This document shows positions 1 through 64,000 of a DNA stretch of 64,000 nt, in pieces. Below the pieces are notes generated by a model. That model ran no database searches. It was not told where the DNA came from and saw only the letters and a list, made by a program, of their open reading frames with translations. The position numbers and the translations under genes were made by a program. Every line of letters starts with the position of its first letter. Positions within the stretch are counted from its first letter, which is position 1. Source of the DNA: an uncultured Pelagibacteraceae bacterium (GTDB taxonomy: Bacteria > Pseudomonadota > Alphaproteobacteria > Pelagibacterales > Pelagibacteraceae); NCBI GenBank assembly GCA_902598655.1, contig CACKCQ010000007.1:1-64000 (forward strand), written 5' to 3'.

Positions 1-1
1 T

Positions 2-130
2 GTAAGACAAGGTAAATATTTTGAAATTGAAGTTAAAGAGAAAGATGAAAAAAAAGCAAAGTCTTTAGTAGATGACATGTGTAAAAAGCTATTGGCTAAT
101 CTTGTTATTGAGGATTACAAAATAGTTTAA
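2..130 (+). CDS. purS: Phosphoribosylformylglycinamidine synthase subunit PurS, C-terminal part (5' truncated by window)
   Basis: Frame-2 translation VRQGKYFEIEVKEKDEKKAKSLVDDMCKKLLANLVIEDYKIV* directly upstream of purQ and purL. Confidence 0.85.
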   Translation, partial: VRQGKYFEIEVKEKDEKKAKSLVDDMCKKLLANLVIEDYKIV

Positions 131-133
131 TAA

Positions 134-817
134 ATGAAATCATCAGTCATTATTTTTCCAGGATCAAATTGTGATAGAGACATGGATGTAGCTTTAAAAA
201 AATTTGGTTTTAAAAATCAAATGGTTTGGCACAATGATCAATCTATTCCAAAATCAGATTTAATAGTATTACCAGGTGGCTTTTCTTATGGTGATTACTT
301 AAGATGTGGAAGCATTGCTTCTAAATCAAAAATTATAAAATCAGTGATTGATTTTGCTAATTCTGGAGGTCTAGTATTAGGTATTTGTAATGGATTTCAA
401 ATCTTAACTGAAACTGGCCTACTAAATGGAATTTTGCAACAAAATAAGTTTCTAAATTTTATATGCAGCAATGTTTATGTAAAAGTTAAAGATAAACAAA
501 ATAAATATTTTAAAGATTTGAAAAAAGATGTTTTAGAACTTCATATTGCCCATAATGAAGGAAATTACTTTTGTAGTGATGATGAATTGAAATCATTGGA
601 AGATAACAATCAAATAGCTGTAACGTATTGTGGAAAAGATGGCACAGAAAATGAAACAACTAATCCAAACGGAGCAATTAAAAATATAGCTGGAATTTTT
701 AATAATAATAAAAATGTTCTTGGAATGATGCCACATCCTGAAAGAATGATAGACAAATATTTATCAGGTGAAGATGGTTCATTATTTTTCAAAAATATTT
801 TAGATAATTTTAAATAA
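134..817 (+). CDS. purQ: Phosphoribosylformylglycinamidine synthase subunit PurQ (glutaminase)
   Basis: FPGSNCDRD, GGFSYGDYLRCG, LGICNGFQ, MMPHPER motifs. Confidence 0.97.
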   Translation: MKSSVIIFPGSNCDRDMDVALKKFGFKNQMVWHNDQSIPKSDLIVLPGGFSYGDYLRCGSIASKSKIIKSVIDFANSGGLVLGICNGFQILTETGLLNGILQQNKFLNFICSNVYVKVKDKQNKYFKDLKKDVLELHIAHNEGNYFCSDDELKSLEDNNQIAVTYCGKDGTENETTNPNGAIKNIAGIFNNNKNVLGMMPHPERMIDKYLSGEDGSLFFKNILDNFK

Positions 818-3009
818 TGGAAGTTACAGAAGCAGTTGCAATAGACCACGGGTTAAAAAAAGAAGAATTTTCTAAAATATGTGAACTTCTTAAAAGAACA
901 CCTAATTTAACTGAGCTTGCAATATTTTCTGCAATGTGGAATGAACATTGTTCCTACAAGTCATCTAGAAAACATTTAAGAAAAATGCACACTAAAGGAA
1001 AACAGGTCATTCAAGGACCTGGAGAAAATGCTGGAGTTATTGATATTGGAGATGATGATGCAATTGTATTTAAAATTGAAAGTCACAATCATCCTTCATT
1101 TATTGAACCTTATCAAGGTGCAGCTACCGGAGTTGGTGGGATCATGCGAGATGTATTTACAATGGGAGCAAGACCAATAGCAAACCTAAATTCAATTCAT
1201 TTTGGTTCACCCCAACATAAAAAAACAAGAAACTTATTAAGAGGAGTTGTTAAAGGCATAGGTGGATATGGAAATTGTATTGGAGTTCCAACAATTGCTG
1301 GTCAAACAACTTTTGATGAGTCTTACAATGGAAATATTTTAGTAAATGCCATGACAGTTGGCTTAGTAAACAAAAATAAGATTTTTTATTCAAAAGCTGC
1401 TGGTTTAGATAAACCAGTAATATATGTGGGTTCAAAAACTGGAAGAGATGGAATTCATGGTGCCAGTATGGCTTCAGCAACTTTCGATGACAGAATTGAA
1501 GAAAAAAAACCAACTGTTCAAGTTGGAGACCCATTTACTGAAAAATTATTACTTGAGGCATGCCTTGAATTAATGGCTGATAATTCAATCATTGCAATTC
1601 AAGATATGGGTGCAGCAGGATTAACATCTTCAAGTGTTGAAATGGCATCAAAAGGAAACCTTGGAATTGAATTAAATCTTAGTGAGGTTCCTTGCAGGGA
1701 AGAAAAAATGACTCCATACGAAATAATGCTGTCTGAAAGTCAAGAGAGAATGCTTATAGTTCTTGAAAAGGGAAAAGAAGAACACGCGAAGAAAATATTT
1801 GATAAATGGAACCTAGATTTCGCAATTATAGGTAAAACAACTAATTCAAAAAAAATAGAATTAATATTTGATAATAAAAAAGTTGCTGAAATACCAATTA
1901 ATCTTCTTGCTGAAAATGCTCCAATTTATGATCGTCCATGGAAAAAAACTAAATTACCACAAAAATTAAAATTTGATAAAGATGAATTTAAATCCCTAAA
2001 ATTATCAAATTGTCTTAAGAAGATTTTAAGTAATTCAAATATTTCAGATAAAAAATGGATATGGGATCAATACGACCATACAGTAATGGGTGACACAATT
2101 CAAAAACCAGGAGGCGATGCTGGAGTTGTAAGAGTTCATGGAACTAATAAAGCTGTTGCTGCATCGGTAGACTCGTCTGCATTATATTGTTTTTCACATC
2201 CATTAACTGGAGGAAAACAAATAGTTTGTGAAAGTTATAGAAATCTTATTTCAGTAGGCGCTAAACCTATTGCTATTACTAATTGTTTAAACTTTGGGAA
2301 CCCTGAAAAAGAAAAAAATATGGGTGAATTCGTAGAATGTATTGAGGGAATAACAGAAGCAAGTAAGTATTTAGATTTTCCAGTCGTATCTGGGAATGTT
2401 TCATTTTATAATGAGACAAAAGATAGAGGTATAAAGCCTACGCCTACAATTGGAGGTGTTGGTTTAATCTCTGACTATCAGCAAATGCTTACTATGGATT
2501 TTAAAACCGAAGGAAACTTAGTTTATGTAATTGGTAAAACTGAAGGACATTTAGATCAAAGTGTTTTTGCAAGAGAGCTTTTAAATGAAAAAAAAGGTCC
2601 TCCACCAACTGTTAATTTATTTAATGAAAAAAACATTGGTGAAACTGTATTAGATTTATCTAGAAAAAATCTTATTGTGAGTTGCCATGATGTATCATTA
2701 GGTGGAATTTTAACAGCAGTATCAAAAATGTGTATTAAAGGAAAAAAGGGAATAAAAATTAATTCACTTAAAGGTTTAACAAATAAATATGAATATTTCT
2801 TTGGAGAAGATCAGGCTCGTTATATTATCGAAATACCTAAAGCTAGTTTGAAGAAAGTAAACGAGATTTTAAACAATTATTCAGTACATTTTGACGATTT
2901 GGGAATAATAAATGGCAATTCCATTAAATATAATGATGATATCAATTTACCTATTGAAGAATTAGCAGATGCACATAAATATTGGCTAAAGAAGTATATG
3001 GATAGCTAA
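817..3009 (+). CDS. purL: Phosphoribosylformylglycinamidine synthase subunit PurL
   Basis: MWNEHCSYKSS, KIESHNHPS and other PurL motifs; overlaps purQ stop. Confidence 0.97.
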   Translation: MEVTEAVAIDHGLKKEEFSKICELLKRTPNLTELAIFSAMWNEHCSYKSSRKHLRKMHTKGKQVIQGPGENAGVIDIGDDDAIVFKIESHNHPSFIEPYQGAATGVGGIMRDVFTMGARPIANLNSIHFGSPQHKKTRNLLRGVVKGIGGYGNCIGVPTIAGQTTFDESYNGNILVNAMTVGLVNKNKIFYSKAAGLDKPVIYVGSKTGRDGIHGASMASATFDDRIEEKKPTVQVGDPFTEKLLLEACLELMADNSIIAIQDMGAAGLTSSSVEMASKGNLGIELNLSEVPCREEKMTPYEIMLSESQERMLIVLEKGKEEHAKKIFDKWNLDFAIIGKTTNSKKIELIFDNKKVAEIPINLLAENAPIYDRPWKKTKLPQKLKFDKDEFKSLKLSNCLKKILSNSNISDKKWIWDQYDHTVMGDTIQKPGGDAGVVRVHGTNKAVAASVDSSALYCFSHPLTGGKQIVCESYRNLISVGAKPIAITNCLNFGNPEKEKNMGEFVECIEGITEASKYLDFPVVSGNVSFYNETKDRGIKPTPTIGGVGLISDYQQMLTMDFKTEGNLVYVIGKTEGHLDQSVFARELLNEKKGPPPTVNLFNEKNIGETVLDLSRKNLIVSCHDVSLGGILTAVSKMCIKGKKGIKINSLKGLTNKYEYFFGEDQARYIIEIPKASLKKVNEILNNYSVHFDDLGIINGNSIKYNDDINLPIEELADAHKYWLKKYMDS

Positions 3010-3239
3010 TGTCAATGGATTTAAAAGAAATTGAGATTTTAATTAAAGAAGGATTACCTGACGCAAAAGTTGAAATTCAAGATTTAGCAGGTGATGGAAA
3101 TCACTATTCTGCTACAGTGACATCATCTGAATTTTCTGGTAAGAGTAAAATAGAACAACACAAAATGGTGTATAATTCTTTAAAAGGTAAAATGGGAAAT
3201 GAGCTTCACGCTTTAGCAATTAAAACAAAGGAAATTTAA
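3009..3239 (+). CDS. bolA: BolA family protein
   Basis: Small protein with BolA signature (IKEGLPDAKVEIQDLAGDGNHYSATVTSSEFSGKSKIEQHKMVYNSLKG...HALAIKT). Confidence 0.9.
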   Translation: MSMDLKEIEILIKEGLPDAKVEIQDLAGDGNHYSATVTSSEFSGKSKIEQHKMVYNSLKGKMGNELHALAIKTKEI

Positions 3240-3578
3240 ATGGAACAAGAAACAAATGATTTAATAAAAAGTGAAATTGAAAATAACGATGTGTGTCTTT
3301 TTATGAAAGGTACACCTGATGCACCACAGTGTGGATTTTCAATGGCAACTTCAAACATTTTAAAAGTTCTTGAGGTAAATTTTAAAGGTGTAAATGTTTT
3401 AGCAGATCAAAAGCTTAGAGAAGGAATAAAAGTATTTAGTGATTGGCCAACCATTCCTCAATTATATGTTAAAAATGAGTTTATTGGTGGATGTGATATC
3501 GTAAAAGAAATGTATGAGAACGGCGAACTAGCAAAACTTTTTGAGTCTAAAGGAATTAATTTTAAATTAAAAAATTAA
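3240..3578 (+). CDS. grxD: Monothiol glutaredoxin, Grx4/GrxD family
   Basis: FMKGTPDAPQCGFS (CGFS active site), WPTIPQLYVKNEFIGGCDI. Confidence 0.95.
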   Translation: MEQETNDLIKSEIENNDVCLFMKGTPDAPQCGFSMATSNILKVLEVNFKGVNVLADQKLREGIKVFSDWPTIPQLYVKNEFIGGCDIVKEMYENGELAKLFESKGINFKLKN

Positions 3579-4190
3579 TTATTTTTTCAACAACATTCTT
3601 AATTTTTTTGAAAAATATTTTTTAAAAAGGCTTAGAATAGATATATTTTCATATTTTTTATTATTTTCATTTAATTTAAATTCGATAGTATTTTCCCAGT
3701 GTAATTCTAAAAGTAAACTATCTCTAAAATAATTATTTAACTTTTTTATAGAGCTTACTGCCAAAATTGGTTCAAAAAATTGAATTTTTTTTGATATATT
3801 AATAACCTGATTTACATCATCAAAGGTTAAGTGCCATAAATGTGCTTTTTTATTTTCAAAAACTAAATTGTCCTCTAGTTTAGTAGGTACCTCTATATAT
3901 CCCTGGTTTGCAACCCTAGAAATTTCGTTCAAAAATTTAGTAGGATCTTTTACATGCTCTAATACGTGAGATGCTATAACAAAATCAAATTCGTTATCAG
4001 CAAAGGGAAGATTCTCGTTATCAAGTTTAACAAATTTTTTATCTGAATACTGTTCCTTTAAATCTAATACATCACAAATAGTTGTTGCGTATTGGTTTGG
4101 ATTAAAACCACAACCAATATCTAAAATATTCCAATTTTTTTTTTCAGATAAAATTTTGTCTATATGGGATTTGGAAGTTCTTTTAATCAA
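3579..4190 (-). CDS. Class I SAM-dependent methyltransferase
   Basis: ILDIGCGFNPN and FVIASHVLEHVKDPTKFLNEISRV motifs. Confidence 0.8.
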   Translation of the reverse strand: MIKRTSKSHIDKILSEKKNWNILDIGCGFNPNQYATTICDVLDLKEQYSDKKFVKLDNENLPFADNEFDFVIASHVLEHVKDPTKFLNEISRVANQGYIEVPTKLEDNLVFENKKAHLWHLTFDDVNQVINISKKIQFFEPILAVSSIKKLNNYFRDSLLLELHWENTIEFKLNENNKKYENISILSLFKKYFSKKLRMLLKK

Positions 4191-4195
4191 AAAGC

Positions 4196-4813
4196 TTATC
4201 TAGAATAATATTCGATAACAAGATTTGGTTCCATTACAACCGGATAAGGAACTTCCTCAAAGGATGGAACTCTAACGAATTTAACTTTTTTATTCTTTTC
4301 ATCTAATTGTAAATATTCAGGGACTTCTCTTTCTTTATTAGCAAGAGCAATATCAATTAAGGCTAGTTGTTTTGATTTATCTCTTATCTCTATCGTGTCC
4401 TCTTCTTTAACTTGATAGCTTGCTATATTAACTTTTTTTCCATTTACTTTAACATGACCGTGGTTGATCAACTGTCTAGATGAAAAAATTGTATTAGATA
4501 ATTTTGATCTATAGATCACAGCATCTAATCTTCTCTCTAATAACCCAATTAGATTTTCAGCAGTATCACCTTTTTTCATAATTGCTTTCTTGTAAACATT
4601 TCTAAACTGTCTTTCATTCATGTTACCGTAATAAGACTTTAATTTTTGTTTTGCCTGAAGCTGAATTCCATAATCTGAAGGTTTTCCGGCTTTTGTTTGT
4701 CCATGTTGTCCTGGAGGATAGGCTCTTGTATTAAAAGGGCTTTTTGGTCTACCCCATAAGTTTACTTTTAACCTTCTATCTACTTTATGTTTAGAGTTTA
4801 ATCTTTTTGTCAT
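4196..4813 (-). CDS. rpsD: 30S ribosomal protein S4
   Basis: S4 domain and N-terminal [26 protein letters not shown] motif. Confidence 0.97.
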
Positions 4814-4848
4814 TGATAGAGGGCTTTATAAGCCTAAGTTATGTTTTG

Positions 4849-5571
4849 TCAATCAACCTTTTCCTTACTTAAACCAGCAAATACACTCGATAAAATACGA
4901 GTTTCTTTTTCTGAAAGATTGAGTTTATAGAAAATACTTCTTAAATTTTCCATCATGATTGGTTTTTTTTCAGGTGGGTGAAAAAAATTCTTATTCTCTA
5001 AATTATTAATACATAAATTTAACATTTTTTGAATATCAGTCTTATTTGCACTTTTAATTTTTTTTGATTTTTCAAAAATAAATTTTTTATTTGAAATTAG
5101 TCCACTTACTATTTGTGCTACTATAATTAGACTATGAGACAAATTTAAAGATCTAAAATTTTTATTACTTGGGATTTGTAAAGTATAATCAGCATAACTA
5201 ATTTCATTATTTGACAATCCAGATGCTTCAGATCCAAAAAGAAAACCAACTTTTTTTTTGTAATTAATCTTATTAAGATCAGCTATTGATATATGTTTAA
5301 TATTTTTATTTCTAAATCTTGCAGATGTTGCAACCAATATATCCAAATTGCTTAGTGATGTTTCTAAATTTTCATATACTTTTGCTTTTTTAACAATATC
5401 TTTTGCACCTACAGATGTTGCAATAATTTTGTCATTTGGAAATGATGGTTTTGGATTAACAATTAATAGGTTGGTAAAATTGAAGTTTTTTAAAGCTCTA
5501 GCACAGGCTCCTATATTTTCTGATAATTGAGGTTTGTGTAAAATGAAAGTTATATTCTTAAATGACATCAA
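4849..5571 (-). CDS. trmJ: RNA methyltransferase, SPOUT superfamily, TrmJ-like
   Basis: ILHKPQLSENIGACARALKNF, FLFGSEASGLSNNEI, IPSNKNFRSLNLSHS motifs. Confidence 0.8.
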   Translation of the reverse strand: MMSFKNITFILHKPQLSENIGACARALKNFNFTNLLIVNPKPSFPNDKIIATSVGAKDIVKKAKVYENLETSLSNLDILVATSARFRNKNIKHISIADLNKINYKKKVGFLFGSEASGLSNNEISYADYTLQIPSNKNFRSLNLSHSLIIVAQIVSGLISNKKFIFEKSKKIKSANKTDIQKMLNLCINNLENKNFFHPPEKKPIMMENLRSIFYKLNLSEKETRILSSVFAGLSKEKVD

Positions 5572-7181
5572 GTACTTGCTGGAGCATTATCCTTAAATAG
5601 CTTATAATCCAAACTATCAACTAGCGCTTTAAAAGATGCATCAATAATGTTTGGAGAAACCCCTATTGTAAACCAATTATCATGCTTTGAGTCTGCACTT
5701 TCTATTGAAACTCTAGTAACAGCTCCAGTTCCTGTATTTAATATTCTAACTTTGTAATCAACTAATTTTAGATCTTTTAAGTATTCAGAGTATTTTTCAA
5801 GTTTATTTACATTTTTTCTAATTGCATTATCTAAAGCATTGACAGGTCCATTACCTTCACCTTCACATAATATTTCATGACCATCCACCTCAAGTTTTGC
5901 TTTTGCAAAGGAAATTACTTCTCCAGTAGAGTCTTTCTTAACAGAAACATCATATTCATTAATTGAAATATATCTTGGTATTTCTCCTATCAATCTTCTA
6001 GCTAAAAGTTCAAAAGATGCATCAGCTCCATCGTAACTATATCCTATGAACTCCCTATCCTTTACTTCATGTAGAAGTTTTTTAATTTTTGGGTCATCTT
6101 TTTTAATATCAATACCAATTGCATTTAATCTAGACATTATGTTTGACTGTCCCGATTGATCAGAAACAACAATATTTCTAGCATTTCCTACTTCATCAGG
6201 ATTAATATGTTCATAAGTTTTTGGATCCTTTTGTACAGCTGATACATGCATTCCACCTTTGTGTGAAAATGCAGAAGCGCCAACATAAGGTAAATGTTTG
6301 TTTGGTTTTCTATTCAATATTTCATCTAATAATCTTGAGCATTGCGTTAAATTTTTAATGTTTTCTGGTTTGATATTAATTTCATATTTGTCTGAAAAGT
6401 CTTTTTTTAAAAAGAAAGTTGGAATCAAAGACATTAAATTTGCATTACCACATCTTTCTCCAAGTCCATTTATAGTACCCTGAACTTGTCTAACTCCTGC
6501 TTGTACAGCAACTAAACTATTAGCAACTGCATTTTCAGTGTCATTGTGAGCATGAATTCCAAGATTTTTACCAGGTATATGTTTTGTAACTTCTTTGACA
6601 ATTTTAGATATTTCGTGAGGTAATGTTCCTCCATTAGTATCACATAAAACAATCCATCTTGCACCATTATCATATGCAGCTTTTAAACATGATATTGCAT
6701 ATTCAGGATTTGATTTATAACCGTCAAAAAAATGTTCAGCATCAAACATAAATTCTTTACCTGAATTAACTATATGCTTTGCGCTCTCACTTATATTTTC
6801 TAAATTTTGATCATTTGAAATACCTAAGGCTACATCAACATGAAAATCCCAGCTTTTACCAAATAAACAAACAGATGAACTCTTTGAATTAATCAAAGAT
6901 GACAACATAGGGTCGTTTTTTGCACTATGCTCTGATTTTTTGGTCATACCAAAAGCTGTAAGGTTTGAATTTTTAAAATTCTGATCCTTATTAAAAAATT
7001 CTGTATCAGTTGGATTTGCTCCTGGCCAACCTCCCTCTATATAATCAACTCCCAAATTATCCAAAGATTTGGCGATTTTTTCTTTTTCATTTAATGAAAA
7101 ATCTACTCCTTGGGTTTGTGCCCCATCTCTGAGGGTTGTATCAAATATATAGATTTTCTCTTTATTCATTTTAATTTCCAC
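5568..7181 (-). CDS. cimA: (R)-citramalate synthase
   Basis: FDTTLRDGAQTQGVDFSLNEK, YIEGGWPGANP, HAHNDTENAVANSL; 537 aa CimA-like architecture. Confidence 0.9.
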   Translation of the reverse strand: MEIKMNKEKIYIFDTTLRDGAQTQGVDFSLNEKEKIAKSLDNLGVDYIEGGWPGANPTDTEFFNKDQNFKNSNLTAFGMTKKSEHSAKNDPMLSSLINSKSSSVCLFGKSWDFHVDVALGISNDQNLENISESAKHIVNSGKEFMFDAEHFFDGYKSNPEYAISCLKAAYDNGARWIVLCDTNGGTLPHEISKIVKEVTKHIPGKNLGIHAHNDTENAVANSLVAVQAGVRQVQGTINGLGERCGNANLMSLIPTFFLKKDFSDKYEINIKPENIKNLTQCSRLLDEILNRKPNKHLPYVGASAFSHKGGMHVSAVQKDPKTYEHINPDEVGNARNIVVSDQSGQSNIMSRLNAIGIDIKKDDPKIKKLLHEVKDREFIGYSYDGADASFELLARRLIGEIPRYISINEYDVSVKKDSTGEVISFAKAKLEVDGHEILCEGEGNGPVNALDNAIRKNVNKLEKYSEYLKDLKLVDYKVRILNTGTGAVTRVSIESADSKHDNWFTIGVSPNIIDASFKALVDSLDYKLFKDNAPAST

Positions 7182-8527
7182 GAGGTTGTACCATCTTTAT
7201 CTTCAATTAAAATACCCTTGTCTAAAAGATCTTTTCTAATTTTATCAGCTAATTCATAATTTTTCTCATCTCTTGCTTTATTTCTCTCAACTATTTTTGA
7301 GTATATTTCATCTTCTGAAAGAGAAATTGTATTTTTTTTTGTTTGTAGCCACTCTTCTGGAGTATCAGTTAATAGACCTATAAAGTTGCAAGCCTTTACA
7401 AAAGTTGCTTTATCATCGTTGGTTCCAGTTGAAGCTTTACTATATAAAGAATGTAAATTAGCAATATAGCCAGGAGTATTTAAATCGTCATATAAAGGAT
7501 CTAATAATTCATCTGGTAATATTGTACTTTTATGAACATCAGAATAAACTGAATACCATTTACTTAAAGTCTTTTCACATTCTGATATTAATTTTTCATT
7601 CCAATCTAATCCTTGTCTATAGTGAGAACTTATTAATGCTAATCTTAAAATTTGGCCATTATATTTATTTTTAAAATCTTTTATTTTTAAAATGTTTCCC
7701 TGAGATTTTGCCATTTTTTCATTAGAAAGAGTTATAAATCCATTATGAACCCAATAATTTGCAAACGAATTTGTCTCATTTGCACATCTTGATTGAGCTA
7801 TCTCGTTTTCATGATGAGGAAAGATCAAATCCCTACCACCACCGTGAATATCAAATTCTTTCCCCAAATATCTTTTAGACATAACCGAACATTCTAAATG
7901 CCAACCTGGTCTACCTTTGCCCCAAGGAGAGTCCCATGATGGCTCTTCATCTGTGGATGGTTTCCATAATACAAAATCTTCAGGATTTTTTTTTATTTCT
8001 GAAACCTCTACACGCGAACCAGCTATTAATTCATCTAATTTTTTATTAGATAGTTTTCCATAATCACTAAATTTTTTAACTTCAAAGTAAACATGTTTAT
8101 CTTTTAAGTATGCAAATCCTTTTTTTTCTAGTTCAGTGATCATTTCAATCATTTGTTTTATATTTTCTGTTGCCTTTGGTTCACTGTTTGGTGTTTCACA
8201 TTTTAAGTAGTTACAATCCTTATGAAAATTTTTAGTAATTTTTGAAGTTAAATCGTTTATAGAAATATTTTGATCATTAGATGCTTTAATTATTTTGTCA
8301 TCTATGTCTGTTATATTTCTTATATATTTTACAGATTCTGATCCATATTTATTTTTTAGAATTTTATAAAGAATATCAAAGACAACTAATGGTCTAGCAT
8401 TGCCAATATGTGGATCATCATAAACAGTAGGGCCACAAACATACATACCTATGGATTTATCGTTTTTTGGTATAAATTTTTCTTTCTTCCCACCAAGACT
8501 ATTAGTTAAAAAAATATCTTTAGCCAT
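7166..8527 (-). CDS. cysS: Cysteinyl-tRNA synthetase
   Basis: YVCGPTVYDDPHIGNARP, GWHLECSVMSKRYLG, KMAKSQGN motifs. Confidence 0.97.
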   Translation of the reverse strand: MAKDIFLTNSLGGKKEKFIPKNDKSIGMYVCGPTVYDDPHIGNARPLVVFDILYKILKNKYGSESVKYIRNITDIDDKIIKASNDQNISINDLTSKITKNFHKDCNYLKCETPNSEPKATENIKQMIEMITELEKKGFAYLKDKHVYFEVKKFSDYGKLSNKKLDELIAGSRVEVSEIKKNPEDFVLWKPSTDEEPSWDSPWGKGRPGWHLECSVMSKRYLGKEFDIHGGGRDLIFPHHENEIAQSRCANETNSFANYWVHNGFITLSNEKMAKSQGNILKIKDFKNKYNGQILRLALISSHYRQGLDWNEKLISECEKTLSKWYSVYSDVHKSTILPDELLDPLYDDLNTPGYIANLHSLYSKASTGTNDDKATFVKACNFIGLLTDTPEEWLQTKKNTISLSEDEIYSKIVERNKARDEKNYELADKIRKDLLDKGILIEDKDGTTSWKLK

Positions 8528-8572
8528 ACAACTAGGAATATACTTAAATTGTGGATTTGTGAATCTATTTGA

Positions 8573-9310
8573 TTAATTAGGAATTTTGCATACTGGAATA
8601 GGTTCCATTTTATGCAAATTTGTACTTCGAATTGAATTATACTTATCTCTATTTACTGAATTTTCATTATCCATTGCTTCTTCTAATTCTTTATATGACA
8701 AACCAAGCTGTCCTTCATCAGTACGACCATCATCCCATAAACCATCTGTAGGAGGAGCATCAATTATCTCCTTTAAAATTCCAAGTTCTTTACCAAGTTC
8801 CCATACCTCAGTTTTATTACAATCTGCTATTGGAGAAATATCTACTCCACCATCACCATATTTTGTATAAAAACCAACTCCAAAATCTTCTACTTTATTT
8901 CCTGTTCCAACAACTATTCCATTGTTTGCGGCAGCTACTTGATAAAGTGTTGTCATTCTTAATCTTGCTCTAGAGTTTGCCATCCCGTGTTCACTACCAA
9001 AATTGTTCAATGTTCCTTCAAATGTTTTGAATAAACTATCTAATTCTAATGTGTGCCCCTCTACATTACTAAAATTCTTCTTTAACCATTCTTGATGTGC
9101 CAAACTTAGATCGTGTTGTGCAGTTTTTTGTTTAATAGGCATTGATAAAACAATTGTTTTTAAACCTGTCATTGCACTTAATGTACTTGAAACAGAAGAG
9201 TCTATTCCACCAGAAATACCAATCACTAATGATTGAGCTTTTTTTGGCATAGAATTTATATAATCTGAAATCCATTTTTTAATATGATTTACTTTTTCTT
9301 TAGGAGTCAT
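8573..9310 (-). CDS. nadE: NAD synthetase, ammonia-dependent type
   Basis: VIGISGGIDSSVSS P-loop, VVGTGNKVED, no glutaminase domain. Confidence 0.93.
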   Translation of the reverse strand: MTPKEKVNHIKKWISDYINSMPKKAQSLVIGISGGIDSSVSSTLSAMTGLKTIVLSMPIKQKTAQHDLSLAHQEWLKKNFSNVEGHTLELDSLFKTFEGTLNNFGSEHGMANSRARLRMTTLYQVAAANNGIVVGTGNKVEDFGVGFYTKYGDGGVDISPIADCNKTEVWELGKELGILKEIIDAPPTDGLWDDGRTDEGQLGLSYKELEEAMDNENSVNRDKYNSIRSTNLHKMEPIPVCKIPN

Positions 9311-9347
9311 GATCTAAATATAAGAAAAAAAATTTATTTTTAAACTG

Positions 9348-10727
9348 TTAAGATGCCGCTTTTATTGCAGATTTAGAATACAAACTATTCTTTTTTATCT
9401 CATCTGAAATTAAAAATGCTAATTCTATAGCTTGATCAGAGTTCAATCTTGGATCACAATGTGTATGATATCTACTTGATAAATCTGCATCAGATATTTT
9501 TTTTGCTCCACCTGTACACTCTGTCACATCTTGCCCTGTCATTTCAACATGAAGACCTCCTGCATAAGAACCTTCTGCTTGATGAACTGCAAATACATTT
9601 TTAACTTCACTTACAACATCATTAAAAGGTCTTGTTTTAAAACCAGTAGTTGATTTAATTGTATTGCCATGCATAGGATCACACGACCATACAACATTTA
9701 ATCCTTCTTTTTTTATTCCTCTGATTAATTTTGGTAAGAATTTTTCAACGTTTTGATGGCCAAATCTTGAGATTAAAGTTATTTTTCCTTTTTCATTTTT
9801 AGGATTTATAACCTCACATATTTTTGCAATCTCATCTGGTTTTGATGTTGGACCACACTTGATTCCAATTGGATTTTCTATTCCTTTACAAAACTCAACA
9901 TGTCCTCCATCTAATTGTCTTGTTCTATCTCCTATCCATACAAAGTGTGCTGAGGTATCATGATATTCACCCGTGGTTGAGTCTACTCTTGTCATGCTTT
10001 CTTCAAAAGGTAAGTGTAAAGCTTCATGTGAAGTCCAAAAATTTACAGTATATAATCTATTATTAAAATCAGATGTAATTCCACAAGCATCCATAAAAGC
10101 TAATGCATCTGCTATTTTATCTTCTAACTCTTTAAATTTTTTAGCTTGTGGACTTTTCTTAATATAATCTAAATTCCATAAATGAACCTTATTTAAGTCA
10201 GCAAAACCACCTTTTGAAAAAGCTCTTAACAAATTTAAAGTTGAAGCAGACTGAGAATAAGCCTTGAACATTCTTTTCGGATCAGGTCTTCTAGCTTTTT
10301 CATTAAAATCTATTGCATTTATATTATCTCCCAAATAACTTGGAAGCTCTTTATCACCTTGTTTTTCAGTTGATGCACTTCTTGGTTTTGAAAATTGTCC
10401 AGCAATTCTTCCAAGTTTTACAATTGGTAAAGATGCTGAGTAAGTCATCACTAATGCCATTTGAAGAATAACCTTAAAAGTATCTCTTATATTGTCAGGA
10501 TGAAATTCCGCAAAACTCTCTGCACAGTCACCACCTTGCAATAGAAACGCTTTTCCATCATTTACCATTGCTAACTGATCTTTTAAATGTCTTGTTTCAC
10601 CCGCAAAAACTAGTGGAGGAAAGGTTTTCAATTTACTTAAAACCATTTCCAATTCCTTTTCATCATCATATTGAGGAATATGTTTTACGGGATATTTTCT
10701 CCAGCTATTTATTTTCCAATTTTTCAT
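9348..10727 (-). CDS. aroG: 3-deoxy-7-phosphoheptulonate synthase, class II
   Basis: LLQGGDCAESF, GRIAGQFSKPRS, DPMHGNT, RYHTHCDPRLN motifs. Confidence 0.93.
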   Translation of the reverse strand: MKNWKINSWRKYPVKHIPQYDDEKELEMVLSKLKTFPPLVFAGETRHLKDQLAMVNDGKAFLLQGGDCAESFAEFHPDNIRDTFKVILQMALVMTYSASLPIVKLGRIAGQFSKPRSASTEKQGDKELPSYLGDNINAIDFNEKARRPDPKRMFKAYSQSASTLNLLRAFSKGGFADLNKVHLWNLDYIKKSPQAKKFKELEDKIADALAFMDACGITSDFNNRLYTVNFWTSHEALHLPFEESMTRVDSTTGEYHDTSAHFVWIGDRTRQLDGGHVEFCKGIENPIGIKCGPTSKPDEIAKICEVINPKNEKGKITLISRFGHQNVEKFLPKLIRGIKKEGLNVVWSCDPMHGNTIKSTTGFKTRPFNDVVSEVKNVFAVHQAEGSYAGGLHVEMTGQDVTECTGGAKKISDADLSSRYHTHCDPRLNSDQAIELAFLISDEIKKNSLYSKSAIKAAS

Positions 10728-10761
10728 TTCAACTCAGAATTGTTTTAACAGACTTTATTAT

Positions 10762-12582
10762 TTATTCAACAGTGACAGATTTAGCTAAGTTTCGTGGTTT
10801 ATCTATATCATATCCTTTATCTAATGCAGAGTAATAAGCTAACTTTTGCAAAGGTATAGTGGTCAAAAAAGGAATGAGTTCATCAGATATAGCATCAACT
10901 TCTATTTGTTCCCAAATATTTTCTGAATAAATTTCATCAGTACTTTTGTTTGTTATTAATAAAACTTTTGCACCTCTAGATATAACTTCTTGCATATTTG
11001 AAATAGTTTTTTTGTAATGCTCATCTCTTGGAGCAATTACTACTACTGGCATACCTTCTTCTATAAGTGCAAGGGGGCCATGTTTCATTTCACCAGCTGG
11101 ATAACCTTCAGCGTGAACATAAGCAAGTTCTTTTAGTTTTAAGGCACCTTCAAGTGCTATTGGATATGAATACCCTCTACCTAGAAACATTGATCCTTTA
11201 GAATTAGCAAAATCTTTTCCAAGAGTTTGAATTTTATTTTCAATATTCAATGTATTTTTTGCAGATTTAGATAAAGAAAGTAAATCTTTTATCTTTTTTT
11301 GATAATCCTTTTTATCAATTGATTTTTGTTGATAAGAAAGCTTAGTACATAATAAATAAAGAACTAACATTTGTCCTAAGAAAGCTTTTGTTGATGCAAC
11401 ACCGACTTCAGGACCACAATGGATGGGCAAAACTAGATCGGCGTCTCTTGCAATTGAACTTTCAACAACATTTACTACTGCACATGTTTTAACATTATTC
11501 TTTTTACACATATCTAATGCTGCAAATGTATCTGCGGTCTCTCCAGATTGAGAAACAAAAATATATAGACAATCTTTTTTAAATTTAATTTTTCGATATC
11601 TAAACTCTGAAGCTATATCAACACTAACATCTAGGCTTGTATTTTGCTCAAACCAATATTTCGCCACAAGGCATGAGTGATATGCTGTTCCACATCCAAT
11701 CAAAACTACAGATGAAATTTCACTTATTTTCCAAGGAAAATTATAAATATTTATCTCTTTATTATGTTTGTCAATGTACTCATTAACACAATTTTTTAAT
11801 GTGGTTGGCTGCTCATCTATTTCTTTAGCCATATAATATTTGTAATCTCCTTTTTCATAATTTTGATCATCTTTAGAAAGATTTAAAATTTTTTTGTTTA
11901 CTTTGGTTCCATCAGCATCAAAAAATTCGACTTGATCTTTTTTTAATATGCAAAATTCTCCATCATTTAAATATGAAATTTTATTAGTCATTGACTTTAA
12001 TGCATAAGAGTCTGAACCAAGATAGTGTTCATTTGGACCATAACCAACTGCAAGAGGAGAGCCTCTTCTAGCCCCCACTATTAAGTCTGGTTGGTCTTTA
12101 AATATTATTCCTAGCGCAAAACTACCATGTAATTTTTTTAAAACTTTTATAATTGTATTTTTAAGGTTATTTTTTTTTAAATAATCTGTTACCAAATGAA
12201 CTATTACTTCTGTGTCTGTTTGAGATTTAAACCTATAACCTTTATTTTCTAATAACTTTTTTAGAATAGTTGAATTTTCAATTATACCATTATGAACGAC
12301 AGATACATCTTCTGATGAATGAGGATGTGCATTTATTGAACTAGGTTTTCCATGAGTTGCCCACCTAACATGTCCGATACCAATAGAGCCAGATATTTTA
12401 GTTTGTATAATGTTTTTCTCTAACGCGTCTACTCTACCCTCACATTTTACCTCATTTATATTTCCATTTGAAAGAGTTGCTAAACCTGCAGAGTCATAGC
12501 CTCTATACTCAAGTTTTTTTAATGAACTTATAATTCTGGGAGTAACCTCTTTAGAACTTGTAATTCCAACTATTCCACACAT
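10762..12582 (-). CDS. glmS: Glutamine-fructose-6-phosphate aminotransferase (isomerizing)
   Basis: MCGIVGITSS N-terminal Cys, RWATHGKPS, CGTAYHS SIS domains, C-terminal DKPRNLAKSVTVE. Confidence 0.97.
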   Translation of the reverse strand: MCGIVGITSSKEVTPRIISSLKKLEYRGYDSAGLATLSNGNINEVKCEGRVDALEKNIIQTKISGSIGIGHVRWATHGKPSSINAHPHSSEDVSVVHNGIIENSTILKKLLENKGYRFKSQTDTEVIVHLVTDYLKKNNLKNTIIKVLKKLHGSFALGIIFKDQPDLIVGARRGSPLAVGYGPNEHYLGSDSYALKSMTNKISYLNDGEFCILKKDQVEFFDADGTKVNKKILNLSKDDQNYEKGDYKYYMAKEIDEQPTTLKNCVNEYIDKHNKEINIYNFPWKISEISSVVLIGCGTAYHSCLVAKYWFEQNTSLDVSVDIASEFRYRKIKFKKDCLYIFVSQSGETADTFAALDMCKKNNVKTCAVVNVVESSIARDADLVLPIHCGPEVGVASTKAFLGQMLVLYLLCTKLSYQQKSIDKKDYQKKIKDLLSLSKSAKNTLNIENKIQTLGKDFANSKGSMFLGRGYSYPIALEGALKLKELAYVHAEGYPAGEMKHGPLALIEEGMPVVVIAPRDEHYKKTISNMQEVISRGAKVLLITNKSTDEIYSENIWEQIEVDAISDELIPFLTTIPLQKLAYYSALDKGYDIDKPRNLAKSVTVE

Positions 12583-12588
12583 TACTTA

Positions 12589-13197
12589 TTATTTCCTTTT
12601 GTAATTTTTCTTTTCTTTTTGGTTTGATCTTGTTAATGCCAATGAGCCTTTGCTTACATTTTTAGTAATTACTGAACCTGCACCTATGACACTTTTTTCA
12701 TTCAAAGTAACTGGTGCTACCAAAGATGTATTTGAACCTACAAATACTTTATCCTTAATATTTGTTTTACTTTTTTTTCTTCCATCATAATTACAAGTTA
12801 TTGTTCCAGCTCCAATATTAACTTCCTTCCCCACTAGTGCATCTCCAATATATGATAAATGATTAACTTTAGAATTTTTATTTATTGTAGATTTTTTTAC
12901 CTCAACAAAATTTCCAATTTTTGATCCAGATTTTATTTTTGTTCCAGGTCTTAAACGTGCATATGGGCCTACACTTACATCATTATCTATTTTAACACCC
13001 TCAAGATGAGAGAAAGATAAAATTTTTACATTGTTTCCTATTTTCACTTTGTCGGCAAACACTACATAAGGTTCTATCTCTACGTTTTTTCCAATTTTAG
13101 TATCTTTAGAAAAAAAAACTGTCTCAGGCCCCCTCATTTTGACACCTTTTTTTAAAAATTTATCTCTAAGTTTATTTTGTAAATTTTGACTATTCAT
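12589..13197 (-). CDS. glmU: GlmU-like left-handed beta-helix acetyltransferase (C-terminal domain only)
   Basis: Hexapeptide repeats, [37 protein letters not shown]; no pyrophosphorylase domain at N-terminus. Confidence 0.8.
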
Positions 13198-13266
13198 TAG
13201 ATAGTTGTATATAACTGGGTATTGATTTAATTAATTCACAATTTATTTCTTATTAATACTTTTTAA

Positions 13267-13947
13267 ATGACACAAAAATTCACAGTTCTTTTTGATTTAG
13301 ATGGTACGTTAGTAGACACAGCACCTGATCTAATGCTTGCTCATAACCATGTTATGAAGAAATTTGGATACCCCACAAAATCTCTTGATGAACTTAAAAA
13401 TACTGTTGGTCAAGGAGCTGGGGCAATGATTGGTAGATCTATATGGAGCCAGGCCAAAAAAGAATTAACTTCGATTAATGAGAAAGTTAAAAATGAAATG
13501 ACAGATGAATTTATTTCTTATTATGGAAAAAATATTTTAAATGAAAGTACTCTGATGCCTGGTGTAAAAGATTTTTTAAATTGGTGTAAAAAAGAAAATA
13601 TATCAATGGCAGTATGCACGAATAAAACAGAACATCTTGCAGTAGATCTTCTAAAAAAAATTGGGATATATGATTTCTTCGAGTATGTTGCTGGTTATAA
13701 TACTTTTGATTATTGTAAACCTGATCCGAGGCATATAACAACAATTATAGAAATTTTAGATGGTAGTAAAAATAAATCAATTATGATTGGTGATAGTGAG
13801 TCGGATGCAAATGCCGCTAAAGCGGCAGATATTCCAATGATTTTATTAGAAGATGGATATACTGAAAAAAGTATTGATGAAATTTATCATAATCACTTAA
13901 TAAAAGACTTTGTAGGTATTGAAAAAATTGTATCCCAATATCTTTAA
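13267..13947 (+). CDS. gph: HAD phosphatase, phosphoglycolate phosphatase-like
   Basis: VLFDLDGTLVDTAPDL, CKPDPRHI, MIGDSESDANAAKAA motifs. Confidence 0.85.
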   Translation: MTQKFTVLFDLDGTLVDTAPDLMLAHNHVMKKFGYPTKSLDELKNTVGQGAGAMIGRSIWSQAKKELTSINEKVKNEMTDEFISYYGKNILNESTLMPGVKDFLNWCKKENISMAVCTNKTEHLAVDLLKKIGIYDFFEYVAGYNTFDYCKPDPRHITTIIEILDGSKNKSIMIGDSESDANAAKAADIPMILLEDGYTEKSIDEIYHNHLIKDFVGIEKIVSQYL

Positions 13948-14000
13948 TATTGATTAATTTATTTTAACTATTAAAACAAAATCACAAATTAGGAGTTATT

Positions 14001-15503
14001 TTGTTATTACATACAATTAAAGTATATCCATCAAAAATTTATCTTCCAAAGAAGAAACAGCTTGCTTGGAAAATAGCAGAGATAGCTAGTGATAATGCTA
14101 AATTAAATAAAAATTCAATAGAAATGGTTATTAACAGGATTATTGATAACGCTTCTGTTGCTATAGCTTCTTTAAATAGAAGACCTGTAATATCTGCAAG
14201 AGAAATGGCAAAAAAACATGTTAGAAAAAATGGAGCTAATCTTTTTGGCATAAATTCAAAACTTAAATTTGATTGTGAATGGGCTGCATGGGCAAATGGA
14301 ACTGCCGTTAGAGAATTAGATTTTCATGATACATTTCTAGCGGCTGATTACAGCCATCCTGGTGATAATATTCCTGCTCTTTTAGCAGTGGCACAACAAT
14401 TAAAAAAAAATGGAAATGATTTATTAAGAGGAATTATAACTGCTTATGAAGTTCAAGTTAATCTTGTAAAAGCTATATGTCTTCATAAACACAAAGTCGA
14501 TCATATCGCTCACTTAGGACCAAGTGTTGCTGCTGGTATTGGATCTATGTTAAAATTAAATACAGAAACTATTTATCAAGCTGTTCAACAAGCATTACAT
14601 GTGAGTGTTTCAACAAGACAATCAAGAAAAGGTGAAATTTCAAGTTGGAAAGCGTATGCTCCAGCACATGCAGGAAAATTAGCAATTGAAGCTGTTGATA
14701 GAACGATGCGAGGTGAAGGAGCTCCAAGTCCTATTTACGAAGGTGAAGATAGCGTAATAGCAAGAATATTAGATGGAAAAAATGCTAAATATTTTGTTCC
14801 TTTACCTAAAAAAAACGAAGAAAAGAAAGCCATTCTTGAAACATATACAAAAGAATATTCTGCAGAGTATCAAGCTCAAGCATTAATTGATATTGCAAAG
14901 GCTCTTAATAAAAAAATTGATAATTTAAATACAATTAAAAAAATAGATATATATACAAGCCATCATACTCATTATGTAATAGGAACTGGAGCTAACGATC
15001 CACAAAAAATGGATCCGAATGCAAGTAGAGAAACTTTAGATCACTCCATAATGTATATTTTTGCAGTAGCTATAGAAGATGCAGATTGGCATCATGTAAA
15101 GTCTTATACTAAAAAGAGAGCTAACAAAAAAAGCACAATTAAAATATGGAGATCTATTAAAACTCATGAAGATAAAAAATGGACGAAGAAATATCATGAT
15201 CCTGATCCAAAAAAGAAATCTTTTGGTGCAAGGGTTGTTGTAACATTAAATAATGGGAAAAAAGTAATTGAAGAATTAGAAAGAGCAGATGCTCATCCCT
15301 TCGGCAATAGACCTTTTGAAAGAATAGATTATATAAATAAATTTAAAATTTTAACAGAAAATATAATTTCAAAAAAAGAAAGTGATAGATTTTTAAAAGA
15401 TGTTCAAAATTTAAAAAAATTAAAAAATAATCAACTAACAAAACTAAATATTGAAGTAAGTAAAAGATATTTAAAATCGAATAATAAAAGAGGAATATTT
15501 TAG
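14001..15503 (+). CDS. prpD: 2-methylcitrate dehydratase PrpD
   Basis: MmgE/PrpD fold, ~500 aa, followed directly by prpB and prpC; TTG start. Confidence 0.9.
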
Positions 15504-16399
15504 TGCACTTTGTTGAAAAAAAACCTGAAGAGAAAAGAATTGATTTAGATAATAAACTTAAATCTAATAAAATTTTAAGAATACCTGGTGCATACAATCC
15601 ATTAACGGCAAAAGTTATTCAAGAAATTGGATATGATGGAGTTTATGTATCTGGAGGTGTTATGTCTAATGATTTGGGTTATCCAGATATAGGATTAACA
15701 ACTCTTAATGATGTCAGTAACAGATCAAAACAAATTGCACGTGTTACAAATCTTCCGACCATTGTTGATGTCGATACAGGTTTTAAATCTTGTAAAGAAA
15801 CTGTTCAAACATTTGAAAATTTTGGTATTTCAGCAATTCATTTAGAAGACCAGATAGAACAGAAAAGATGTGGTCATCTAGATAATAAAGAATTGATATC
15901 AAAAGATGATATGACAAAAAAAATTAAAGAATGTGTAAAAGCAAGATCTGACAAAAATTTTAAAATCATTGCACGATCTGATGCTAAAAGTGTAGAAGGT
16001 ATTGATAAAATGATTGATCGCTGTAAATCTTATATTGATGCGGGTGCAGAAATTGTTTTTCCAGAAGCATTAAAAGATGAGTCTGAGTTTGAAAAAGTTA
16101 GAAAATCACTAGATTGTTATCTTTTAGCTAATATGACTGAGTTTGGTAAATCGAAGTTGCTAGACTTTAAACAGTTAGAGGAGCTTGGTTACAATATTGT
16201 AATTTATCCGGTTACTACACAAAGATTAGCGATGAAAAGTGTTGAGGACGGTCTACGTGCCATTTTTGCGGATGGACATCAAAATAATATTATAGATAAG
16301 ATGCAAACTAGAAAAAGATTGTATGATTTAGTTGAGTATGAAAAATACAACTCTTTAGACGAAAAAATATATAATTTTAGTACTGAGGGACATGAATAA
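15503..16399 (+). CDS. prpB: 2-methylisocitrate lyase
   Basis: RIPGAYNPLTAKVIQEIGYDGVYVSGG, DVDTGF, HLEDQIEQKRCGHLDNK. Confidence 0.93.
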   Translation: MHFVEKKPEEKRIDLDNKLKSNKILRIPGAYNPLTAKVIQEIGYDGVYVSGGVMSNDLGYPDIGLTTLNDVSNRSKQIARVTNLPTIVDVDTGFKSCKETVQTFENFGISAIHLEDQIEQKRCGHLDNKELISKDDMTKKIKECVKARSDKNFKIIARSDAKSVEGIDKMIDRCKSYIDAGAEIVFPEALKDESEFEKVRKSLDCYLLANMTEFGKSKLLDFKQLEELGYNIVIYPVTTQRLAMKSVEDGLRAIFADGHQNNIIDKMQTRKRLYDLVEYEKYNSLDEKIYNFSTEGHE

Positions 16400-17523
16400 T
16401 GAGTGAAGAAGTAAAGAAAGGTTTATTAGGAATTGTTGTTGATGAAACAGAAGTTTCTAAAGTTATGCCTGAGATTAACTCATTAACTTATAGGGGTTAT
16501 GCTGTACAAGATCTGTGCGAATTTTGTAGATTTGAAGAAGCTGCATATCTTATTTTAAAAGGTGATTTACCAAATAGTATTGAGCTAAGACAATTTGAAA
16601 AAATTGAGAGAGGACATAGAGATTTATCAAAAAATCTTTACGAAATAATCAAACACATGCCAAAAAAGTCTCATCCCATGGATGTTGCTAGAACAGCAGT
16701 TAGTGTAATGGGATTAGAAGATAAAGAAACTACAGATAATTCTCAGGAAGCAAATACAAGAAAAGCTCTAAGAATTTTAGCCAAAACTCCAACTGCTTTA
16801 GCAGCGTTTTATAGAATTCGAAAAGGTAAAAAGATTATTAAACCAAAAAAAGAATTAACTTTTGCAGAAAACTTTTTCTACATGTGTTTTGGAAAAGTAC
16901 CTCAAAAAGAAATTGTAAAAGCTTTTGATGTATCTTTAATTTTATACGCAGAGCACAGTTTTAATGTTTCAACTTTTACAGCTAGAACTATAACAAGTAG
17001 TTTATCTGACATTCATGGTGCTATAACAGGTGCTATAGCTAGTCTAAAAGGACCATTACATGGTGGAGCAAATGAAGAGGTCATGCATATGATGAATAAA
17101 ATTAAAAAACCTGAGAATGCTTTAAAATGGATCAATAATGCATTAAAGAAAAAAGAAGTTGTGATGGGTTTTGGTCATAGAGTCTATAAAAGTGGTGACT
17201 CTAGAGTTCCAACCATGAAAGAGTATTTCAAAAAGGTTGCTAAAATTAAAAAAGATAAAAAGTTTTTAAAGATTTACGATATTGTTGAAAGAGTAATGAT
17301 TAGTAAAAAGAATATTCATCCAAACGTAGATTACCCAACAGGACCTACTTATCATCTAATGGGTTTTGATACAGATTTCTTTACACCAATATTTGTAATT
17401 TCAAGAATTACTGGATGGTCGGCTCATATAATGGAACAACATTCATCTAATAAATTAATAAGACCATTAGCTAAATACAAAGGTAGCAAATATCGAAAAG
17501 TTATGCTTTTAAATCAAAGATAA
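16399..17523 (+). CDS. prpC: 2-methylcitrate synthase / citrate synthase family
   Basis: LKGPLHGGANEEVMHM, GFGHRVYKSGDSR, operon with prpD and prpB. Confidence 0.92.
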   Translation: MSEEVKKGLLGIVVDETEVSKVMPEINSLTYRGYAVQDLCEFCRFEEAAYLILKGDLPNSIELRQFEKIERGHRDLSKNLYEIIKHMPKKSHPMDVARTAVSVMGLEDKETTDNSQEANTRKALRILAKTPTALAAFYRIRKGKKIIKPKKELTFAENFFYMCFGKVPQKEIVKAFDVSLILYAEHSFNVSTFTARTITSSLSDIHGAITGAIASLKGPLHGGANEEVMHMMNKIKKPENALKWINNALKKKEVVMGFGHRVYKSGDSRVPTMKEYFKKVAKIKKDKKFLKIYDIVERVMISKKNIHPNVDYPTGPTYHLMGFDTDFFTPIFVISRITGWSAHIMEQHSSNKLIRPLAKYKGSKYRKVMLLNQR

Positions 17524-18948
17524 CTATTTTGATAATAACTTTCCTAATATTCTAATATCCTTAACTTTTTCTAAGTTCCTTACTGTTTCAATAATTTTTT
17601 TAGATTTAGATAAAGGCCATTTAGCAAATTCTGTACAACCTAGAAACTTATCTGCAACTTCGTCGTAAGTCATTGGTATTGCTGGACTACCTTTTCCAAA
17701 ATCACCTCTCCCAGATATCTTTTTGCCATTTTTTAAATAAATATCTATTATAGTTGTCATTTTGTCGTAACCCGCGGCCTCAGCTATTTTGTTTTTATAA
17801 AAGTTCACTTTTTTAAGCATTTGTTGGACATCAGATTTATTAATTCTTTTATCTTGATATTCAGGAATGTATGCTCTTCTATCAATTAAAAGTATTGCCA
17901 TAGAATACTCCATACTAAATTTAGCTTGAAACTCATTTTTTGGTCGATGATGTATCAAAGCATTTTGCATGTTATGGTTTGTGCCAACATCAACTTTAAC
18001 CACTTGTTCTGGCTTAATGTCATACTTTTTAATTAACTCTAACATCTTTGTCATCCCAGGGTGGGTTAAAGAACCACAAGGATGTGGTTTAATAGAAATA
18101 CCTGGAGATTTAAATGTCCATGGTCTTCCAAGTTTACCTTTTAATGAGTTAATATCGTATCCACCTCCATGGGCTTGAAAGAAACCTCTTGGAGATTCTA
18201 AAATTTTATCAGTTGAAGACCAACCATATCTTACTAAATCACAAGCTATCACTCCACTCTCTGCCGCTCTACCTGCGTGCAGTGGTTTCGTCATTGTTCC
18301 AAAATTTTCTCTTAATCCAGCGCTAAGAGAGGCCGCAATCCCTAAAGATCTTAAAATTTTGTTATGATCATATTTTCTAATTTTAGCTGCAGCAGAAGCA
18401 GAAGCAAAAGTTCCACAGGTTGCTGTTGAGTGAAAACCATGTTGATAATGACGCGGAGACATGGCTTCAGATATTTTACATTCTACATCTACACCAATTA
18501 AATATGAGTTTAAAAAATCTTTTCCATTAATTTTATTTACTTCACCTTCCGCAAAAGCGCTTGGCAAGCAAGGTGCAGTAGGATGTGTTAATAACCCATA
18601 AACCCTATCTTTTGCTACAGCTAATTGCGTATCATCGTAATCGTCAGAATGTATTCCTACACCATTTGCCAAAGCTGCAAAGTGCGTTGGAACCTTCATT
18701 TTTGAACCAATAACTGTTGCCTTCCCTTTTGCTGAACTTTTTTTGATATGTGCAAATAAGTAATTACCTGTTCTTGCAACAGAGCCTGATAATGCTAAAC
18801 CAAAACCATCCAAAATATGTTTTTTTGCTAACTCAACAACTTCTTTTGGAATATTTTTAAATTTTGTTTTGTGAACAAAGTTAGCAACGTATTTTGTTAA
18901 GTCTTTTCCTCTTTTAGATTTAATATTAGGTGTAAAAGCTTTAGTCAT
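17524..18948 (-). CDS. MmgE/PrpD family protein (second paralogous family member)
   Basis: GFGLALSGS, HSDDYDDTQ, HPTAPCLPSAFA, HGFHSTATCGTF motifs of the MmgE/PrpD family. Confidence 0.88.
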   Translation of the reverse strand: MTKAFTPNIKSKRGKDLTKYVANFVHKTKFKNIPKEVVELAKKHILDGFGLALSGSVARTGNYLFAHIKKSSAKGKATVIGSKMKVPTHFAALANGVGIHSDDYDDTQLAVAKDRVYGLLTHPTAPCLPSAFAEGEVNKINGKDFLNSYLIGVDVECKISEAMSPRHYQHGFHSTATCGTFASASAAAKIRKYDHNKILRSLGIAASLSAGLRENFGTMTKPLHAGRAAESGVIACDLVRYGWSSTDKILESPRGFFQAHGGGYDINSLKGKLGRPWTFKSPGISIKPHPCGSLTHPGMTKMLELIKKYDIKPEQVVKVDVGTNHNMQNALIHHRPKNEFQAKFSMEYSMAILLIDRRAYIPEYQDKRINKSDVQQMLKKVNFYKNKIAEAAGYDKMTTIIDIYLKNGKKISGRGDFGKGSPAIPMTYDEVADKFLGCTEFAKWPLSKSKKIIETVRNLEKVKDIRILGKLLSK

Positions 18949-20420
18949 TATTTTCCTTTCATTATTAGATTTTTAATAGGTCTGTAGAATAAACTTAAAA
19001 AAGTTAATGTAAAAAATACAAGTACTATTGGCCTTGTAAAAAACATAAATATATTTTGGTCAAATATTATGATTGATTGAGCTAATGAATTTTCCACTAA
19101 TTCGCCTAATACAATTCCCATAATTATTGGTGCTGGAGAAAATCCTGACCGTCTTAAGAAAAATCCAACAACACCTGAAATTAGCATTATGTAAACATCT
19201 ACCATAGACTGGGATAATCCATAAGATCCAACAAGACAAAATACAAATACAGATGGCCATAAATAACCTCTTGGTATTAAAGAAATTCTTGAGAATATTT
19301 TAGCTCCAAGTAAACCAAAAATTAAAAAGATAAAGTTTGCTAAAAGCATGCCATAAAAAATTGTGTAAAGCAGGTCAGGTTGCTGTTCAAACAAATATGG
19401 TCCAGCTCTTAATCCATGAATTTGAAATCCTCCAAGAATTACTGCTGTAGTTGCTGAACCTGGAATACCTAAAGCAAGAGTTGGTATCATTGCACCACCG
19501 GTAGCAGCATTATTAGCAGACTCTGGAGCTGCAACACCTTCTATTTCTCCTTTTCCAAAGTTATCTTTATTTTTTGACCATCTTCTTGCCTCGTTATAAC
19601 CAATCATTGCGCTAACTGTTCCACCTTCAGCTGGAAGAATGCCTATAAAAGTTCCTATACCTGATGATCTTAAAATTGTTTTAACACAACTCTTAAATTC
19701 TGAAATTGAAGGAAGTTTTATTGCTGAAAACTTAATTCTTTCTAAAAGTAATTCACTTTTTGATGCTTGGACTAATATCTCAGACATTGCAAATAAACCA
19801 ATTAATACAGGAACAAAGCTTATCCCTTCAAAAAGTTCAGCAACCCCAAATGTAAATCTTGAAATACCAGTTGTAAGGTGAACTCCGATTGTTGCAACAA
19901 ATAAACCTATCAAACCTCCTATAAGATTTTTAACAGGAGACTTTGAGCTTATAGAAGCTAACATTGATAATCCAAATATTGCCAATGCAAAATATTCTGG
20001 AGGTCCAAATTTATATGCAATTCTTGCAAGTGTTGGTGCAAAAATAATTAGGACAATCAAAGAAATAATTCCACCAACTACGCTAGATACTGCAGCCATG
20101 CCTAAAGCTTTACCTGCCTGGCCCTTCTGAGCCATTGGAAAACCATCAAAAGCTGTTGCAGCAGCAGGTGGGGCGCCAGGTGCATTAATTAATATAGCTG
20201 TGATTGATCCTCCAAAAGTACCACCACAATATAATGCAGCCATTGCTGCAATCGCTTGACTGGGTTCTAAATATATTGTGAACGGTAATAACAATGCAAT
20301 AGCCATTCCTGAACTTAATCCAGGAAGAGCACCTATCAATACTCCAACAATTGTAGATCCTAGTATTAAACCAAATGTTGTTGGATTTAAGATTAAAGAG
20401 ATATTTGATAAAATTTCCAT
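18948..20420 (-). CDS. tctA: Tripartite tricarboxylate transporter large permease TctA
   Basis: GALPGLSSGMAIALLLPFT, APGAPPAAATAFDGFPMAQKGQAGKALG, LGIPGSATTAVILGG. Confidence 0.93.
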   Translation of the reverse strand: MEILSNISLILNPTTFGLILGSTIVGVLIGALPGLSSGMAIALLLPFTIYLEPSQAIAAMAALYCGGTFGGSITAILINAPGAPPAAATAFDGFPMAQKGQAGKALGMAAVSSVVGGIISLIVLIIFAPTLARIAYKFGPPEYFALAIFGLSMLASISSKSPVKNLIGGLIGLFVATIGVHLTTGISRFTFGVAELFEGISFVPVLIGLFAMSEILVQASKSELLLERIKFSAIKLPSISEFKSCVKTILRSSGIGTFIGILPAEGGTVSAMIGYNEARRWSKNKDNFGKGEIEGVAAPESANNAATGGAMIPTLALGIPGSATTAVILGGFQIHGLRAGPYLFEQQPDLLYTIFYGMLLANFIFLIFGLLGAKIFSRISLIPRGYLWPSVFVFCLVGSYGLSQSMVDVYIMLISGVVGFFLRRSGFSPAPIIMGIVLGELVENSLAQSIIIFDQNIFMFFTRPIVLVFFTLTFLSLFYRPIKNLIMKGK

Positions 20421-20884
20421 TAATAAAAATTCCTAATTATAAATTCCTCTAATATCCCTTGAGGAAATTTTAATTGAAGTACAAGTGTAAAAAAAACAAA
20501 AACAAATACTGATATAGTTAAAGAATAAAAAAAGATTTTTATATAATCTTTCCTTTGCCATAACATAGGTGTAACTAAAGTGAACAAAAATATAGAAATT
20601 AAAAATCCAAGTTTATCTGCTATTAAAACTATGAATAATGTATAAGCAAATGTTACAAAAGCATTTCTTCGAATTAATTCTTTTTTATCAGACTTTAAAT
20701 TTTTATTCTGAATTAACTGAAATATAGATAAAAAAATTATTAAAGAAAAAATTAATCTTGGCATCATTGTAGGTTGCATTCCCTGAGCTAAAATTTCAGG
20801 AACTTCATCAAATGTGAATGTGTATGCAAATAATGCGACTGATATAATTATAATAATACTTAGAATTTTTATATCTTTTATCAT
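20420..20884 (-). CDS. tctB: Tripartite tricarboxylate transporter small permease TctB
   Basis: Small 4-TM protein between tctA and tctC, TctB-like. Confidence 0.8.
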   Translation of the reverse strand: MIKDIKILSIIIIISVALFAYTFTFDEVPEILAQGMQPTMMPRLIFSLIIFLSIFQLIQNKNLKSDKKELIRRNAFVTFAYTLFIVLIADKLGFLISIFLFTLVTPMLWQRKDYIKIFFYSLTISVFVFVFFTLVLQLKFPQGILEEFIIRNFY

Positions 20885-20893
20885 TTTGATTTA

Positions 20894-20917
20894 AATGGGG
20901 GTTGTATAACCCCCATT
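20894..20917 (-). promoter_or_regulatory. Perfect hairpin AATGGGGGTT-N4-AACCCCCATT between tctC and tctB
   Basis: 10-bp inverted repeat with 4-nt loop, ends ~9 nt before the tctB ATG; no long U-tract. Confidence 0.85.
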
Positions 20918-20929
20918 AAGTAATTGAAA

Positions 20930-21901
20930 TTATTTAGCTAAACCTAAACTTACTAAAGCAGCTCTTGCTTCTTTGTAAATAGATTTAATTTCAGCATCCC
21001 AAGCTTTAGCTCCTGCAACACTTGATGCATCCAAACCAGCACCTTGTAAATAGTTTTGGTAAACTGGATGTTTCATTGCTTTAAGGAATCCTTTTTCAAG
21101 AGTATCAATAGTTTTTTGTGGTGTACCTTTAAGCACAACAACTCCTCTAACTGTAGCAAAAGACGCATTAATACCTTTTTCTTTAAGAGTTGGTGTATCT
21201 GGTAATGCAGACATTCTTTCATCTGCCATTACTGCTAGTACTCTCAATTCGCCTGCATCTAATTGATCTTTTCCTTCATCAAGATTTAATCCAGCAGCTT
21301 CGATTTGATTTCCTACTAAACTAGTCATTATCGCTCCACCACCTTCGAATGGTACAAAAGCAATTTTTGTTTTCGCTTCTCTTGCGAATATTAATCCTGA
21401 AATATGATCAACACTTCCTACGTTAGTACCACCATATTTAATTGGTTTTTTTTGACCAGCTTTAATTAAATCTTCAATTGTTTTGTAAGGACTTTTTGCA
21501 TTTACAAATATTACAATTGGGTCAACTGTAGTTCTTGCAACACCAACAAAATCATCAATTGTCAGCTCCGCTTGCCCTCTAGCCATTCTAAATAAATGAG
21601 TTGGCGTAATAGCTAGTACTGTATGACCATCTCTAGGCTTCGATTTTACGTAAGCCATTGCCTTGTTACCTGCATCACCTCTTTTTGGAGTGATGTAAGC
21701 GTTATTTTTAAGATTTTTTCTTGTTCTAATTAACAACATTCTTGCAGTTGTATCAGTTCCTCCACCTAGACCGGCGTGAGTAACAACTTCAATTGGTTTA
21801 GATGGAAAACCATGACCGTCAGCAACGGCAATATTTCCCAAACCAATGAATGATGTAACTACTAAAATAGCGCTAAGTAACAAATTTAACGTTTTTTTCA
21901 T
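20930..21901 (-). CDS. tctC: Tripartite tricarboxylate transporter substrate-binding protein (Bug family)
   Basis: Signal peptide, FPSKPIEVVTHAGLGGGTDTTARM, KYGGTNVGSVDH, FEGGGAIMTSLVGNQIEA. Confidence 0.9.
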   Translation of the reverse strand: MKKTLNLLLSAILVVTSFIGLGNIAVADGHGFPSKPIEVVTHAGLGGGTDTTARMLLIRTRKNLKNNAYITPKRGDAGNKAMAYVKSKPRDGHTVLAITPTHLFRMARGQAELTIDDFVGVARTTVDPIVIFVNAKSPYKTIEDLIKAGQKKPIKYGGTNVGSVDHISGLIFAREAKTKIAFVPFEGGGAIMTSLVGNQIEAAGLNLDEGKDQLDAGELRVLAVMADERMSALPDTPTLKEKGINASFATVRGVVVLKGTPQKTIDTLEKGFLKAMKHPVYQNYLQGAGLDASSVAGAKAWDAEIKSIYKEARAALVSLGLAK

Positions 21902-22002
21902 TGTTTTTCCTCTCGTAAAGTTAAGATTTATATAATCAAAGTGAAATTGCTAATACAAGGATCATTTGACCACACCCAAATACGATTACTAAATAAAAGT
22001 AA

Positions 22003-22257
22003 CTAAATATTTGATTTTAACTTCTCTTTATATAATGAGATACCCTTTTCGACCTTATTCTTATATGATTTCTTAAAACCTTCTAATTGCCAGCCTGAAA
22101 GTCTATTCTCTAGCTCTTTTAAGTTATTGCTCTTCCAATCATCAGTTGTTTCAGGATCTTTCCAGATTTTTTTCTCTTCATCAGATCTTCCACATCCATA
22201 GCATAGACCTGATACAGGATCAGTTTTACAAATACTTATACAGGGACTTACTATCAC
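22003..22257 (-). CDS. DUF1289 family protein
   Basis: SPCISICKTDPVSGLCYGCGRSDEEKKIW cysteine motif. Confidence 0.88.
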   Translation of the reverse strand: MIVSPCISICKTDPVSGLCYGCGRSDEEKKIWKDPETTDDWKSNNLKELENRLSGWQLEGFKKSYKNKVEKGISLYKEKLKSNI

Positions 22258-22263
22258 TTAATC

Positions 22264-23286
22264 CTAGGAGAAAGCGTCTATCCAGTTACCTTGTGTAGAT
22301 GCTTTTGAATATTCAGTGGCTCTACCTTCAAAGAAGTTCATATGCTCTACTGCATTTAACATAGTGTCTAACCATGTTAATGGATTTTTTTGAACATCAT
22401 ATATTGGCTCAAGACCTAACTGAGTTAATCTTCTATTACCAATGAACCTAATGTAATCTTTGACTTCTTGAGCAGTTAAACCTTGCATTGGACCCATTTC
22501 AAAAGCTAGATCAATAAATGCATCCTCATGTTCAATTATAGTTCTGCAAGCTTCATAAAGTTCTTTTTTAAGTTTTGGCGTCCAAATCTCAGGGTTTTCT
22601 TTAATGAACTCTTTAAAAATTCTAATCATAGAATTACAATGAAGAGTTTCATCTCTTACCGACCAAGTAACTATCTGACCCATTCCTTTGAGTTTGTTGT
22701 GTCTTGGGAAATTTAATAAAATTGCAAAACTTGCAAATAACTGAAGACCTTCTGTAAAGGCACTAAATACTGCAACAGTTTTTGCGATATCCTCTTTTGA
22801 GTTTACATTAAAGTTTTGCATGTAATCATATTTATCTTTCATCTCTTTGTATTTCATGAAAGCAGAATATTCAGATTCTGGCATTCCAATTGTATCTAAT
22901 AGATGTGAATAAGCTGCTACATGAACTGTTTCCATAGACGCGAATGCAGTCATCATCATTAAAACTTCTGTAGGTTTAAATACAGTTGTGTAATGTCTTA
23001 AATAACAATTATTAACTTCAACATCTGCTTGAGTAAAAAATCTAAAAATTTGAGTTAATAAATTTTTTTCTGATTCTGAAAGATTTTTTTGCCAATCTCT
23101 GACGTCATCACCAAGTGGAACTTCCTCTGGTAACCAATGAATTCTTTGTTGAGTTAACCAAGCATCATAACACCATGGGTATCTGAATGGTTTATAAACT
23201 GGGTTTTCAACTAATAGACCCATTTTTTTTGGTTCTATAATTTTTTGTTTTGTATCTTTTAGGTTTTCTACTGACATGATAAACAC
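22264..23286 (-). CDS. nrdB: Ribonucleoside-diphosphate reductase class I beta subunit
   Basis: Diiron/tyrosyl motif METVHVAAYSH, FTEGLQLFASFA, RDETLHCNSM. Confidence 0.95.
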   Translation of the reverse strand: MFIMSVENLKDTKQKIIEPKKMGLLVENPVYKPFRYPWCYDAWLTQQRIHWLPEEVPLGDDVRDWQKNLSESEKNLLTQIFRFFTQADVEVNNCYLRHYTTVFKPTEVLMMMTAFASMETVHVAAYSHLLDTIGMPESEYSAFMKYKEMKDKYDYMQNFNVNSKEDIAKTVAVFSAFTEGLQLFASFAILLNFPRHNKLKGMGQIVTWSVRDETLHCNSMIRIFKEFIKENPEIWTPKLKKELYEACRTIIEHEDAFIDLAFEMGPMQGLTAQEVKDYIRFIGNRRLTQLGLEPIYDVQKNPLTWLDTMLNAVEHMNFFEGRATEYSKASTQGNWIDAFS

Positions 23287-25205
23287 TCCTCATATTCTGG
23301 TTGTTGATTTTCTTGTTTTTTAGATTTGTAAACGTTTGCAGTTACATCTGTAGAATTTGCATCGTTTACGTTTTCCGCTCTTTGTATTGATTTAGATCTG
23401 CAGTAATAAAGGCTCTTCAATCCTTTTTTCCAAGCTTGGAAATGAATTTGGTGTAAGTCCCTTTTATGAATATCTGCAGGTATAAATATATTTATTGATT
23501 GTGCTTGTGAAATATGAGGTGTTCTGTCTGCACCTAATTCCACAATCCATTTTTGGTCCAATTCAAAAGCTGTTTTAAATACGTCTTTTTCTTGTTGGGT
23601 TAAAAAATCAAGATGAGAAACTGAGCCTTGATTAGTTGTGATACTTGACCATGTTTCATCATCATTTTTACCGTGTTTCTCTAATAATTTACTTAGATAT
23701 TTATTTCTAACGTTAAATGATCCAGACAAAGTTTTATGTGTATAACTATTTGCTGCAATTGGCTCAACACCTGGAGATGTTCCACCACAAATAATTGAAA
23801 TTGAAGCAGTAGGTGCTATTGCAGTTTTATTTGAAAATCTTTCATTAATACCATAATCAGCAGCATCTGGACATGCACCTCTTTCATCAGCCAAATCTTT
23901 TGAAGCTTGATCAACTTGTTTTTGGATGCTTTCAAATATTTTTTTATTCCAAACTTTACTCATCACTGACTCAAAAGGAATCATTTTTTGTTGAAAGAAT
24001 GAATGAAGTCCCATAACACCTAGACCAACACTTCTCTCTTTTAATGCTGAATAAACTGCATCACTAAATGACTCAGGTGCTTTTTCAGTAAAGTCCGTTA
24101 ATACATTATCTAAAAATCTCATTACGTCTGGAACAAAGTTTTCATCGTCTTTCCATTCATCATAAGTTTCTAAATTTAAAGATGATAAACAACATACTGC
24201 CGTTCTATCTCTACCCTCTTTATCAATTCCTGTTGGTAAAGTTATTTCACTACACAAATTAGATGTCTTAACAGTTAAACCAGCAAGCTTATGATGTTGA
24301 GGTATCATTCTATTAACTGTATCAATGAAAACAATATAAGGTTCTCCAGTTTCAATTCTTGCAGTTAATAATCTAATCCATAAATTTCTTGCAGATACAG
24401 TAGCTTGTACTGATTGATCTTTTGGACTTTTTAATGCCCATTGTTCATCTAGCTCTACGGCTCTCATAAATGCATCTGAAACTAAAACACCGTGGTGTAA
24501 ATTTAGTGATCTTCTATTTGGATCACCACCTGTTGGTCTTCTCATTTCAATAAATTCTTCTATCTCTGGATGATCAATTGGAAGATAACAAGCTGCTGAT
24601 CCTCTTCTTAAAGAACCTTGACTGATCGCCATTGTCAAAGAGTCCATAACTTTTATAAAAGGAATAATGCCTGAAGTTTTTCCAACTCTTCCAATTTTTT
24701 CTCCAATAGATCTTAAGTTGCCCCAATAACTTCCAATACCTCCGCCTTTGGCAGCCAACCAAACATTTTCACTCCATAGATCTAATATTCCAGTTAAGCT
24801 GTCGCCTGCTTCATTTAAGAAACAAGAAATTGGTAAACCTCTTTTTGTCCCACCATTTGATAAAACTGGTGTTGCTGGCATGAACCATAAGTTACTTATG
24901 TAGTTGTAAAGTCTTTGCGCGTGTAAGTTGTCATCTGCATAATGACTCGCAACTCTTGCAAATAAATCTTGGAAAGACTCGTTTTCTCCAAGGTATCTAT
25001 CACTTAGTGTTGCTCTTCCAAAATCTGTTAAATTATTATCTCTAGATCTATCTATTTTAATAGTTATCCCTTTAGAATTTTGAAACAACTCAGTGTTGTT
25101 ATTTAGTGAAAATAAGTCTGGTCTTTTGTCATTATTGCTGATTTTTTCCGCTGGTTTATAATCAGAGACAGCCTTCCTGATTGCCTGAGACAATATTTTA
25201 TTCAT
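23268..25205 (-). CDS. nrdA: Ribonucleoside-diphosphate reductase class I alpha subunit (no obvious N-terminal ATP-cone)
   Basis: FMPATPVLSNGGTKRGLPISCFLN, SNLCSEITL, C-terminal EECLSCQ; overlaps nrdB start. Confidence 0.95.
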   Translation of the reverse strand: MNKILSQAIRKAVSDYKPAEKISNNDKRPDLFSLNNNTELFQNSKGITIKIDRSRDNNLTDFGRATLSDRYLGENESFQDLFARVASHYADDNLHAQRLYNYISNLWFMPATPVLSNGGTKRGLPISCFLNEAGDSLTGILDLWSENVWLAAKGGGIGSYWGNLRSIGEKIGRVGKTSGIIPFIKVMDSLTMAISQGSLRRGSAACYLPIDHPEIEEFIEMRRPTGGDPNRRSLNLHHGVLVSDAFMRAVELDEQWALKSPKDQSVQATVSARNLWIRLLTARIETGEPYIVFIDTVNRMIPQHHKLAGLTVKTSNLCSEITLPTGIDKEGRDRTAVCCLSSLNLETYDEWKDDENFVPDVMRFLDNVLTDFTEKAPESFSDAVYSALKERSVGLGVMGLHSFFQQKMIPFESVMSKVWNKKIFESIQKQVDQASKDLADERGACPDAADYGINERFSNKTAIAPTASISIICGGTSPGVEPIAANSYTHKTLSGSFNVRNKYLSKLLEKHGKNDDETWSSITTNQGSVSHLDFLTQQEKDVFKTAFELDQKWIVELGADRTPHISQAQSINIFIPADIHKRDLHQIHFQAWKKGLKSLYYCRSKSIQRAENVNDANSTDVTANVYKSKKQENQQPEYEECLSCQ

Positions 25206-25245
25206 TAAACTCCCTTTTTATCTTTATACTAAAAAATCTAGTAAA

Positions 25246-25261
25246 TAACTAGATATAGTGT
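25246..25261 (-). promoter_or_regulatory. Candidate NrdR box 1
   Basis: taaCTAgATATAGTGT fits the palindromic NrdR box consensus acaCwAtATaTwGtgt; upstream of nrdA. Confidence 0.65.
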
Positions 25262-25276
25262 GTAGATTTACCTGAT

Positions 25277-25292
25277 ATACTATATAAATTGT
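25277..25292 (-). promoter_or_regulatory. Candidate NrdR box 2
   Basis: ataCTATATAAATTGT, weaker match, exactly 31 bp from box 1 (about three helical turns). Confidence 0.55.
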
Positions 25293-25366
25293 AAATCAAT
25301 AGAACATTTATAGAACTTATTAAATATTTATCAATAAAAATTTTAAAAAAATGTACATATATCCAC

Positions 25367-26821
25367 ATGAATAATTCGGGAAAAATTGATCCTTACGGCT
25401 TTCGGGAATATGACGCACGATGGGTATACGAAAAAGACATAGATGACGATGGAATCGTTCAACTTGGTAAAGGTCTTGGAACTCAAATAATTAATCATAC
25501 AAAGAAAAACAATCCTAGAATTATAGTTGGCCAAGATTACAGGTCTTACAGTGAACATATCAAAGAAAAATTGAAAGAGGGTTTAATTTCAACTGGGTGC
25601 AATATAGAAGATGTAGGATTATCTTTATCCCCAATGGTTTACTTCGCACAGTTTAATTTAAATTCAGATGCAATAGCTATGGTTACAGCTAGCCATAATG
25701 AAAATGGTTGGACAGGTGTAAAAATGGGCATCAAAAAAGGATTAACTCATGCACCTGAAGAAATGAAAGAACTAAAAGATATTACTCTCAATCAAAAATT
25801 TATTAATGGTGAGGGAAATGTAAAAAAAATTGATGATTTTCAGAATGTTTATAAAAATGATTTGATAACAAAAAACCCATTAAATAAAAAAATTAAAGCT
25901 GTAGTTGCTTGTGGCAATGGAACAGCAGGAATATTTGCACCAGAAATTTTAAGAAGTATTGGGTGCGAGGTAATTGAACTTGATTGTGAACTTGATTGGA
26001 CTTTTCCAAAATACAACCCAAATCCTGAAGACTTAGAAATGTTACATGCAATTGCTTCAGCAGTTAAAGAAAATAATGCTGATATTGGATTTGGTTTTGA
26101 TGGAGATGGGGATAGAGTTGGGGTTATAGATGATAAAGGTAATGAAATCTTTTCAGATAAAATAGGGCTATTAATTGCTAGAAATCTTTCGAAAGATCAT
26201 AAAAACAGTAAATTTATTGTTGATGTAAAATCGACAGGACTTTATTCCAATGACAAAATATTAAGAGAAAATAAATGTGAAACAATTTATTGGAAAACTG
26301 GTCATTCCCATATCAAAAGAAAGGTAAATACCGATAACGCTTTAGCAGGATTTGAAAAAAGTGGTCATTTCTTTTTTAATAAACCTTTAGGATATGGCTA
26401 TGATGATGGAATTAATTCAGCAATACAGGTCTGTAAGTTACTCGATAAAAATAACAAAAAAATGAGTGAAATAAATGGTGAATTACCAACAACTTATCAA
26501 AGTCCAACTATGGCTCCTTATTGTAAAGACAGCGAAAAATATGAAGTAGTTGAGAATTTAGTTAAGGAAATAAAAAATATCAAAGAAAATAAAACTAAAG
26601 TAGATAATCAAGAAATTAGAGAGGTATTGACTGTTAACGGGGTAAGATTTTCTTTTGATGATGGGTCTTGGGGATTAATTAGAGCATCTTCAAATAAACC
26701 CTCTTTAGTTGTAGTTACTGAAAGTCCAACCTCTGAAGATAGAAAAAAGAAGATTTTTGACTTTATTGATAATCTGCTTCAACAAACTGGTAAAGTTGGG
26801 GATTATGATCAAAAAATTTAA
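25367..26821 (+). CDS. Phosphomannomutase/phosphoglucomutase family
   Basis: PYGFREYDARW, TASHNENGWTGVKMG, GFGFDGDGDRVGVID. Confidence 0.92.
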   Translation: MNNSGKIDPYGFREYDARWVYEKDIDDDGIVQLGKGLGTQIINHTKKNNPRIIVGQDYRSYSEHIKEKLKEGLISTGCNIEDVGLSLSPMVYFAQFNLNSDAIAMVTASHNENGWTGVKMGIKKGLTHAPEEMKELKDITLNQKFINGEGNVKKIDDFQNVYKNDLITKNPLNKKIKAVVACGNGTAGIFAPEILRSIGCEVIELDCELDWTFPKYNPNPEDLEMLHAIASAVKENNADIGFGFDGDGDRVGVIDDKGNEIFSDKIGLLIARNLSKDHKNSKFIVDVKSTGLYSNDKILRENKCETIYWKTGHSHIKRKVNTDNALAGFEKSGHFFFNKPLGYGYDDGINSAIQVCKLLDKNNKKMSEINGELPTTYQSPTMAPYCKDSEKYEVVENLVKEIKNIKENKTKVDNQEIREVLTVNGVRFSFDDGSWGLIRASSNKPSLVVVTESPTSEDRKKKIFDFIDNLLQQTGKVGDYDQKI

Positions 26822-26874
26822 AATTCAACTATAAAGAGTTAAGAAAAAATAAGAGAATCGATTAATATGTAGTT

Positions 26875-26910
26875 GAGGTGGCGGAGGGAGACTGAAACCA
26901 CCTCGTCTCC
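26875..26910. other. GC-rich interlocking inverted repeats (GAGGTGG/CCACCTC and GGAGAC/GTCTCC) in convergent intergenic gap
   Basis: Two mutually overlapping perfect inverted repeats in a GC-rich island; no flanking U-tract on either strand. Confidence 0.7.
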
Positions 26911-27743
26911 TAAGTCACTAAAAATCTATATAGAAATAAAGTACCAATAACATAAAGAAAAACACCAAATAATCTTTGTGTTTTAACTCTATCTAGATCT
27001 TGAACTGTTTTTGCTCCAATCCTTGCCATGAATGTGGTTATTGGAACAAAAATTATAAATGCAGGTATATTAATAAATCCAATACTGAGAGGGATATCGG
27101 CTTTTAACATCAAGCCAGATGTAAAAAATCCAATAGATCCAAATAAAGCTATTATAAATCCAATGGCTGCAGAGCTTCCTATTGCTAAGTTAATAGGATA
27201 ACCAAAGTATCTTAATATAGGAACATTCATCATAGCTCCTGTTATGCCCATAGGAGCAGATATTAGTCCTGACAAAAATCCAAATATTATTCTTGGGAAA
27301 ATATTAAATTTTTTCTGAATTTTTTTTTTCTTTTCACTTTGTAACAACAAGTAAGCTCCAAAAAAGTAAACAACAGCTGAAAAAAAGAATAACAATGTTT
27401 TAGTATTCATCAATGCTGCCATCAATGTTCCAGAGAAAACTCCAATTATTACAAATGTTCCATAATTTTTAATAATATTAAAATCAACAGCATTATACTT
27501 TCTATGAGTTAATACTGAGGCTGTAGCAGTTAAAATTGTTATTGAGAAAGCTGTCCCTACAGATAAATGCATTAAATAATCTGTATCTACATTAAATGCT
27601 TCAAATACAAAAAATAAAAATGGAACTGAAATTAATCCTCCACCGATACCAAAAAAACCTGCAAAAAAACCAACCGGAACAGCGGCTGCCATCATTAAAA
27701 AAATAAAATAAATATTATTAATCTCTAAAAGTGTATTATTCAA
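26910..27743 (-). CDS. TauE/SafE family sulfite exporter-like membrane protein
   Basis: GFFAGFFGIGGGLISVPFL, PMGITGAMMNVP repeats typical of TauE/SafE. Confidence 0.88.
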   Translation of the reverse strand: MNNTLLEINNIYFIFLMMAAAVPVGFFAGFFGIGGGLISVPFLFFVFEAFNVDTDYLMHLSVGTAFSITILTATASVLTHRKYNAVDFNIIKNYGTFVIIGVFSGTLMAALMNTKTLLFFFSAVVYFFGAYLLLQSEKKKKIQKKFNIFPRIIFGFLSGLISAPMGITGAMMNVPILRYFGYPINLAIGSSAAIGFIIALFGSIGFFTSGLMLKADIPLSIGFINIPAFIIFVPITTFMARIGAKTVQDLDRVKTQRLFGVFLYVIGTLFLYRFLVT

Positions 27744-28737
27744 TTTGCCCTGCCGATATACTTTGTGGATTAAACTTTACCTTATCCATTATGTGATCAA
27801 TTTTCTTAACATCGGCATCTCTTACACACATATTTTCACTTAAATATCTTTTCCAAAAACTAGAACCAGTTTGGCCATGAAATAAACCGAGAGTATGTCT
27901 CATGATTTGATTTAATCTTGTACCCTTTTTGATTTCTTCTTTTACATATTCAATTAGTTTCTCAACAACTTCTTGTCTTGTCAAAACTTCACTATTATTA
28001 AAAATTTTATTTTCAATATCTGCTAACATGTAAGGGGAATGATAAATTGATCTTCCAATCATAACACCATCTACATTAACTAAATGTTCTTTGATTTGAT
28101 CAGTAGACGTTATGCCTCCATTAATTATTATTTTTAAATCTTGAAAATCTTTTTTTAATCTATTTACGTATTCATATTTCAAAGGTGGAATGTTTAAATT
28201 TTGTTTAGGTGTAAATTTTCCCAACATTGCTTTTCTTGCATGAATTATAAAAGTTTTAACACCTGTTTCTTTTAAAATATTCACAAAATTATATAAATTT
28301 TCGTATTGATCAACATTGTCATATCCGATTCTAGTTTTAACTGTTACAGGAAGCGATGTTTTTGAAATCATTTCACTTAGACAATCAGCAACAAGATTAG
28401 GTTCTTGAATTAAACAAGCCCCAAATCTATTTTTCTGAACTTTTTTACTTGGACAACCTAAATTTAAATTTATTTCATCATAACCAAATTCTTCACCTAA
28501 ATATGCTGCATTTCCTAATAGTTTTGGAGAAGAACCACCAAGTTGCAGAGCAACAGGTTTTTCCCTCATATCAAATTCTAATAACTTCTTTTTATCTCCT
28601 CTATCAATGGCTTCTGATACAATCATTTCAGTATATAGAAGAACGTTTTTACTAATTAGTCTTAAGAAAAATCTTTCATGTTTGTCTGTGCAGTCCATCA
28701 TAGGGGCAACAGAGACAATTCTATTTAATCTAGACAT
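27736..28737 (-). CDS. dusA: tRNA-dihydrouridine(20/20a) synthase DusA
   Basis: SVAPMMDCTDKHERFFLRLIS, LNLGCPSKKVQKNRFGACL, RHTLGLFHGQTGSSFWKRYLSEN. Confidence 0.93.
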   Translation of the reverse strand: MSRLNRIVSVAPMMDCTDKHERFFLRLISKNVLLYTEMIVSEAIDRGDKKKLLEFDMREKPVALQLGGSSPKLLGNAAYLGEEFGYDEINLNLGCPSKKVQKNRFGACLIQEPNLVADCLSEMISKTSLPVTVKTRIGYDNVDQYENLYNFVNILKETGVKTFIIHARKAMLGKFTPKQNLNIPPLKYEYVNRLKKDFQDLKIIINGGITSTDQIKEHLVNVDGVMIGRSIYHSPYMLADIENKIFNNSEVLTRQEVVEKLIEYVKEEIKKGTRLNQIMRHTLGLFHGQTGSSFWKRYLSENMCVRDADVKKIDHIMDKVKFNPQSISAGQIE

Positions 28738-30037
28738 ATTTTTTAAGTTTGCTTGATAAATTAATTTTCTTTTCGTTTACATACTCTTGATGATTTTGCT
28801 CAATTTTCCCAAGTTCATATTTGTAATTAACCATAATTCCAAATGACCTTTTAAATCCCACATCAGAAACGTTAGCATTAACTACAATATCATCAATTTC
28901 AGCTCCATTTTTTAAATGGAATCTGCATACATCATTAATAGGAAAACCTAGATCATTTTTTTGTACAGCTAAGTAATTTAAAGCAAGTTTTGTTAGTAAA
29001 TCTTTATTATCTATAAATTTTCTATCTCCAATTTTAAGATCTAATGATTTTAAAAACTCAACTTTTACAAAATTATCTTTTTGAACTATCTCACTTATTT
29101 TTTCATTTTCTGATGATTTTACCCAATCAGCAAAACCTTGCATTGGTGATAGTGTTCCAAAATTTTTTACATCCGGTAACTCTTCTTGCAATTCGTATAC
29201 AACTCTTTTGATTAAAAAATTACCTAATGTTACTCTTGAAAGTCCCTCTTGACAGTTACTGATTGAATAAAAAGTAGCTGTATCATAGTCTTCCTTTTTA
29301 CCATCATTAGGTCTTGTCAATTCTTGTATCGATTTAGCTAGTCCTTTAGTTAATGCAATCTCAACGAAAATTATTGGCTCATCTTCTAATGCTGGATGAA
29401 AATATGCAAAAAATCTTCTATTTTCTCCTAATCTAATTTTTAATTCATTCATATCTTTCATTGAATGAACTTTTTCATATTTTAGTAATTTTTCTAATAT
29501 TGCAGCTTTTGTATCCCAAGTAATTTTTCTTAATTTTAAAAATCCAGGATTGAACCAATTTTTAAATATATCAATCAAATCATAATCTAATTCTTTTAAT
29601 TCGGGATTTTTTAATAAAAACATTTGTAGATCTTCTCTTAAAGAAACAATCTCTGCTGTCCCATTTGGAGCCATGTTTAATCTAACAAACAATTCTTTTC
29701 TAGTTCCTGATGTAATTCTTGATAAATTTAAAATTGACCTACTATTTTTATTTTCGGTATAGTCTTTTATAGCATTGTCAATATTTGCTGTATCAGGTTT
29801 ATATTTTTCATTTACTTGAAGTAAGAATTTTAATTTTTCTTCATGAGATAAGTTATGATATCTAAAAAGAATATCCCTTGCTAATGTAATTCCAAACGCT
29901 GCACCTTTAGATGACAACAGGTCATCACATAACTCAATCAAATCTCTTTTTTTAGAGAATTTTTTTAATGATTTTTTCTCTAAAATTTTTTGACCTGCAT
30001 CAGCAATCGTCTCGAATATTCTTTTTATATTTAACAT
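28730..30037 (-). CDS. Malonyl-CoA decarboxylase
   Basis: FVEIALTKGLAKSIQEL, FYSISNCQEGLSRVTLGNFLIKRV, FGTLSPMQGFADW, CRFHLKNGA. Confidence 0.9.
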   Translation of the reverse strand: MLNIKRIFETIADAGQKILEKKSLKKFSKKRDLIELCDDLLSSKGAAFGITLARDILFRYHNLSHEEKLKFLLQVNEKYKPDTANIDNAIKDYTENKNSRSILNLSRITSGTRKELFVRLNMAPNGTAEIVSLREDLQMFLLKNPELKELDYDLIDIFKNWFNPGFLKLRKITWDTKAAILEKLLKYEKVHSMKDMNELKIRLGENRRFFAYFHPALEDEPIIFVEIALTKGLAKSIQELTRPNDGKKEDYDTATFYSISNCQEGLSRVTLGNFLIKRVVYELQEELPDVKNFGTLSPMQGFADWVKSSENEKISEIVQKDNFVKVEFLKSLDLKIGDRKFIDNKDLLTKLALNYLAVQKNDLGFPINDVCRFHLKNGAEIDDIVVNANVSDVGFKRSFGIMVNYKYELGKIEQNHQEYVNEKKINLSSKLKKYV

Positions 30038-30052
30038 GGTGTTTTTTATATC

Positions 30053-31384
30053 TTAAAAACCTAAACTTTTGCCCATTATTTTGTCAGGTAACCAAGTCAC
30101 AATCTCAGGAAAAATACACAAAATAAGTATAGCTAAAGCCATAATTATCATAAATGGTATAGATCCTTTTAAAATTTCCGATAAGCTAACATCTGGTGTA
30201 ATACCTTTGATTATATAAAGGTTTAATCCAACGGGTGGAGTAATAAGACCAATTTCCATGTTAATTGTAAACACAATTGCAAACCAATACGGGTCAAATC
30301 CTAGTTGAGTTATAACTGGCAATAATATTGCTGAAGTCATAACAATAACAGCAACTGGAGGTAAAAAGAAGCCTGCAATCAATAGAAATATATTTATTAA
30401 AATAAATACTACCCATTTATTAGAGCTCATCTCCACCATGCTTTGAGCTAATGATTGAGTTACGTAAAGTTGAGATAATGTAAATGCAAAAAGATAAGAA
30501 GCTGCGATGATAAACATTATCATTACACTTTCTTTCATTGAAACTTTAACAATATTCCATATTTTTTTTGGTTGATAAATTTTGTAAACAACAGCAATCA
30601 AAACAAAAACTAAAAAAGCTCCAACACCTGAAGCTTCTGATGGAGTAGCAACACCACCATATAAAACATATAAAACACCAGCAATGATTGCTAAGAAAGG
30701 AAGTATCCTTGGTAGAACTTCAATTTTTTCTTTGAAAGTTGGAGGTGTTCTATTCTTTAGAGCTTTAGCAGAGTCTTTATCAATAAAGTAACTGTGTATC
30801 AGTGCCCATATTGCAAACATACCTGCAAGCATAAATCCTGGTATCAATCCGCTCAAAAATAATCTTCCAATCGATGTTCCCGTTGCAATACCATAAACAA
30901 TTAACACAATGCTTGGTGGTATTAAAACTCCTAATGTTCCTCCCGCTGCTATAGTGCCTGTTGCAATTTGGTCTGAGTATCCTCTTTTTCTCATTTCAGG
31001 AATTCCCATAGTACCAATTGCAGCACAGGTTGCAGGACTTGATCCACTAAGTGCAGCAAAAATTGAGCAAGCTCCTATATTAGAGATAACTAGTCCTCCA
31101 GGTACTCTCCATAACCATCTGTCTAATCCTGTATATAAATCTTTTCCTGCTGGAGAATTAGCAACTGCCATTCCCATTAATATAAACATTGGTATTGAAA
31201 GCAGGACAAACGAATTTAATCCTGCATAAAAAGTTTCAGCAAAAACATCTAACATTTGAAAACCTTCGAAGGCAACTAAAAGAGCGATTGATACAAAGCT
31301 TAAACCAAAAGCAATTGGTATTCCCGAAAATAATACTATCAAAGTAAAAACAGCAACAATTATTGCAATTATTAATGGATCCAT
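30053..31384 (-). CDS. dctM: TRAP transporter large permease (DctM family)
   Basis: FILMGMAVANSPAGKDLY, GSSPATCAAIGTMGIPEMRKRGYS, GTLGVLIPPSIVLIVYG. Confidence 0.93.
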   Translation of the reverse strand: MDPLIIAIIVAVFTLIVLFSGIPIAFGLSFVSIALLVAFEGFQMLDVFAETFYAGLNSFVLLSIPMFILMGMAVANSPAGKDLYTGLDRWLWRVPGGLVISNIGACSIFAALSGSSPATCAAIGTMGIPEMRKRGYSDQIATGTIAAGGTLGVLIPPSIVLIVYGIATGTSIGRLFLSGLIPGFMLAGMFAIWALIHSYFIDKDSAKALKNRTPPTFKEKIEVLPRILPFLAIIAGVLYVLYGGVATPSEASGVGAFLVFVLIAVVYKIYQPKKIWNIVKVSMKESVMIMFIIAASYLFAFTLSQLYVTQSLAQSMVEMSSNKWVVFILINIFLLIAGFFLPPVAVIVMTSAILLPVITQLGFDPYWFAIVFTINMEIGLITPPVGLNLYIIKGITPDVSLSEILKGSIPFMIIMALAILILCIFPEIVTWLPDKIMGKSLGF

Positions 31385-31878
31385 TAGTTAGTATCCTTTT
31401 CGTCTGTAAGCTTAATAATTTCTGCTATATATTGTAAAATCATTAACGCAGCCCCTATCATCATTGAAGAATATGGTACCCACAAAGGAGGATCCCAAAC
31501 AGTTCCTGTTGAATAATTTTTAGTAAACGCTTCCTCAACCATTAAAAAACCAAAATAAAATAAAATTAGGAAAAATAATAAGCTGACTAATGAAGTAAAA
31601 ATTTTAAGTCTTAAAATATTTTTTTTTGATAGAAAATCATAAATCCACTCCATGCTCACATGAGCTTTTTCACTTAAAACATATGCACTACCTATAAATG
31701 TTGAAGCAACTAGAAGCATTGTAACTAGCTCTGTTTGCCACGTTATTGCTCTTTGAAAAAAATATCTTTCAAAAACTAATTCTACAATTACAAGAATTGA
31801 TAAAAGTAAGGCTAAAACAGCAAAAGCTCCGCAAGCTCTTGCAACGTAATCGCAGAATTTTAAGTATTTTTCTTTCAT
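31384..31878 (-). CDS. dctQ: TRAP transporter small permease (DctQ family)
   Basis: 4-TM small protein, WQTELVTMLLVASTFIGSAYVLSEKAHVSMEWIYDFL. Confidence 0.88.
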   Translation of the reverse strand: MKEKYLKFCDYVARACGAFAVLALLLSILVIVELVFERYFFQRAITWQTELVTMLLVASTFIGSAYVLSEKAHVSMEWIYDFLSKKNILRLKIFTSLVSLLFFLILFYFGFLMVEEAFTKNYSTGTVWDPPLWVPYSSMMIGAALMILQYIAEIIKLTDEKDTN

Positions 31879-31884
31879 AAAAAA

Positions 31885-31915
31885 AACCCCTACTTATAGA
31901 GAATAAATAGGGGTT
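31885..31915 (-). terminator. Hairpin followed by U8 tract between dctP and dctQ (terminator/attenuator-like)
   Basis: Minus strand AACCCCTA...TAGGGGTT stem followed by TTTTTTATG of dctQ. Confidence 0.8.
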
Positions 31916-31929
31916 CTTTATATATTATT

Positions 31930-32940
31930 TTATTTAACTGCTAAAGCCATTTCCATTAGCTTATCGCCACCTGGAACTTTTTCAGCAAAAGCTTTGTGAG
32001 ATGATTTTATTGCAATATCAACCCATGCAGCATGATCATCAGCATCCATATACACTAATTTAACACCTGCAGCTTTGTATGCTTCCTCAAACTTTTTATC
32101 TAAGTTTTCTACTTGAGCTGTCATATATTTCTCAGCAACTTTTCCTGCTTTCATCAAAGCCACTTGTTGGCTAGAATTTAAAGCATTGTAGCTTTTCTTA
32201 GACATTAAAATTGGCTCATACATAAACCATAAACCAAATTTTCCTGGAGGAGTTGCACATTTTACTTGTTCATATATTTTGTAACTCACAAAACTTCCTG
32301 AACTAGTATTTGCACCTGTTAATACACCAGTTTGTAATCCTGTATAAATTTCAGATGATGGCATACTTTGAATACCTGCACCAGCAGCCTCTAACATTTG
32401 GTTGAAAGCTTTTCCTGCAGCTCTCATCACTTGTCCTTTAGCATCACTTGGATTCTTGATACATTTAGTTTTTGATGCGAAACCACCACCTAACCATGCA
32501 TCAGATAGTACTACAACACCAGCATCACTGATTATTTTTTTAATCTCAGTCATCATTGGACCTTTATTAAATCTCAATGCATGCTCGTGATTTTTTACAG
32601 TTCCTGGCATTAAAGTAGCATCAAACTCTGGATGGAATTTTGATGCATAAGCTAATGGGAAAGCAGAAATATCTAATTGACCTGTAGTCATAGGCTTCCA
32701 CTGTTCTTTTGGCTTATAAAGTGACTTAGCTGGATAAATTCTAATTTCTAAATCAACGTTTGCTTTTTTTACTTCATCAGCAATAATTTGTACCATTTCA
32801 TGACGTGGGTCAAAAGAGCCATCAGCTCTTGGTGTACCTGGCCATTGGTGACTTGCTTTTAATGTAACTGCATATGCAGATCCTACTATTGAAAAAGCTA
32901 TAATTATTGAAGACAAATATAATGTTATTTTTCTTAACAT
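31930..32940 (-). CDS. dctP: TRAP transporter substrate-binding protein (DctP family)
   Basis: Signal peptide, TLKASHQWPGTPRADG, SSEIYTGLQTGVLTGANT. Confidence 0.9.
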   Translation of the reverse strand: MLRKITLYLSSIIIAFSIVGSAYAVTLKASHQWPGTPRADGSFDPRHEMVQIIADEVKKANVDLEIRIYPAKSLYKPKEQWKPMTTGQLDISAFPLAYASKFHPEFDATLMPGTVKNHEHALRFNKGPMMTEIKKIISDAGVVVLSDAWLGGGFASKTKCIKNPSDAKGQVMRAAGKAFNQMLEAAGAGIQSMPSSEIYTGLQTGVLTGANTSSGSFVSYKIYEQVKCATPPGKFGLWFMYEPILMSKKSYNALNSSQQVALMKAGKVAEKYMTAQVENLDKKFEEAYKAAGVKLVYMDADDHAAWVDIAIKSSHKAFAEKVPGGDKLMEMALAVK

Positions 32941-33022
32941 AGTTTTCCCCTTTTTATTTATAATGATGATATTAAATTGAACTTGAGCAGAAGAGTCAAT
33001 ATAAGGAAATGACGTACTTATT

Positions 33023-34165
33023 ATGGATGGTCCTTTAAAAAATTTATTAGTTGTTGATCTTACTAGGGTTTTAGTAGGTCCATATTGTACAATGATTTTA
33101 TCTGATCTCGGTGCACGTGTAATTAAAGTAGAAGCACCAGAAATTGGTGACGACTCAAGAAAGTTTGGACCTTTTGTAAAAGACTATTCAGCATATTTTA
33201 TGTCACTAAATAGAGGTAAAGAGAGTATTGCTCTTAATTTAAAAAATGAAGATGATAAAAAAATCTTTGATAAAATTTTAGCAAAAGCAGATATTTTAGT
33301 AGAAAATTTTAAACCAGGTACTTTGGAAAAATGGGGATATGGTTGGAAAGATGTAAGTAAAAAATATCCAAAGTTAATATATGCATCTGCATCTGGTTTC
33401 GGTCAAACTGGTCCTTTAAAAGAATTACCTGCTTATGACATGGTCGTCCAAGGAATGGGTGGGCTGATGAGTGTTACAGGTCATCCAAATAGTGAGCCAA
33501 CAAGAGTTGGAACATCAATTGGTGATATTACAGCAGGCCTTTTTACTGCAATCGGAATTAATGCAGCTTTGTATGATAGACAAAAAACAGGCAAGGGTAT
33601 GTTTATAGATGTTTCAATGTTAGACTGTCAAATTGCGATTTTAGAAAATGCAATTGCAAGATATTTATCTAAAAATGAAATTCCTAAACCGATGGGATCC
33701 AGACATCCTTCAATCGCACCGTTTGAGGCATTTAAAACAAAAGATAGTTATGTAATCATTGCTGCAGGTAACGATAAATTATATGAAAAACTTTGTGAAG
33801 TATTAGGAATACCTGAAATGGTCAATGATAAAAGATTTAATACCAATTCACTCAGATGTGAAAATATGAATGAACTAAAATCAATATTTGAAGATAAACT
33901 TTCTTCAAAAAATACCTCTGAGTGGGTAAGTGAAATGGAAAAATTAAGGATACCTTGTGGACCAATATTTAATATTAAAGAGGCTGTAGAAAATCCTCAA
34001 GTAGAAGCAAGAAACATGATTGTCAAAGCTTATCATAAAGTAGTTGGTGATTTTAGATTAGCAGGCAATCCTATAAAAATGTCTTCATACAAAGATAAAA
34101 GCACTAGAGGAGACATTCCTGATCTTGATGAACACAGGGAACAAATATTAAAAGAGTTCTCTTAA
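33023..34165 (+). CDS. CaiB/BaiF family CoA-transferase
   Basis: VVDLTRVLVGPYCTMILSDLGARVIKVE, SLNRGKESIALNLK, YASASGFGQTGP. Confidence 0.95.
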   Translation: MDGPLKNLLVVDLTRVLVGPYCTMILSDLGARVIKVEAPEIGDDSRKFGPFVKDYSAYFMSLNRGKESIALNLKNEDDKKIFDKILAKADILVENFKPGTLEKWGYGWKDVSKKYPKLIYASASGFGQTGPLKELPAYDMVVQGMGGLMSVTGHPNSEPTRVGTSIGDITAGLFTAIGINAALYDRQKTGKGMFIDVSMLDCQIAILENAIARYLSKNEIPKPMGSRHPSIAPFEAFKTKDSYVIIAAGNDKLYEKLCEVLGIPEMVNDKRFNTNSLRCENMNELKSIFEDKLSSKNTSEWVSEMEKLRIPCGPIFNIKEAVENPQVEARNMIVKAYHKVVGDFRLAGNPIKMSSYKDKSTRGDIPDLDEHREQILKEFS

Positions 34166-34693
34166 TTAAGAATTATTTTCTTCTTCGTTTACGTTGTCTG
34201 AAACTTGTTCTTCTGCTTCAGAAACTTGATCTAAAGAAATATCATTATTATCTTCAGCTTCACTTGGAGCTTCTACATTAACATCAGGTTGAGCTGACGG
34301 TGATAGTTCAGCAAGATCCTCTTTTGAAACTTGAATTTTTTCAGGAATTTTCCTAGCTCTTTTTGATGGAAGAATTGGTACACCACTTTTTGAGATCTCA
34401 CCTTTGTATTGATTCTCAAAATCATCACCAATATCTTCATCTTCTTCGGCAGTATCATCAATTTGTTCTACGTGTTTCCTTAGTTTGTAAACTGCAGCCT
34501 CAGTTAAATCTGGAACTTTAATTGTTTCTTCAGCTATTTCTCTTAATGCAATAACTGTATGCTTGTCGTTATCTCTATCTAATGTGGGTTCAATTCCTGA
34601 ATTAAGTTGAGTAGCTCTTTCTTTAGCAACCAAAACTAATTCATAAGGGCTATCCACTTTGTCTATACAGTCTTCAACGGTAACTCTTGCCAT
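34166..34693 (-). CDS. rpoZ: DNA-directed RNA polymerase omega subunit with long acidic C-terminal extension
   Basis: [42 protein letters not shown]. Confidence 0.92.
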
Positions 34694-34734
34694 GGGCGAT
34701 TAGATATACTCCAAGATCAACAAAATCAAGTGTT

Positions 34735-35943
34735 TTATACTAAAATTGGATTTAATTTTTTTCTAACTAAAAAAAGAAGAATAAAAGAAATAAGTATATA
34801 AAGTGCAGATATTATAGCAATTTTCTCAATTGAAAATCCAATATCAATTAAAATTCCAAAAAGAGCTGTTCCAAAAGCTGTTGAAAAAACCATAAGTGCA
34901 GTGGTCAAAGCTTTAATTGATCCAATATGCTTTACACCGTAAACTTCAGCCCAAGTAGAAGATCCCAAAACGTTTGCCAAACCATTTGATATTCCAATCA
35001 AACCTAAAAATATAAATGCAGTAAATTGTGCATCAAAATAAATAATTACAAAAGTCGATAGAAATAAAGGAATATTCATAAAAATTAAAAGTTTTCGACT
35101 TGTGAATTTATCAATTAAAAAACCAGATATTAAAAGTGTAATTACTGAAAATACTGAATAAGACATAAAAGACTGAGCAATTACAAATGGTCCCCAGTTT
35201 TTAGATTCAGTAATAAATGATTGGTAAACAAATACACCAGTTGCAATCCAAGGCATGGCAAGCATATTCATGCTTACGATATAAAATTTATAATCTTTTA
35301 TTACTTCAATTCTTTTCCATTGCTTAATATTTTCCTCTTTAAATTCTTCTCCTCCAGTGCTTTCTCTCGTATCAAGTTTAACTGTTCGAACTAAGAAGAA
35401 TGATGCAATTGGTAGAAATATTAAAATTAATATTGCAATTACAGTCCAAATATTTTGCCAAGTCGTTAATGACAACAAAAATACCATTAAAACAGGTAAA
35501 ATAAATTCAGCACTAGATAAACCAAACCAACAAATACTTAATGCCCTACCCCGTGATTTTGTAAAATATCTTGAAACTGTTGTTGTTGCAGTATGAGACA
35601 TCATTCCCTGTCCTGAAAATCTCATTAAGAAAATTGCAATGAATAAAAAAACTAATGATGAAATTTTTGAAAAGAAAAAACAAGAAAAAGATAAAAGTAA
35701 TGTTACATAGATTGCAAATCTAAAAATATTTATATCATCAATTTTCTTTCCAACCAAAATAAGTAATAAACTACTACACAATGTTGCAGATGCATATATT
35801 GAGCCAAATTGTCCATGAGTTATAGAGAGTGTCTCTCTAATGCTTGTATTGAATATTCCAAGAAAAAAACTCTGTCCAAAGCTTGAAAAAAATGTAAATA
35901 TAAATCCAAATACAATTACTTTTAAACTTAAATTTTTAAACAT
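34735..35943 (-). CDS. Major facilitator superfamily transporter
   Basis: ~12 predicted TM helices, MFS-like layout. Confidence 0.85.
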   Translation of the reverse strand: MFKNLSLKVIVFGFIFTFFSSFGQSFFLGIFNTSIRETLSITHGQFGSIYASATLCSSLLLILVGKKIDDINIFRFAIYVTLLLSFSCFFFSKISSLVFLFIAIFLMRFSGQGMMSHTATTTVSRYFTKSRGRALSICWFGLSSAEFILPVLMVFLLSLTTWQNIWTVIAILILIFLPIASFFLVRTVKLDTRESTGGEEFKEENIKQWKRIEVIKDYKFYIVSMNMLAMPWIATGVFVYQSFITESKNWGPFVIAQSFMSYSVFSVITLLISGFLIDKFTSRKLLIFMNIPLFLSTFVIIYFDAQFTAFIFLGLIGISNGLANVLGSSTWAEVYGVKHIGSIKALTTALMVFSTAFGTALFGILIDIGFSIEKIAIISALYILISFILLFLVRKKLNPILV

Positions 35944-35951
35944 AAAAAAAT

Positions 35952-36827
35952 ATGACTTCTAAAGTTGCTTTCATAGGTCTTGGTGTAATGGGTTATCCAA
36001 TGGCAGGATATATATCAAAAGCAGGACATAATGTAACTGTTTTTAACAGAACAAAATCAAAAGCAGAAAAGTGGATTGGTGAATACAAAGGTAATATGGC
36101 TGATACACCATCTGAAGCTGCTAAAGATGCTGATTTTATTTTTACGTGTGTTGGAAATGATGATGATTTAAGACAAGTCTCTTTAGGTGATAATGGGTTA
36201 TTTCATAATGCTAAAGAAGGATGCGTATATATAGATAATTCAACAGTGTCTGCTGAAATTTCTAGAGAACTTTATAAAGCTGCAAAAGATAAAGGATTTG
36301 GTTTTTTAGATGCTCCTATATCTGGAGGACAATCAGGTGCAGAAGGTGGGATATTAACAGTCATGGTTGGTGGGGATGAAAATGATTTTAAAAAAGCGGA
36401 GCCAATAATTGATTGTTATAGTAAAAAAGTAACTTTGATTGGACCATCAGGTAGTGGACAATTAACTAAGATGGTTAATCAAATGTGTATTGGTGGTTTA
36501 GTTCAAGGTTTATCTGAAGCAGTAAATTTTGGAATTAATGCAGGTTTAGATATGGACAAAGTTATGGAAACTATCTCTAAAGGTGCAGCTCAGTCATGGC
36601 AAATGGAAAATAGATATAAAACTATGGTTGCTGATAAATTTGATTACGGATTTGCTGTAGATTGGATGAGAAAAGATTTAAAAATTTGTATTGAAGAAGC
36701 AAAAAGAAATGGTTCACCTGTACCAGTAACTGAAATTGTTGATAGTTATTATGCTGAAGTTCAAAAAATGGGTGGAAATCGTTGGGATAGCTCAAGTTTA
36801 ATAGCTAGATTAAAAAAGAAAAAATAA
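35952..36827 (+). CDS. NAD(P)-dependent beta-hydroxyacid dehydrogenase (3-hydroxyisobutyrate / tartronate semialdehyde reductase family)
   Basis: AFIGLGVMGYPMAGYISKAGHNVTVFNRT, DAPISGGQSGAEGG, GSGQLTKMVNQ. Confidence 0.92.
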   Translation: MTSKVAFIGLGVMGYPMAGYISKAGHNVTVFNRTKSKAEKWIGEYKGNMADTPSEAAKDADFIFTCVGNDDDLRQVSLGDNGLFHNAKEGCVYIDNSTVSAEISRELYKAAKDKGFGFLDAPISGGQSGAEGGILTVMVGGDENDFKKAEPIIDCYSKKVTLIGPSGSGQLTKMVNQMCIGGLVQGLSEAVNFGINAGLDMDKVMETISKGAAQSWQMENRYKTMVADKFDYGFAVDWMRKDLKICIEEAKRNGSPVPVTEIVDSYYAEVQKMGGNRWDSSSLIARLKKKK

Positions 36828-36829
36828 TT

Positions 36830-37435
36830 GTGTCTACCACTGTTCCCTACTACGAGGATTTTTCCGAAATAAAAAAGAAAATTTGGTTAATGTTAACTGA
36901 TGCAGTTACTAATAGATCTTCTCCTTTTAGAATACCTGTTTTTTCATGCGGTAGTGAGAGCAATATCGAAAGTAGAATTGTTGTTCTTAGAAAATCAGAT
37001 GAGCAAAATAATTTAGTTCAATTTCACAGTGACATTAGATCTGATAAAATTAAAATATTAAAAAAAAACCCAAATTCATCGATGTTATTTTATGATAAAG
37101 ATGAAAAAATACAGGTTAGATTAAAAGTTGAAGCAATTATCAATCACAATAATGATATAACAAAACAATCTTGGGAGAAAACTCAACATATCAGTCGAAA
37201 ATGTTACTTAGTAGATAATGGACCAGGTACAGAGTCTGATATTCCAACATCTGGTTTAAAACCTGAATTAGATAATTTTGATTACACAAAAGAACAAAGC
37301 GAAGTAGGATATAAAAACTTCACTGTTATTCAGTGTAAAATTAAATCTATGGAATGGTTATATTTAGCTGCAAAAGGTCATCGAAGAGCTAGATTTGACA
37401 TTAATAATAATAAAGATACTTGGTTGATACCATAA
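36830..37435 (+). CDS. Pyridoxamine 5'-phosphate oxidase-related flavin-binding protein
   Basis: Split-barrel FMN-binding type sequence (ESRIVVLRKSDEQNNLVQFHSDIRSDK, C-terminal GHRRARFD); GTG start. Confidence 0.7.
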   Translation: MSTTVPYYEDFSEIKKKIWLMLTDAVTNRSSPFRIPVFSCGSESNIESRIVVLRKSDEQNNLVQFHSDIRSDKIKILKKNPNSSMLFYDKDEKIQVRLKVEAIINHNNDITKQSWEKTQHISRKCYLVDNGPGTESDIPTSGLKPELDNFDYTKEQSEVGYKNFTVIQCKIKSMEWLYLAAKGHRRARFDINNNKDTWLIP

Positions 37436-37833
37436 TGAAAAAATATGAAGCTATGGTTTTGTCATGTATTGATCCAAGGTTTCAGACAAAAGTTTTTAAT
37501 TATTTAAAAAAAAAGAAATTAACTGGAAAGTATAGCTCATTTACTATTGCTGGATCAGCAATTGGTGTAACTTCTAAAAAATTTAAAAAATGGCAATCAA
37601 CCTTTTTGGATAATTTATCAACTTCAATAAAGTTACATAATATAAGTAAATTAATAGTAATTAATCACGAAGATTGCGGTGCAGCTAAAATAGTAAATGG
37701 AAAAAAAGAATTTAGTTCGCTTGTAGAAAATAAAATTCATAAAGACTCATTTGAAAAAATTGAAGCAATTTTAAACAAAAGATTTCCTAAATTAAAACTA
37801 TCTTTTAAAATATTAAAACTAAGTGATAAATAA
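37420..37833 (+). CDS. Small carbonic-anhydrase-like protein
   Basis: Beta-CA-like zinc motifs CIDPR and HEDCGA in a 137-aa protein. Confidence 0.6.
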   Translation: MVDTIMKKYEAMVLSCIDPRFQTKVFNYLKKKKLTGKYSSFTIAGSAIGVTSKKFKKWQSTFLDNLSTSIKLHNISKLIVINHEDCGAAKIVNGKKEFSSLVENKIHKDSFEKIEAILNKRFPKLKLSFKILKLSDK

Positions 37834-37848
37834 TAAATTTTAACAAGA

Positions 37849-38715
37849 TTATTCTTTCCATTTTTTAAACCAATCTTCTTTGGCATACTCAGTTAACTTA
37901 TAAGTACACCATTCATTTTTTCGTCCTTTAAGTAATTTTTTATGAGTATATCTTGCTGGAATTTGATAATTTCCAGGAGGATTACCTCTTTTCTTTTGAC
38001 CTAAAGCGCAAGCAATTTGAAGTGGATCAAATGGATTATCTGAGGTTGGAGTTAAATAAACTGAGTCTTTTAAGTCTGGACAAGTTGGATCATTGTGATC
38101 GTAAACTCCTTTTCCAAATTTTTTTGAAAGATTTTGACTAAGAATACCAGAACTTAAATGTGATCCATTTTTAACTCCTTTAGTACAAGGCATAGCAAAA
38201 CCATTGCCATGAAGTAATTCATGAATTGAAATTTTTGTAATTTGACCTGATGCTCTTTTTATAAACAAGTATCCATGATGAGGTCCCATTTGACCTCCGT
38301 CTCCGCTTGCCGCATCTGTGAATGAGAAATATAATTTTTTTGGATTATTAAATCCTTGTTTTTGTAAGTAATAATCTGGATAATTAACATTCCATCCACC
38401 TTTTTTAGCTTTACGATCCATTCTTACAAATGAGATATCTAGTTTGCCATCTTGTCTATAATCAAATTTTAATCTTTGCTTATTGCCAGTCATTTTAAAA
38501 AATAAATCATCTATTTTTTTGACTTCTTTTTTTATCCAGCCATTAATATCTCTTTCATTATCTTTTGTTTTTTTTGCAAGAAAATAAATAAAATGAATTT
38601 GATAATCATCAGTAACATCTGGCTGGTCTTCAAAATATCTACCTGGTTTTTCATCAGATGCAAATAAAGACGAACTAAATAATGTGATTATTAGAATTAA
38701 GAATATTTTTTTCAT
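37849..38715 (-). CDS. Secreted protein with HExxH-type motif, paralogue of 40717..41712
   Basis: Signal peptide, KPGRYFEDQPDVTDDYQIHFIYFLAKK, SIHELLHGNGF. Confidence 0.6.
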   Translation of the reverse strand: MKKIFLILIITLFSSSLFASDEKPGRYFEDQPDVTDDYQIHFIYFLAKKTKDNERDINGWIKKEVKKIDDLFFKMTGNKQRLKFDYRQDGKLDISFVRMDRKAKKGGWNVNYPDYYLQKQGFNNPKKLYFSFTDAASGDGGQMGPHHGYLFIKRASGQITKISIHELLHGNGFAMPCTKGVKNGSHLSSGILSQNLSKKFGKGVYDHNDPTCPDLKDSVYLTPTSDNPFDPLQIACALGQKKRGNPPGNYQIPARYTHKKLLKGRKNEWCTYKLTEYAKEDWFKKWKE

Positions 38716-39002
38716 AAGCCTCTTATTATTATATTGGTCCCTTCAGAATTATCGAGTCTAATCTGTTTGATAGGCTTATATTCCTCTGAATTATACCATT
38801 CCAAAGCCCTTTGATAACTTGGAAATTTTAAAATGATTATTCTTGGAAAATTTGTCTCGCCATCAAATATTTGAAACTCACCTGCTCTTACCAAAAATTC
38901 TCCACCAAATTTTTTTACAATTGGATTAACTTTTTCAACGTACTCTTTATAATTCTCAGGATTGGTTATTTTTAATTGAGCAATCACATAACCTGAGGGC
39001 AT
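38712..39002 (-). CDS. DUF1330 family protein
   Basis: GYVIAQLKITNPENYKEYVEKVNPIVKKFGGEFLVRAG, FPSYQRALEWYNSEEYKPI. Confidence 0.9.
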   Translation of the reverse strand: MPSGYVIAQLKITNPENYKEYVEKVNPIVKKFGGEFLVRAGEFQIFDGETNFPRIIILKFPSYQRALEWYNSEEYKPIKQIRLDNSEGTNIIIRGL

Positions 39003-39021
39003 TTATTCTCCTTTAATCTTT

Positions 39022-40716
39022 CTAATTAATACAGTTAGATGGATATGTTTCATAATTTTGATCATCTAAGTATTTGAAACGATTAGTTAAAAATTTATTA
39101 ATTTTTTCATTATATTTTTTGGAAATTCTATCTACTTTACACCTTGATGCATACCACCATAATACAGTTTCAGCTAAGTCTTCATTTCCTGGTAATTCCC
39201 AAGCATATTCTGAAATATAATGCTTATCAGTACTAACAGCATTTAACCATTTTTTCTCGTTAACAGATCCGCCCCACCACCAATCGAGTGAAGCGTGAGT
39301 TAATTCATGAAACATTAACTCCTCAGCATATTTTTTATTTTCATTTGTAAGATAATCTGTGTGAATTACTATAGTACCTTTTCCTCCTGCCCAGCCTGCT
39401 TTGCCTTTATGTATAGTTATTTCTTTAACATTTTTTTTTAAAAATTTTGGCATTTGCCCGTATATTTTTGCCCATTTAATTGCTTGTTTTTTTGCCTTTT
39501 TATCAGTTTTAAATTCATCATTAACATTTATTAATATATCCTTACTATTCTCAAAAGTTGCGTTAAAGACAAAAACTGTAAAACTACTTTTACCCCAACC
39601 ATCTTTTGTGTATTTGTTTGATAAGGTTCTCACATCGTAACCCATTACTTTTTTTTTCTCTACAAATGATAAATTTATAAAATTACTTGGGTCTTTTTTA
39701 TTTATTATGTCTCCATCTTTCCACTCACTACCACCTTTAAAAATAAAATTTTTGCTTATACTTATAGTTTTTACAGCTTTATCTAACTCCCATATTGCAA
39801 CTTGTTTTACACCATCGTTCCAAAGCATTGATCCTTCACCATGTCTATTATTATTTTTCCATTCACCGGTATAAACACCTCCGCCACTACTATAAAAATA
39901 TTTACCTTGTCCAGTTCTTTGGCCATTTACCCAATCACCTTCATATCTATCTCCATTTGGCCAAGTACCAATTCCAAAACCATGCATATTTTGCATTTTC
40001 CATTCACCGACATATTTAAAACCTTTTTCCCAAACACCTGTCCCCTTTCCATTATCACAATTGCCTTGAACACAACCTATTGCCTTTCCACTCGAGTCTG
40101 TCTCAATTAAATTTCCATTTTTCCACTCTCCGGATTGTGCTGTGCCGTTTGCGTAGATAAAGGTTCCTTGCCCATCAGCTTCTCCATTTTTTCTTCCGCC
40201 GATGTATTTATCCCCATTTGCCCAAGTAACTGTTCCTTGCCCATTTTGTATACCAAACTCCCAATCACCAATATATTTTGTTCCATTAACCCATTTAAAA
40301 GTACCTAGACCATGGGGTTTTTGATTTTTCCAATCTCCATTATATTTATCTCCATTGGACCATATAAAAGTTCCTTTTCCATTAACGCAATTACCTTTTA
40401 TGCAGCCAGTCTTTAGCGCTGTTTTATTTTCTAAAAATTTTTTTTTGCCAATTGCAAAGAGTTTACACTCACCATTTATTCCTTTTTCTTTTCTGTGTTT
40501 TTCACAATCATTAAATCCATCTTGCTTTTCTGTTCCGCGTCCGTACTCACATTTTCCATCATTCCCGACTACAACAAAAAGATGGTCATCAGAACCTTGA
40601 TTTAAAAGGTCGGCATAAACTTCATCAACTATCCAATCACATATTTGTTGATTTTCTGCTTTAGATGTTTCGCACCATATGAAAGTAAAAAATATAGTTG
40701 CTAATATTTTTTTCAC
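39022..40716 (-). CDS. Secreted MORN-repeat protein with C-terminal HExxH (HELTH) domain
   Basis: Signal peptide, at least seven MORN-type repeats (e.g. GKGTFIWSNGDKYNGDWKNQKPHG), then EELMFHELTHASLDWW. Confidence 0.75.
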   Translation of the reverse strand: MKKILATIFFTFIWCETSKAENQQICDWIVDEVYADLLNQGSDDHLFVVVGNDGKCEYGRGTEKQDGFNDCEKHRKEKGINGECKLFAIGKKKFLENKTALKTGCIKGNCVNGKGTFIWSNGDKYNGDWKNQKPHGLGTFKWVNGTKYIGDWEFGIQNGQGTVTWANGDKYIGGRKNGEADGQGTFIYANGTAQSGEWKNGNLIETDSSGKAIGCVQGNCDNGKGTGVWEKGFKYVGEWKMQNMHGFGIGTWPNGDRYEGDWVNGQRTGQGKYFYSSGGGVYTGEWKNNNRHGEGSMLWNDGVKQVAIWELDKAVKTISISKNFIFKGGSEWKDGDIINKKDPSNFINLSFVEKKKVMGYDVRTLSNKYTKDGWGKSSFTVFVFNATFENSKDILINVNDEFKTDKKAKKQAIKWAKIYGQMPKFLKKNVKEITIHKGKAGWAGGKGTIVIHTDYLTNENKKYAEELMFHELTHASLDWWWGGSVNEKKWLNAVSTDKHYISEYAWELPGNEDLAETVLWWYASRCKVDRISKKYNEKINKFLTNRFKYLDDQNYETYPSNCIN

Positions 40717-41712
40717 TTAATTCCTTTGAAATATACCAAATTCTTCTTCCCATGGAGCTGCTACGTCGTCTCGTGCATAAAAACAATCTCCACCTTCACC
40801 TTTATCTTTATCATAAATATTTTCATAATTATGTTTTGTAAATTTCCATTTTTCCTTTGGTATACAAGTAACTTCAAAAGGATCAAAAGGTGTATCTGAT
40901 GTAGGTGTAAAATAAACACTGTCCTGCATGTTTGGACAAGTTTTATTATTATGACCCCAATAATCATCATTCTTTGGGTCTAAAGTATGATTTGTTCCAT
41001 CACCCGATCTACTCATCATGTCTTTTGTTTTTTTAGTATTGTGTCCTTCGATAAAATTTGGTGAACATTTATAAATTCCACCCATGGCATGTAAAATCTC
41101 GTGTAAAATAAAATATCCAACCTCTTTATTATTAAGTGGGTATTTTTTTTGATGTTTAGAAAATACACTAAAAATTGGAAATCCAACAGAAAATGGCCAA
41201 TCTTTATGAGTAAAATCTCCAAAGTTAAAATATATTTTCTTAGGGTTGTTCATTCCATTATTAATAATGGATCTTCCAAATACACCTCCACAACTACCCC
41301 ATTTAGACTTTTTCATGTCTTTTTTGGTTCTGTTTATTCTAAGAAACGTAATATCTAACTTTCCGTCTTTACGTCTATCCCACTTTAATTTCTGACCTTC
41401 TCCATTATTAAAATTTGATTTCTTGTTTGCTTTAGCAGTTGTTTTTAAAATCCATTTATTGGCGGTTTCAACCCATTTTTCCAATTCTCCATTTATATCT
41501 CCCTCTTTATCTTTTGAGTCTTTTAATAGAGTATAAACAATGTGAACTTGGAAATCATCGTTAACATCAGGCTGATCCTCAAAATATCTTCCTGGTTTTT
41601 TGTCACTATCTAAAATAACTAGTGTTGTATCGCTATCATAACATTTGTCAGCATAAACATTTGAAATTAAGTTAAGTAAAAAAATGATTGATAATAAAAT
41701 TGTTTTTTTCAT
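40717..41712 (-). CDS. Secreted protein with HExxH-type motif, paralogue of 37849..38715
   Basis: Signal peptide, KKPGRYFEDQPDVNDDFQVHIVYTLLKD, DGKLDITFLRINR, FILHEILHAMGG. Confidence 0.6.
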   Translation of the reverse strand: MKKTILLSIIFLLNLISNVYADKCYDSDTTLVILDSDKKPGRYFEDQPDVNDDFQVHIVYTLLKDSKDKEGDINGELEKWVETANKWILKTTAKANKKSNFNNGEGQKLKWDRRKDGKLDITFLRINRTKKDMKKSKWGSCGGVFGRSIINNGMNNPKKIYFNFGDFTHKDWPFSVGFPIFSVFSKHQKKYPLNNKEVGYFILHEILHAMGGIYKCSPNFIEGHNTKKTKDMMSRSGDGTNHTLDPKNDDYWGHNNKTCPNMQDSVYFTPTSDTPFDPFEVTCIPKEKWKFTKHNYENIYDKDKGEGGDCFYARDDVAAPWEEEFGIFQRN

Positions 41713-41717
41713 AAAAT

Positions 41718-42230
41718 TTAAAATACTGATTTAGAATACCTTTTCCAGTTATCTTGGTAATGTTTTGCATTTTCGGTTATTTGCCTGATTTCTTCCTCTG
41801 TAAGTTTTCTAATCACTCTTCCAGGTGATCCCACAACTAATGAATTGTCCGGGATTTCTTTATTTTCAGTGATTAATGCTTTAGCACCAATGATGCAATT
41901 TTTACCTATTTTTGCATTATTTAAAATTACAGCTCCAATCCCTATTAAACTATTATCTCCAATCGTACATCCATGGAGCATAACGATATGACCAATGGTT
42001 ACATCTTTACCTATTTTTAATGGGCAGCCTGGGTCTGTATGTAGAACGCTCCCATCTTGAACATTTGAACCTTCTCCGACGTGAATGTTTTCATTGTCCC
42101 CTCTAATTACAGCATTAAACCAAACACTAGAGTTTTTTTCTAATGTAACATCTCCTATAATAGTTGCATTTGGTGCTACCCAATTTTCGCCAGAGTTTTT
42201 TGGTTTTTTATCTTTTAAATCGTAAAACAT
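41718..42230 (-). CDS. Gamma-carbonic anhydrase-like hexapeptide protein
   Basis: Left-handed beta-helix repeats, NSSVWFNAVIRGDNENIHVGEGSNVQDGSVLHTDPG, IGHIVMLHGCTIGDN. Confidence 0.9.
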   Translation of the reverse strand: MFYDLKDKKPKNSGENWVAPNATIIGDVTLEKNSSVWFNAVIRGDNENIHVGEGSNVQDGSVLHTDPGCPLKIGKDVTIGHIVMLHGCTIGDNSLIGIGAVILNNAKIGKNCIIGAKALITENKEIPDNSLVVGSPGRVIRKLTEEEIRQITENAKHYQDNWKRYSKSVF

Positions 42231-42250
42231 AATTTATATATTATTACATT

Positions 42251-42805
42251 ATGCCTATTAAAACACCAGTATGTGATTTTGGAAAAAAAGCAGAAAACTT
42301 TGAATTAAAATCTACAGAGAACAAATTAATATCTTTAAATGATATCAAAGGTGAAAATGGAACTTTGGTCATGTTTATTTGTAATCACTGTCCATATGTA
42401 AAAGCAATTATTAGAGATGTGGTGGAGGACTGTACTAAGCTTAGTGATTTAGGAATAAATTCAGTTGCAATATGCTCTAATGATCCAATTAATTATCCAG
42501 ACGACTCTTTTGAAAAAATGATAGAGTTTGCAATTAAACATAAGTTTAATTTTCCTTACCTAATTGATGAAACACAAAACATTGCTAGAAAATATGATGC
42601 TGTATGTACTCCAGATTTTTTCGGTTATGATAAAAATTTTGGTCTTCAATATAGAGGAAGAATTAGAGAGTTAAGGGAACTAAAACCTGTCAGATCTGGA
42701 GATAGTGATTTATTTACTGCTATGAAACAAGTTTCAGAAACAGGCAAGGGTCCCGAAGAACAATTCCCAAGTATGGGTTGTGGTATAAAGTGGTCATCTA
42801 ATTAA
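42251..42805 (+). CDS. Thioredoxin-fold redoxin (AhpC/TSA-like)
   Basis: MFICNHCPYVKAIIRD, DETQNIARKYDAVCTPDFFGYD. Confidence 0.85.
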   Translation: MPIKTPVCDFGKKAENFELKSTENKLISLNDIKGENGTLVMFICNHCPYVKAIIRDVVEDCTKLSDLGINSVAICSNDPINYPDDSFEKMIEFAIKHKFNFPYLIDETQNIARKYDAVCTPDFFGYDKNFGLQYRGRIRELRELKPVRSGDSDLFTAMKQVSETGKGPEEQFPSMGCGIKWSSN

Positions 42806-43887
42806 TGTATTTAATAATAACTAGAACTTTCCCTCCTGAAGTTGGTGGTATGCAGAATCTAATGTGGGGATTAGCAAGATCTTTATCAAAGTTAGATATG
42901 GTTAAAGTTTTTGCGGATTATCACGAAGATCATAAAAAATTTGATGATAAAGTTTCATTTACAATTGAAAGAGTTAGTGGAGTAAAATTATTAAGAAAAT
43001 ATAGAAAATCTCTACTAATAAATGAATATTTAAATGAAAATAAAAATGTAAATTGTATTATTGCAGATCACTGGAAAAGTTTAGAACTTATAAAATCCCC
43101 AAAAAAGAAAATATGCTTAATTCATTCTAAAGAAATTAATCACCCTAAAGGATCTAGATTAAACAAAAAAGTTTTAGAAGTTTTAAATAATGTTGACCAT
43201 GTGGTAGCAAACTCAAACTTTACGAAAAATTTAGCGGTTAGTCTTGGTGTTGAAGAAGAAAGATTAATAGTCATAAATCCAGGCGTAGATCCCGTTGAAG
43301 AAATTTCAAAAGACGACCTTAAACAAGCTGAAGAAATGCTAAAAGGAAAAAAACAAAGGCTAATTACTGTTTCTAGATTTGATAAAAGAAAAAATCACGA
43401 AAAAGTTATTATGGCTATTCGGAATTTAAAAGAGAAATATCCTGATATTACTTACACTTGTATAGGATATGGAGATGAAGAAGAAAATTTAAAAAAATTA
43501 GTGATAGAATTAAAACTTGATAAATATGTAAATTTTTTAAGCGATATAACTAATGAATTGAAAAATGCATTAATTGCAAAATCAAATATTTTTATAATGC
43601 CATCAATAATTCACAAAACCTCAGTTGAAGGGTTTGGAATTTCTTTTATAGAGGCTGCACAATATGGAATTCCATCTATAGGTGGTAAAGATGGTGGTGC
43701 TTCTGATGCAATTGTTCATAATAAAACGGGGTTAATTTGCGATGGCAACAGTCTAGATGAAATTTATTCAAGTATAGATAATTTATTTGAGGGTAACAAA
43801 CATATTCAATTTGGAAAAGATTGCAAAACACATTCCGAAAATTTTCTTTGGGACAAGATAATTGAAAATTACAAAAGAATCCTATAA
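42805..43887 (+). CDS. Glycosyltransferase family 4
   Basis: TFPPEVGGMQNLMWGLA, VSRFDKRKNHEKVI, EGFGISFIEAAQYGIPSIGG. Confidence 0.9.
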   Translation: MYLIITRTFPPEVGGMQNLMWGLARSLSKLDMVKVFADYHEDHKKFDDKVSFTIERVSGVKLLRKYRKSLLINEYLNENKNVNCIIADHWKSLELIKSPKKKICLIHSKEINHPKGSRLNKKVLEVLNNVDHVVANSNFTKNLAVSLGVEEERLIVINPGVDPVEEISKDDLKQAEEMLKGKKQRLITVSRFDKRKNHEKVIMAIRNLKEKYPDITYTCIGYGDEEENLKKLVIELKLDKYVNFLSDITNELKNALIAKSNIFIMPSIIHKTSVEGFGISFIEAAQYGIPSIGGKDGGASDAIVHNKTGLICDGNSLDEIYSSIDNLFEGNKHIQFGKDCKTHSENFLWDKIIENYKRIL

Positions 43888-43896
43888 AATTACTTC

Positions 43897-44313
43897 ATGC
43901 TAGATAAATTTAATGGAATAATTTATTTAAGTATTTTTATTGTACACTTTCTTGTTTACGCCGTTTACGCTTTCAGAACAGTAGTTGCAACTAAGTCTTT
44001 TTTAGATCAATACAATATAGATCACTCTGCAGCTGTGATGGTTAGATTTTTTGGAGCTCCATTTATTGCATCAATTTTAGTGGCACTGTACATAATGTTA
44101 ATCAAAGCAGATGGTTTGGCTGGAACATGGGGTTTCTTTACACTAATTTTTGCTCAAAACGTTTTATATTTTTTAATTGGGATATATACAATTTATATCA
44201 ATAAGCTTGGACATAACGAAAAAACAAATAGTGAAGGTGTCATTGCATCTGGAATTTTAACAGTTTTAAGTGGAATTCTTTGCTACGGTCTAGCTGATAA
44301 AATTTATATTTAA
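43897..44313 (+). CDS. Small hypothetical membrane protein
   Basis: 138-aa ORF with predicted TM helices, fits tightly between neighbours. Confidence 0.6.
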   Translation: MLDKFNGIIYLSIFIVHFLVYAVYAFRTVVATKSFLDQYNIDHSAAVMVRFFGAPFIASILVALYIMLIKADGLAGTWGFFTLIFAQNVLYFLIGIYTIYINKLGHNEKTNSEGVIASGILTVLSGILCYGLADKIYI

Positions 44314-45809
44314 TTTTTTTTTCTAAAAGTTGAAAAAATTTGCCAACCAACAATTGTTATTGTGATCAATAATATTATTAAAGTTATTGGTCTATCCCAT
44401 AAAAAATTAGGTGATCCATCACTTATTAATAGTGATCTTCTCAATGTTTCCTCCATTAGTCCCCCGAGTACAAAAGCTAATATTAAAGGTGGCATGGGAA
44501 AATCATAGAGCCTTAAAAAAGTTGCAACTACTGCAATACCTATCATTAAAAAAATATCGAAATTGTTAAATGACATCAAATATATCCCTGTAACTGAGAA
44601 AAATAAAATTAAAGGAATTAAATAATTTCTGGGTACTGCTAAAATTCTAGCTATATAAGGAATTAAAGGTAAATTTAAAATCAAAAGCACAACCATGCCG
44701 ATGTACATTGACATGATAACTGACCAGAAAATTTCAGGGTTAGTTTGATAAAGTCTTGGTCCTGGTTGAATACCAAATCCTAAAAGGGCTCCAAGCATAA
44801 CTGCAGTTGTACCACTTCCAGGAATTCCTAATGTTAGCAATGGAACAAACGAACCAGAACAAGCAGCATTATTTGCTGTCTCTGGTGCTGATAAACCATG
44901 AACGCTACCTTTTCCAAATTTTTGTTTTTCTTCTTCGTTTACATAATTTCTTTCCATTCCATATGCTAAGAAAGATGCAATTGTTGCACCTGCTCCAGGT
45001 AAAACACCAATTAAGAAACCAAGTATTGAGGACCTAGGTATTGTTTTGGCCATTTTGATGGTTTCTTCTTTATTAACTTTAATTGAACCTAGTTCTGTTA
45101 ATGAGATTTGTTTAGCAGCTCTGTTTGGATCTTTCCCTCTAAAAATAATCGTTAAAGCTTCACTCATTGCAAATGTTGCCATCACAATTAATACAAAGCT
45201 TATACCATCTGTTAAGTTCATATTGTTAAATGTAAATCTTGTTATATCTGACAATGAATCTTGACCAACTGTTGCTAACATTAATCCTAAAACTACCATC
45301 ATCATTGCTTTTAAAAACTGTCCTTTTGATGAAAATGCAGAAATTGCAGTTAAACCTAAAATCATTAGCGCAAAATAGTCAGGCGACCTAAAAGCTAAAC
45401 TTACTTTTGATAAACTAGGAGCTGCAACTAATAAAAATATTGCAGAAATTGTTCCGCCTGCAAATGAACTATAAGCAGCGATAGCTAAAGCTTTTCCAGC
45501 TTTACCTTGTTGTGCCATTGGATAGCCATCAAACGCAGTAGCAACAGTTCCTGGTATTCCAGGTGCATTTAACAAAATTGAAGATGTAGATCCACCAAAT
45601 ACTGCACCGTAGTAAACACCAGCCATCAAAATCAAACCCGTAGATGGATCAAAGCCGTAAGTAATTGGTATCATTAATGCTATTGCAGTCATTGGTCCAA
45701 GTCCAGGCAACATTCCAATTATTGTTCCAGCAAAACAACCAACCATCACCATTAAAATATTCGTTAGTGATAGCGCAGTTGATAATCCAATTAGTATTCC
45801 TTCGATCAT
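44310..45809 (-). CDS. tctA: Tripartite tricarboxylate transporter TctA (second copy)
   Basis: GMLPGLGPMTAIALMIPITYG, APGIPGTVATAFDGYPMAQQGKAGKAL, LGIPGSGTTAVMLGALL. Confidence 0.93.
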   Translation of the reverse strand: MIEGILIGLSTALSLTNILMVMVGCFAGTIIGMLPGLGPMTAIALMIPITYGFDPSTGLILMAGVYYGAVFGGSTSSILLNAPGIPGTVATAFDGYPMAQQGKAGKALAIAAYSSFAGGTISAIFLLVAAPSLSKVSLAFRSPDYFALMILGLTAISAFSSKGQFLKAMMMVVLGLMLATVGQDSLSDITRFTFNNMNLTDGISFVLIVMATFAMSEALTIIFRGKDPNRAAKQISLTELGSIKVNKEETIKMAKTIPRSSILGFLIGVLPGAGATIASFLAYGMERNYVNEEEKQKFGKGSVHGLSAPETANNAACSGSFVPLLTLGIPGSGTTAVMLGALLGFGIQPGPRLYQTNPEIFWSVIMSMYIGMVVLLILNLPLIPYIARILAVPRNYLIPLILFFSVTGIYLMSFNNFDIFLMIGIAVVATFLRLYDFPMPPLILAFVLGGLMEETLRRSLLISDGSPNFLWDRPITLIILLITITIVGWQIFSTFRKKN

Positions 45810-46276
45810 CCCATAACTCCAATATATTTTAAAAACGGATCACGAAGATAAATGTTTAACAAGCCATGTAACAAATACATAAATGCAGCAACAAATGGGA
45901 AAGATAAAATAAACATCAGTCCCCATCTTCTTTCACCTAAGAAATAGTAAGATGCAAAAAGAAATAATGAAGTTGATATAAAATATCCAATTTTTAAAAT
46001 TACAGCAGCATATATTAGTGAGATAATTAATAGATAGGTTATACTTTTATAATCTAAGTGTTTATGATTTACCTCTGCAGTAACTTTTTCAGGTAAAATT
46101 ATTTTTAAACTTGATAAAATTATTCCAGCCCAACCTAAATATATTGGAAAAGTCCTAGCATTGAACGGTGCATTCTCATCGAATGCAAATACTTGAATGT
46201 TGTAAGCTGTGTATAAATAAAAAACTGATAGAACTAAAAAAAGCAGTGAGATAAATTTTGTAGGACTTATTCTCAC
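45806..46276 (-). CDS. tctB: Tripartite tricarboxylate transporter TctB (second copy)
   Basis: 4-TM small subunit between tctA and tctC; GTG start. Confidence 0.8.
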   Translation of the reverse strand: MRISPTKFISLLFLVLSVFYLYTAYNIQVFAFDENAPFNARTFPIYLGWAGIILSSLKIILPEKVTAEVNHKHLDYKSITYLLIISLIYAAVILKIGYFISTSLFLFASYYFLGERRWGLMFILSFPFVAAFMYLLHGLLNIYLRDPFLKYIGVMG

Positions 46277-46292
46277 TGCTTTACATTCTTTA

Positions 46293-46310
46293 ATAATCTA
46301 TAAAGATTAT
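46293..46310 (-). promoter_or_regulatory. AT-rich hairpin ATAATCT-N4-AGATTAT at the end of second tctC
   Basis: 7-bp perfect inverted repeat overlapping the tctC stop codon, upstream of tctB. Confidence 0.55.
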
Positions 46311-47323
46311 ATTACTCCAAGTTTTTTCATCAGAGCTGTCATTTCAACTGTTTGTTTTTCTAAGAAAGCATCAAATTTAGAACCTGGGTTATAAATATTT
46401 ACCCATGCATTTCTTTTTCTAACAGCTTCCCACTCTGGTGTTTTTTGAACATCGCCAAGCATTTTAGAGATTTTGTTATAGTCGCTCATGCTCATGCTTT
46501 TTGGTGCAAAGAAACCTCTCCAGTTAACAAACTGAACATCGTATCCTTGCTCTTTTAATGTTGGAGCTTCTGGTGCATCACCTACTCTCTCAGGAGCAGT
46601 GATACCAATTATTCTTACTTGATCTCTAGCACCCATTACTTCACCTAAACCCGTTGAAAGTATTTGAGTTTCTCCAGATAAAAGTCCAGCAAGTGCTTTT
46701 CCACCAGCATCATATGGAACATAAATCACATCGTTTGGATTTGCTCCAGCTGCTTGGAAAGCTAACGCACCAATTAAGTGGTCCATGCTTCCTCTTACAG
46801 ATCCACCAGCCATTTTGATTGATTTTGGATCTTTTTGATATTGATCAACTGCATCTTTGAAATTTTTGATTGGTGAATTTTTTGCTACAACTATTGCACC
46901 ATAATCTCCAATTACACCTGCAATTGGTTTAACATCTTTATAAGATAATGTACCAGTTCCTTTAACATAACCTTTGTGTCTTGTAATAGATCTTAACACC
47001 AATGGTGTTGACTGAACTAAAACTGTATCTTTTGGAGCGTTATTGATTAGGTAAGCTAAAGCTTTACCGCCCCCACCACCTGACATATTTTCAAATGATG
47101 CACTTTTCAAAAAACCAGCTTTTGTTAATGCTTCTCCAGTACCTCTAGCAGTTCCATCCCAACCACCACCAGCACCACCACCAATTAAAAAATGTAATTT
47201 TTCAACTGCGAATGAACTTGTTGATGAGAACAGAAGGAAAGCAGAGAATAAAACTGAAATAAAAGTTTTAATTAGTTTCATTATTTCCTCTCTTATTATA
47301 TTTATGAAGTCATCATTAAACAT
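46307..47323 (-). CDS. tctC: Tripartite tricarboxylate transporter substrate-binding protein (second copy)
   Basis: LHFLIGGGAGGGWDGTARGTGEAL, MAGGSVRGSMDHLIGAL, PYDAGGKALAGLLSGE; the true start may be an internal ATG (MKLIKTF). Confidence 0.88.
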   Translation of the reverse strand: MFNDDFINIIREEIMKLIKTFISVLFSAFLLFSSTSSFAVEKLHFLIGGGAGGGWDGTARGTGEALTKAGFLKSASFENMSGGGGGKALAYLINNAPKDTVLVQSTPLVLRSITRHKGYVKGTGTLSYKDVKPIAGVIGDYGAIVVAKNSPIKNFKDAVDQYQKDPKSIKMAGGSVRGSMDHLIGALAFQAAGANPNDVIYVPYDAGGKALAGLLSGETQILSTGLGEVMGARDQVRIIGITAPERVGDAPEAPTLKEQGYDVQFVNWRGFFAPKSMSMSDYNKISKMLGDVQKTPEWEAVRKRNAWVNIYNPGSKFDAFLEKQTVEMTALMKKLGVI

Positions 47324-47342
47324 AAGTTATAAATTTTAGTCA

Positions 47343-48422
47343 ATGCTCAAATATAATCTTTCAAAAAATATTAAAGAATATTTCTCAGCTTTAATAGGTA
47401 GTTATAGGGCTCTTTTTATAGGACTTATCGGTGGATACCTAGGCACATTAATTAATTTACCTTTACCATGGTTATTGGGCTCTTTAGGTTTGAATTTATG
47501 TTTTGCTTTCACTAATTATAAAATAATTTTTCCAACTAAATTATTAAATCCTATATTTTTGATCGTTGGTATAATTCTTGGTGGAACTTTAAACGTAACA
47601 CTGTTGTATAAAATTCATTTATGGATTTTTTCATCTTTAGCGATGTTAATCTGTACAATAGTTAGTACAATTCTTGCTGGTTATTATTTTTTTAAAGTTT
47701 GTAAATTTAGTAAATTCATTTCAGTTTTGGCAGCTCTTCCAGGTGCATTTGTTCCAATATCTGCGGCTTTATTAGAATTTGGTAAAAGTAAAAATGATAA
47801 AGGTGTTTTGATCCCTCAGGCTACTAGAGTGATATTTATCGTAAGCTTTGTTCCTATTTTTTTTATAAATAATTTAGGGTTCTCTGAAATGACAGGTTAC
47901 AATTATGAAAATATCTATGACGGAAGATATTTTTTAGAAATATTATTTTTATTAATAATCTGTTTCATATTTGCAAACATCTTAAAAAATTATAAAATTC
48001 CATCACCTACTTTAGTTGGTGCGATGGCTTTAGCTGGTGCTTTTTATACCTTTGAAATAATTAATGCTAGATTCCCAGACGCATTTATAAATATTGCATT
48101 TGTATTTCTTGGAACAGCTTTGGGCACAAGATTAAATGGATTAAAAATTAAAGAATTATTATTTTTTATATTTCATGGAATAATTGTTAGTTCAATTTTA
48201 GTTGTTGTTGCAATGATAACTGCTTATTTGCTCACTTACATAGGGTTTGAATTTATCCCAACTTTTTTAAGTTTTGCTCCTGGAGGAATTCATGAAATGG
48301 TTGTTATTAGTGTTGCTTACAACATTGATCCAATATTTGTAAGCTACCATCATTTTTTAAGAATTTTTATAATAGTTTTATTTTTACCTTTTTTATTATC
48401 AAAATTTAGAAAAACTAATTAA
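47343..48422 (+). CDS. AbrB family membrane protein (putative ammonia monooxygenase/AbrB-like)
   Basis: GGYLGTLINLPLPWLLGSLG, AALPGAFVPISAAL, SFAPGGIHEMVVISVA. Confidence 0.8.
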   Translation: MLKYNLSKNIKEYFSALIGSYRALFIGLIGGYLGTLINLPLPWLLGSLGLNLCFAFTNYKIIFPTKLLNPIFLIVGIILGGTLNVTLLYKIHLWIFSSLAMLICTIVSTILAGYYFFKVCKFSKFISVLAALPGAFVPISAALLEFGKSKNDKGVLIPQATRVIFIVSFVPIFFINNLGFSEMTGYNYENIYDGRYFLEILFLLIICFIFANILKNYKIPSPTLVGAMALAGAFYTFEIINARFPDAFINIAFVFLGTALGTRLNGLKIKELLFFIFHGIIVSSILVVVAMITAYLLTYIGFEFIPTFLSFAPGGIHEMVVISVAYNIDPIFVSYHHFLRIFIIVLFLPFLLSKFRKTN

Positions 48423-49356
48423 CGGCTTCTTGCATTCTTTGAAATACTTTATCTGCTGATAGTTTAGACAAATCTGAGACTTGGATTGGTTTAAAATGTT
48501 CTCTTTCAATACTAACTTTTTTTGCAGTAGTATGTGATCCAAATAAAACTAATCCTTTTACATTTAAATGTGCCGCCATATGTGCTGGCCCAGTATCGTT
48601 AGATATAACAAAATAACTATCTTTTATTAATGACGAAAGTTGAGAAATAGTTAATGCTTTATCATTATCTAAAATAATATTAGCATCAATATCATTTGCC
48701 ATTTTGATTTCATTTGGACCCGGGGCAATTAATATTTGGACTTCATCTCTAAAAAAAGATTTAATTTTTTTTATCAATTCATTGTAATACGGCCATCTTT
48801 TTATAGTTAAATGAGAAGATGAAAAAGGAAATAAAATTATATATTTATTTAAATTATATTTTTTTTTGATTTCTGAAATATCCTCACAACTCCATGAAAA
48901 ATCTGGTTTGATTACTTTATCGGTTTTGATACCAGATACATTTAATTGATGCTCAAAACGATTTAAAACAGTATCTTTGTCAAAATCTGTCTTATTAGTT
49001 CCCTCTGGGAGAGTTGTTTCAGAAGAGGACCAAACATCTGATAAAGCTTTAGGGTAAAGAATTTTTTTATAAAAACTTGTTCTTTTAGAATTTTGAAGGT
49101 CATAAACTTTAACAAATTTATATTTTTTTATTTTTCTCATTAATAAATATAAATAAATTAAATTGAATCTAGAGAGACGTTTATCCAAAATAACATCTGT
49201 TATATTTGGATTCTTTTTTAATAAATCATGATAAGGTTTGGTTGATAGTATATAAATATCATCATTTGGATGGTTATCAGATATATCTTGAATTGCACCA
49301 CTTGCTTGTGCAATATCTCCCAAAGATCCATGTTTTATAATAAGTATATTAGACAT
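48415..49356 (-). CDS. Glycosyltransferase family 9 (heptosyltransferase-like)
   Basis: IKHGSLGDIAQASGAIQDI, FVISNDTGPAHMAAHLNVKGLVLFG. Confidence 0.9.
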   Translation of the reverse strand: MSNILIIKHGSLGDIAQASGAIQDISDNHPNDDIYILSTKPYHDLLKKNPNITDVILDKRLSRFNLIYLYLLMRKIKKYKFVKVYDLQNSKRTSFYKKILYPKALSDVWSSSETTLPEGTNKTDFDKDTVLNRFEHQLNVSGIKTDKVIKPDFSWSCEDISEIKKKYNLNKYIILFPFSSSHLTIKRWPYYNELIKKIKSFFRDEVQILIAPGPNEIKMANDIDANIILDNDKALTISQLSSLIKDSYFVISNDTGPAHMAAHLNVKGLVLFGSHTTAKKVSIEREHFKPIQVSDLSKLSADKVFQRMQEAVN

Positions 49357-49388
49357 ATTTTTAACAACTTAACATAATATAAATTTAT

Positions 49389-49778
49389 ATGAATAAAATT
49401 TTAGTAGAAGTATCAGTTGGAGAATTGCTAGATAAAATTTCAATTTTAGAAATTAAATCTGAAAAAATTAAAGATCCTGAGAAACTAAAATTTATAAATG
49501 ATGAATATAAAATTTTAAAAGATCAATTAAATACAAATATTAAAAATTACAGTGAAATTGAAAGTTTATATAACTCACTAAAAGAAATTAATTCAAAGCT
49601 TTGGGTTATAGAAGATCATAAAAGATTATGTGAAAAAAATTCTGATTTTGGTGAAAAATTTATTAAACTATCAAGAGATGTTCACTTCTTAAATGATGAT
49701 AGGGCAAAATTGAAATTAGAAATAAATAATAAAACTGGTTCTAAAATTAAAGAAATTAAAGAATACACCAAATATTAG
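49389..49778 (+). CDS. DUF6165-like protein
   Basis: VEVSVGELLDKISILEIKSEKIKDPEKL, NDDRAKLKLEINNKTGSKIKEIKEY. Confidence 0.7.
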   Translation: MNKILVEVSVGELLDKISILEIKSEKIKDPEKLKFINDEYKILKDQLNTNIKNYSEIESLYNSLKEINSKLWVIEDHKRLCEKNSDFGEKFIKLSRDVHFLNDDRAKLKLEINNKTGSKIKEIKEYTKY

Positions 49779-49780
49779 TC

Positions 49781-50503
49781 TTATTCCCACTCAAACCTTT
49801 GAAAAGAGTCAAATATTTTAAAAATACCTTGTGACCATTGATTACAAACTTTAGAAAATTCAGGATCATTCATATTTAAACATTTAAGTGAAGCTATTTT
49901 GATTTCATCTTTTTTTACCACAGCAAAGTCTATTGGTGGGCCAACAGTTAAATCACTTTTTAATGTAGAGTCCATTGATATCAGTGCACATCTCGATGCA
50001 TCTCCAATTGAGACGTTTGGAGTAATTACTCTATCTAAAATAGGTTTTCCATATTTTACTTCTCCTATTACTAAATATGGTTTGCTATCTGCTGGACGAA
50101 TATAATTACCTTGAGGGTAAACTAAGTATAATTCAGGCGGCTGATCTTTTATTTGACCACCGACAATAAAAGTTGAACCTAATAAAACACTATCAGTATT
50201 AATTCCTTGAGGAGATGAATGTTCAATATTGAGAGAACCTATGTAGGAAGCAATTTGTTCAAAATCACTACAGGTATTTAAATTCATAATACCTGTTTCG
50301 CTTTTTAAATCTTTTTTTATTGAATTATAAACTGCTTGTGAAGTTCCAAGATTTCCAGATGTAACAATAACAATTGTTCTATCTCCAACATCGTGTGTTA
50401 ACATTTTAGAATATATATTTACATTATCCAATCCAGCATTTGTTCGAGAATCTGATGCAAAAACTAAACCCGTCTCTGTTTTAATGCCAATACAATAAGT
50501 CAT
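49781..50503 (-). CDS. Anbu-type proteasome-related peptidase
   Basis: MTYCIGIKTETGLVFASDSRTNAGLDNVNIYSKM, TSGNLGTSQAV. Confidence 0.88.
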   Translation of the reverse strand: MTYCIGIKTETGLVFASDSRTNAGLDNVNIYSKMLTHDVGDRTIVIVTSGNLGTSQAVYNSIKKDLKSETGIMNLNTCSDFEQIASYIGSLNIEHSSPQGINTDSVLLGSTFIVGGQIKDQPPELYLVYPQGNYIRPADSKPYLVIGEVKYGKPILDRVITPNVSIGDASRCALISMDSTLKSDLTVGPPIDFAVVKKDEIKIASLKCLNMNDPEFSKVCNQWSQGIFKIFDSFQRFEWE

Positions 50504-50617
50504 AATAAATTAGATGTTTAAATTATATGTGATTACAATAAAACCCATTTATTTCATATCAGATATCTAATTTAATCATTTGCTTATTTAACTCTTATGT
50601 AAAAAAATTAAGTTAAT

Positions 50618-52066
50618 ATGTCTGATTTCTGGAAAAATTATGATTCAAAATCAACTTTTGATGGATATATCAGCAAAGAGAAGAAGTTGAGAAGTCACGC
50701 TAAGATCATTGCGGGTATACTTGAAAAATACGGTAAAAAAAAATTACAAGAGATTGAGAAAAATTGTCAAAGTACAATAAGTGCAAGAGGAATAAATTTT
50801 AGAGTTTATGCTGCAAATAATAGAGCTGAGGAAAAAAAATGGCCTCTAGATATTATTCCACGAATAATACCAAAAAGCCAATGGTTAAAAGTTGCAAAAG
50901 GACTTGCACAAAGAGTTAAGGCGCTAAATTTATTTATTGATGACGTCTACAATGCAAAAAAAATATTTAAAGACAAAGTAATACCTAAAGAATTAATTTT
51001 TAATTCTCCTTTATATTTAAAAGAATGTGAAGGTTTCTCTCCAAAACACAAAGCATGGTCTAATATATCGGGGATTGATCTTATTAAAAACATTGATGGG
51101 GATTTTTTAGTTCTTGAAGATAACTTAAGAGTTCCGTCTGGAGTTTCATATATGCTGGAAAATAGAATGGTAATGAGAGATATTTTTCCAGAACTATTTA
51201 CAAGATATAAAGTTTCCTCGGTTCATCAATATGCAAATAAATTATATAACTGTATGACAGAGTGTATTCCAAAGAAAACTAATAACCCACACATGGTTTT
51301 ATTAACACCTGGTATTTATAATTCAGCTTATTTTGAACACTCTTTTTTAGCAGAACAAATGGGAATAGCCTTGGTGGAGGGCAAAGATTTATTTGTTGAA
51401 AACGATCATGTTTACATGAAAACTGTTAAAGGGCCTTTAAAGGTAGATTGTATATACAGAAGAATAGATGACAATTTTATGGATCCAAAAGTTTTTTTTA
51501 AAGGATCCTTATTGGGAGTGCCTGGTGTGTTCAAATGTTGGAGAAAAGGAAATGTTGGAATTATTAATGCTTTAGGAACAGGGGTTGCAGATGATAAAGC
51601 AGTTTATTCTTATGTTAATAAAATGATCATTTACTATTTAGGAGAACAACCAATTATTGATCAAGTTGAAACTCTTCTTTGTGGAGATAAAAAAAATAGA
51701 GAACACGTTATAGATAATATTTCTAAATATGTGGTTAAACCTTCAAATGCATCGGGTGGCTACGGAATTATGATTGGTCCTAAAGCCTCTAAAACAGAAA
51801 AAGAGGAAATGATAAAAAATATCAAAAGAAATCCTAGAAATTATATTGCACAACCATTAGAAATTCTTTCTACTGTTCCCACAATCACACCTGATAACAT
51901 TGAACCAAGACATTTAGATTTAAGACCATTTATTTTAACAGGTAAATCAACTTATGTTACAACTGGTGGATTAACAAGAGTTGCTCTGAAAAAAGGCAGT
52001 ACAATAGTTAATAGTTCTCAAGGTGGTGGATCTAAAGACACATTGATTGTTGATAGTAGGAATTAA
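50618..52066 (+). CDS. Circularly permuted ATP-grasp family protein
   Basis: FLVLEDNLRVPSGVSYMLENRMVMRDIFPELF, YVVKPSNASGGYGIMIGPKAS, RHLDLRPFIL. Confidence 0.88.
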   Translation: MSDFWKNYDSKSTFDGYISKEKKLRSHAKIIAGILEKYGKKKLQEIEKNCQSTISARGINFRVYAANNRAEEKKWPLDIIPRIIPKSQWLKVAKGLAQRVKALNLFIDDVYNAKKIFKDKVIPKELIFNSPLYLKECEGFSPKHKAWSNISGIDLIKNIDGDFLVLEDNLRVPSGVSYMLENRMVMRDIFPELFTRYKVSSVHQYANKLYNCMTECIPKKTNNPHMVLLTPGIYNSAYFEHSFLAEQMGIALVEGKDLFVENDHVYMKTVKGPLKVDCIYRRIDDNFMDPKVFFKGSLLGVPGVFKCWRKGNVGIINALGTGVADDKAVYSYVNKMIIYYLGEQPIIDQVETLLCGDKKNREHVIDNISKYVVKPSNASGGYGIMIGPKASKTEKEEMIKNIKRNPRNYIAQPLEILSTVPTITPDNIEPRHLDLRPFILTGKSTYVTTGGLTRVALKKGSTIVNSSQGGGSKDTLIVDSRN

Positions 52067-52848
52067 ATTAAACTTGGAATTATTTTTCTTAAATCCATAG
52101 AAAGCTTAGGTTTAATTTTTGAATATATCACTCCCTTGCCTAATTTTTTTAGTGCCAATATTTTTCCATCAGGTGAAATAATTACTGTATGACCAAATGT
52201 TTCTCTTTTAGGAGTATTTCTACCAGTTTGAGCTGGTGCAAATATATAACAAAAATTTTCAATTGCTCTTGCTCTTAAAAGCGTTAACCAATGTTTTTGT
52301 CCTGTAAACTTTGTGAAAGCTGACGGGACAGCTATAAAACTCAAATTTTTTTTTGATAAATTTCTATAAAGTTCAGGAAATCTCAGATCAAAACAGATCG
52401 TAAAACCTATTTTACCCCAAGGTAAGTTGGCAGTAACTAATTTATTTCCTGCTTTAAAAGTTTTACTTTCTTTATGTTGCTCTTTATTTGGAATTTTAAC
52501 ATCAAACATATTAATTTTGTCGTAATATTTTACAATTTTTCCATTTGGCCCAACCAGTATAGATCTATTTCTAAGTTTATTTTTAACCTTAACGCAAATT
52601 GATCCAAGTAAAATCCATTTCTTATATTTTTTTGAAACTTCTCTAATTTTCTTCAAAATTGGATCTTTATTCATTTCAAATGAATATTTAAAAAGTATTT
52701 CTCTGCTACTGGACATCAAAGAAGATGTTTCTGGTGTAATAATTAAATCAGATTTATTTTTTATAGCTTGATTTACATATTTAAGAATATCTTTAAAATT
52801 ATTTTCATAATTTTCTCCACTAGATAATTGTATGCATGCTATTTTCAT
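52063..52848 (-). CDS. Carbon-nitrogen hydrolase (nitrilase family)
   Basis: Glu-Lys-Cys type motifs: ITPETSS, KINMFDV, GKIGFTICFDLRFPELYR. Confidence 0.9.
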   Translation of the reverse strand: MKIACIQLSSGENYENNFKDILKYVNQAIKNKSDLIITPETSSLMSSSREILFKYSFEMNKDPILKKIREVSKKYKKWILLGSICVKVKNKLRNRSILVGPNGKIVKYYDKINMFDVKIPNKEQHKESKTFKAGNKLVTANLPWGKIGFTICFDLRFPELYRNLSKKNLSFIAVPSAFTKFTGQKHWLTLLRARAIENFCYIFAPAQTGRNTPKRETFGHTVIISPDGKILALKKLGKGVIYSKIKPKLSMDLRKIIPSLI

Positions 52849-53522
52849 GTTTGAAACCCGTATTTTTTTTCTAAATATTTAATTACATTATGAACTATAA
52901 AAGTCATAAACAAGTAAATACCTCCTGCCACAATAAATACTTCGACAGGCTTAAAAGTTGTTGAAATTATATATTTAGCTACACCAGTTAAGTCCATTAA
53001 AGTAACAGTGCTTGCTAGAGATGTTCCTTTAAGCATCAAGATAATTTCATTACCATAAGCTGGTAAAGATTGTTTAATTGCGATAGGAATTTGTATTTTT
53101 GTAAAAATAATTTTGGAAGGTATTCCTAAACTTCTTCCAGCTTCTAAATATCCTGGTTTTATAGTTTGAAAAGCTGATCTCAGTATTTCTGATGTATATG
53201 CGCCAGTATTTAATGAAAATGCTATTATCGCACACCAATATGGTTCTTTTAAAACTACCCACAAAAATGTTGTTCTTAAGTATTCTATTTGACCTAAACC
53301 AAAATATATTATGAAGATTTGAACCAATAAAGGTGTTCCTCTAAAAATATATGAATACCCGTAAGCAAGTTTATTAATCAACTTATTATTATTCATTCTC
53401 AAGATTGCAAAACCTAATCCAATAAAAAGACCAAAAATTAGAGATACAGATAATAGTTTAAGAGTAATCAAAGTTGCGTTTAACAACTTAGGAAAACTAC
53501 TAATCATTAATTCAATATCCAT
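52845..53522 (-). CDS. Polar amino acid ABC transporter permease
   Basis: YSYIFRGTPLLVQIFIIYFGLG, AFSLNTGAYTSEILRSAFQTIKPGYLEAGRSLG. Confidence 0.93.
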   Translation of the reverse strand: MDIELMISSFPKLLNATLITLKLLSVSLIFGLFIGLGFAILRMNNNKLINKLAYGYSYIFRGTPLLVQIFIIYFGLGQIEYLRTTFLWVVLKEPYWCAIIAFSLNTGAYTSEILRSAFQTIKPGYLEAGRSLGIPSKIIFTKIQIPIAIKQSLPAYGNEIILMLKGTSLASTVTLMDLTGVAKYIISTTFKPVEVFIVAGGIYLFMTFIVHNVIKYLEKKYGFQT

Positions 53523-54214
53523 TAATAACCTTTGCTATATTTTGTTTCTAATCTATTTAATAATTGCATGCTTAAAAATGTAAGCATTAAGTATAGAACT
53601 GCTGCAAATGAGTAAAAAAATAATGGATCTCTAGTTGAACCGGCTGCAATATAGGATTGTCTCATTATTTCAACTAAACCCGTTACAGATATAAGAGAAG
53701 TATCTTTTAATGTAATTTGCCAAACATTGCTTAAGTTTGGAATTGCTAATCTTAGCATTTGAGGCAAAATAATTTTAAAGAAGTAAACATATTTATTAAA
53801 ACCTAAAACTTTTGCAGCTTCGAACTGACCCTTATCGATTGATTGTAGGGCTCCTCTAAATACTTCAGTTGAGTACGCTCCCGATATTATCCCTATTGAA
53901 AATGAACCAGTTAAAAAAGCATTAATTTCGATGTAATCATTATAACCAAATATTGAAGCAACAAACATAATTGCTCCACTTCCACCAAAGAAAAATAAAT
54001 AAATTACTAGAAGCTCTGGCACACCTCTAATAACAGTGGTGTATGCATTACCAATTGAGTTTAGAATTTTGTTATTAGATAATTTTAATGGAGTAAATAA
54101 AGCAGCAAATATAAAGCCAATTATCATTGCGGTTATTGAGACCGCAATTGTCATTAAGGTTGCAAAGAATAACTCGTCTCCCCAACCTTTGTCACCAAAA
54201 TATAGAAGTTCCAT
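53522..54214 (-). CDS. Polar amino acid ABC transporter permease
   Basis: YTTVIRGVPELLVIYLFFFGG, GAYSTEVFRGALQSIDKGQFEAAKVLGF. Confidence 0.93.
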   Translation of the reverse strand: MELLYFGDKGWGDELFFATLMTIAVSITAMIIGFIFAALFTPLKLSNNKILNSIGNAYTTVIRGVPELLVIYLFFFGGSGAIMFVASIFGYNDYIEINAFLTGSFSIGIISGAYSTEVFRGALQSIDKGQFEAAKVLGFNKYVYFFKIILPQMLRLAIPNLSNVWQITLKDTSLISVTGLVEIMRQSYIAAGSTRDPLFFYSFAAVLYLMLTFLSMQLLNRLETKYSKGY

Positions 54215-54220
54215 AATATA

Positions 54221-54240
54221 GGTGGCTAATTATAGCCACC
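54221..54240 (-). promoter_or_regulatory. Perfect hairpin GGTGGCTA-N4-TAGCCACC between binding protein and permease genes
   Basis: 8-bp inverted repeat, 4-nt loop, ends 6 nt from the permease ATG. Confidence 0.85.
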
Positions 54241-54253
54241 CATAAATAATTTA

Positions 54254-55081
54254 TTACATAGAAGCGTCAAAACCAAAATGTTTTATAGCAAGCTTACTAA
54301 TAATGCCATCATCTCTAGCTTTATCAATTGCTGCATTGAAATCATTTAAAAGTTTTGAATCACCTTTTCTAATACCTACACCAACACCATTACCAAAATC
54401 TCCACCTGCAAATGTTGGTCCAGTTAATACAACTGCTTTACCAGATTTCTCTGCATAATCTGTAAAAGCAACTGCTGCAGCTAGTGCCGCATCTATTCTA
54501 CCAGCAGATAAATCTAAGTTTACTTCATCTTGAGTTTTGTAAGTTCTAATTTTTACATTACCCATTAAACCAGACTCTAAGAAGTTCTGGTGAATTGTTG
54601 CTGTTTGTACACCAATAGTTTTACCTTTAAATGCTTTAGTCAAAACATCTAGTGTTGCTTGTTCATCAGCACTTACGTCAGATAAATTTATAGCTGACAT
54701 TGTTTTAAGGCCTTCGTTTTTCGATCCTTTCATAACAGCTAAAGATGCAACTTCATCAGCATAACCTTGAGAAAAGTTTATTGTTTTCATTCTCTCACCA
54801 GTTATTGACATTCCAGCCATGATGGCATCAAATTTTCTTGAGACTAAAGCTGGTATCATTCCATCCCAGTCTTGCTCTACAATTGTACAATCATGATTCA
54901 TAATTTTACATAATTCATTTGCTAATTCGACTTCAAAGCCAATCAAATTTCCAGCTGAATCTTTAGAATTCCAAGGTGGGTATGCACCTTCAGTTCCTAT
55001 TTTAATTTGATCTGCAATAGAAGAAATTGTTAGAAATGATGATATTAAAATACCAAGTCCTAATACTTTTAATTTTTTCAT
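54254..55081 (-). CDS. Polar amino acid ABC transporter substrate-binding protein
   Basis: Signal peptide, IKIGTEGAYPPWNSKDSAGNLIGFEVELANELC, WDGMIPALVSRKFDAIMAGMSIT. Confidence 0.93.
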   Translation of the reverse strand: MKKLKVLGLGILISSFLTISSIADQIKIGTEGAYPPWNSKDSAGNLIGFEVELANELCKIMNHDCTIVEQDWDGMIPALVSRKFDAIMAGMSITGERMKTINFSQGYADEVASLAVMKGSKNEGLKTMSAINLSDVSADEQATLDVLTKAFKGKTIGVQTATIHQNFLESGLMGNVKIRTYKTQDEVNLDLSAGRIDAALAAAVAFTDYAEKSGKAVVLTGPTFAGGDFGNGVGVGIRKGDSKLLNDFNAAIDKARDDGIISKLAIKHFGFDASM

Positions 55082-55141
55082 TATTTTTCCTCCAAAAATT
55101 TTGAAGATTATTTCATAAAATTATTGTTTTAAAAAGAAAAA

Positions 55142-56182
55142 TTAATGATTTATTGACGAGGAAAAATTCCAAGAACAATCAAAACTTGGTATATAAACTC
55201 TTGATAGTTTTGTATTACCAAAATTTTTGTTAAAAACATTTAACCAATTTTCAACTTGTTTTGGTTTTTTGTCTTGGCTTCCTACTTGAGCAGTAATTAC
55301 ACCTTTAGGTTTCAAAATTCTTTCCAAAGATGCCATATTTTTTGCAGCTAAATCTATACAAAATTGATCATCATTCAGATCTACAAATATTTGATCATAA
55401 GTATTGTCTTTGACAGATTTAATACTTTCAAAAGCATCTCCCCAAACGCATTTAACTGAATTCTTTTCTGTGGCCTTCTCACCAATTTTACTTAGGTGTT
55501 TATCACACACATCCACAACTTCAGGATCTAATTCATACCAATCTATAAAGCTAAAGTTTTGTGAAATGCATTCTCTTGCAACACCACCGTCACCTCCACC
55601 AATAATTGCAGCTTTTTCTTTGTTTGAATTTAAATTAAGACCTGAATTTACAAAAGTTGAGCTATATAAATGTTCATCACTTTCAGCTACTTGTATTTCA
55701 TTATCAATAAATAAAGCTTTTCCAAATTGTTCTAAATCAAGTATTTCAATATATTGACCTACTTTAGATTTAAAATTTTCTAAAACTCTATTAACAACAT
55801 ATGATTTTTTTAAACCTGGGGAACTATAATTGTCATGATAAAGATCAATAGTATCTCTATTAAATTCTTTAATTATGATATTTGTATGTTCCATCTCATC
55901 TTTTATTATATCTAGAGAAACTTTTGGTGATACTTTTCCACATGTAAAAAAATCAAAGCTTACAATTTCTTTTTCTGGGAAAGTGTGAAAACTAATGTGG
56001 CTTTCAGCAAGCAAAGCGACCAATGTAAATCCTTGTGGCTCGAATTTATATTTAGAAATTTTTAAAACTGTTACTTTTGCTGCTTTAGCAATTTTATAAA
56101 CTAACTTTTCATAAAATTCGGGAGTATATTCCTTTTTAGTTCCAACTATATCCAGTGTTATATGTTCCCCAACTTTTTCCAT
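55142..56182 (-). CDS. Fused SpeD (S-adenosylmethionine decarboxylase-like) and SpeE (spermidine synthase-like) protein
   Basis: N-terminal LLAESHISFHTFPEKE pyruvoyl cleavage motif, C-terminal IIGGGDGGVARECI and WGDAFESI aminopropyltransferase motifs in one ORF. Confidence 0.88.
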   Translation of the reverse strand: MEKVGEHITLDIVGTKKEYTPEFYEKLVYKIAKAAKVTVLKISKYKFEPQGFTLVALLAESHISFHTFPEKEIVSFDFFTCGKVSPKVSLDIIKDEMEHTNIIIKEFNRDTIDLYHDNYSSPGLKKSYVVNRVLENFKSKVGQYIEILDLEQFGKALFIDNEIQVAESDEHLYSSTFVNSGLNLNSNKEKAAIIGGGDGGVARECISQNFSFIDWYELDPEVVDVCDKHLSKIGEKATEKNSVKCVWGDAFESIKSVKDNTYDQIFVDLNDDQFCIDLAAKNMASLERILKPKGVITAQVGSQDKKPKQVENWLNVFNKNFGNTKLSRVYIPSFDCSWNFSSSINH

Positions 56183-56271
56183 AAGAATTTAATATATATC
56201 TTTTTTAACTAACGAAATTTTTTACTTCTTTCAAACAAAAAACTATTATAATAATTTATCGAGGATAAACA

Positions 56272-58305
56272 TTGAAAAACAATTGGTCAGAAAACGAAGC
56301 TAAAAAATATATTAAAAAGTATAAGAAATTAGGTCATTCTGAAGATATGGCTTTAAGAGTTTATACAACTAGGCTTCTAGGAAGAAATCCAGAATTGGTA
56401 TTGCATGGTGGCGGCAATACATCAGTTAAGACAAAAATCAAAGATATAGATGGTAAATATTATGATGTTCTTTGCGTAAAAGGCAGCGGATGGGATATGG
56501 CGGAAATTGAACCAGCGGGTTTGCCAGCAGTTAAATTAAATCCATTGCTTACAATGAAAAAAAAGAAAACACTCTCTGATGATGACATGGTTGCTTTTCA
56601 AAAAAAAAATTTGATAGATACAAAATCGCCTAATCCATCAGTTGAAACTTTTTTACATGCATTTTTACCATTTAAATTTGTTGATCACACTCATTCTGAT
56701 GCAATTATGAAAATCACTAATAGACCAAATGGAGAAATACTATCAAAAAAAATATTTGGTAAAAAAACTGCAATAGTACCTTATGTAATGCCAGGATTTA
56801 AATTAGCGCAAAAAATAAATGAAGTTTTTTCTAAAAACCCAAATATAAACTGTTTAATTTTATTAAACCACGGAATCTTTACATTTGCTGATAATGCAAA
56901 AGATGCTTACAGTTTAATGATTAAGTATATATCTGATGCTGAAAAAACTTTAACCAAACTAAAAAAGAAAAAATTAAAACAAATTAAGAAAACTAAATTT
57001 AATTTCTCAACTGCAGATATAGCTCCTATATTGAGAGGTCTTTTATCTGAAAAAAATGATAACAAATTTATCTTAAATTTTAAAAAGAATAGTAAATTAG
57101 ATTATTTTATTAACGGTAAAGATATAAATAGATACTCAAATGAAGGAACAGCTACCCCTGATCATGTTATAAGAGTTAAACCATTTCCTTTAGTAATATC
57201 ACCAAAAGCAAACTGTACATTAGATGAATTTAAAAATTTAGCTGAAAAAAAATTTAAAGAATATAGGCAAAAATATAAAAAATATTTTGAATCTAATAAG
57301 AAAAAAACTAAAGAAAAAAAAGTAATGCTTGATACATCTCCTAGAGTAATTCTAGTTCAGAATTTTGGTTTATTTACAGTAGGAGATACTTTAAAAGCTG
57401 CAAAAATTGCAGGAGATTTAACTCAAACTAATGCGAATGTAATTTCAAGTGTTGAAGAAACATCCAGATATAAATTTTTATCTAAAAAAGACTTATTTGA
57501 TGTTGAGTATTGGTCCTTGGAACAAGCAAAATTAAATAAAGCAAAAAAAGAATTGCAGGGCAATGTTGTTGTTATCACTGGTAGCACAGGCGAAATTGGT
57601 AAAGCAACCTATAAATTATTTAAAAAATATGGAGCTGAAGTTGTTTTGCTTGATATTAATAAAAGTAAAATAAATGATTTACAAACAAAAATAAGTGATC
57701 TTTGTATCCACTGTGATGTAACTGACAAACAAAGTGTTAAAAAAGCATTTAATAAAATTTTGGAGATATATGGAGGTGTAGATATTTTAATATCTAATGC
57801 AGGCACTGCTATAGGTGGATCAATTGCAGAAGTTAATGATGAAATACTTCGAAAAAGTTTTGAAGATAATTTTTTCTCACATCAAAATTGTGCTTCAGAG
57901 GCTGTTAAAATTATGAAAAAACAAAATATAAATGGATGTTTGTTATTCAATATATCTAAGCAATCAGTTAATCCTGGTAAAAATTTTGGACCATATGGAT
58001 TGGCTAAATCTGCTCTTTTAAATTTGTGTAAACAATATGCAGTTGATTATGGACACCTTGGTATTAGATCAAACGGTGTAAACGCTGATAGAATTAGAAG
58101 TGGTTTATTAAATGACAAAATGATTAAACAAAGAGCAAAAGCAAGAGAAGTAACCACTGATCAATATATGAGTGGTAATCTACTGTTAAGCGAAGTTAAA
58201 GCAGATGATGTGGCCAAAGCTTTTTATCATCTTGCGATATCAAAAAAATCAACTGGAGCAGTACTAACTGTAGACGGTGGAAATATTGCAGCTTCTTTAA
58301 GATAA
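56272..58305 (+). CDS. Bifunctional class II aldolase / short-chain dehydrogenase (RhaD-like fusion)
   Basis: LVLHGGGNTSVK, FVDHTHSDAI, LLNHGIFTF; then VVITGSTGEIGKATYKLF and YGLAKSALLNL; TTG start. Confidence 0.9.
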   Translation: MKNNWSENEAKKYIKKYKKLGHSEDMALRVYTTRLLGRNPELVLHGGGNTSVKTKIKDIDGKYYDVLCVKGSGWDMAEIEPAGLPAVKLNPLLTMKKKKTLSDDDMVAFQKKNLIDTKSPNPSVETFLHAFLPFKFVDHTHSDAIMKITNRPNGEILSKKIFGKKTAIVPYVMPGFKLAQKINEVFSKNPNINCLILLNHGIFTFADNAKDAYSLMIKYISDAEKTLTKLKKKKLKQIKKTKFNFSTADIAPILRGLLSEKNDNKFILNFKKNSKLDYFINGKDINRYSNEGTATPDHVIRVKPFPLVISPKANCTLDEFKNLAEKKFKEYRQKYKKYFESNKKKTKEKKVMLDTSPRVILVQNFGLFTVGDTLKAAKIAGDLTQTNANVISSVEETSRYKFLSKKDLFDVEYWSLEQAKLNKAKKELQGNVVVITGSTGEIGKATYKLFKKYGAEVVLLDINKSKINDLQTKISDLCIHCDVTDKQSVKKAFNKILEIYGGVDILISNAGTAIGGSIAEVNDEILRKSFEDNFFSHQNCASEAVKIMKKQNINGCLLFNISKQSVNPGKNFGPYGLAKSALLNLCKQYAVDYGHLGIRSNGVNADRIRSGLLNDKMIKQRAKAREVTTDQYMSGNLLLSEVKADDVAKAFYHLAISKKSTGAVLTVDGGNIAASLR

Positions 58306-59382
58306 TTAATTAAATAACCTTTTTAAGCCCTCTGAAGAAGCATCACAAACTCCCTTTTCTGTTATTAATGCAGTAACATATTTAGCAGGTGTTACATCAA
58401 AGGCTAAATTTAATGATTTGCTTTTTTCGGGATATATTAAAACTTTATCTACTTTATTATCTTTGTTAATTCCATCCACATGAGAAAGTTCTTTTGGATC
58501 TCTTTCTTCTATAGGAATATCTTTAGAGTTTTTTAAATTCCAATCTATAGTTGAACTTGGTAAAGCAACATAAAAAGGTACATTATTATCATGGGCTGCA
58601 AGAGCTTTTAAATATGTGCCGATTTTATTGCACACATCTCCGTTAGCTAATGTCCTATCTGTTCCAACAATACACATATCAACTTGTCCTCTTTGCATTA
58701 ATATTCCACCTGTATTATCTGCTATAATTGTATTTGGAATTTCTTCTTCATTAAGTTCATATGATGTAAGGTTTGCTCCTTGATTTCTTGGTCTAGTTTC
58801 ATCTACCCAAACATGTATTGGTATTCCTTTTTTATGTGCGTGATAAATAGGAGAAGTTGCCGTTCCCCAATCTATTGTAGCCAACCAACCTGCATTGCAA
58901 TGAGTGAGAATATTTACGGTATCTTTTTTTTTATTATATATATCTTCAATAATATTTAATCCATTTTTACCAATACTTTCACAAAATCCTTCATCTTCTT
59001 TACAAATTTCTTTAGCTTCATTGAGTGCAACATTAAATAAATCTCCAGGTTCAACAAATGATAGTTTATTGTTCATTCTATGCACTGCCCATTGAAGATT
59101 TATAGCCGTTGGTCTAGAAGCAACTAGTTCCTCTGAACTTTTTTTTATAAAATCTAAACTGTTATTTTCTTTTATAGCTAAAACTAAACCAAATGCAGCG
59201 GTACCTCCGATTAATGGTGCCCCCCTAACTTCCATTGCTTTGATGGCATTTATAGCGTCTTTAACTGAACTTATTTCTTTTATTCTAAATTTATGTGGAA
59301 GCTTTGTTTGATCTATTATTTTTACAACTTGTTTTTCTTCATCAAACCAAATTGTTTTATATTTAACGCCATTAATTTTCAT
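58306..59382 (-). CDS. mtnA: Methylthioribose-1-phosphate isomerase
   Basis: MEVRGAPLIGGTAAFG, LTHCNAGWLATIDWGTATSPIYHA, VDETRPRNQGANLTSYEL. Confidence 0.93.
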   Translation of the reverse strand: MKINGVKYKTIWFDEEKQVVKIIDQTKLPHKFRIKEISSVKDAINAIKAMEVRGAPLIGGTAAFGLVLAIKENNSLDFIKKSSEELVASRPTAINLQWAVHRMNNKLSFVEPGDLFNVALNEAKEICKEDEGFCESIGKNGLNIIEDIYNKKKDTVNILTHCNAGWLATIDWGTATSPIYHAHKKGIPIHVWVDETRPRNQGANLTSYELNEEEIPNTIIADNTGGILMQRGQVDMCIVGTDRTLANGDVCNKIGTYLKALAAHDNNVPFYVALPSSTIDWNLKNSKDIPIEERDPKELSHVDGINKDNKVDKVLIYPEKSKSLNLAFDVTPAKYVTALITEKGVCDASSEGLKRLFN

Positions 59383-60356
59383 TATTTTAAATTTTCTTTA
59401 ATAAATTTTGTACTTTTTCTTATCATTTTAGGAGTTATTTCATGTCCTAAACCTTTAGGACTTTCAAATTTAACATTATCTACTATTTGATTTATATATT
59501 TTTGAGAATTATTCCACATAACAGTACTTACTTTTAAAGAAACAGGTTTGTCTTCAAAAGGTAAACCATCTACAAAAAGCTTTTTTACTATTTCGTATTC
59601 TTCATCTGTTAAATCTTCAGCCCCTCTTCTAAAAGGATTTGATTTATCTTTTGTGCCTTGATAATAAAATTGAGGAGTTTTTTTAAATTCTTCCAAATCA
59701 AATTTTTTTCCAGTAATTTTTTCAAAATCATATGTACCAATTGGATATATTGCATCAATTCCATTAATTTTGTCAGTTGGAACAGGTAATAAACCTCCTA
59801 TTCCTCCACCTATAGCTACTGAAACTCTATCTGGATGTAAAAAAGTAAATCTTGCAGAGAATAAAGATGATGATGAGAATCCTACCATAATCACTTTTTC
59901 ATTAATATTTTGATTATTTTCTTTCAATAATTTTTCTCTTGCGTCATCAATCATTGCAATTAACTGTAAATCAATTCTTCTATATTTATCTTTATCTATT
60001 TTTAGAACATCGCTGTCTAATTGAGGAAAATAATATTTCCTTTGCATTAGTGCCGAAGTGCCGAATGGAAAAACAGGCATTAACATTGGGTAATTCAGTT
60101 TTTTTGAAATACTTGAGCCTAAAACCCAACTCAAAGATTTTTTAGCTTTACTAGTCATGCCTTTAATTGAATTATTATCACCAGTGTTATTTGACTCTAC
60201 TACTATGTAATTAGCATCAACAGTTTTTTTTGAAGTTTTTAATAAATAAGGAAAATGAAAACCTTTTTCTGGATTAGCTTTTACCACTATTGTTTTAGAA
60301 TAAACATTACCGCTCAGCAATAAACTAATAACCACGATCCCTAAAATTTTTTTCAT
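59382..60356 (-). CDS. Secreted alpha/beta-hydrolase-like protein
   Basis: Signal peptide; VIMVGFSSSSLFSARFTFLHPDRVSVAIGGG resembles a nucleophile elbow. Confidence 0.55.
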   Translation of the reverse strand: MKKILGIVVISLLLSGNVYSKTIVVKANPEKGFHFPYLLKTSKKTVDANYIVVESNNTGDNNSIKGMTSKAKKSLSWVLGSSISKKLNYPMLMPVFPFGTSALMQRKYYFPQLDSDVLKIDKDKYRRIDLQLIAMIDDAREKLLKENNQNINEKVIMVGFSSSSLFSARFTFLHPDRVSVAIGGGIGGLLPVPTDKINGIDAIYPIGTYDFEKITGKKFDLEEFKKTPQFYYQGTKDKSNPFRRGAEDLTDEEYEIVKKLFVDGLPFEDKPVSLKVSTVMWNNSQKYINQIVDNVKFESPKGLGHEITPKMIRKSTKFIKENLK

Positions 60357-61225
60357 TTATTAAGTACCCTTCCTGCAATTGTTTTTAATTTATCTTTAGT
60401 TTTTTGTGTTCTTTTTTCTGGAGCAGTAATTATTGCTACATCTAAACAATTATTAGTTGGATCATTAGGATCAATGTAATTTTCAAAGTTCTCTATCAAA
60501 TTTTTAATCATATTTTTAGCTTTTGCTGCATTATCTAAAAGTACTTTTATTACTTGTTGAACGTCAACATTTTCATGATCTGGATGCCAGCAATCATAAT
60601 CTGTCACCATCGATACTGAAGCATATCTGATTTCAGCTTCTCTTGCTAGTTTAGCTTCTGGCATATTTGTCATTCCAATAACATCTGCTTTCCATGATCT
60701 ATATAGATTTGACTCTGCTAATGTAGAGAATTGTGGACCTTCCATTACAATATAAGTTCCACCTCTTTGATAAGGTATATTTTCTTTTTTAATGGCTTCT
60801 TCGCAAGCACTCATCAGCCCACTTGAAGTTGGATGCGCCATTGATACATGCGCAACAATTTCATCATCAAAAAAGGTTTTATTTCTTGCAAAAGTTCTAT
60901 CAATGAACTGATCAACTATAACAAATTTACCTGGGGGCAAATCTTCTTTTAAAGATCCAACGGCTGAAACAGAAACTATGTCTGTGATACCTAGTTGTTT
61001 AAGAGCATCAATATTTGCTCTAAAATTTATTTTTGAGGGAGAAATAAAGTGACCTTTTCCATGTCTTGGTAAAAAATAAATTTCTTTATTATTATATTTG
61101 GCCTTTAGTATTAAATCTGAGGGTTGCCCCCATGGAGTGTTTAAATCTAAAGTTTCTCTATCTTTAAACTCTTCAACATCATATAGGCCACTTCCACCAA
61201 TAATTGCTAATTTATTATTTGCCAT
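60353..61225 (-). CDS. mtnP: S-methyl-5'-thioadenosine phosphorylase
   Basis: LAIIGGSGLYDVE, PRHGKGHFISPSKINFRANIDAL, YIVMEGPQFSTLAESNLYRSW, GMTNMPEAKLAREAEI. Confidence 0.95.
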   Translation of the reverse strand: MANNKLAIIGGSGLYDVEEFKDRETLDLNTPWGQPSDLILKAKYNNKEIYFLPRHGKGHFISPSKINFRANIDALKQLGITDIVSVSAVGSLKEDLPPGKFVIVDQFIDRTFARNKTFFDDEIVAHVSMAHPTSSGLMSACEEAIKKENIPYQRGGTYIVMEGPQFSTLAESNLYRSWKADVIGMTNMPEAKLAREAEIRYASVSMVTDYDCWHPDHENVDVQQVIKVLLDNAAKAKNMIKNLIENFENYIDPNDPTNNCLDVAIITAPEKRTQKTKDKLKTIAGRVLNK

Positions 61226-61253
61226 AATACAATTTAGATTATAATTAAGTTTT

Positions 61254-61781
61254 ATGGATTTAAAAGAACATATTAGATCAATTCAAGACTATCCTAAAAA
61301 GGGAATTCTATTTAGAGACATTACAACTCTCATAAAAAATGAAAAGGCATTCAAAGAATGTATTAACCAAATTGTTGAAAGATCAAAAAAATTTCAGTTT
61401 AATAAAATTGCAGCTGTAGAGTCTAGAGGTTTTGTTTTTGCAGCAGCTATTTCTTATATACTTGATAAACCATTTATAATGTTGAGAAAGAAAAATAAAT
61501 TACCTGCCGATGTTCATTCAGTGGACTTTAAACTTGAGTATGGAACAGCAACAATAGAAGTCCACAAAGATTCATTCGATGAAGGTGATAAAGTCTTAAT
61601 AATAGACGATTTAATTGCTACTGGAGGTACTGCAGAAGCAGCTGCTAAATTAATAGAAATATCAAAAAGTAAAGTGGCTGGATTTATATTTGTTATAAAT
61701 CTTTTTGATTTAGGTGGTACAGATATTCTAGTTAAAAAGGGATATTCTGTTGAAAATCTTTTAGATTTTCCAGGACATTAA
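61254..61781 (+). CDS. apt: Adenine phosphoribosyltransferase
   Basis: IRSIQDYPKKGILFRDITTLIKN, AVESRGFVFAAAISY, VLIIDDLIATGGTAEAA. Confidence 0.95.
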   Translation: MDLKEHIRSIQDYPKKGILFRDITTLIKNEKAFKECINQIVERSKKFQFNKIAAVESRGFVFAAAISYILDKPFIMLRKKNKLPADVHSVDFKLEYGTATIEVHKDSFDEGDKVLIIDDLIATGGTAEAAAKLIEISKSKVAGFIFVINLFDLGGTDILVKKGYSVENLLDFPGH

Positions 61782-62629
61782 TTTGCAGACATAATTGCTT
61801 GGAAAGGACCGCTTCCAATCCATAATTCATCAGAACCTTCCTCTACAAGGTGCATTCCCTCACCAACATTAAATGTCATGCTTAAAGAAGTTGTCGCTCC
61901 AGTGACTGTAATAGGATCTGCAAATTTCACAAGACCTTCTAGTTTAACAACTTCACTTGTATTAGCTGCTCTATGTTCATTGCTATCAACTAAAAAACCA
62001 GTAATAGTAGCAGACGTGCCATTTATACCTGGAACATGAGCTCTTGATGAAAATGATGAGGCTCCCGCATCTCCAAAATGTGCTAATGTTTCAACAAATT
62101 TTCCAGGTGTAATAGCGCTTGAACCACAGACAGAATTTCCTGTATGAGTGCTACCAAACGCATGCGTTCCGGAGCCAGCTTTTGTTCCACAAAAAACTCC
62201 AGTTCCACTAGATGTTCCTGTTTTAGCACCACTAAGCTCACCTGCCCATGTTATACCGAAGGTATTATCCATATAAGCATACCCATGAGTATAGGTTCCA
62301 TTTGGAGGTCGTGTATAAGTTCCATCAAGAACAATTTCTGCTCCTTGAGTTACAGCTGCAGTAGCTCCACTTGTGTTGTTAAATATTTGAGAACAAGGAG
62401 TTAAAACAACTGTTGATGATGTTGTTGCTTCAGTTGGAATACTTGTACATAAATATAATTTATAAATTACTATTTCATATTCAGCTGGAGCCGTATCACA
62501 TCCATTGTCAATATCACTTTCTGAGTAAACTCCAGAAGATATAGTACAAGCCTCAGCTTTATTAGAATTAAATATCTCAAAAATAAAAATTGTAGATAAA
62601 ATTAAAAATAAATATTTAATATTCTTCAT
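61778..62629 (-). CDS. Secreted protein of unknown function, partner of adjacent barrel gene
   Basis: Signal peptide, several Cys, Ser/Thr/Gly-rich low-complexity segment; abuts 62630..63478. Confidence 0.55.
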   Translation of the reverse strand: MKNIKYLFLILSTIFIFEIFNSNKAEACTISSGVYSESDIDNGCDTAPAEYEIVIYKLYLCTSIPTEATTSSTVVLTPCSQIFNNTSGATAAVTQGAEIVLDGTYTRPPNGTYTHGYAYMDNTFGITWAGELSGAKTGTSSGTGVFCGTKAGSGTHAFGSTHTGNSVCGSSAITPGKFVETLAHFGDAGASSFSSRAHVPGINGTSATITGFLVDSNEHRAANTSEVVKLEGLVKFADPITVTGATTSLSMTFNVGEGMHLVEEGSDELWIGSGPFQAIMSAN

Positions 62630-63478
62630 TTAAAATCCTCCTGCTTTAACAGTAAAACTCGCTCCTTTTTTCTTAATAACATTTTCTCTTCTAACTTTCT
62701 CATACATTCTATCTTTCATGGAAATTCTTTCAAAAGCCTCACTACTAAATAAAGATGTGCCAGGATTTTTTATACTATTACTATATCTAAGATTGATAAA
62801 ACTTTGATCATTGTGATGATCATAATTAGTGTGGCCAATTTCAAATGATAAACCAGAATTTGGTACTTTAATCTGAGTAGAAAATTCTAAACCTTGAAAA
62901 TCATTACCACCAGAAACTTCAAAATCGAAAGCTTTCAAATAAGCTTTCATAGATGGTATATATGGAAGATGCGCGCCTATCTCAACATCATATCCATCGA
63001 TAGCCTCTTCATTTTTACTATCTTTTCCTTTTTTGCTAGAGCTTTCAGCAAAATATTGATTGTAATTTAAATCTAGAATGGAAGATTTAAATTCAGCACC
63101 TATACTAAATCTTTGGTGCTCATAATCAAATTCATAATCATAAAAAGCGTTTAAACCAAATAATATACTTTCATCATTAGATAAATATCTTTGTCCAAGT
63201 CCAAAATTAAATGTTTCTCTGTCACTGTCGTGTAAAAATAAAGATCCTTGGAAAAAAGATAAGTCTGAACTATCTTCTGCAAAAATCTTAAATGTTTGTA
63301 TGCCTATTTCTGGTTTAATAGTTTCAATTTTTTTTATTGAAAAATCAGTGTTTTCAAAATGCTCCTCCAAAAAACTTTCCAAAGAAGAATAAAATCTATC
63401 TACTACTTCATCTACTTTAGCAAAAGAAGCTGAGATAAAAAGCAACTGAAATATTAGAATTTTTAATAAAAATTTCAT
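62630..63478 (-). CDS. Inverse-autotransporter-like beta-barrel protein (no passenger)
   Basis: NFGLGQRYLSNDESILFGLNAFYDYEFDYEHQRFSIGAEFKSSILDLNYNQYF, GYDVEIGAHLPYIPSMKAYLKA pattern resembles the intimin/invasin beta-domain. Confidence 0.65.
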   Translation of the reverse strand: MKFLLKILIFQLLFISASFAKVDEVVDRFYSSLESFLEEHFENTDFSIKKIETIKPEIGIQTFKIFAEDSSDLSFFQGSLFLHDSDRETFNFGLGQRYLSNDESILFGLNAFYDYEFDYEHQRFSIGAEFKSSILDLNYNQYFAESSSKKGKDSKNEEAIDGYDVEIGAHLPYIPSMKAYLKAFDFEVSGGNDFQGLEFSTQIKVPNSGLSFEIGHTNYDHHNDQSFINLRYSNSIKNPGTSLFSSEAFERISMKDRMYEKVRRENVIKKKGASFTVKAGGF

Positions 63479-63522
63479 TATTTATATATAAAGATATATA
63501 GTTTAATTAAAAGGTCTAAAAA

Positions 63523-63599
63523 TGGTAGCGGGAAGTGGGATAAAGCCACTGACCTCGGGCTTATGCAACCCGCGCTCTTACCAATTGAGCTACCCCGCC
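63523..63599 (-). tRNA. Atypical tRNA-Met(CAU)-like gene, CCA encoded
   Basis: Cloverleaf on minus strand: GGCGGGG/TCCCGCT acceptor, GCTC/GAGC D-stem, CGGGT/GCCCG anticodon stem with loop TGCATAA, AGTGG/CCACT T-stem, ACCA 3' end. Confidence 0.8.
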
Positions 63600-63698
63600 T
63601 TAATAATTGTTAGTTTATAATATTTTTATTTTTTGCATTAGCTATTTATTATTTTTTAGGTAAACCATTTATAATTCTTAGAAAAAAAATATTAAAAA

Positions 63699-64000
63699 CT
63701 AAATTTCTTTTTTTTTCCAGGTGTCTGGTGTTAAATTATTATCTATTTCAATTGCCAACCTGTAATCAAACTCACGAACTCCTCTTTTTTTAATATAATC
63801 ATAGGTTCTCAAAATTCCTTCTTTTAGATTAGTCTTTGTTTTATAATTGAGAAGTTCTCTAGCTTTATTTGAAGAGCAAGTTGCATGTTTCACTTCTCTT
63901 GGTCTATCTTTCTTATAAATTGGATCTAGATTTGAACCAGTTATGTTTGAGCAGATTTCTACTACCTCATTAATAGTAACAAACTCCTCGTCTGGTCCAA
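63699..64000 (-). CDS. NAD-dependent sugar-nucleotide epimerase/dehydratase, C-terminal part (continues past window end)
   Basis: Open frame reads through to the window edge: GPDEEFVTINEVVEICSNITGSNLDPIYKKDRPREVKHATCSSNKARELLNYKTKTNLKEGILRT. Confidence 0.85.
   Translation of the reverse strand, partial: GPDEEFVTINEVVEICSNITGSNLDPIYKKDRPREVKHATCSSNKARELLNYKTKTNLKEGILRTYDYIKKRGVREFDYRLAIEIDNNLTPDTWKKKEI

Follow-up and report, generated by a model that had tools for sequence, protein, structure and literature searches.

A putative family of metzincin-like exported proteins encoded in a variable genomic island of a Pelagibacteraceae bacterium

Introduction

Few cells in the ocean are as numerous as SAR11 bacteria, which are generally portrayed as consumers of small dissolved molecules. 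Do some of them also encode exported peptidases, and what would such enzymes do? The question is raised by a stretch of 64,000 nucleotides from an uncultured Pelagibacteraceae bacterium (the window, that is, the whole DNA analysed here), in which an initial annotation made from sequence had noted a cluster of secreted proteins with HExxH motifs. Here, we refer to the two proteins noted as paralogues as A and B, and to the one encoded between them as M. The titles and abstracts that we searched on SAR11 metalloproteases, the periplasm and hypervariable regions do not describe the A/B family.

Results

All the noted open reading frames, including the embedded DUF1330 gene, are present on the minus strand (Table 1). 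Two features had escaped the initial annotation, namely seven MORN repeats in M and a tight operon that extends to the upstream hexapeptide gene and lies inside a variable island. The gene order is hexapeptide, B, M, DUF1330, A, with intergenic gaps of 5, 0 and 19 bases followed by a 4-base overlap (ATGA) between the DUF1330 stop and the A start; M begins with GTG immediately behind the B stop. This compact arrangement makes it likely that the five genes are transcribed as one operon. Near-identical genes occur in the same order in other Pelagibacteraceae single-cell genomes. No signal peptide is apparent in the sequence of the DUF1330 protein. The island is bordered by a beta-type carbonic-anhydrase-like gene on one side, which is found in some strains only, and by a gamma-carbonic-anhydrase-like hexapeptide gene on the other.

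Table 1. Features of the locus, with positions in the window
Feature	Position	Strand	Basis
Pyridoxamine-phosphate-oxidase-like gene; conserved flank, opposite side	36830..37435	+	PF12766
Pro_CA_2 (putative carbonic anhydrase) gene, opposite island side	37420..37833	+	PF20393, E 3.4e-12
Protein A, 288 aa; putative exported metzincin-like paralogue	37849..38715	-	ORF, paralogy to B, homologue motif
DUF1330 protein, 96 aa	38712..39002	-	PF07045, E 1.8e-30
Protein M, 564 aa	39022..40716	-	MORN PF02493, E 5.8e-29; conserved HExxH and EDxAE
Protein B, 331 aa; putative exported metzincin-like protein	40717..41712	-	Paralogy, conserved columns, AlphaFold model, PDB neighbours
Hexapeptide-repeat, gamma-carbonic-anhydrase-like protein; probable operon gene 1 and conserved island flank	41718..42230	-	PF00132

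Proteins A and B, each with a signal-peptide-like N-terminus and a single HExxH, align across most of their length (35% identity, E 1e-47), which bears out their paralogy. The sequence blocks reported as common to both were recovered: KPGRYFEDQPDV, DGKLDI.F.R, YF.F(T/G)D, HE(L/I)LH and DSVY(L/F)TPTSD(N/T)PFDP. The statement that they belong to no recognised family also held, as searches of Pfam, NCBIfam and PHROGs returned nothing beyond chance, PDB sequences gave no match and no named Pfam or NCBIfam peptidase family scored above its curated cut-off. The best peptidase-family match, to astacin, was found in a distant homologue and reached 17.8 bits against a cut-off of 22.5. In an independent profile search, archaemetzincin was the sole type of match, at a non-significant E of 1.1, and a PDB profile search with the first alignment yielded only chance matches to an adhesin.

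The conservation of the putative active site was assessed in 97 distinct homologues. HExxHxxG-x4-C is intact in 95 of them, with the Cys invariably 12 residues from the first His; of the remaining pair, one is encoded at the edge of a contig and the other has a broken reading frame. HExxH, on whose conservation among orthologues the initial annotation had made its zincin reading depend, is therefore kept in every complete homologue. When A, B and M were shuffled, just 0.7-1.0% of the resulting copies contained the motif, and this rarity, together with conservation in relatives, argues against a chance motif. Among the 58 ORFs of at least 150 aa in the window, HExxH is confined to A, B, M and one other (9351-10727, minus strand, HEALH).

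Classical metzincins carry HEXXHXXGXXH, in which the third zinc ligand lies ten residues after the first His (PMC3890501). In the A/B family, no His or Asp ligand follows at that distance; HExxHxxG continues instead to the conserved Cys, and the next His is found at an offset of 20-21 in 75 of the 95 intact homologues and of 16, 22, 23 or 31 in the remaining 20. The corresponding residues of B are H204, E205, H208, C216, H224, D231-M232-M233, H254 and C259. H254, though almost invariant, is absent from some members, which makes H224 the better of the two candidates, and this later His, found in the search for a downstream ligand that had been proposed, is likely the third zinc ligand. Several further Asp, Arg and Cys positions are invariant in the family.

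A Met-turn-like motif, D[ILVM][ML], follows in 51 of the 95 proteins (B-type) and is missing in 44 (A-type), including A itself, which presents HELLH, the Cys and then a His. This loss could mean that catalysis is absent from the A-type and that these proteins bind peptides or regulate B. We consider this doubtful, because all 44 retain HExxH, the Cys and the following His, and the Met-turn is also missing in some zincins (PMC3890501). Moreover, median dN/dS is 0.06 for A and 0.14 for B, indicative of purifying selection that is strong in A.

The predicted structure of B further supports a zincin-like fold, the other point on which the earlier reading had been made to hinge. The AlphaFold model, built with 30 sequences (pLDDT 74, pTM 0.79), presents strands and helices in zincin order, the last element being the HExxH helix. 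H204-H208 map to the model helix 195-212, and helix and family-wide conservation agree with assignment to the zincins (clan MA). Model confidence is low around the third-ligand/Met-turn segment, falling below pLDDT 50 at residues 227-237. The best PDB neighbours retrieved with Foldseek are nearly all metzincins, namely Amuc_1438, OgpA, ADAM17, fragilysin and ADAMTS. With a best E of 5e-3, all values above 0.001, TM of ~0.3 and a best probability of 0.98, these matches support the fold class but not closeness to any single family. Predicted viral structures gave weak matches, insect-virus matrix metalloproteinases among them. The weak astacin and archaemetzincin sequence matches lean in the same direction. 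On the basis of conserved residues and the model, we infer with a probability of roughly 0.7 that A and B act as exported peptidases that depend on zinc and belong to a metzincin-like family undescribed in the searched libraries.

The middle protein does carry the reported HELTH, but appears to be a zincin of another kind. M combines a signal-like N-terminus, a Cys-containing domain (~20-100), the seven MORN stretches (98.6 bits against a cut-off of 22.5) and a C-terminal domain (~315-564) with HELTH and EDLAET. Both HExxH and the downstream ED[LFV]AE, a pattern seen in Glu-zincins, are kept without exception by five relatives of this C-terminal domain, for which no significant family or PDB match was obtained; folded alone from a single sequence, it reached a pLDDT of 37. 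The searches run revealed no relationship between M and A/B. The motif pattern suggests that M, with its MORN repeats, stands apart as an exported protein of Glu-zincin-like type. The zincin reading of the initial annotation can be refined accordingly, A and B being metzincin-like and M probably of this other type.

Once the matches confined to the signal peptide or N-terminus (the majority) were left out of a search with the A3 profile, convincing M-type copies remained in few genomes of the family (G928, G918, G897, G905 and G884). G918 and G897 have the full form of 563-564 aa at the corresponding locus, and confinement of M to one strain was accordingly rejected. A Cys-containing N-terminal domain precedes some A/B-family paralogues and one M-type protein (L076, E 3e-13), and the N-terminus of M itself ties to it weakly, via L078 (E 1.3e-4), which suggests that accessory parts may be common to two zincin types that are not related. 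In another genome (G055, L074:4274-9688), M-type zincins adjoin an exported EExxH protein without a Pfam family and two polysaccharide-lyase-like proteins, of which the one tested matches PF14099 (E 1.2e-25).

The A/B/M locus is a flexible island between conserved flanks. The outer flanks persist across relatives; 59 of 61 genomes have the hexapeptide gene. Its immediate neighbour in L109 and L117 is the pyridoxamine-phosphate-oxidase-like gene, which leaves the island empty. Elsewhere it holds, depending on the strain, either unrelated genes or A/B-family genes, the latter alone or accompanied by further exported proteins, which include a HEYFH protein, alpha/beta hydrolases, a FIPLELFTGG protein or a PrsW protease. 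The proposal of an exported zincin module is therefore upheld as to zincins, by fold and motif, but not as to a fixed module, the genes being variable cargo. The HEYFH protein (L035:9151-10098, L047:5300-6169) is a third exported type in which HEYFH is followed by WL(V/T)EGGA, a pattern that resembles other Glu-zincins; its sole Pfam match, to the villin headpiece at its end, is weak. The conserved FIPLELFTGG protein, of ~190-206 aa and without a Pfam family, recurs in the island (L038:8956-9531, L039:5467-6084).

Such variation among close strains, along with an N-terminal accessory domain seemingly common to unrelated zincin types, would also be expected of polymorphic exported effectors directed at competing strains or phages rather than of nutrient enzymes. 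However, no immunity gene pattern, toxin-delivery domain or phage link was seen and the orthologues are under purifying selection, which renders an effector island highly improbable. A viral origin of the A/B family was likewise rejected, no relative having been found in IMG/VR contigs or phage records. Plasmid searches with two homologues as queries returned no relative, and short motif queries gave chance-level matches only, which speak neither for nor against a suspected link to similar actinobacterial sequences.

B homologues were found in 43 of the 101 genomes searched, spread over two families of the order. An alignment-profile search of a 289-genome sample of the class added a single genome with a member, and that of a 399-genome sample of the phylum returned none besides the window's own genome. 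The single genome from the class sample pointed to a second alphaproteobacterial order, with genomes of 1.1-1.6 Mb, in which members occur in 13 of 60 genomes, and the position of two of these proteins within the SAR11 A-type group of the tree suggests transfer of A-type genes between the two orders. A B-type gene also lies on a SUP05-labelled single-cell contig (L055:6995-7978), the sole match in 83 genomes of that family, with a GC content of 0.29 against 0.35 for the locus and neighbours that, read by eye, are ordinary gammaproteobacterial genes (aconitase-like, purB-like, bS16-like). The gene appears to have moved laterally between classes of marine bacteria, a chimeric single-cell assembly being a possible alternative. 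In one strain, a B-type gene split over two reading frames (L005:1492-2486; the same genes at L057:6959-7953) adjoins an intact A-type gene and reflects either gene decay or faulty assembly.

The cellular location was approached through the secretion machinery. GspC, a component of type II secretion, was not found in 21 genomes, among them the incomplete genome of the window, which does encode a secretin that may serve type IV pili. This outcome suggests that A, B and M are probably periplasmic. Together with the signal peptides, a periplasmic stay would also suit active metzincin-fold proteases acting on the cell's own envelope, in maturation, surface shedding or quality control, and not on nutrients. 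Presence in just 43 of 101 genomes and the occasionally empty island fit a housekeeping role poorly, and exported hydrolases and esterase-like proteins are encoded nearby; we thus regard an own-envelope role as decidedly unlikely.

Discussion

The likeliest function of A and B, as judged from sequence and model, would be to hydrolyse, by zinc chemistry, protein substrates that are exported or extracellular. In the mechanism that we propose, the N-terminal subdomain of either protein would end in the active-site helix, zinc would be held by both His residues of HExxH and by the later His (H224 in B), and the HExxH Glu would serve as general base. An insert bearing the invariant Cys would displace the later His, and a Met-turn-like motif would come next in B-type proteins and have been lost in A-type ones. 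The MORN repeats of M may bind a surface or lipid. The operon sits in an island whose exported-hydrolase cargo switches between strains, and its likeliest role would be to cleave proteins or glycoproteins for uptake, either within the periplasm or on the surface of the cell. This weak guess at the substrate is prompted by the glycopeptidase structural neighbours and by the hydrolases of the same island.

A broader proposition is that A and B found a new metzincin-like family, in which a Cys-anchored insert shifts the third zinc ligand by about ten residues, and that the operon is a swappable exo-hydrolase island endowing some SAR11 strains with polymer degradation, which would be unexpected in a streamlined cell. 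We advance it tentatively, at slightly less than even odds. If the strain-variable exported peptidase family is real, some SAR11 lineages would degrade proteins or glycoproteins themselves, and A/B would serve to probe how much alteration the zinc site of metzincins tolerates.

Among known systems, A and B share with the metzincins (astacins, adamalysins such as ADAM17, fragilysin and archaemetzincin) the order of elements, HExxHxxG, a later His and, in B-type proteins, a Met-turn-like motif. They differ in the candidate third ligand, which is shifted by about ten residues with the invariant Cys in between, in the missing Met-turn of the A-type, and in the lack of a significant sequence match. 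M, for its part, resembles 4l7a, an uncharacterised Bacteroides-type protein in which HExxH precedes SEDIAE in the register of EDLAET; however, the match is not significant (E 0.09), and the MORN repeats and N-terminal domain are extra in M. The best structural neighbours of B are the Akkermansia metzincin O-glycopeptidases Amuc_1438 and OgpA (PDB 8df2 and 6z2d; E 5e-3 and 7e-3), exported enzymes with HExxH, a third His and a Met-turn (PMC7518263, PMC9513282). Identity to B is 10-15% at a TM of ~0.3, and the third His of OgpA, H215, stands ten residues past H205 (PMC7518263), whereas the offset is 20 in B. Their mucin specificity finds no support in B, yet Amuc_1438, motif aside, likewise falls outside any defined family.
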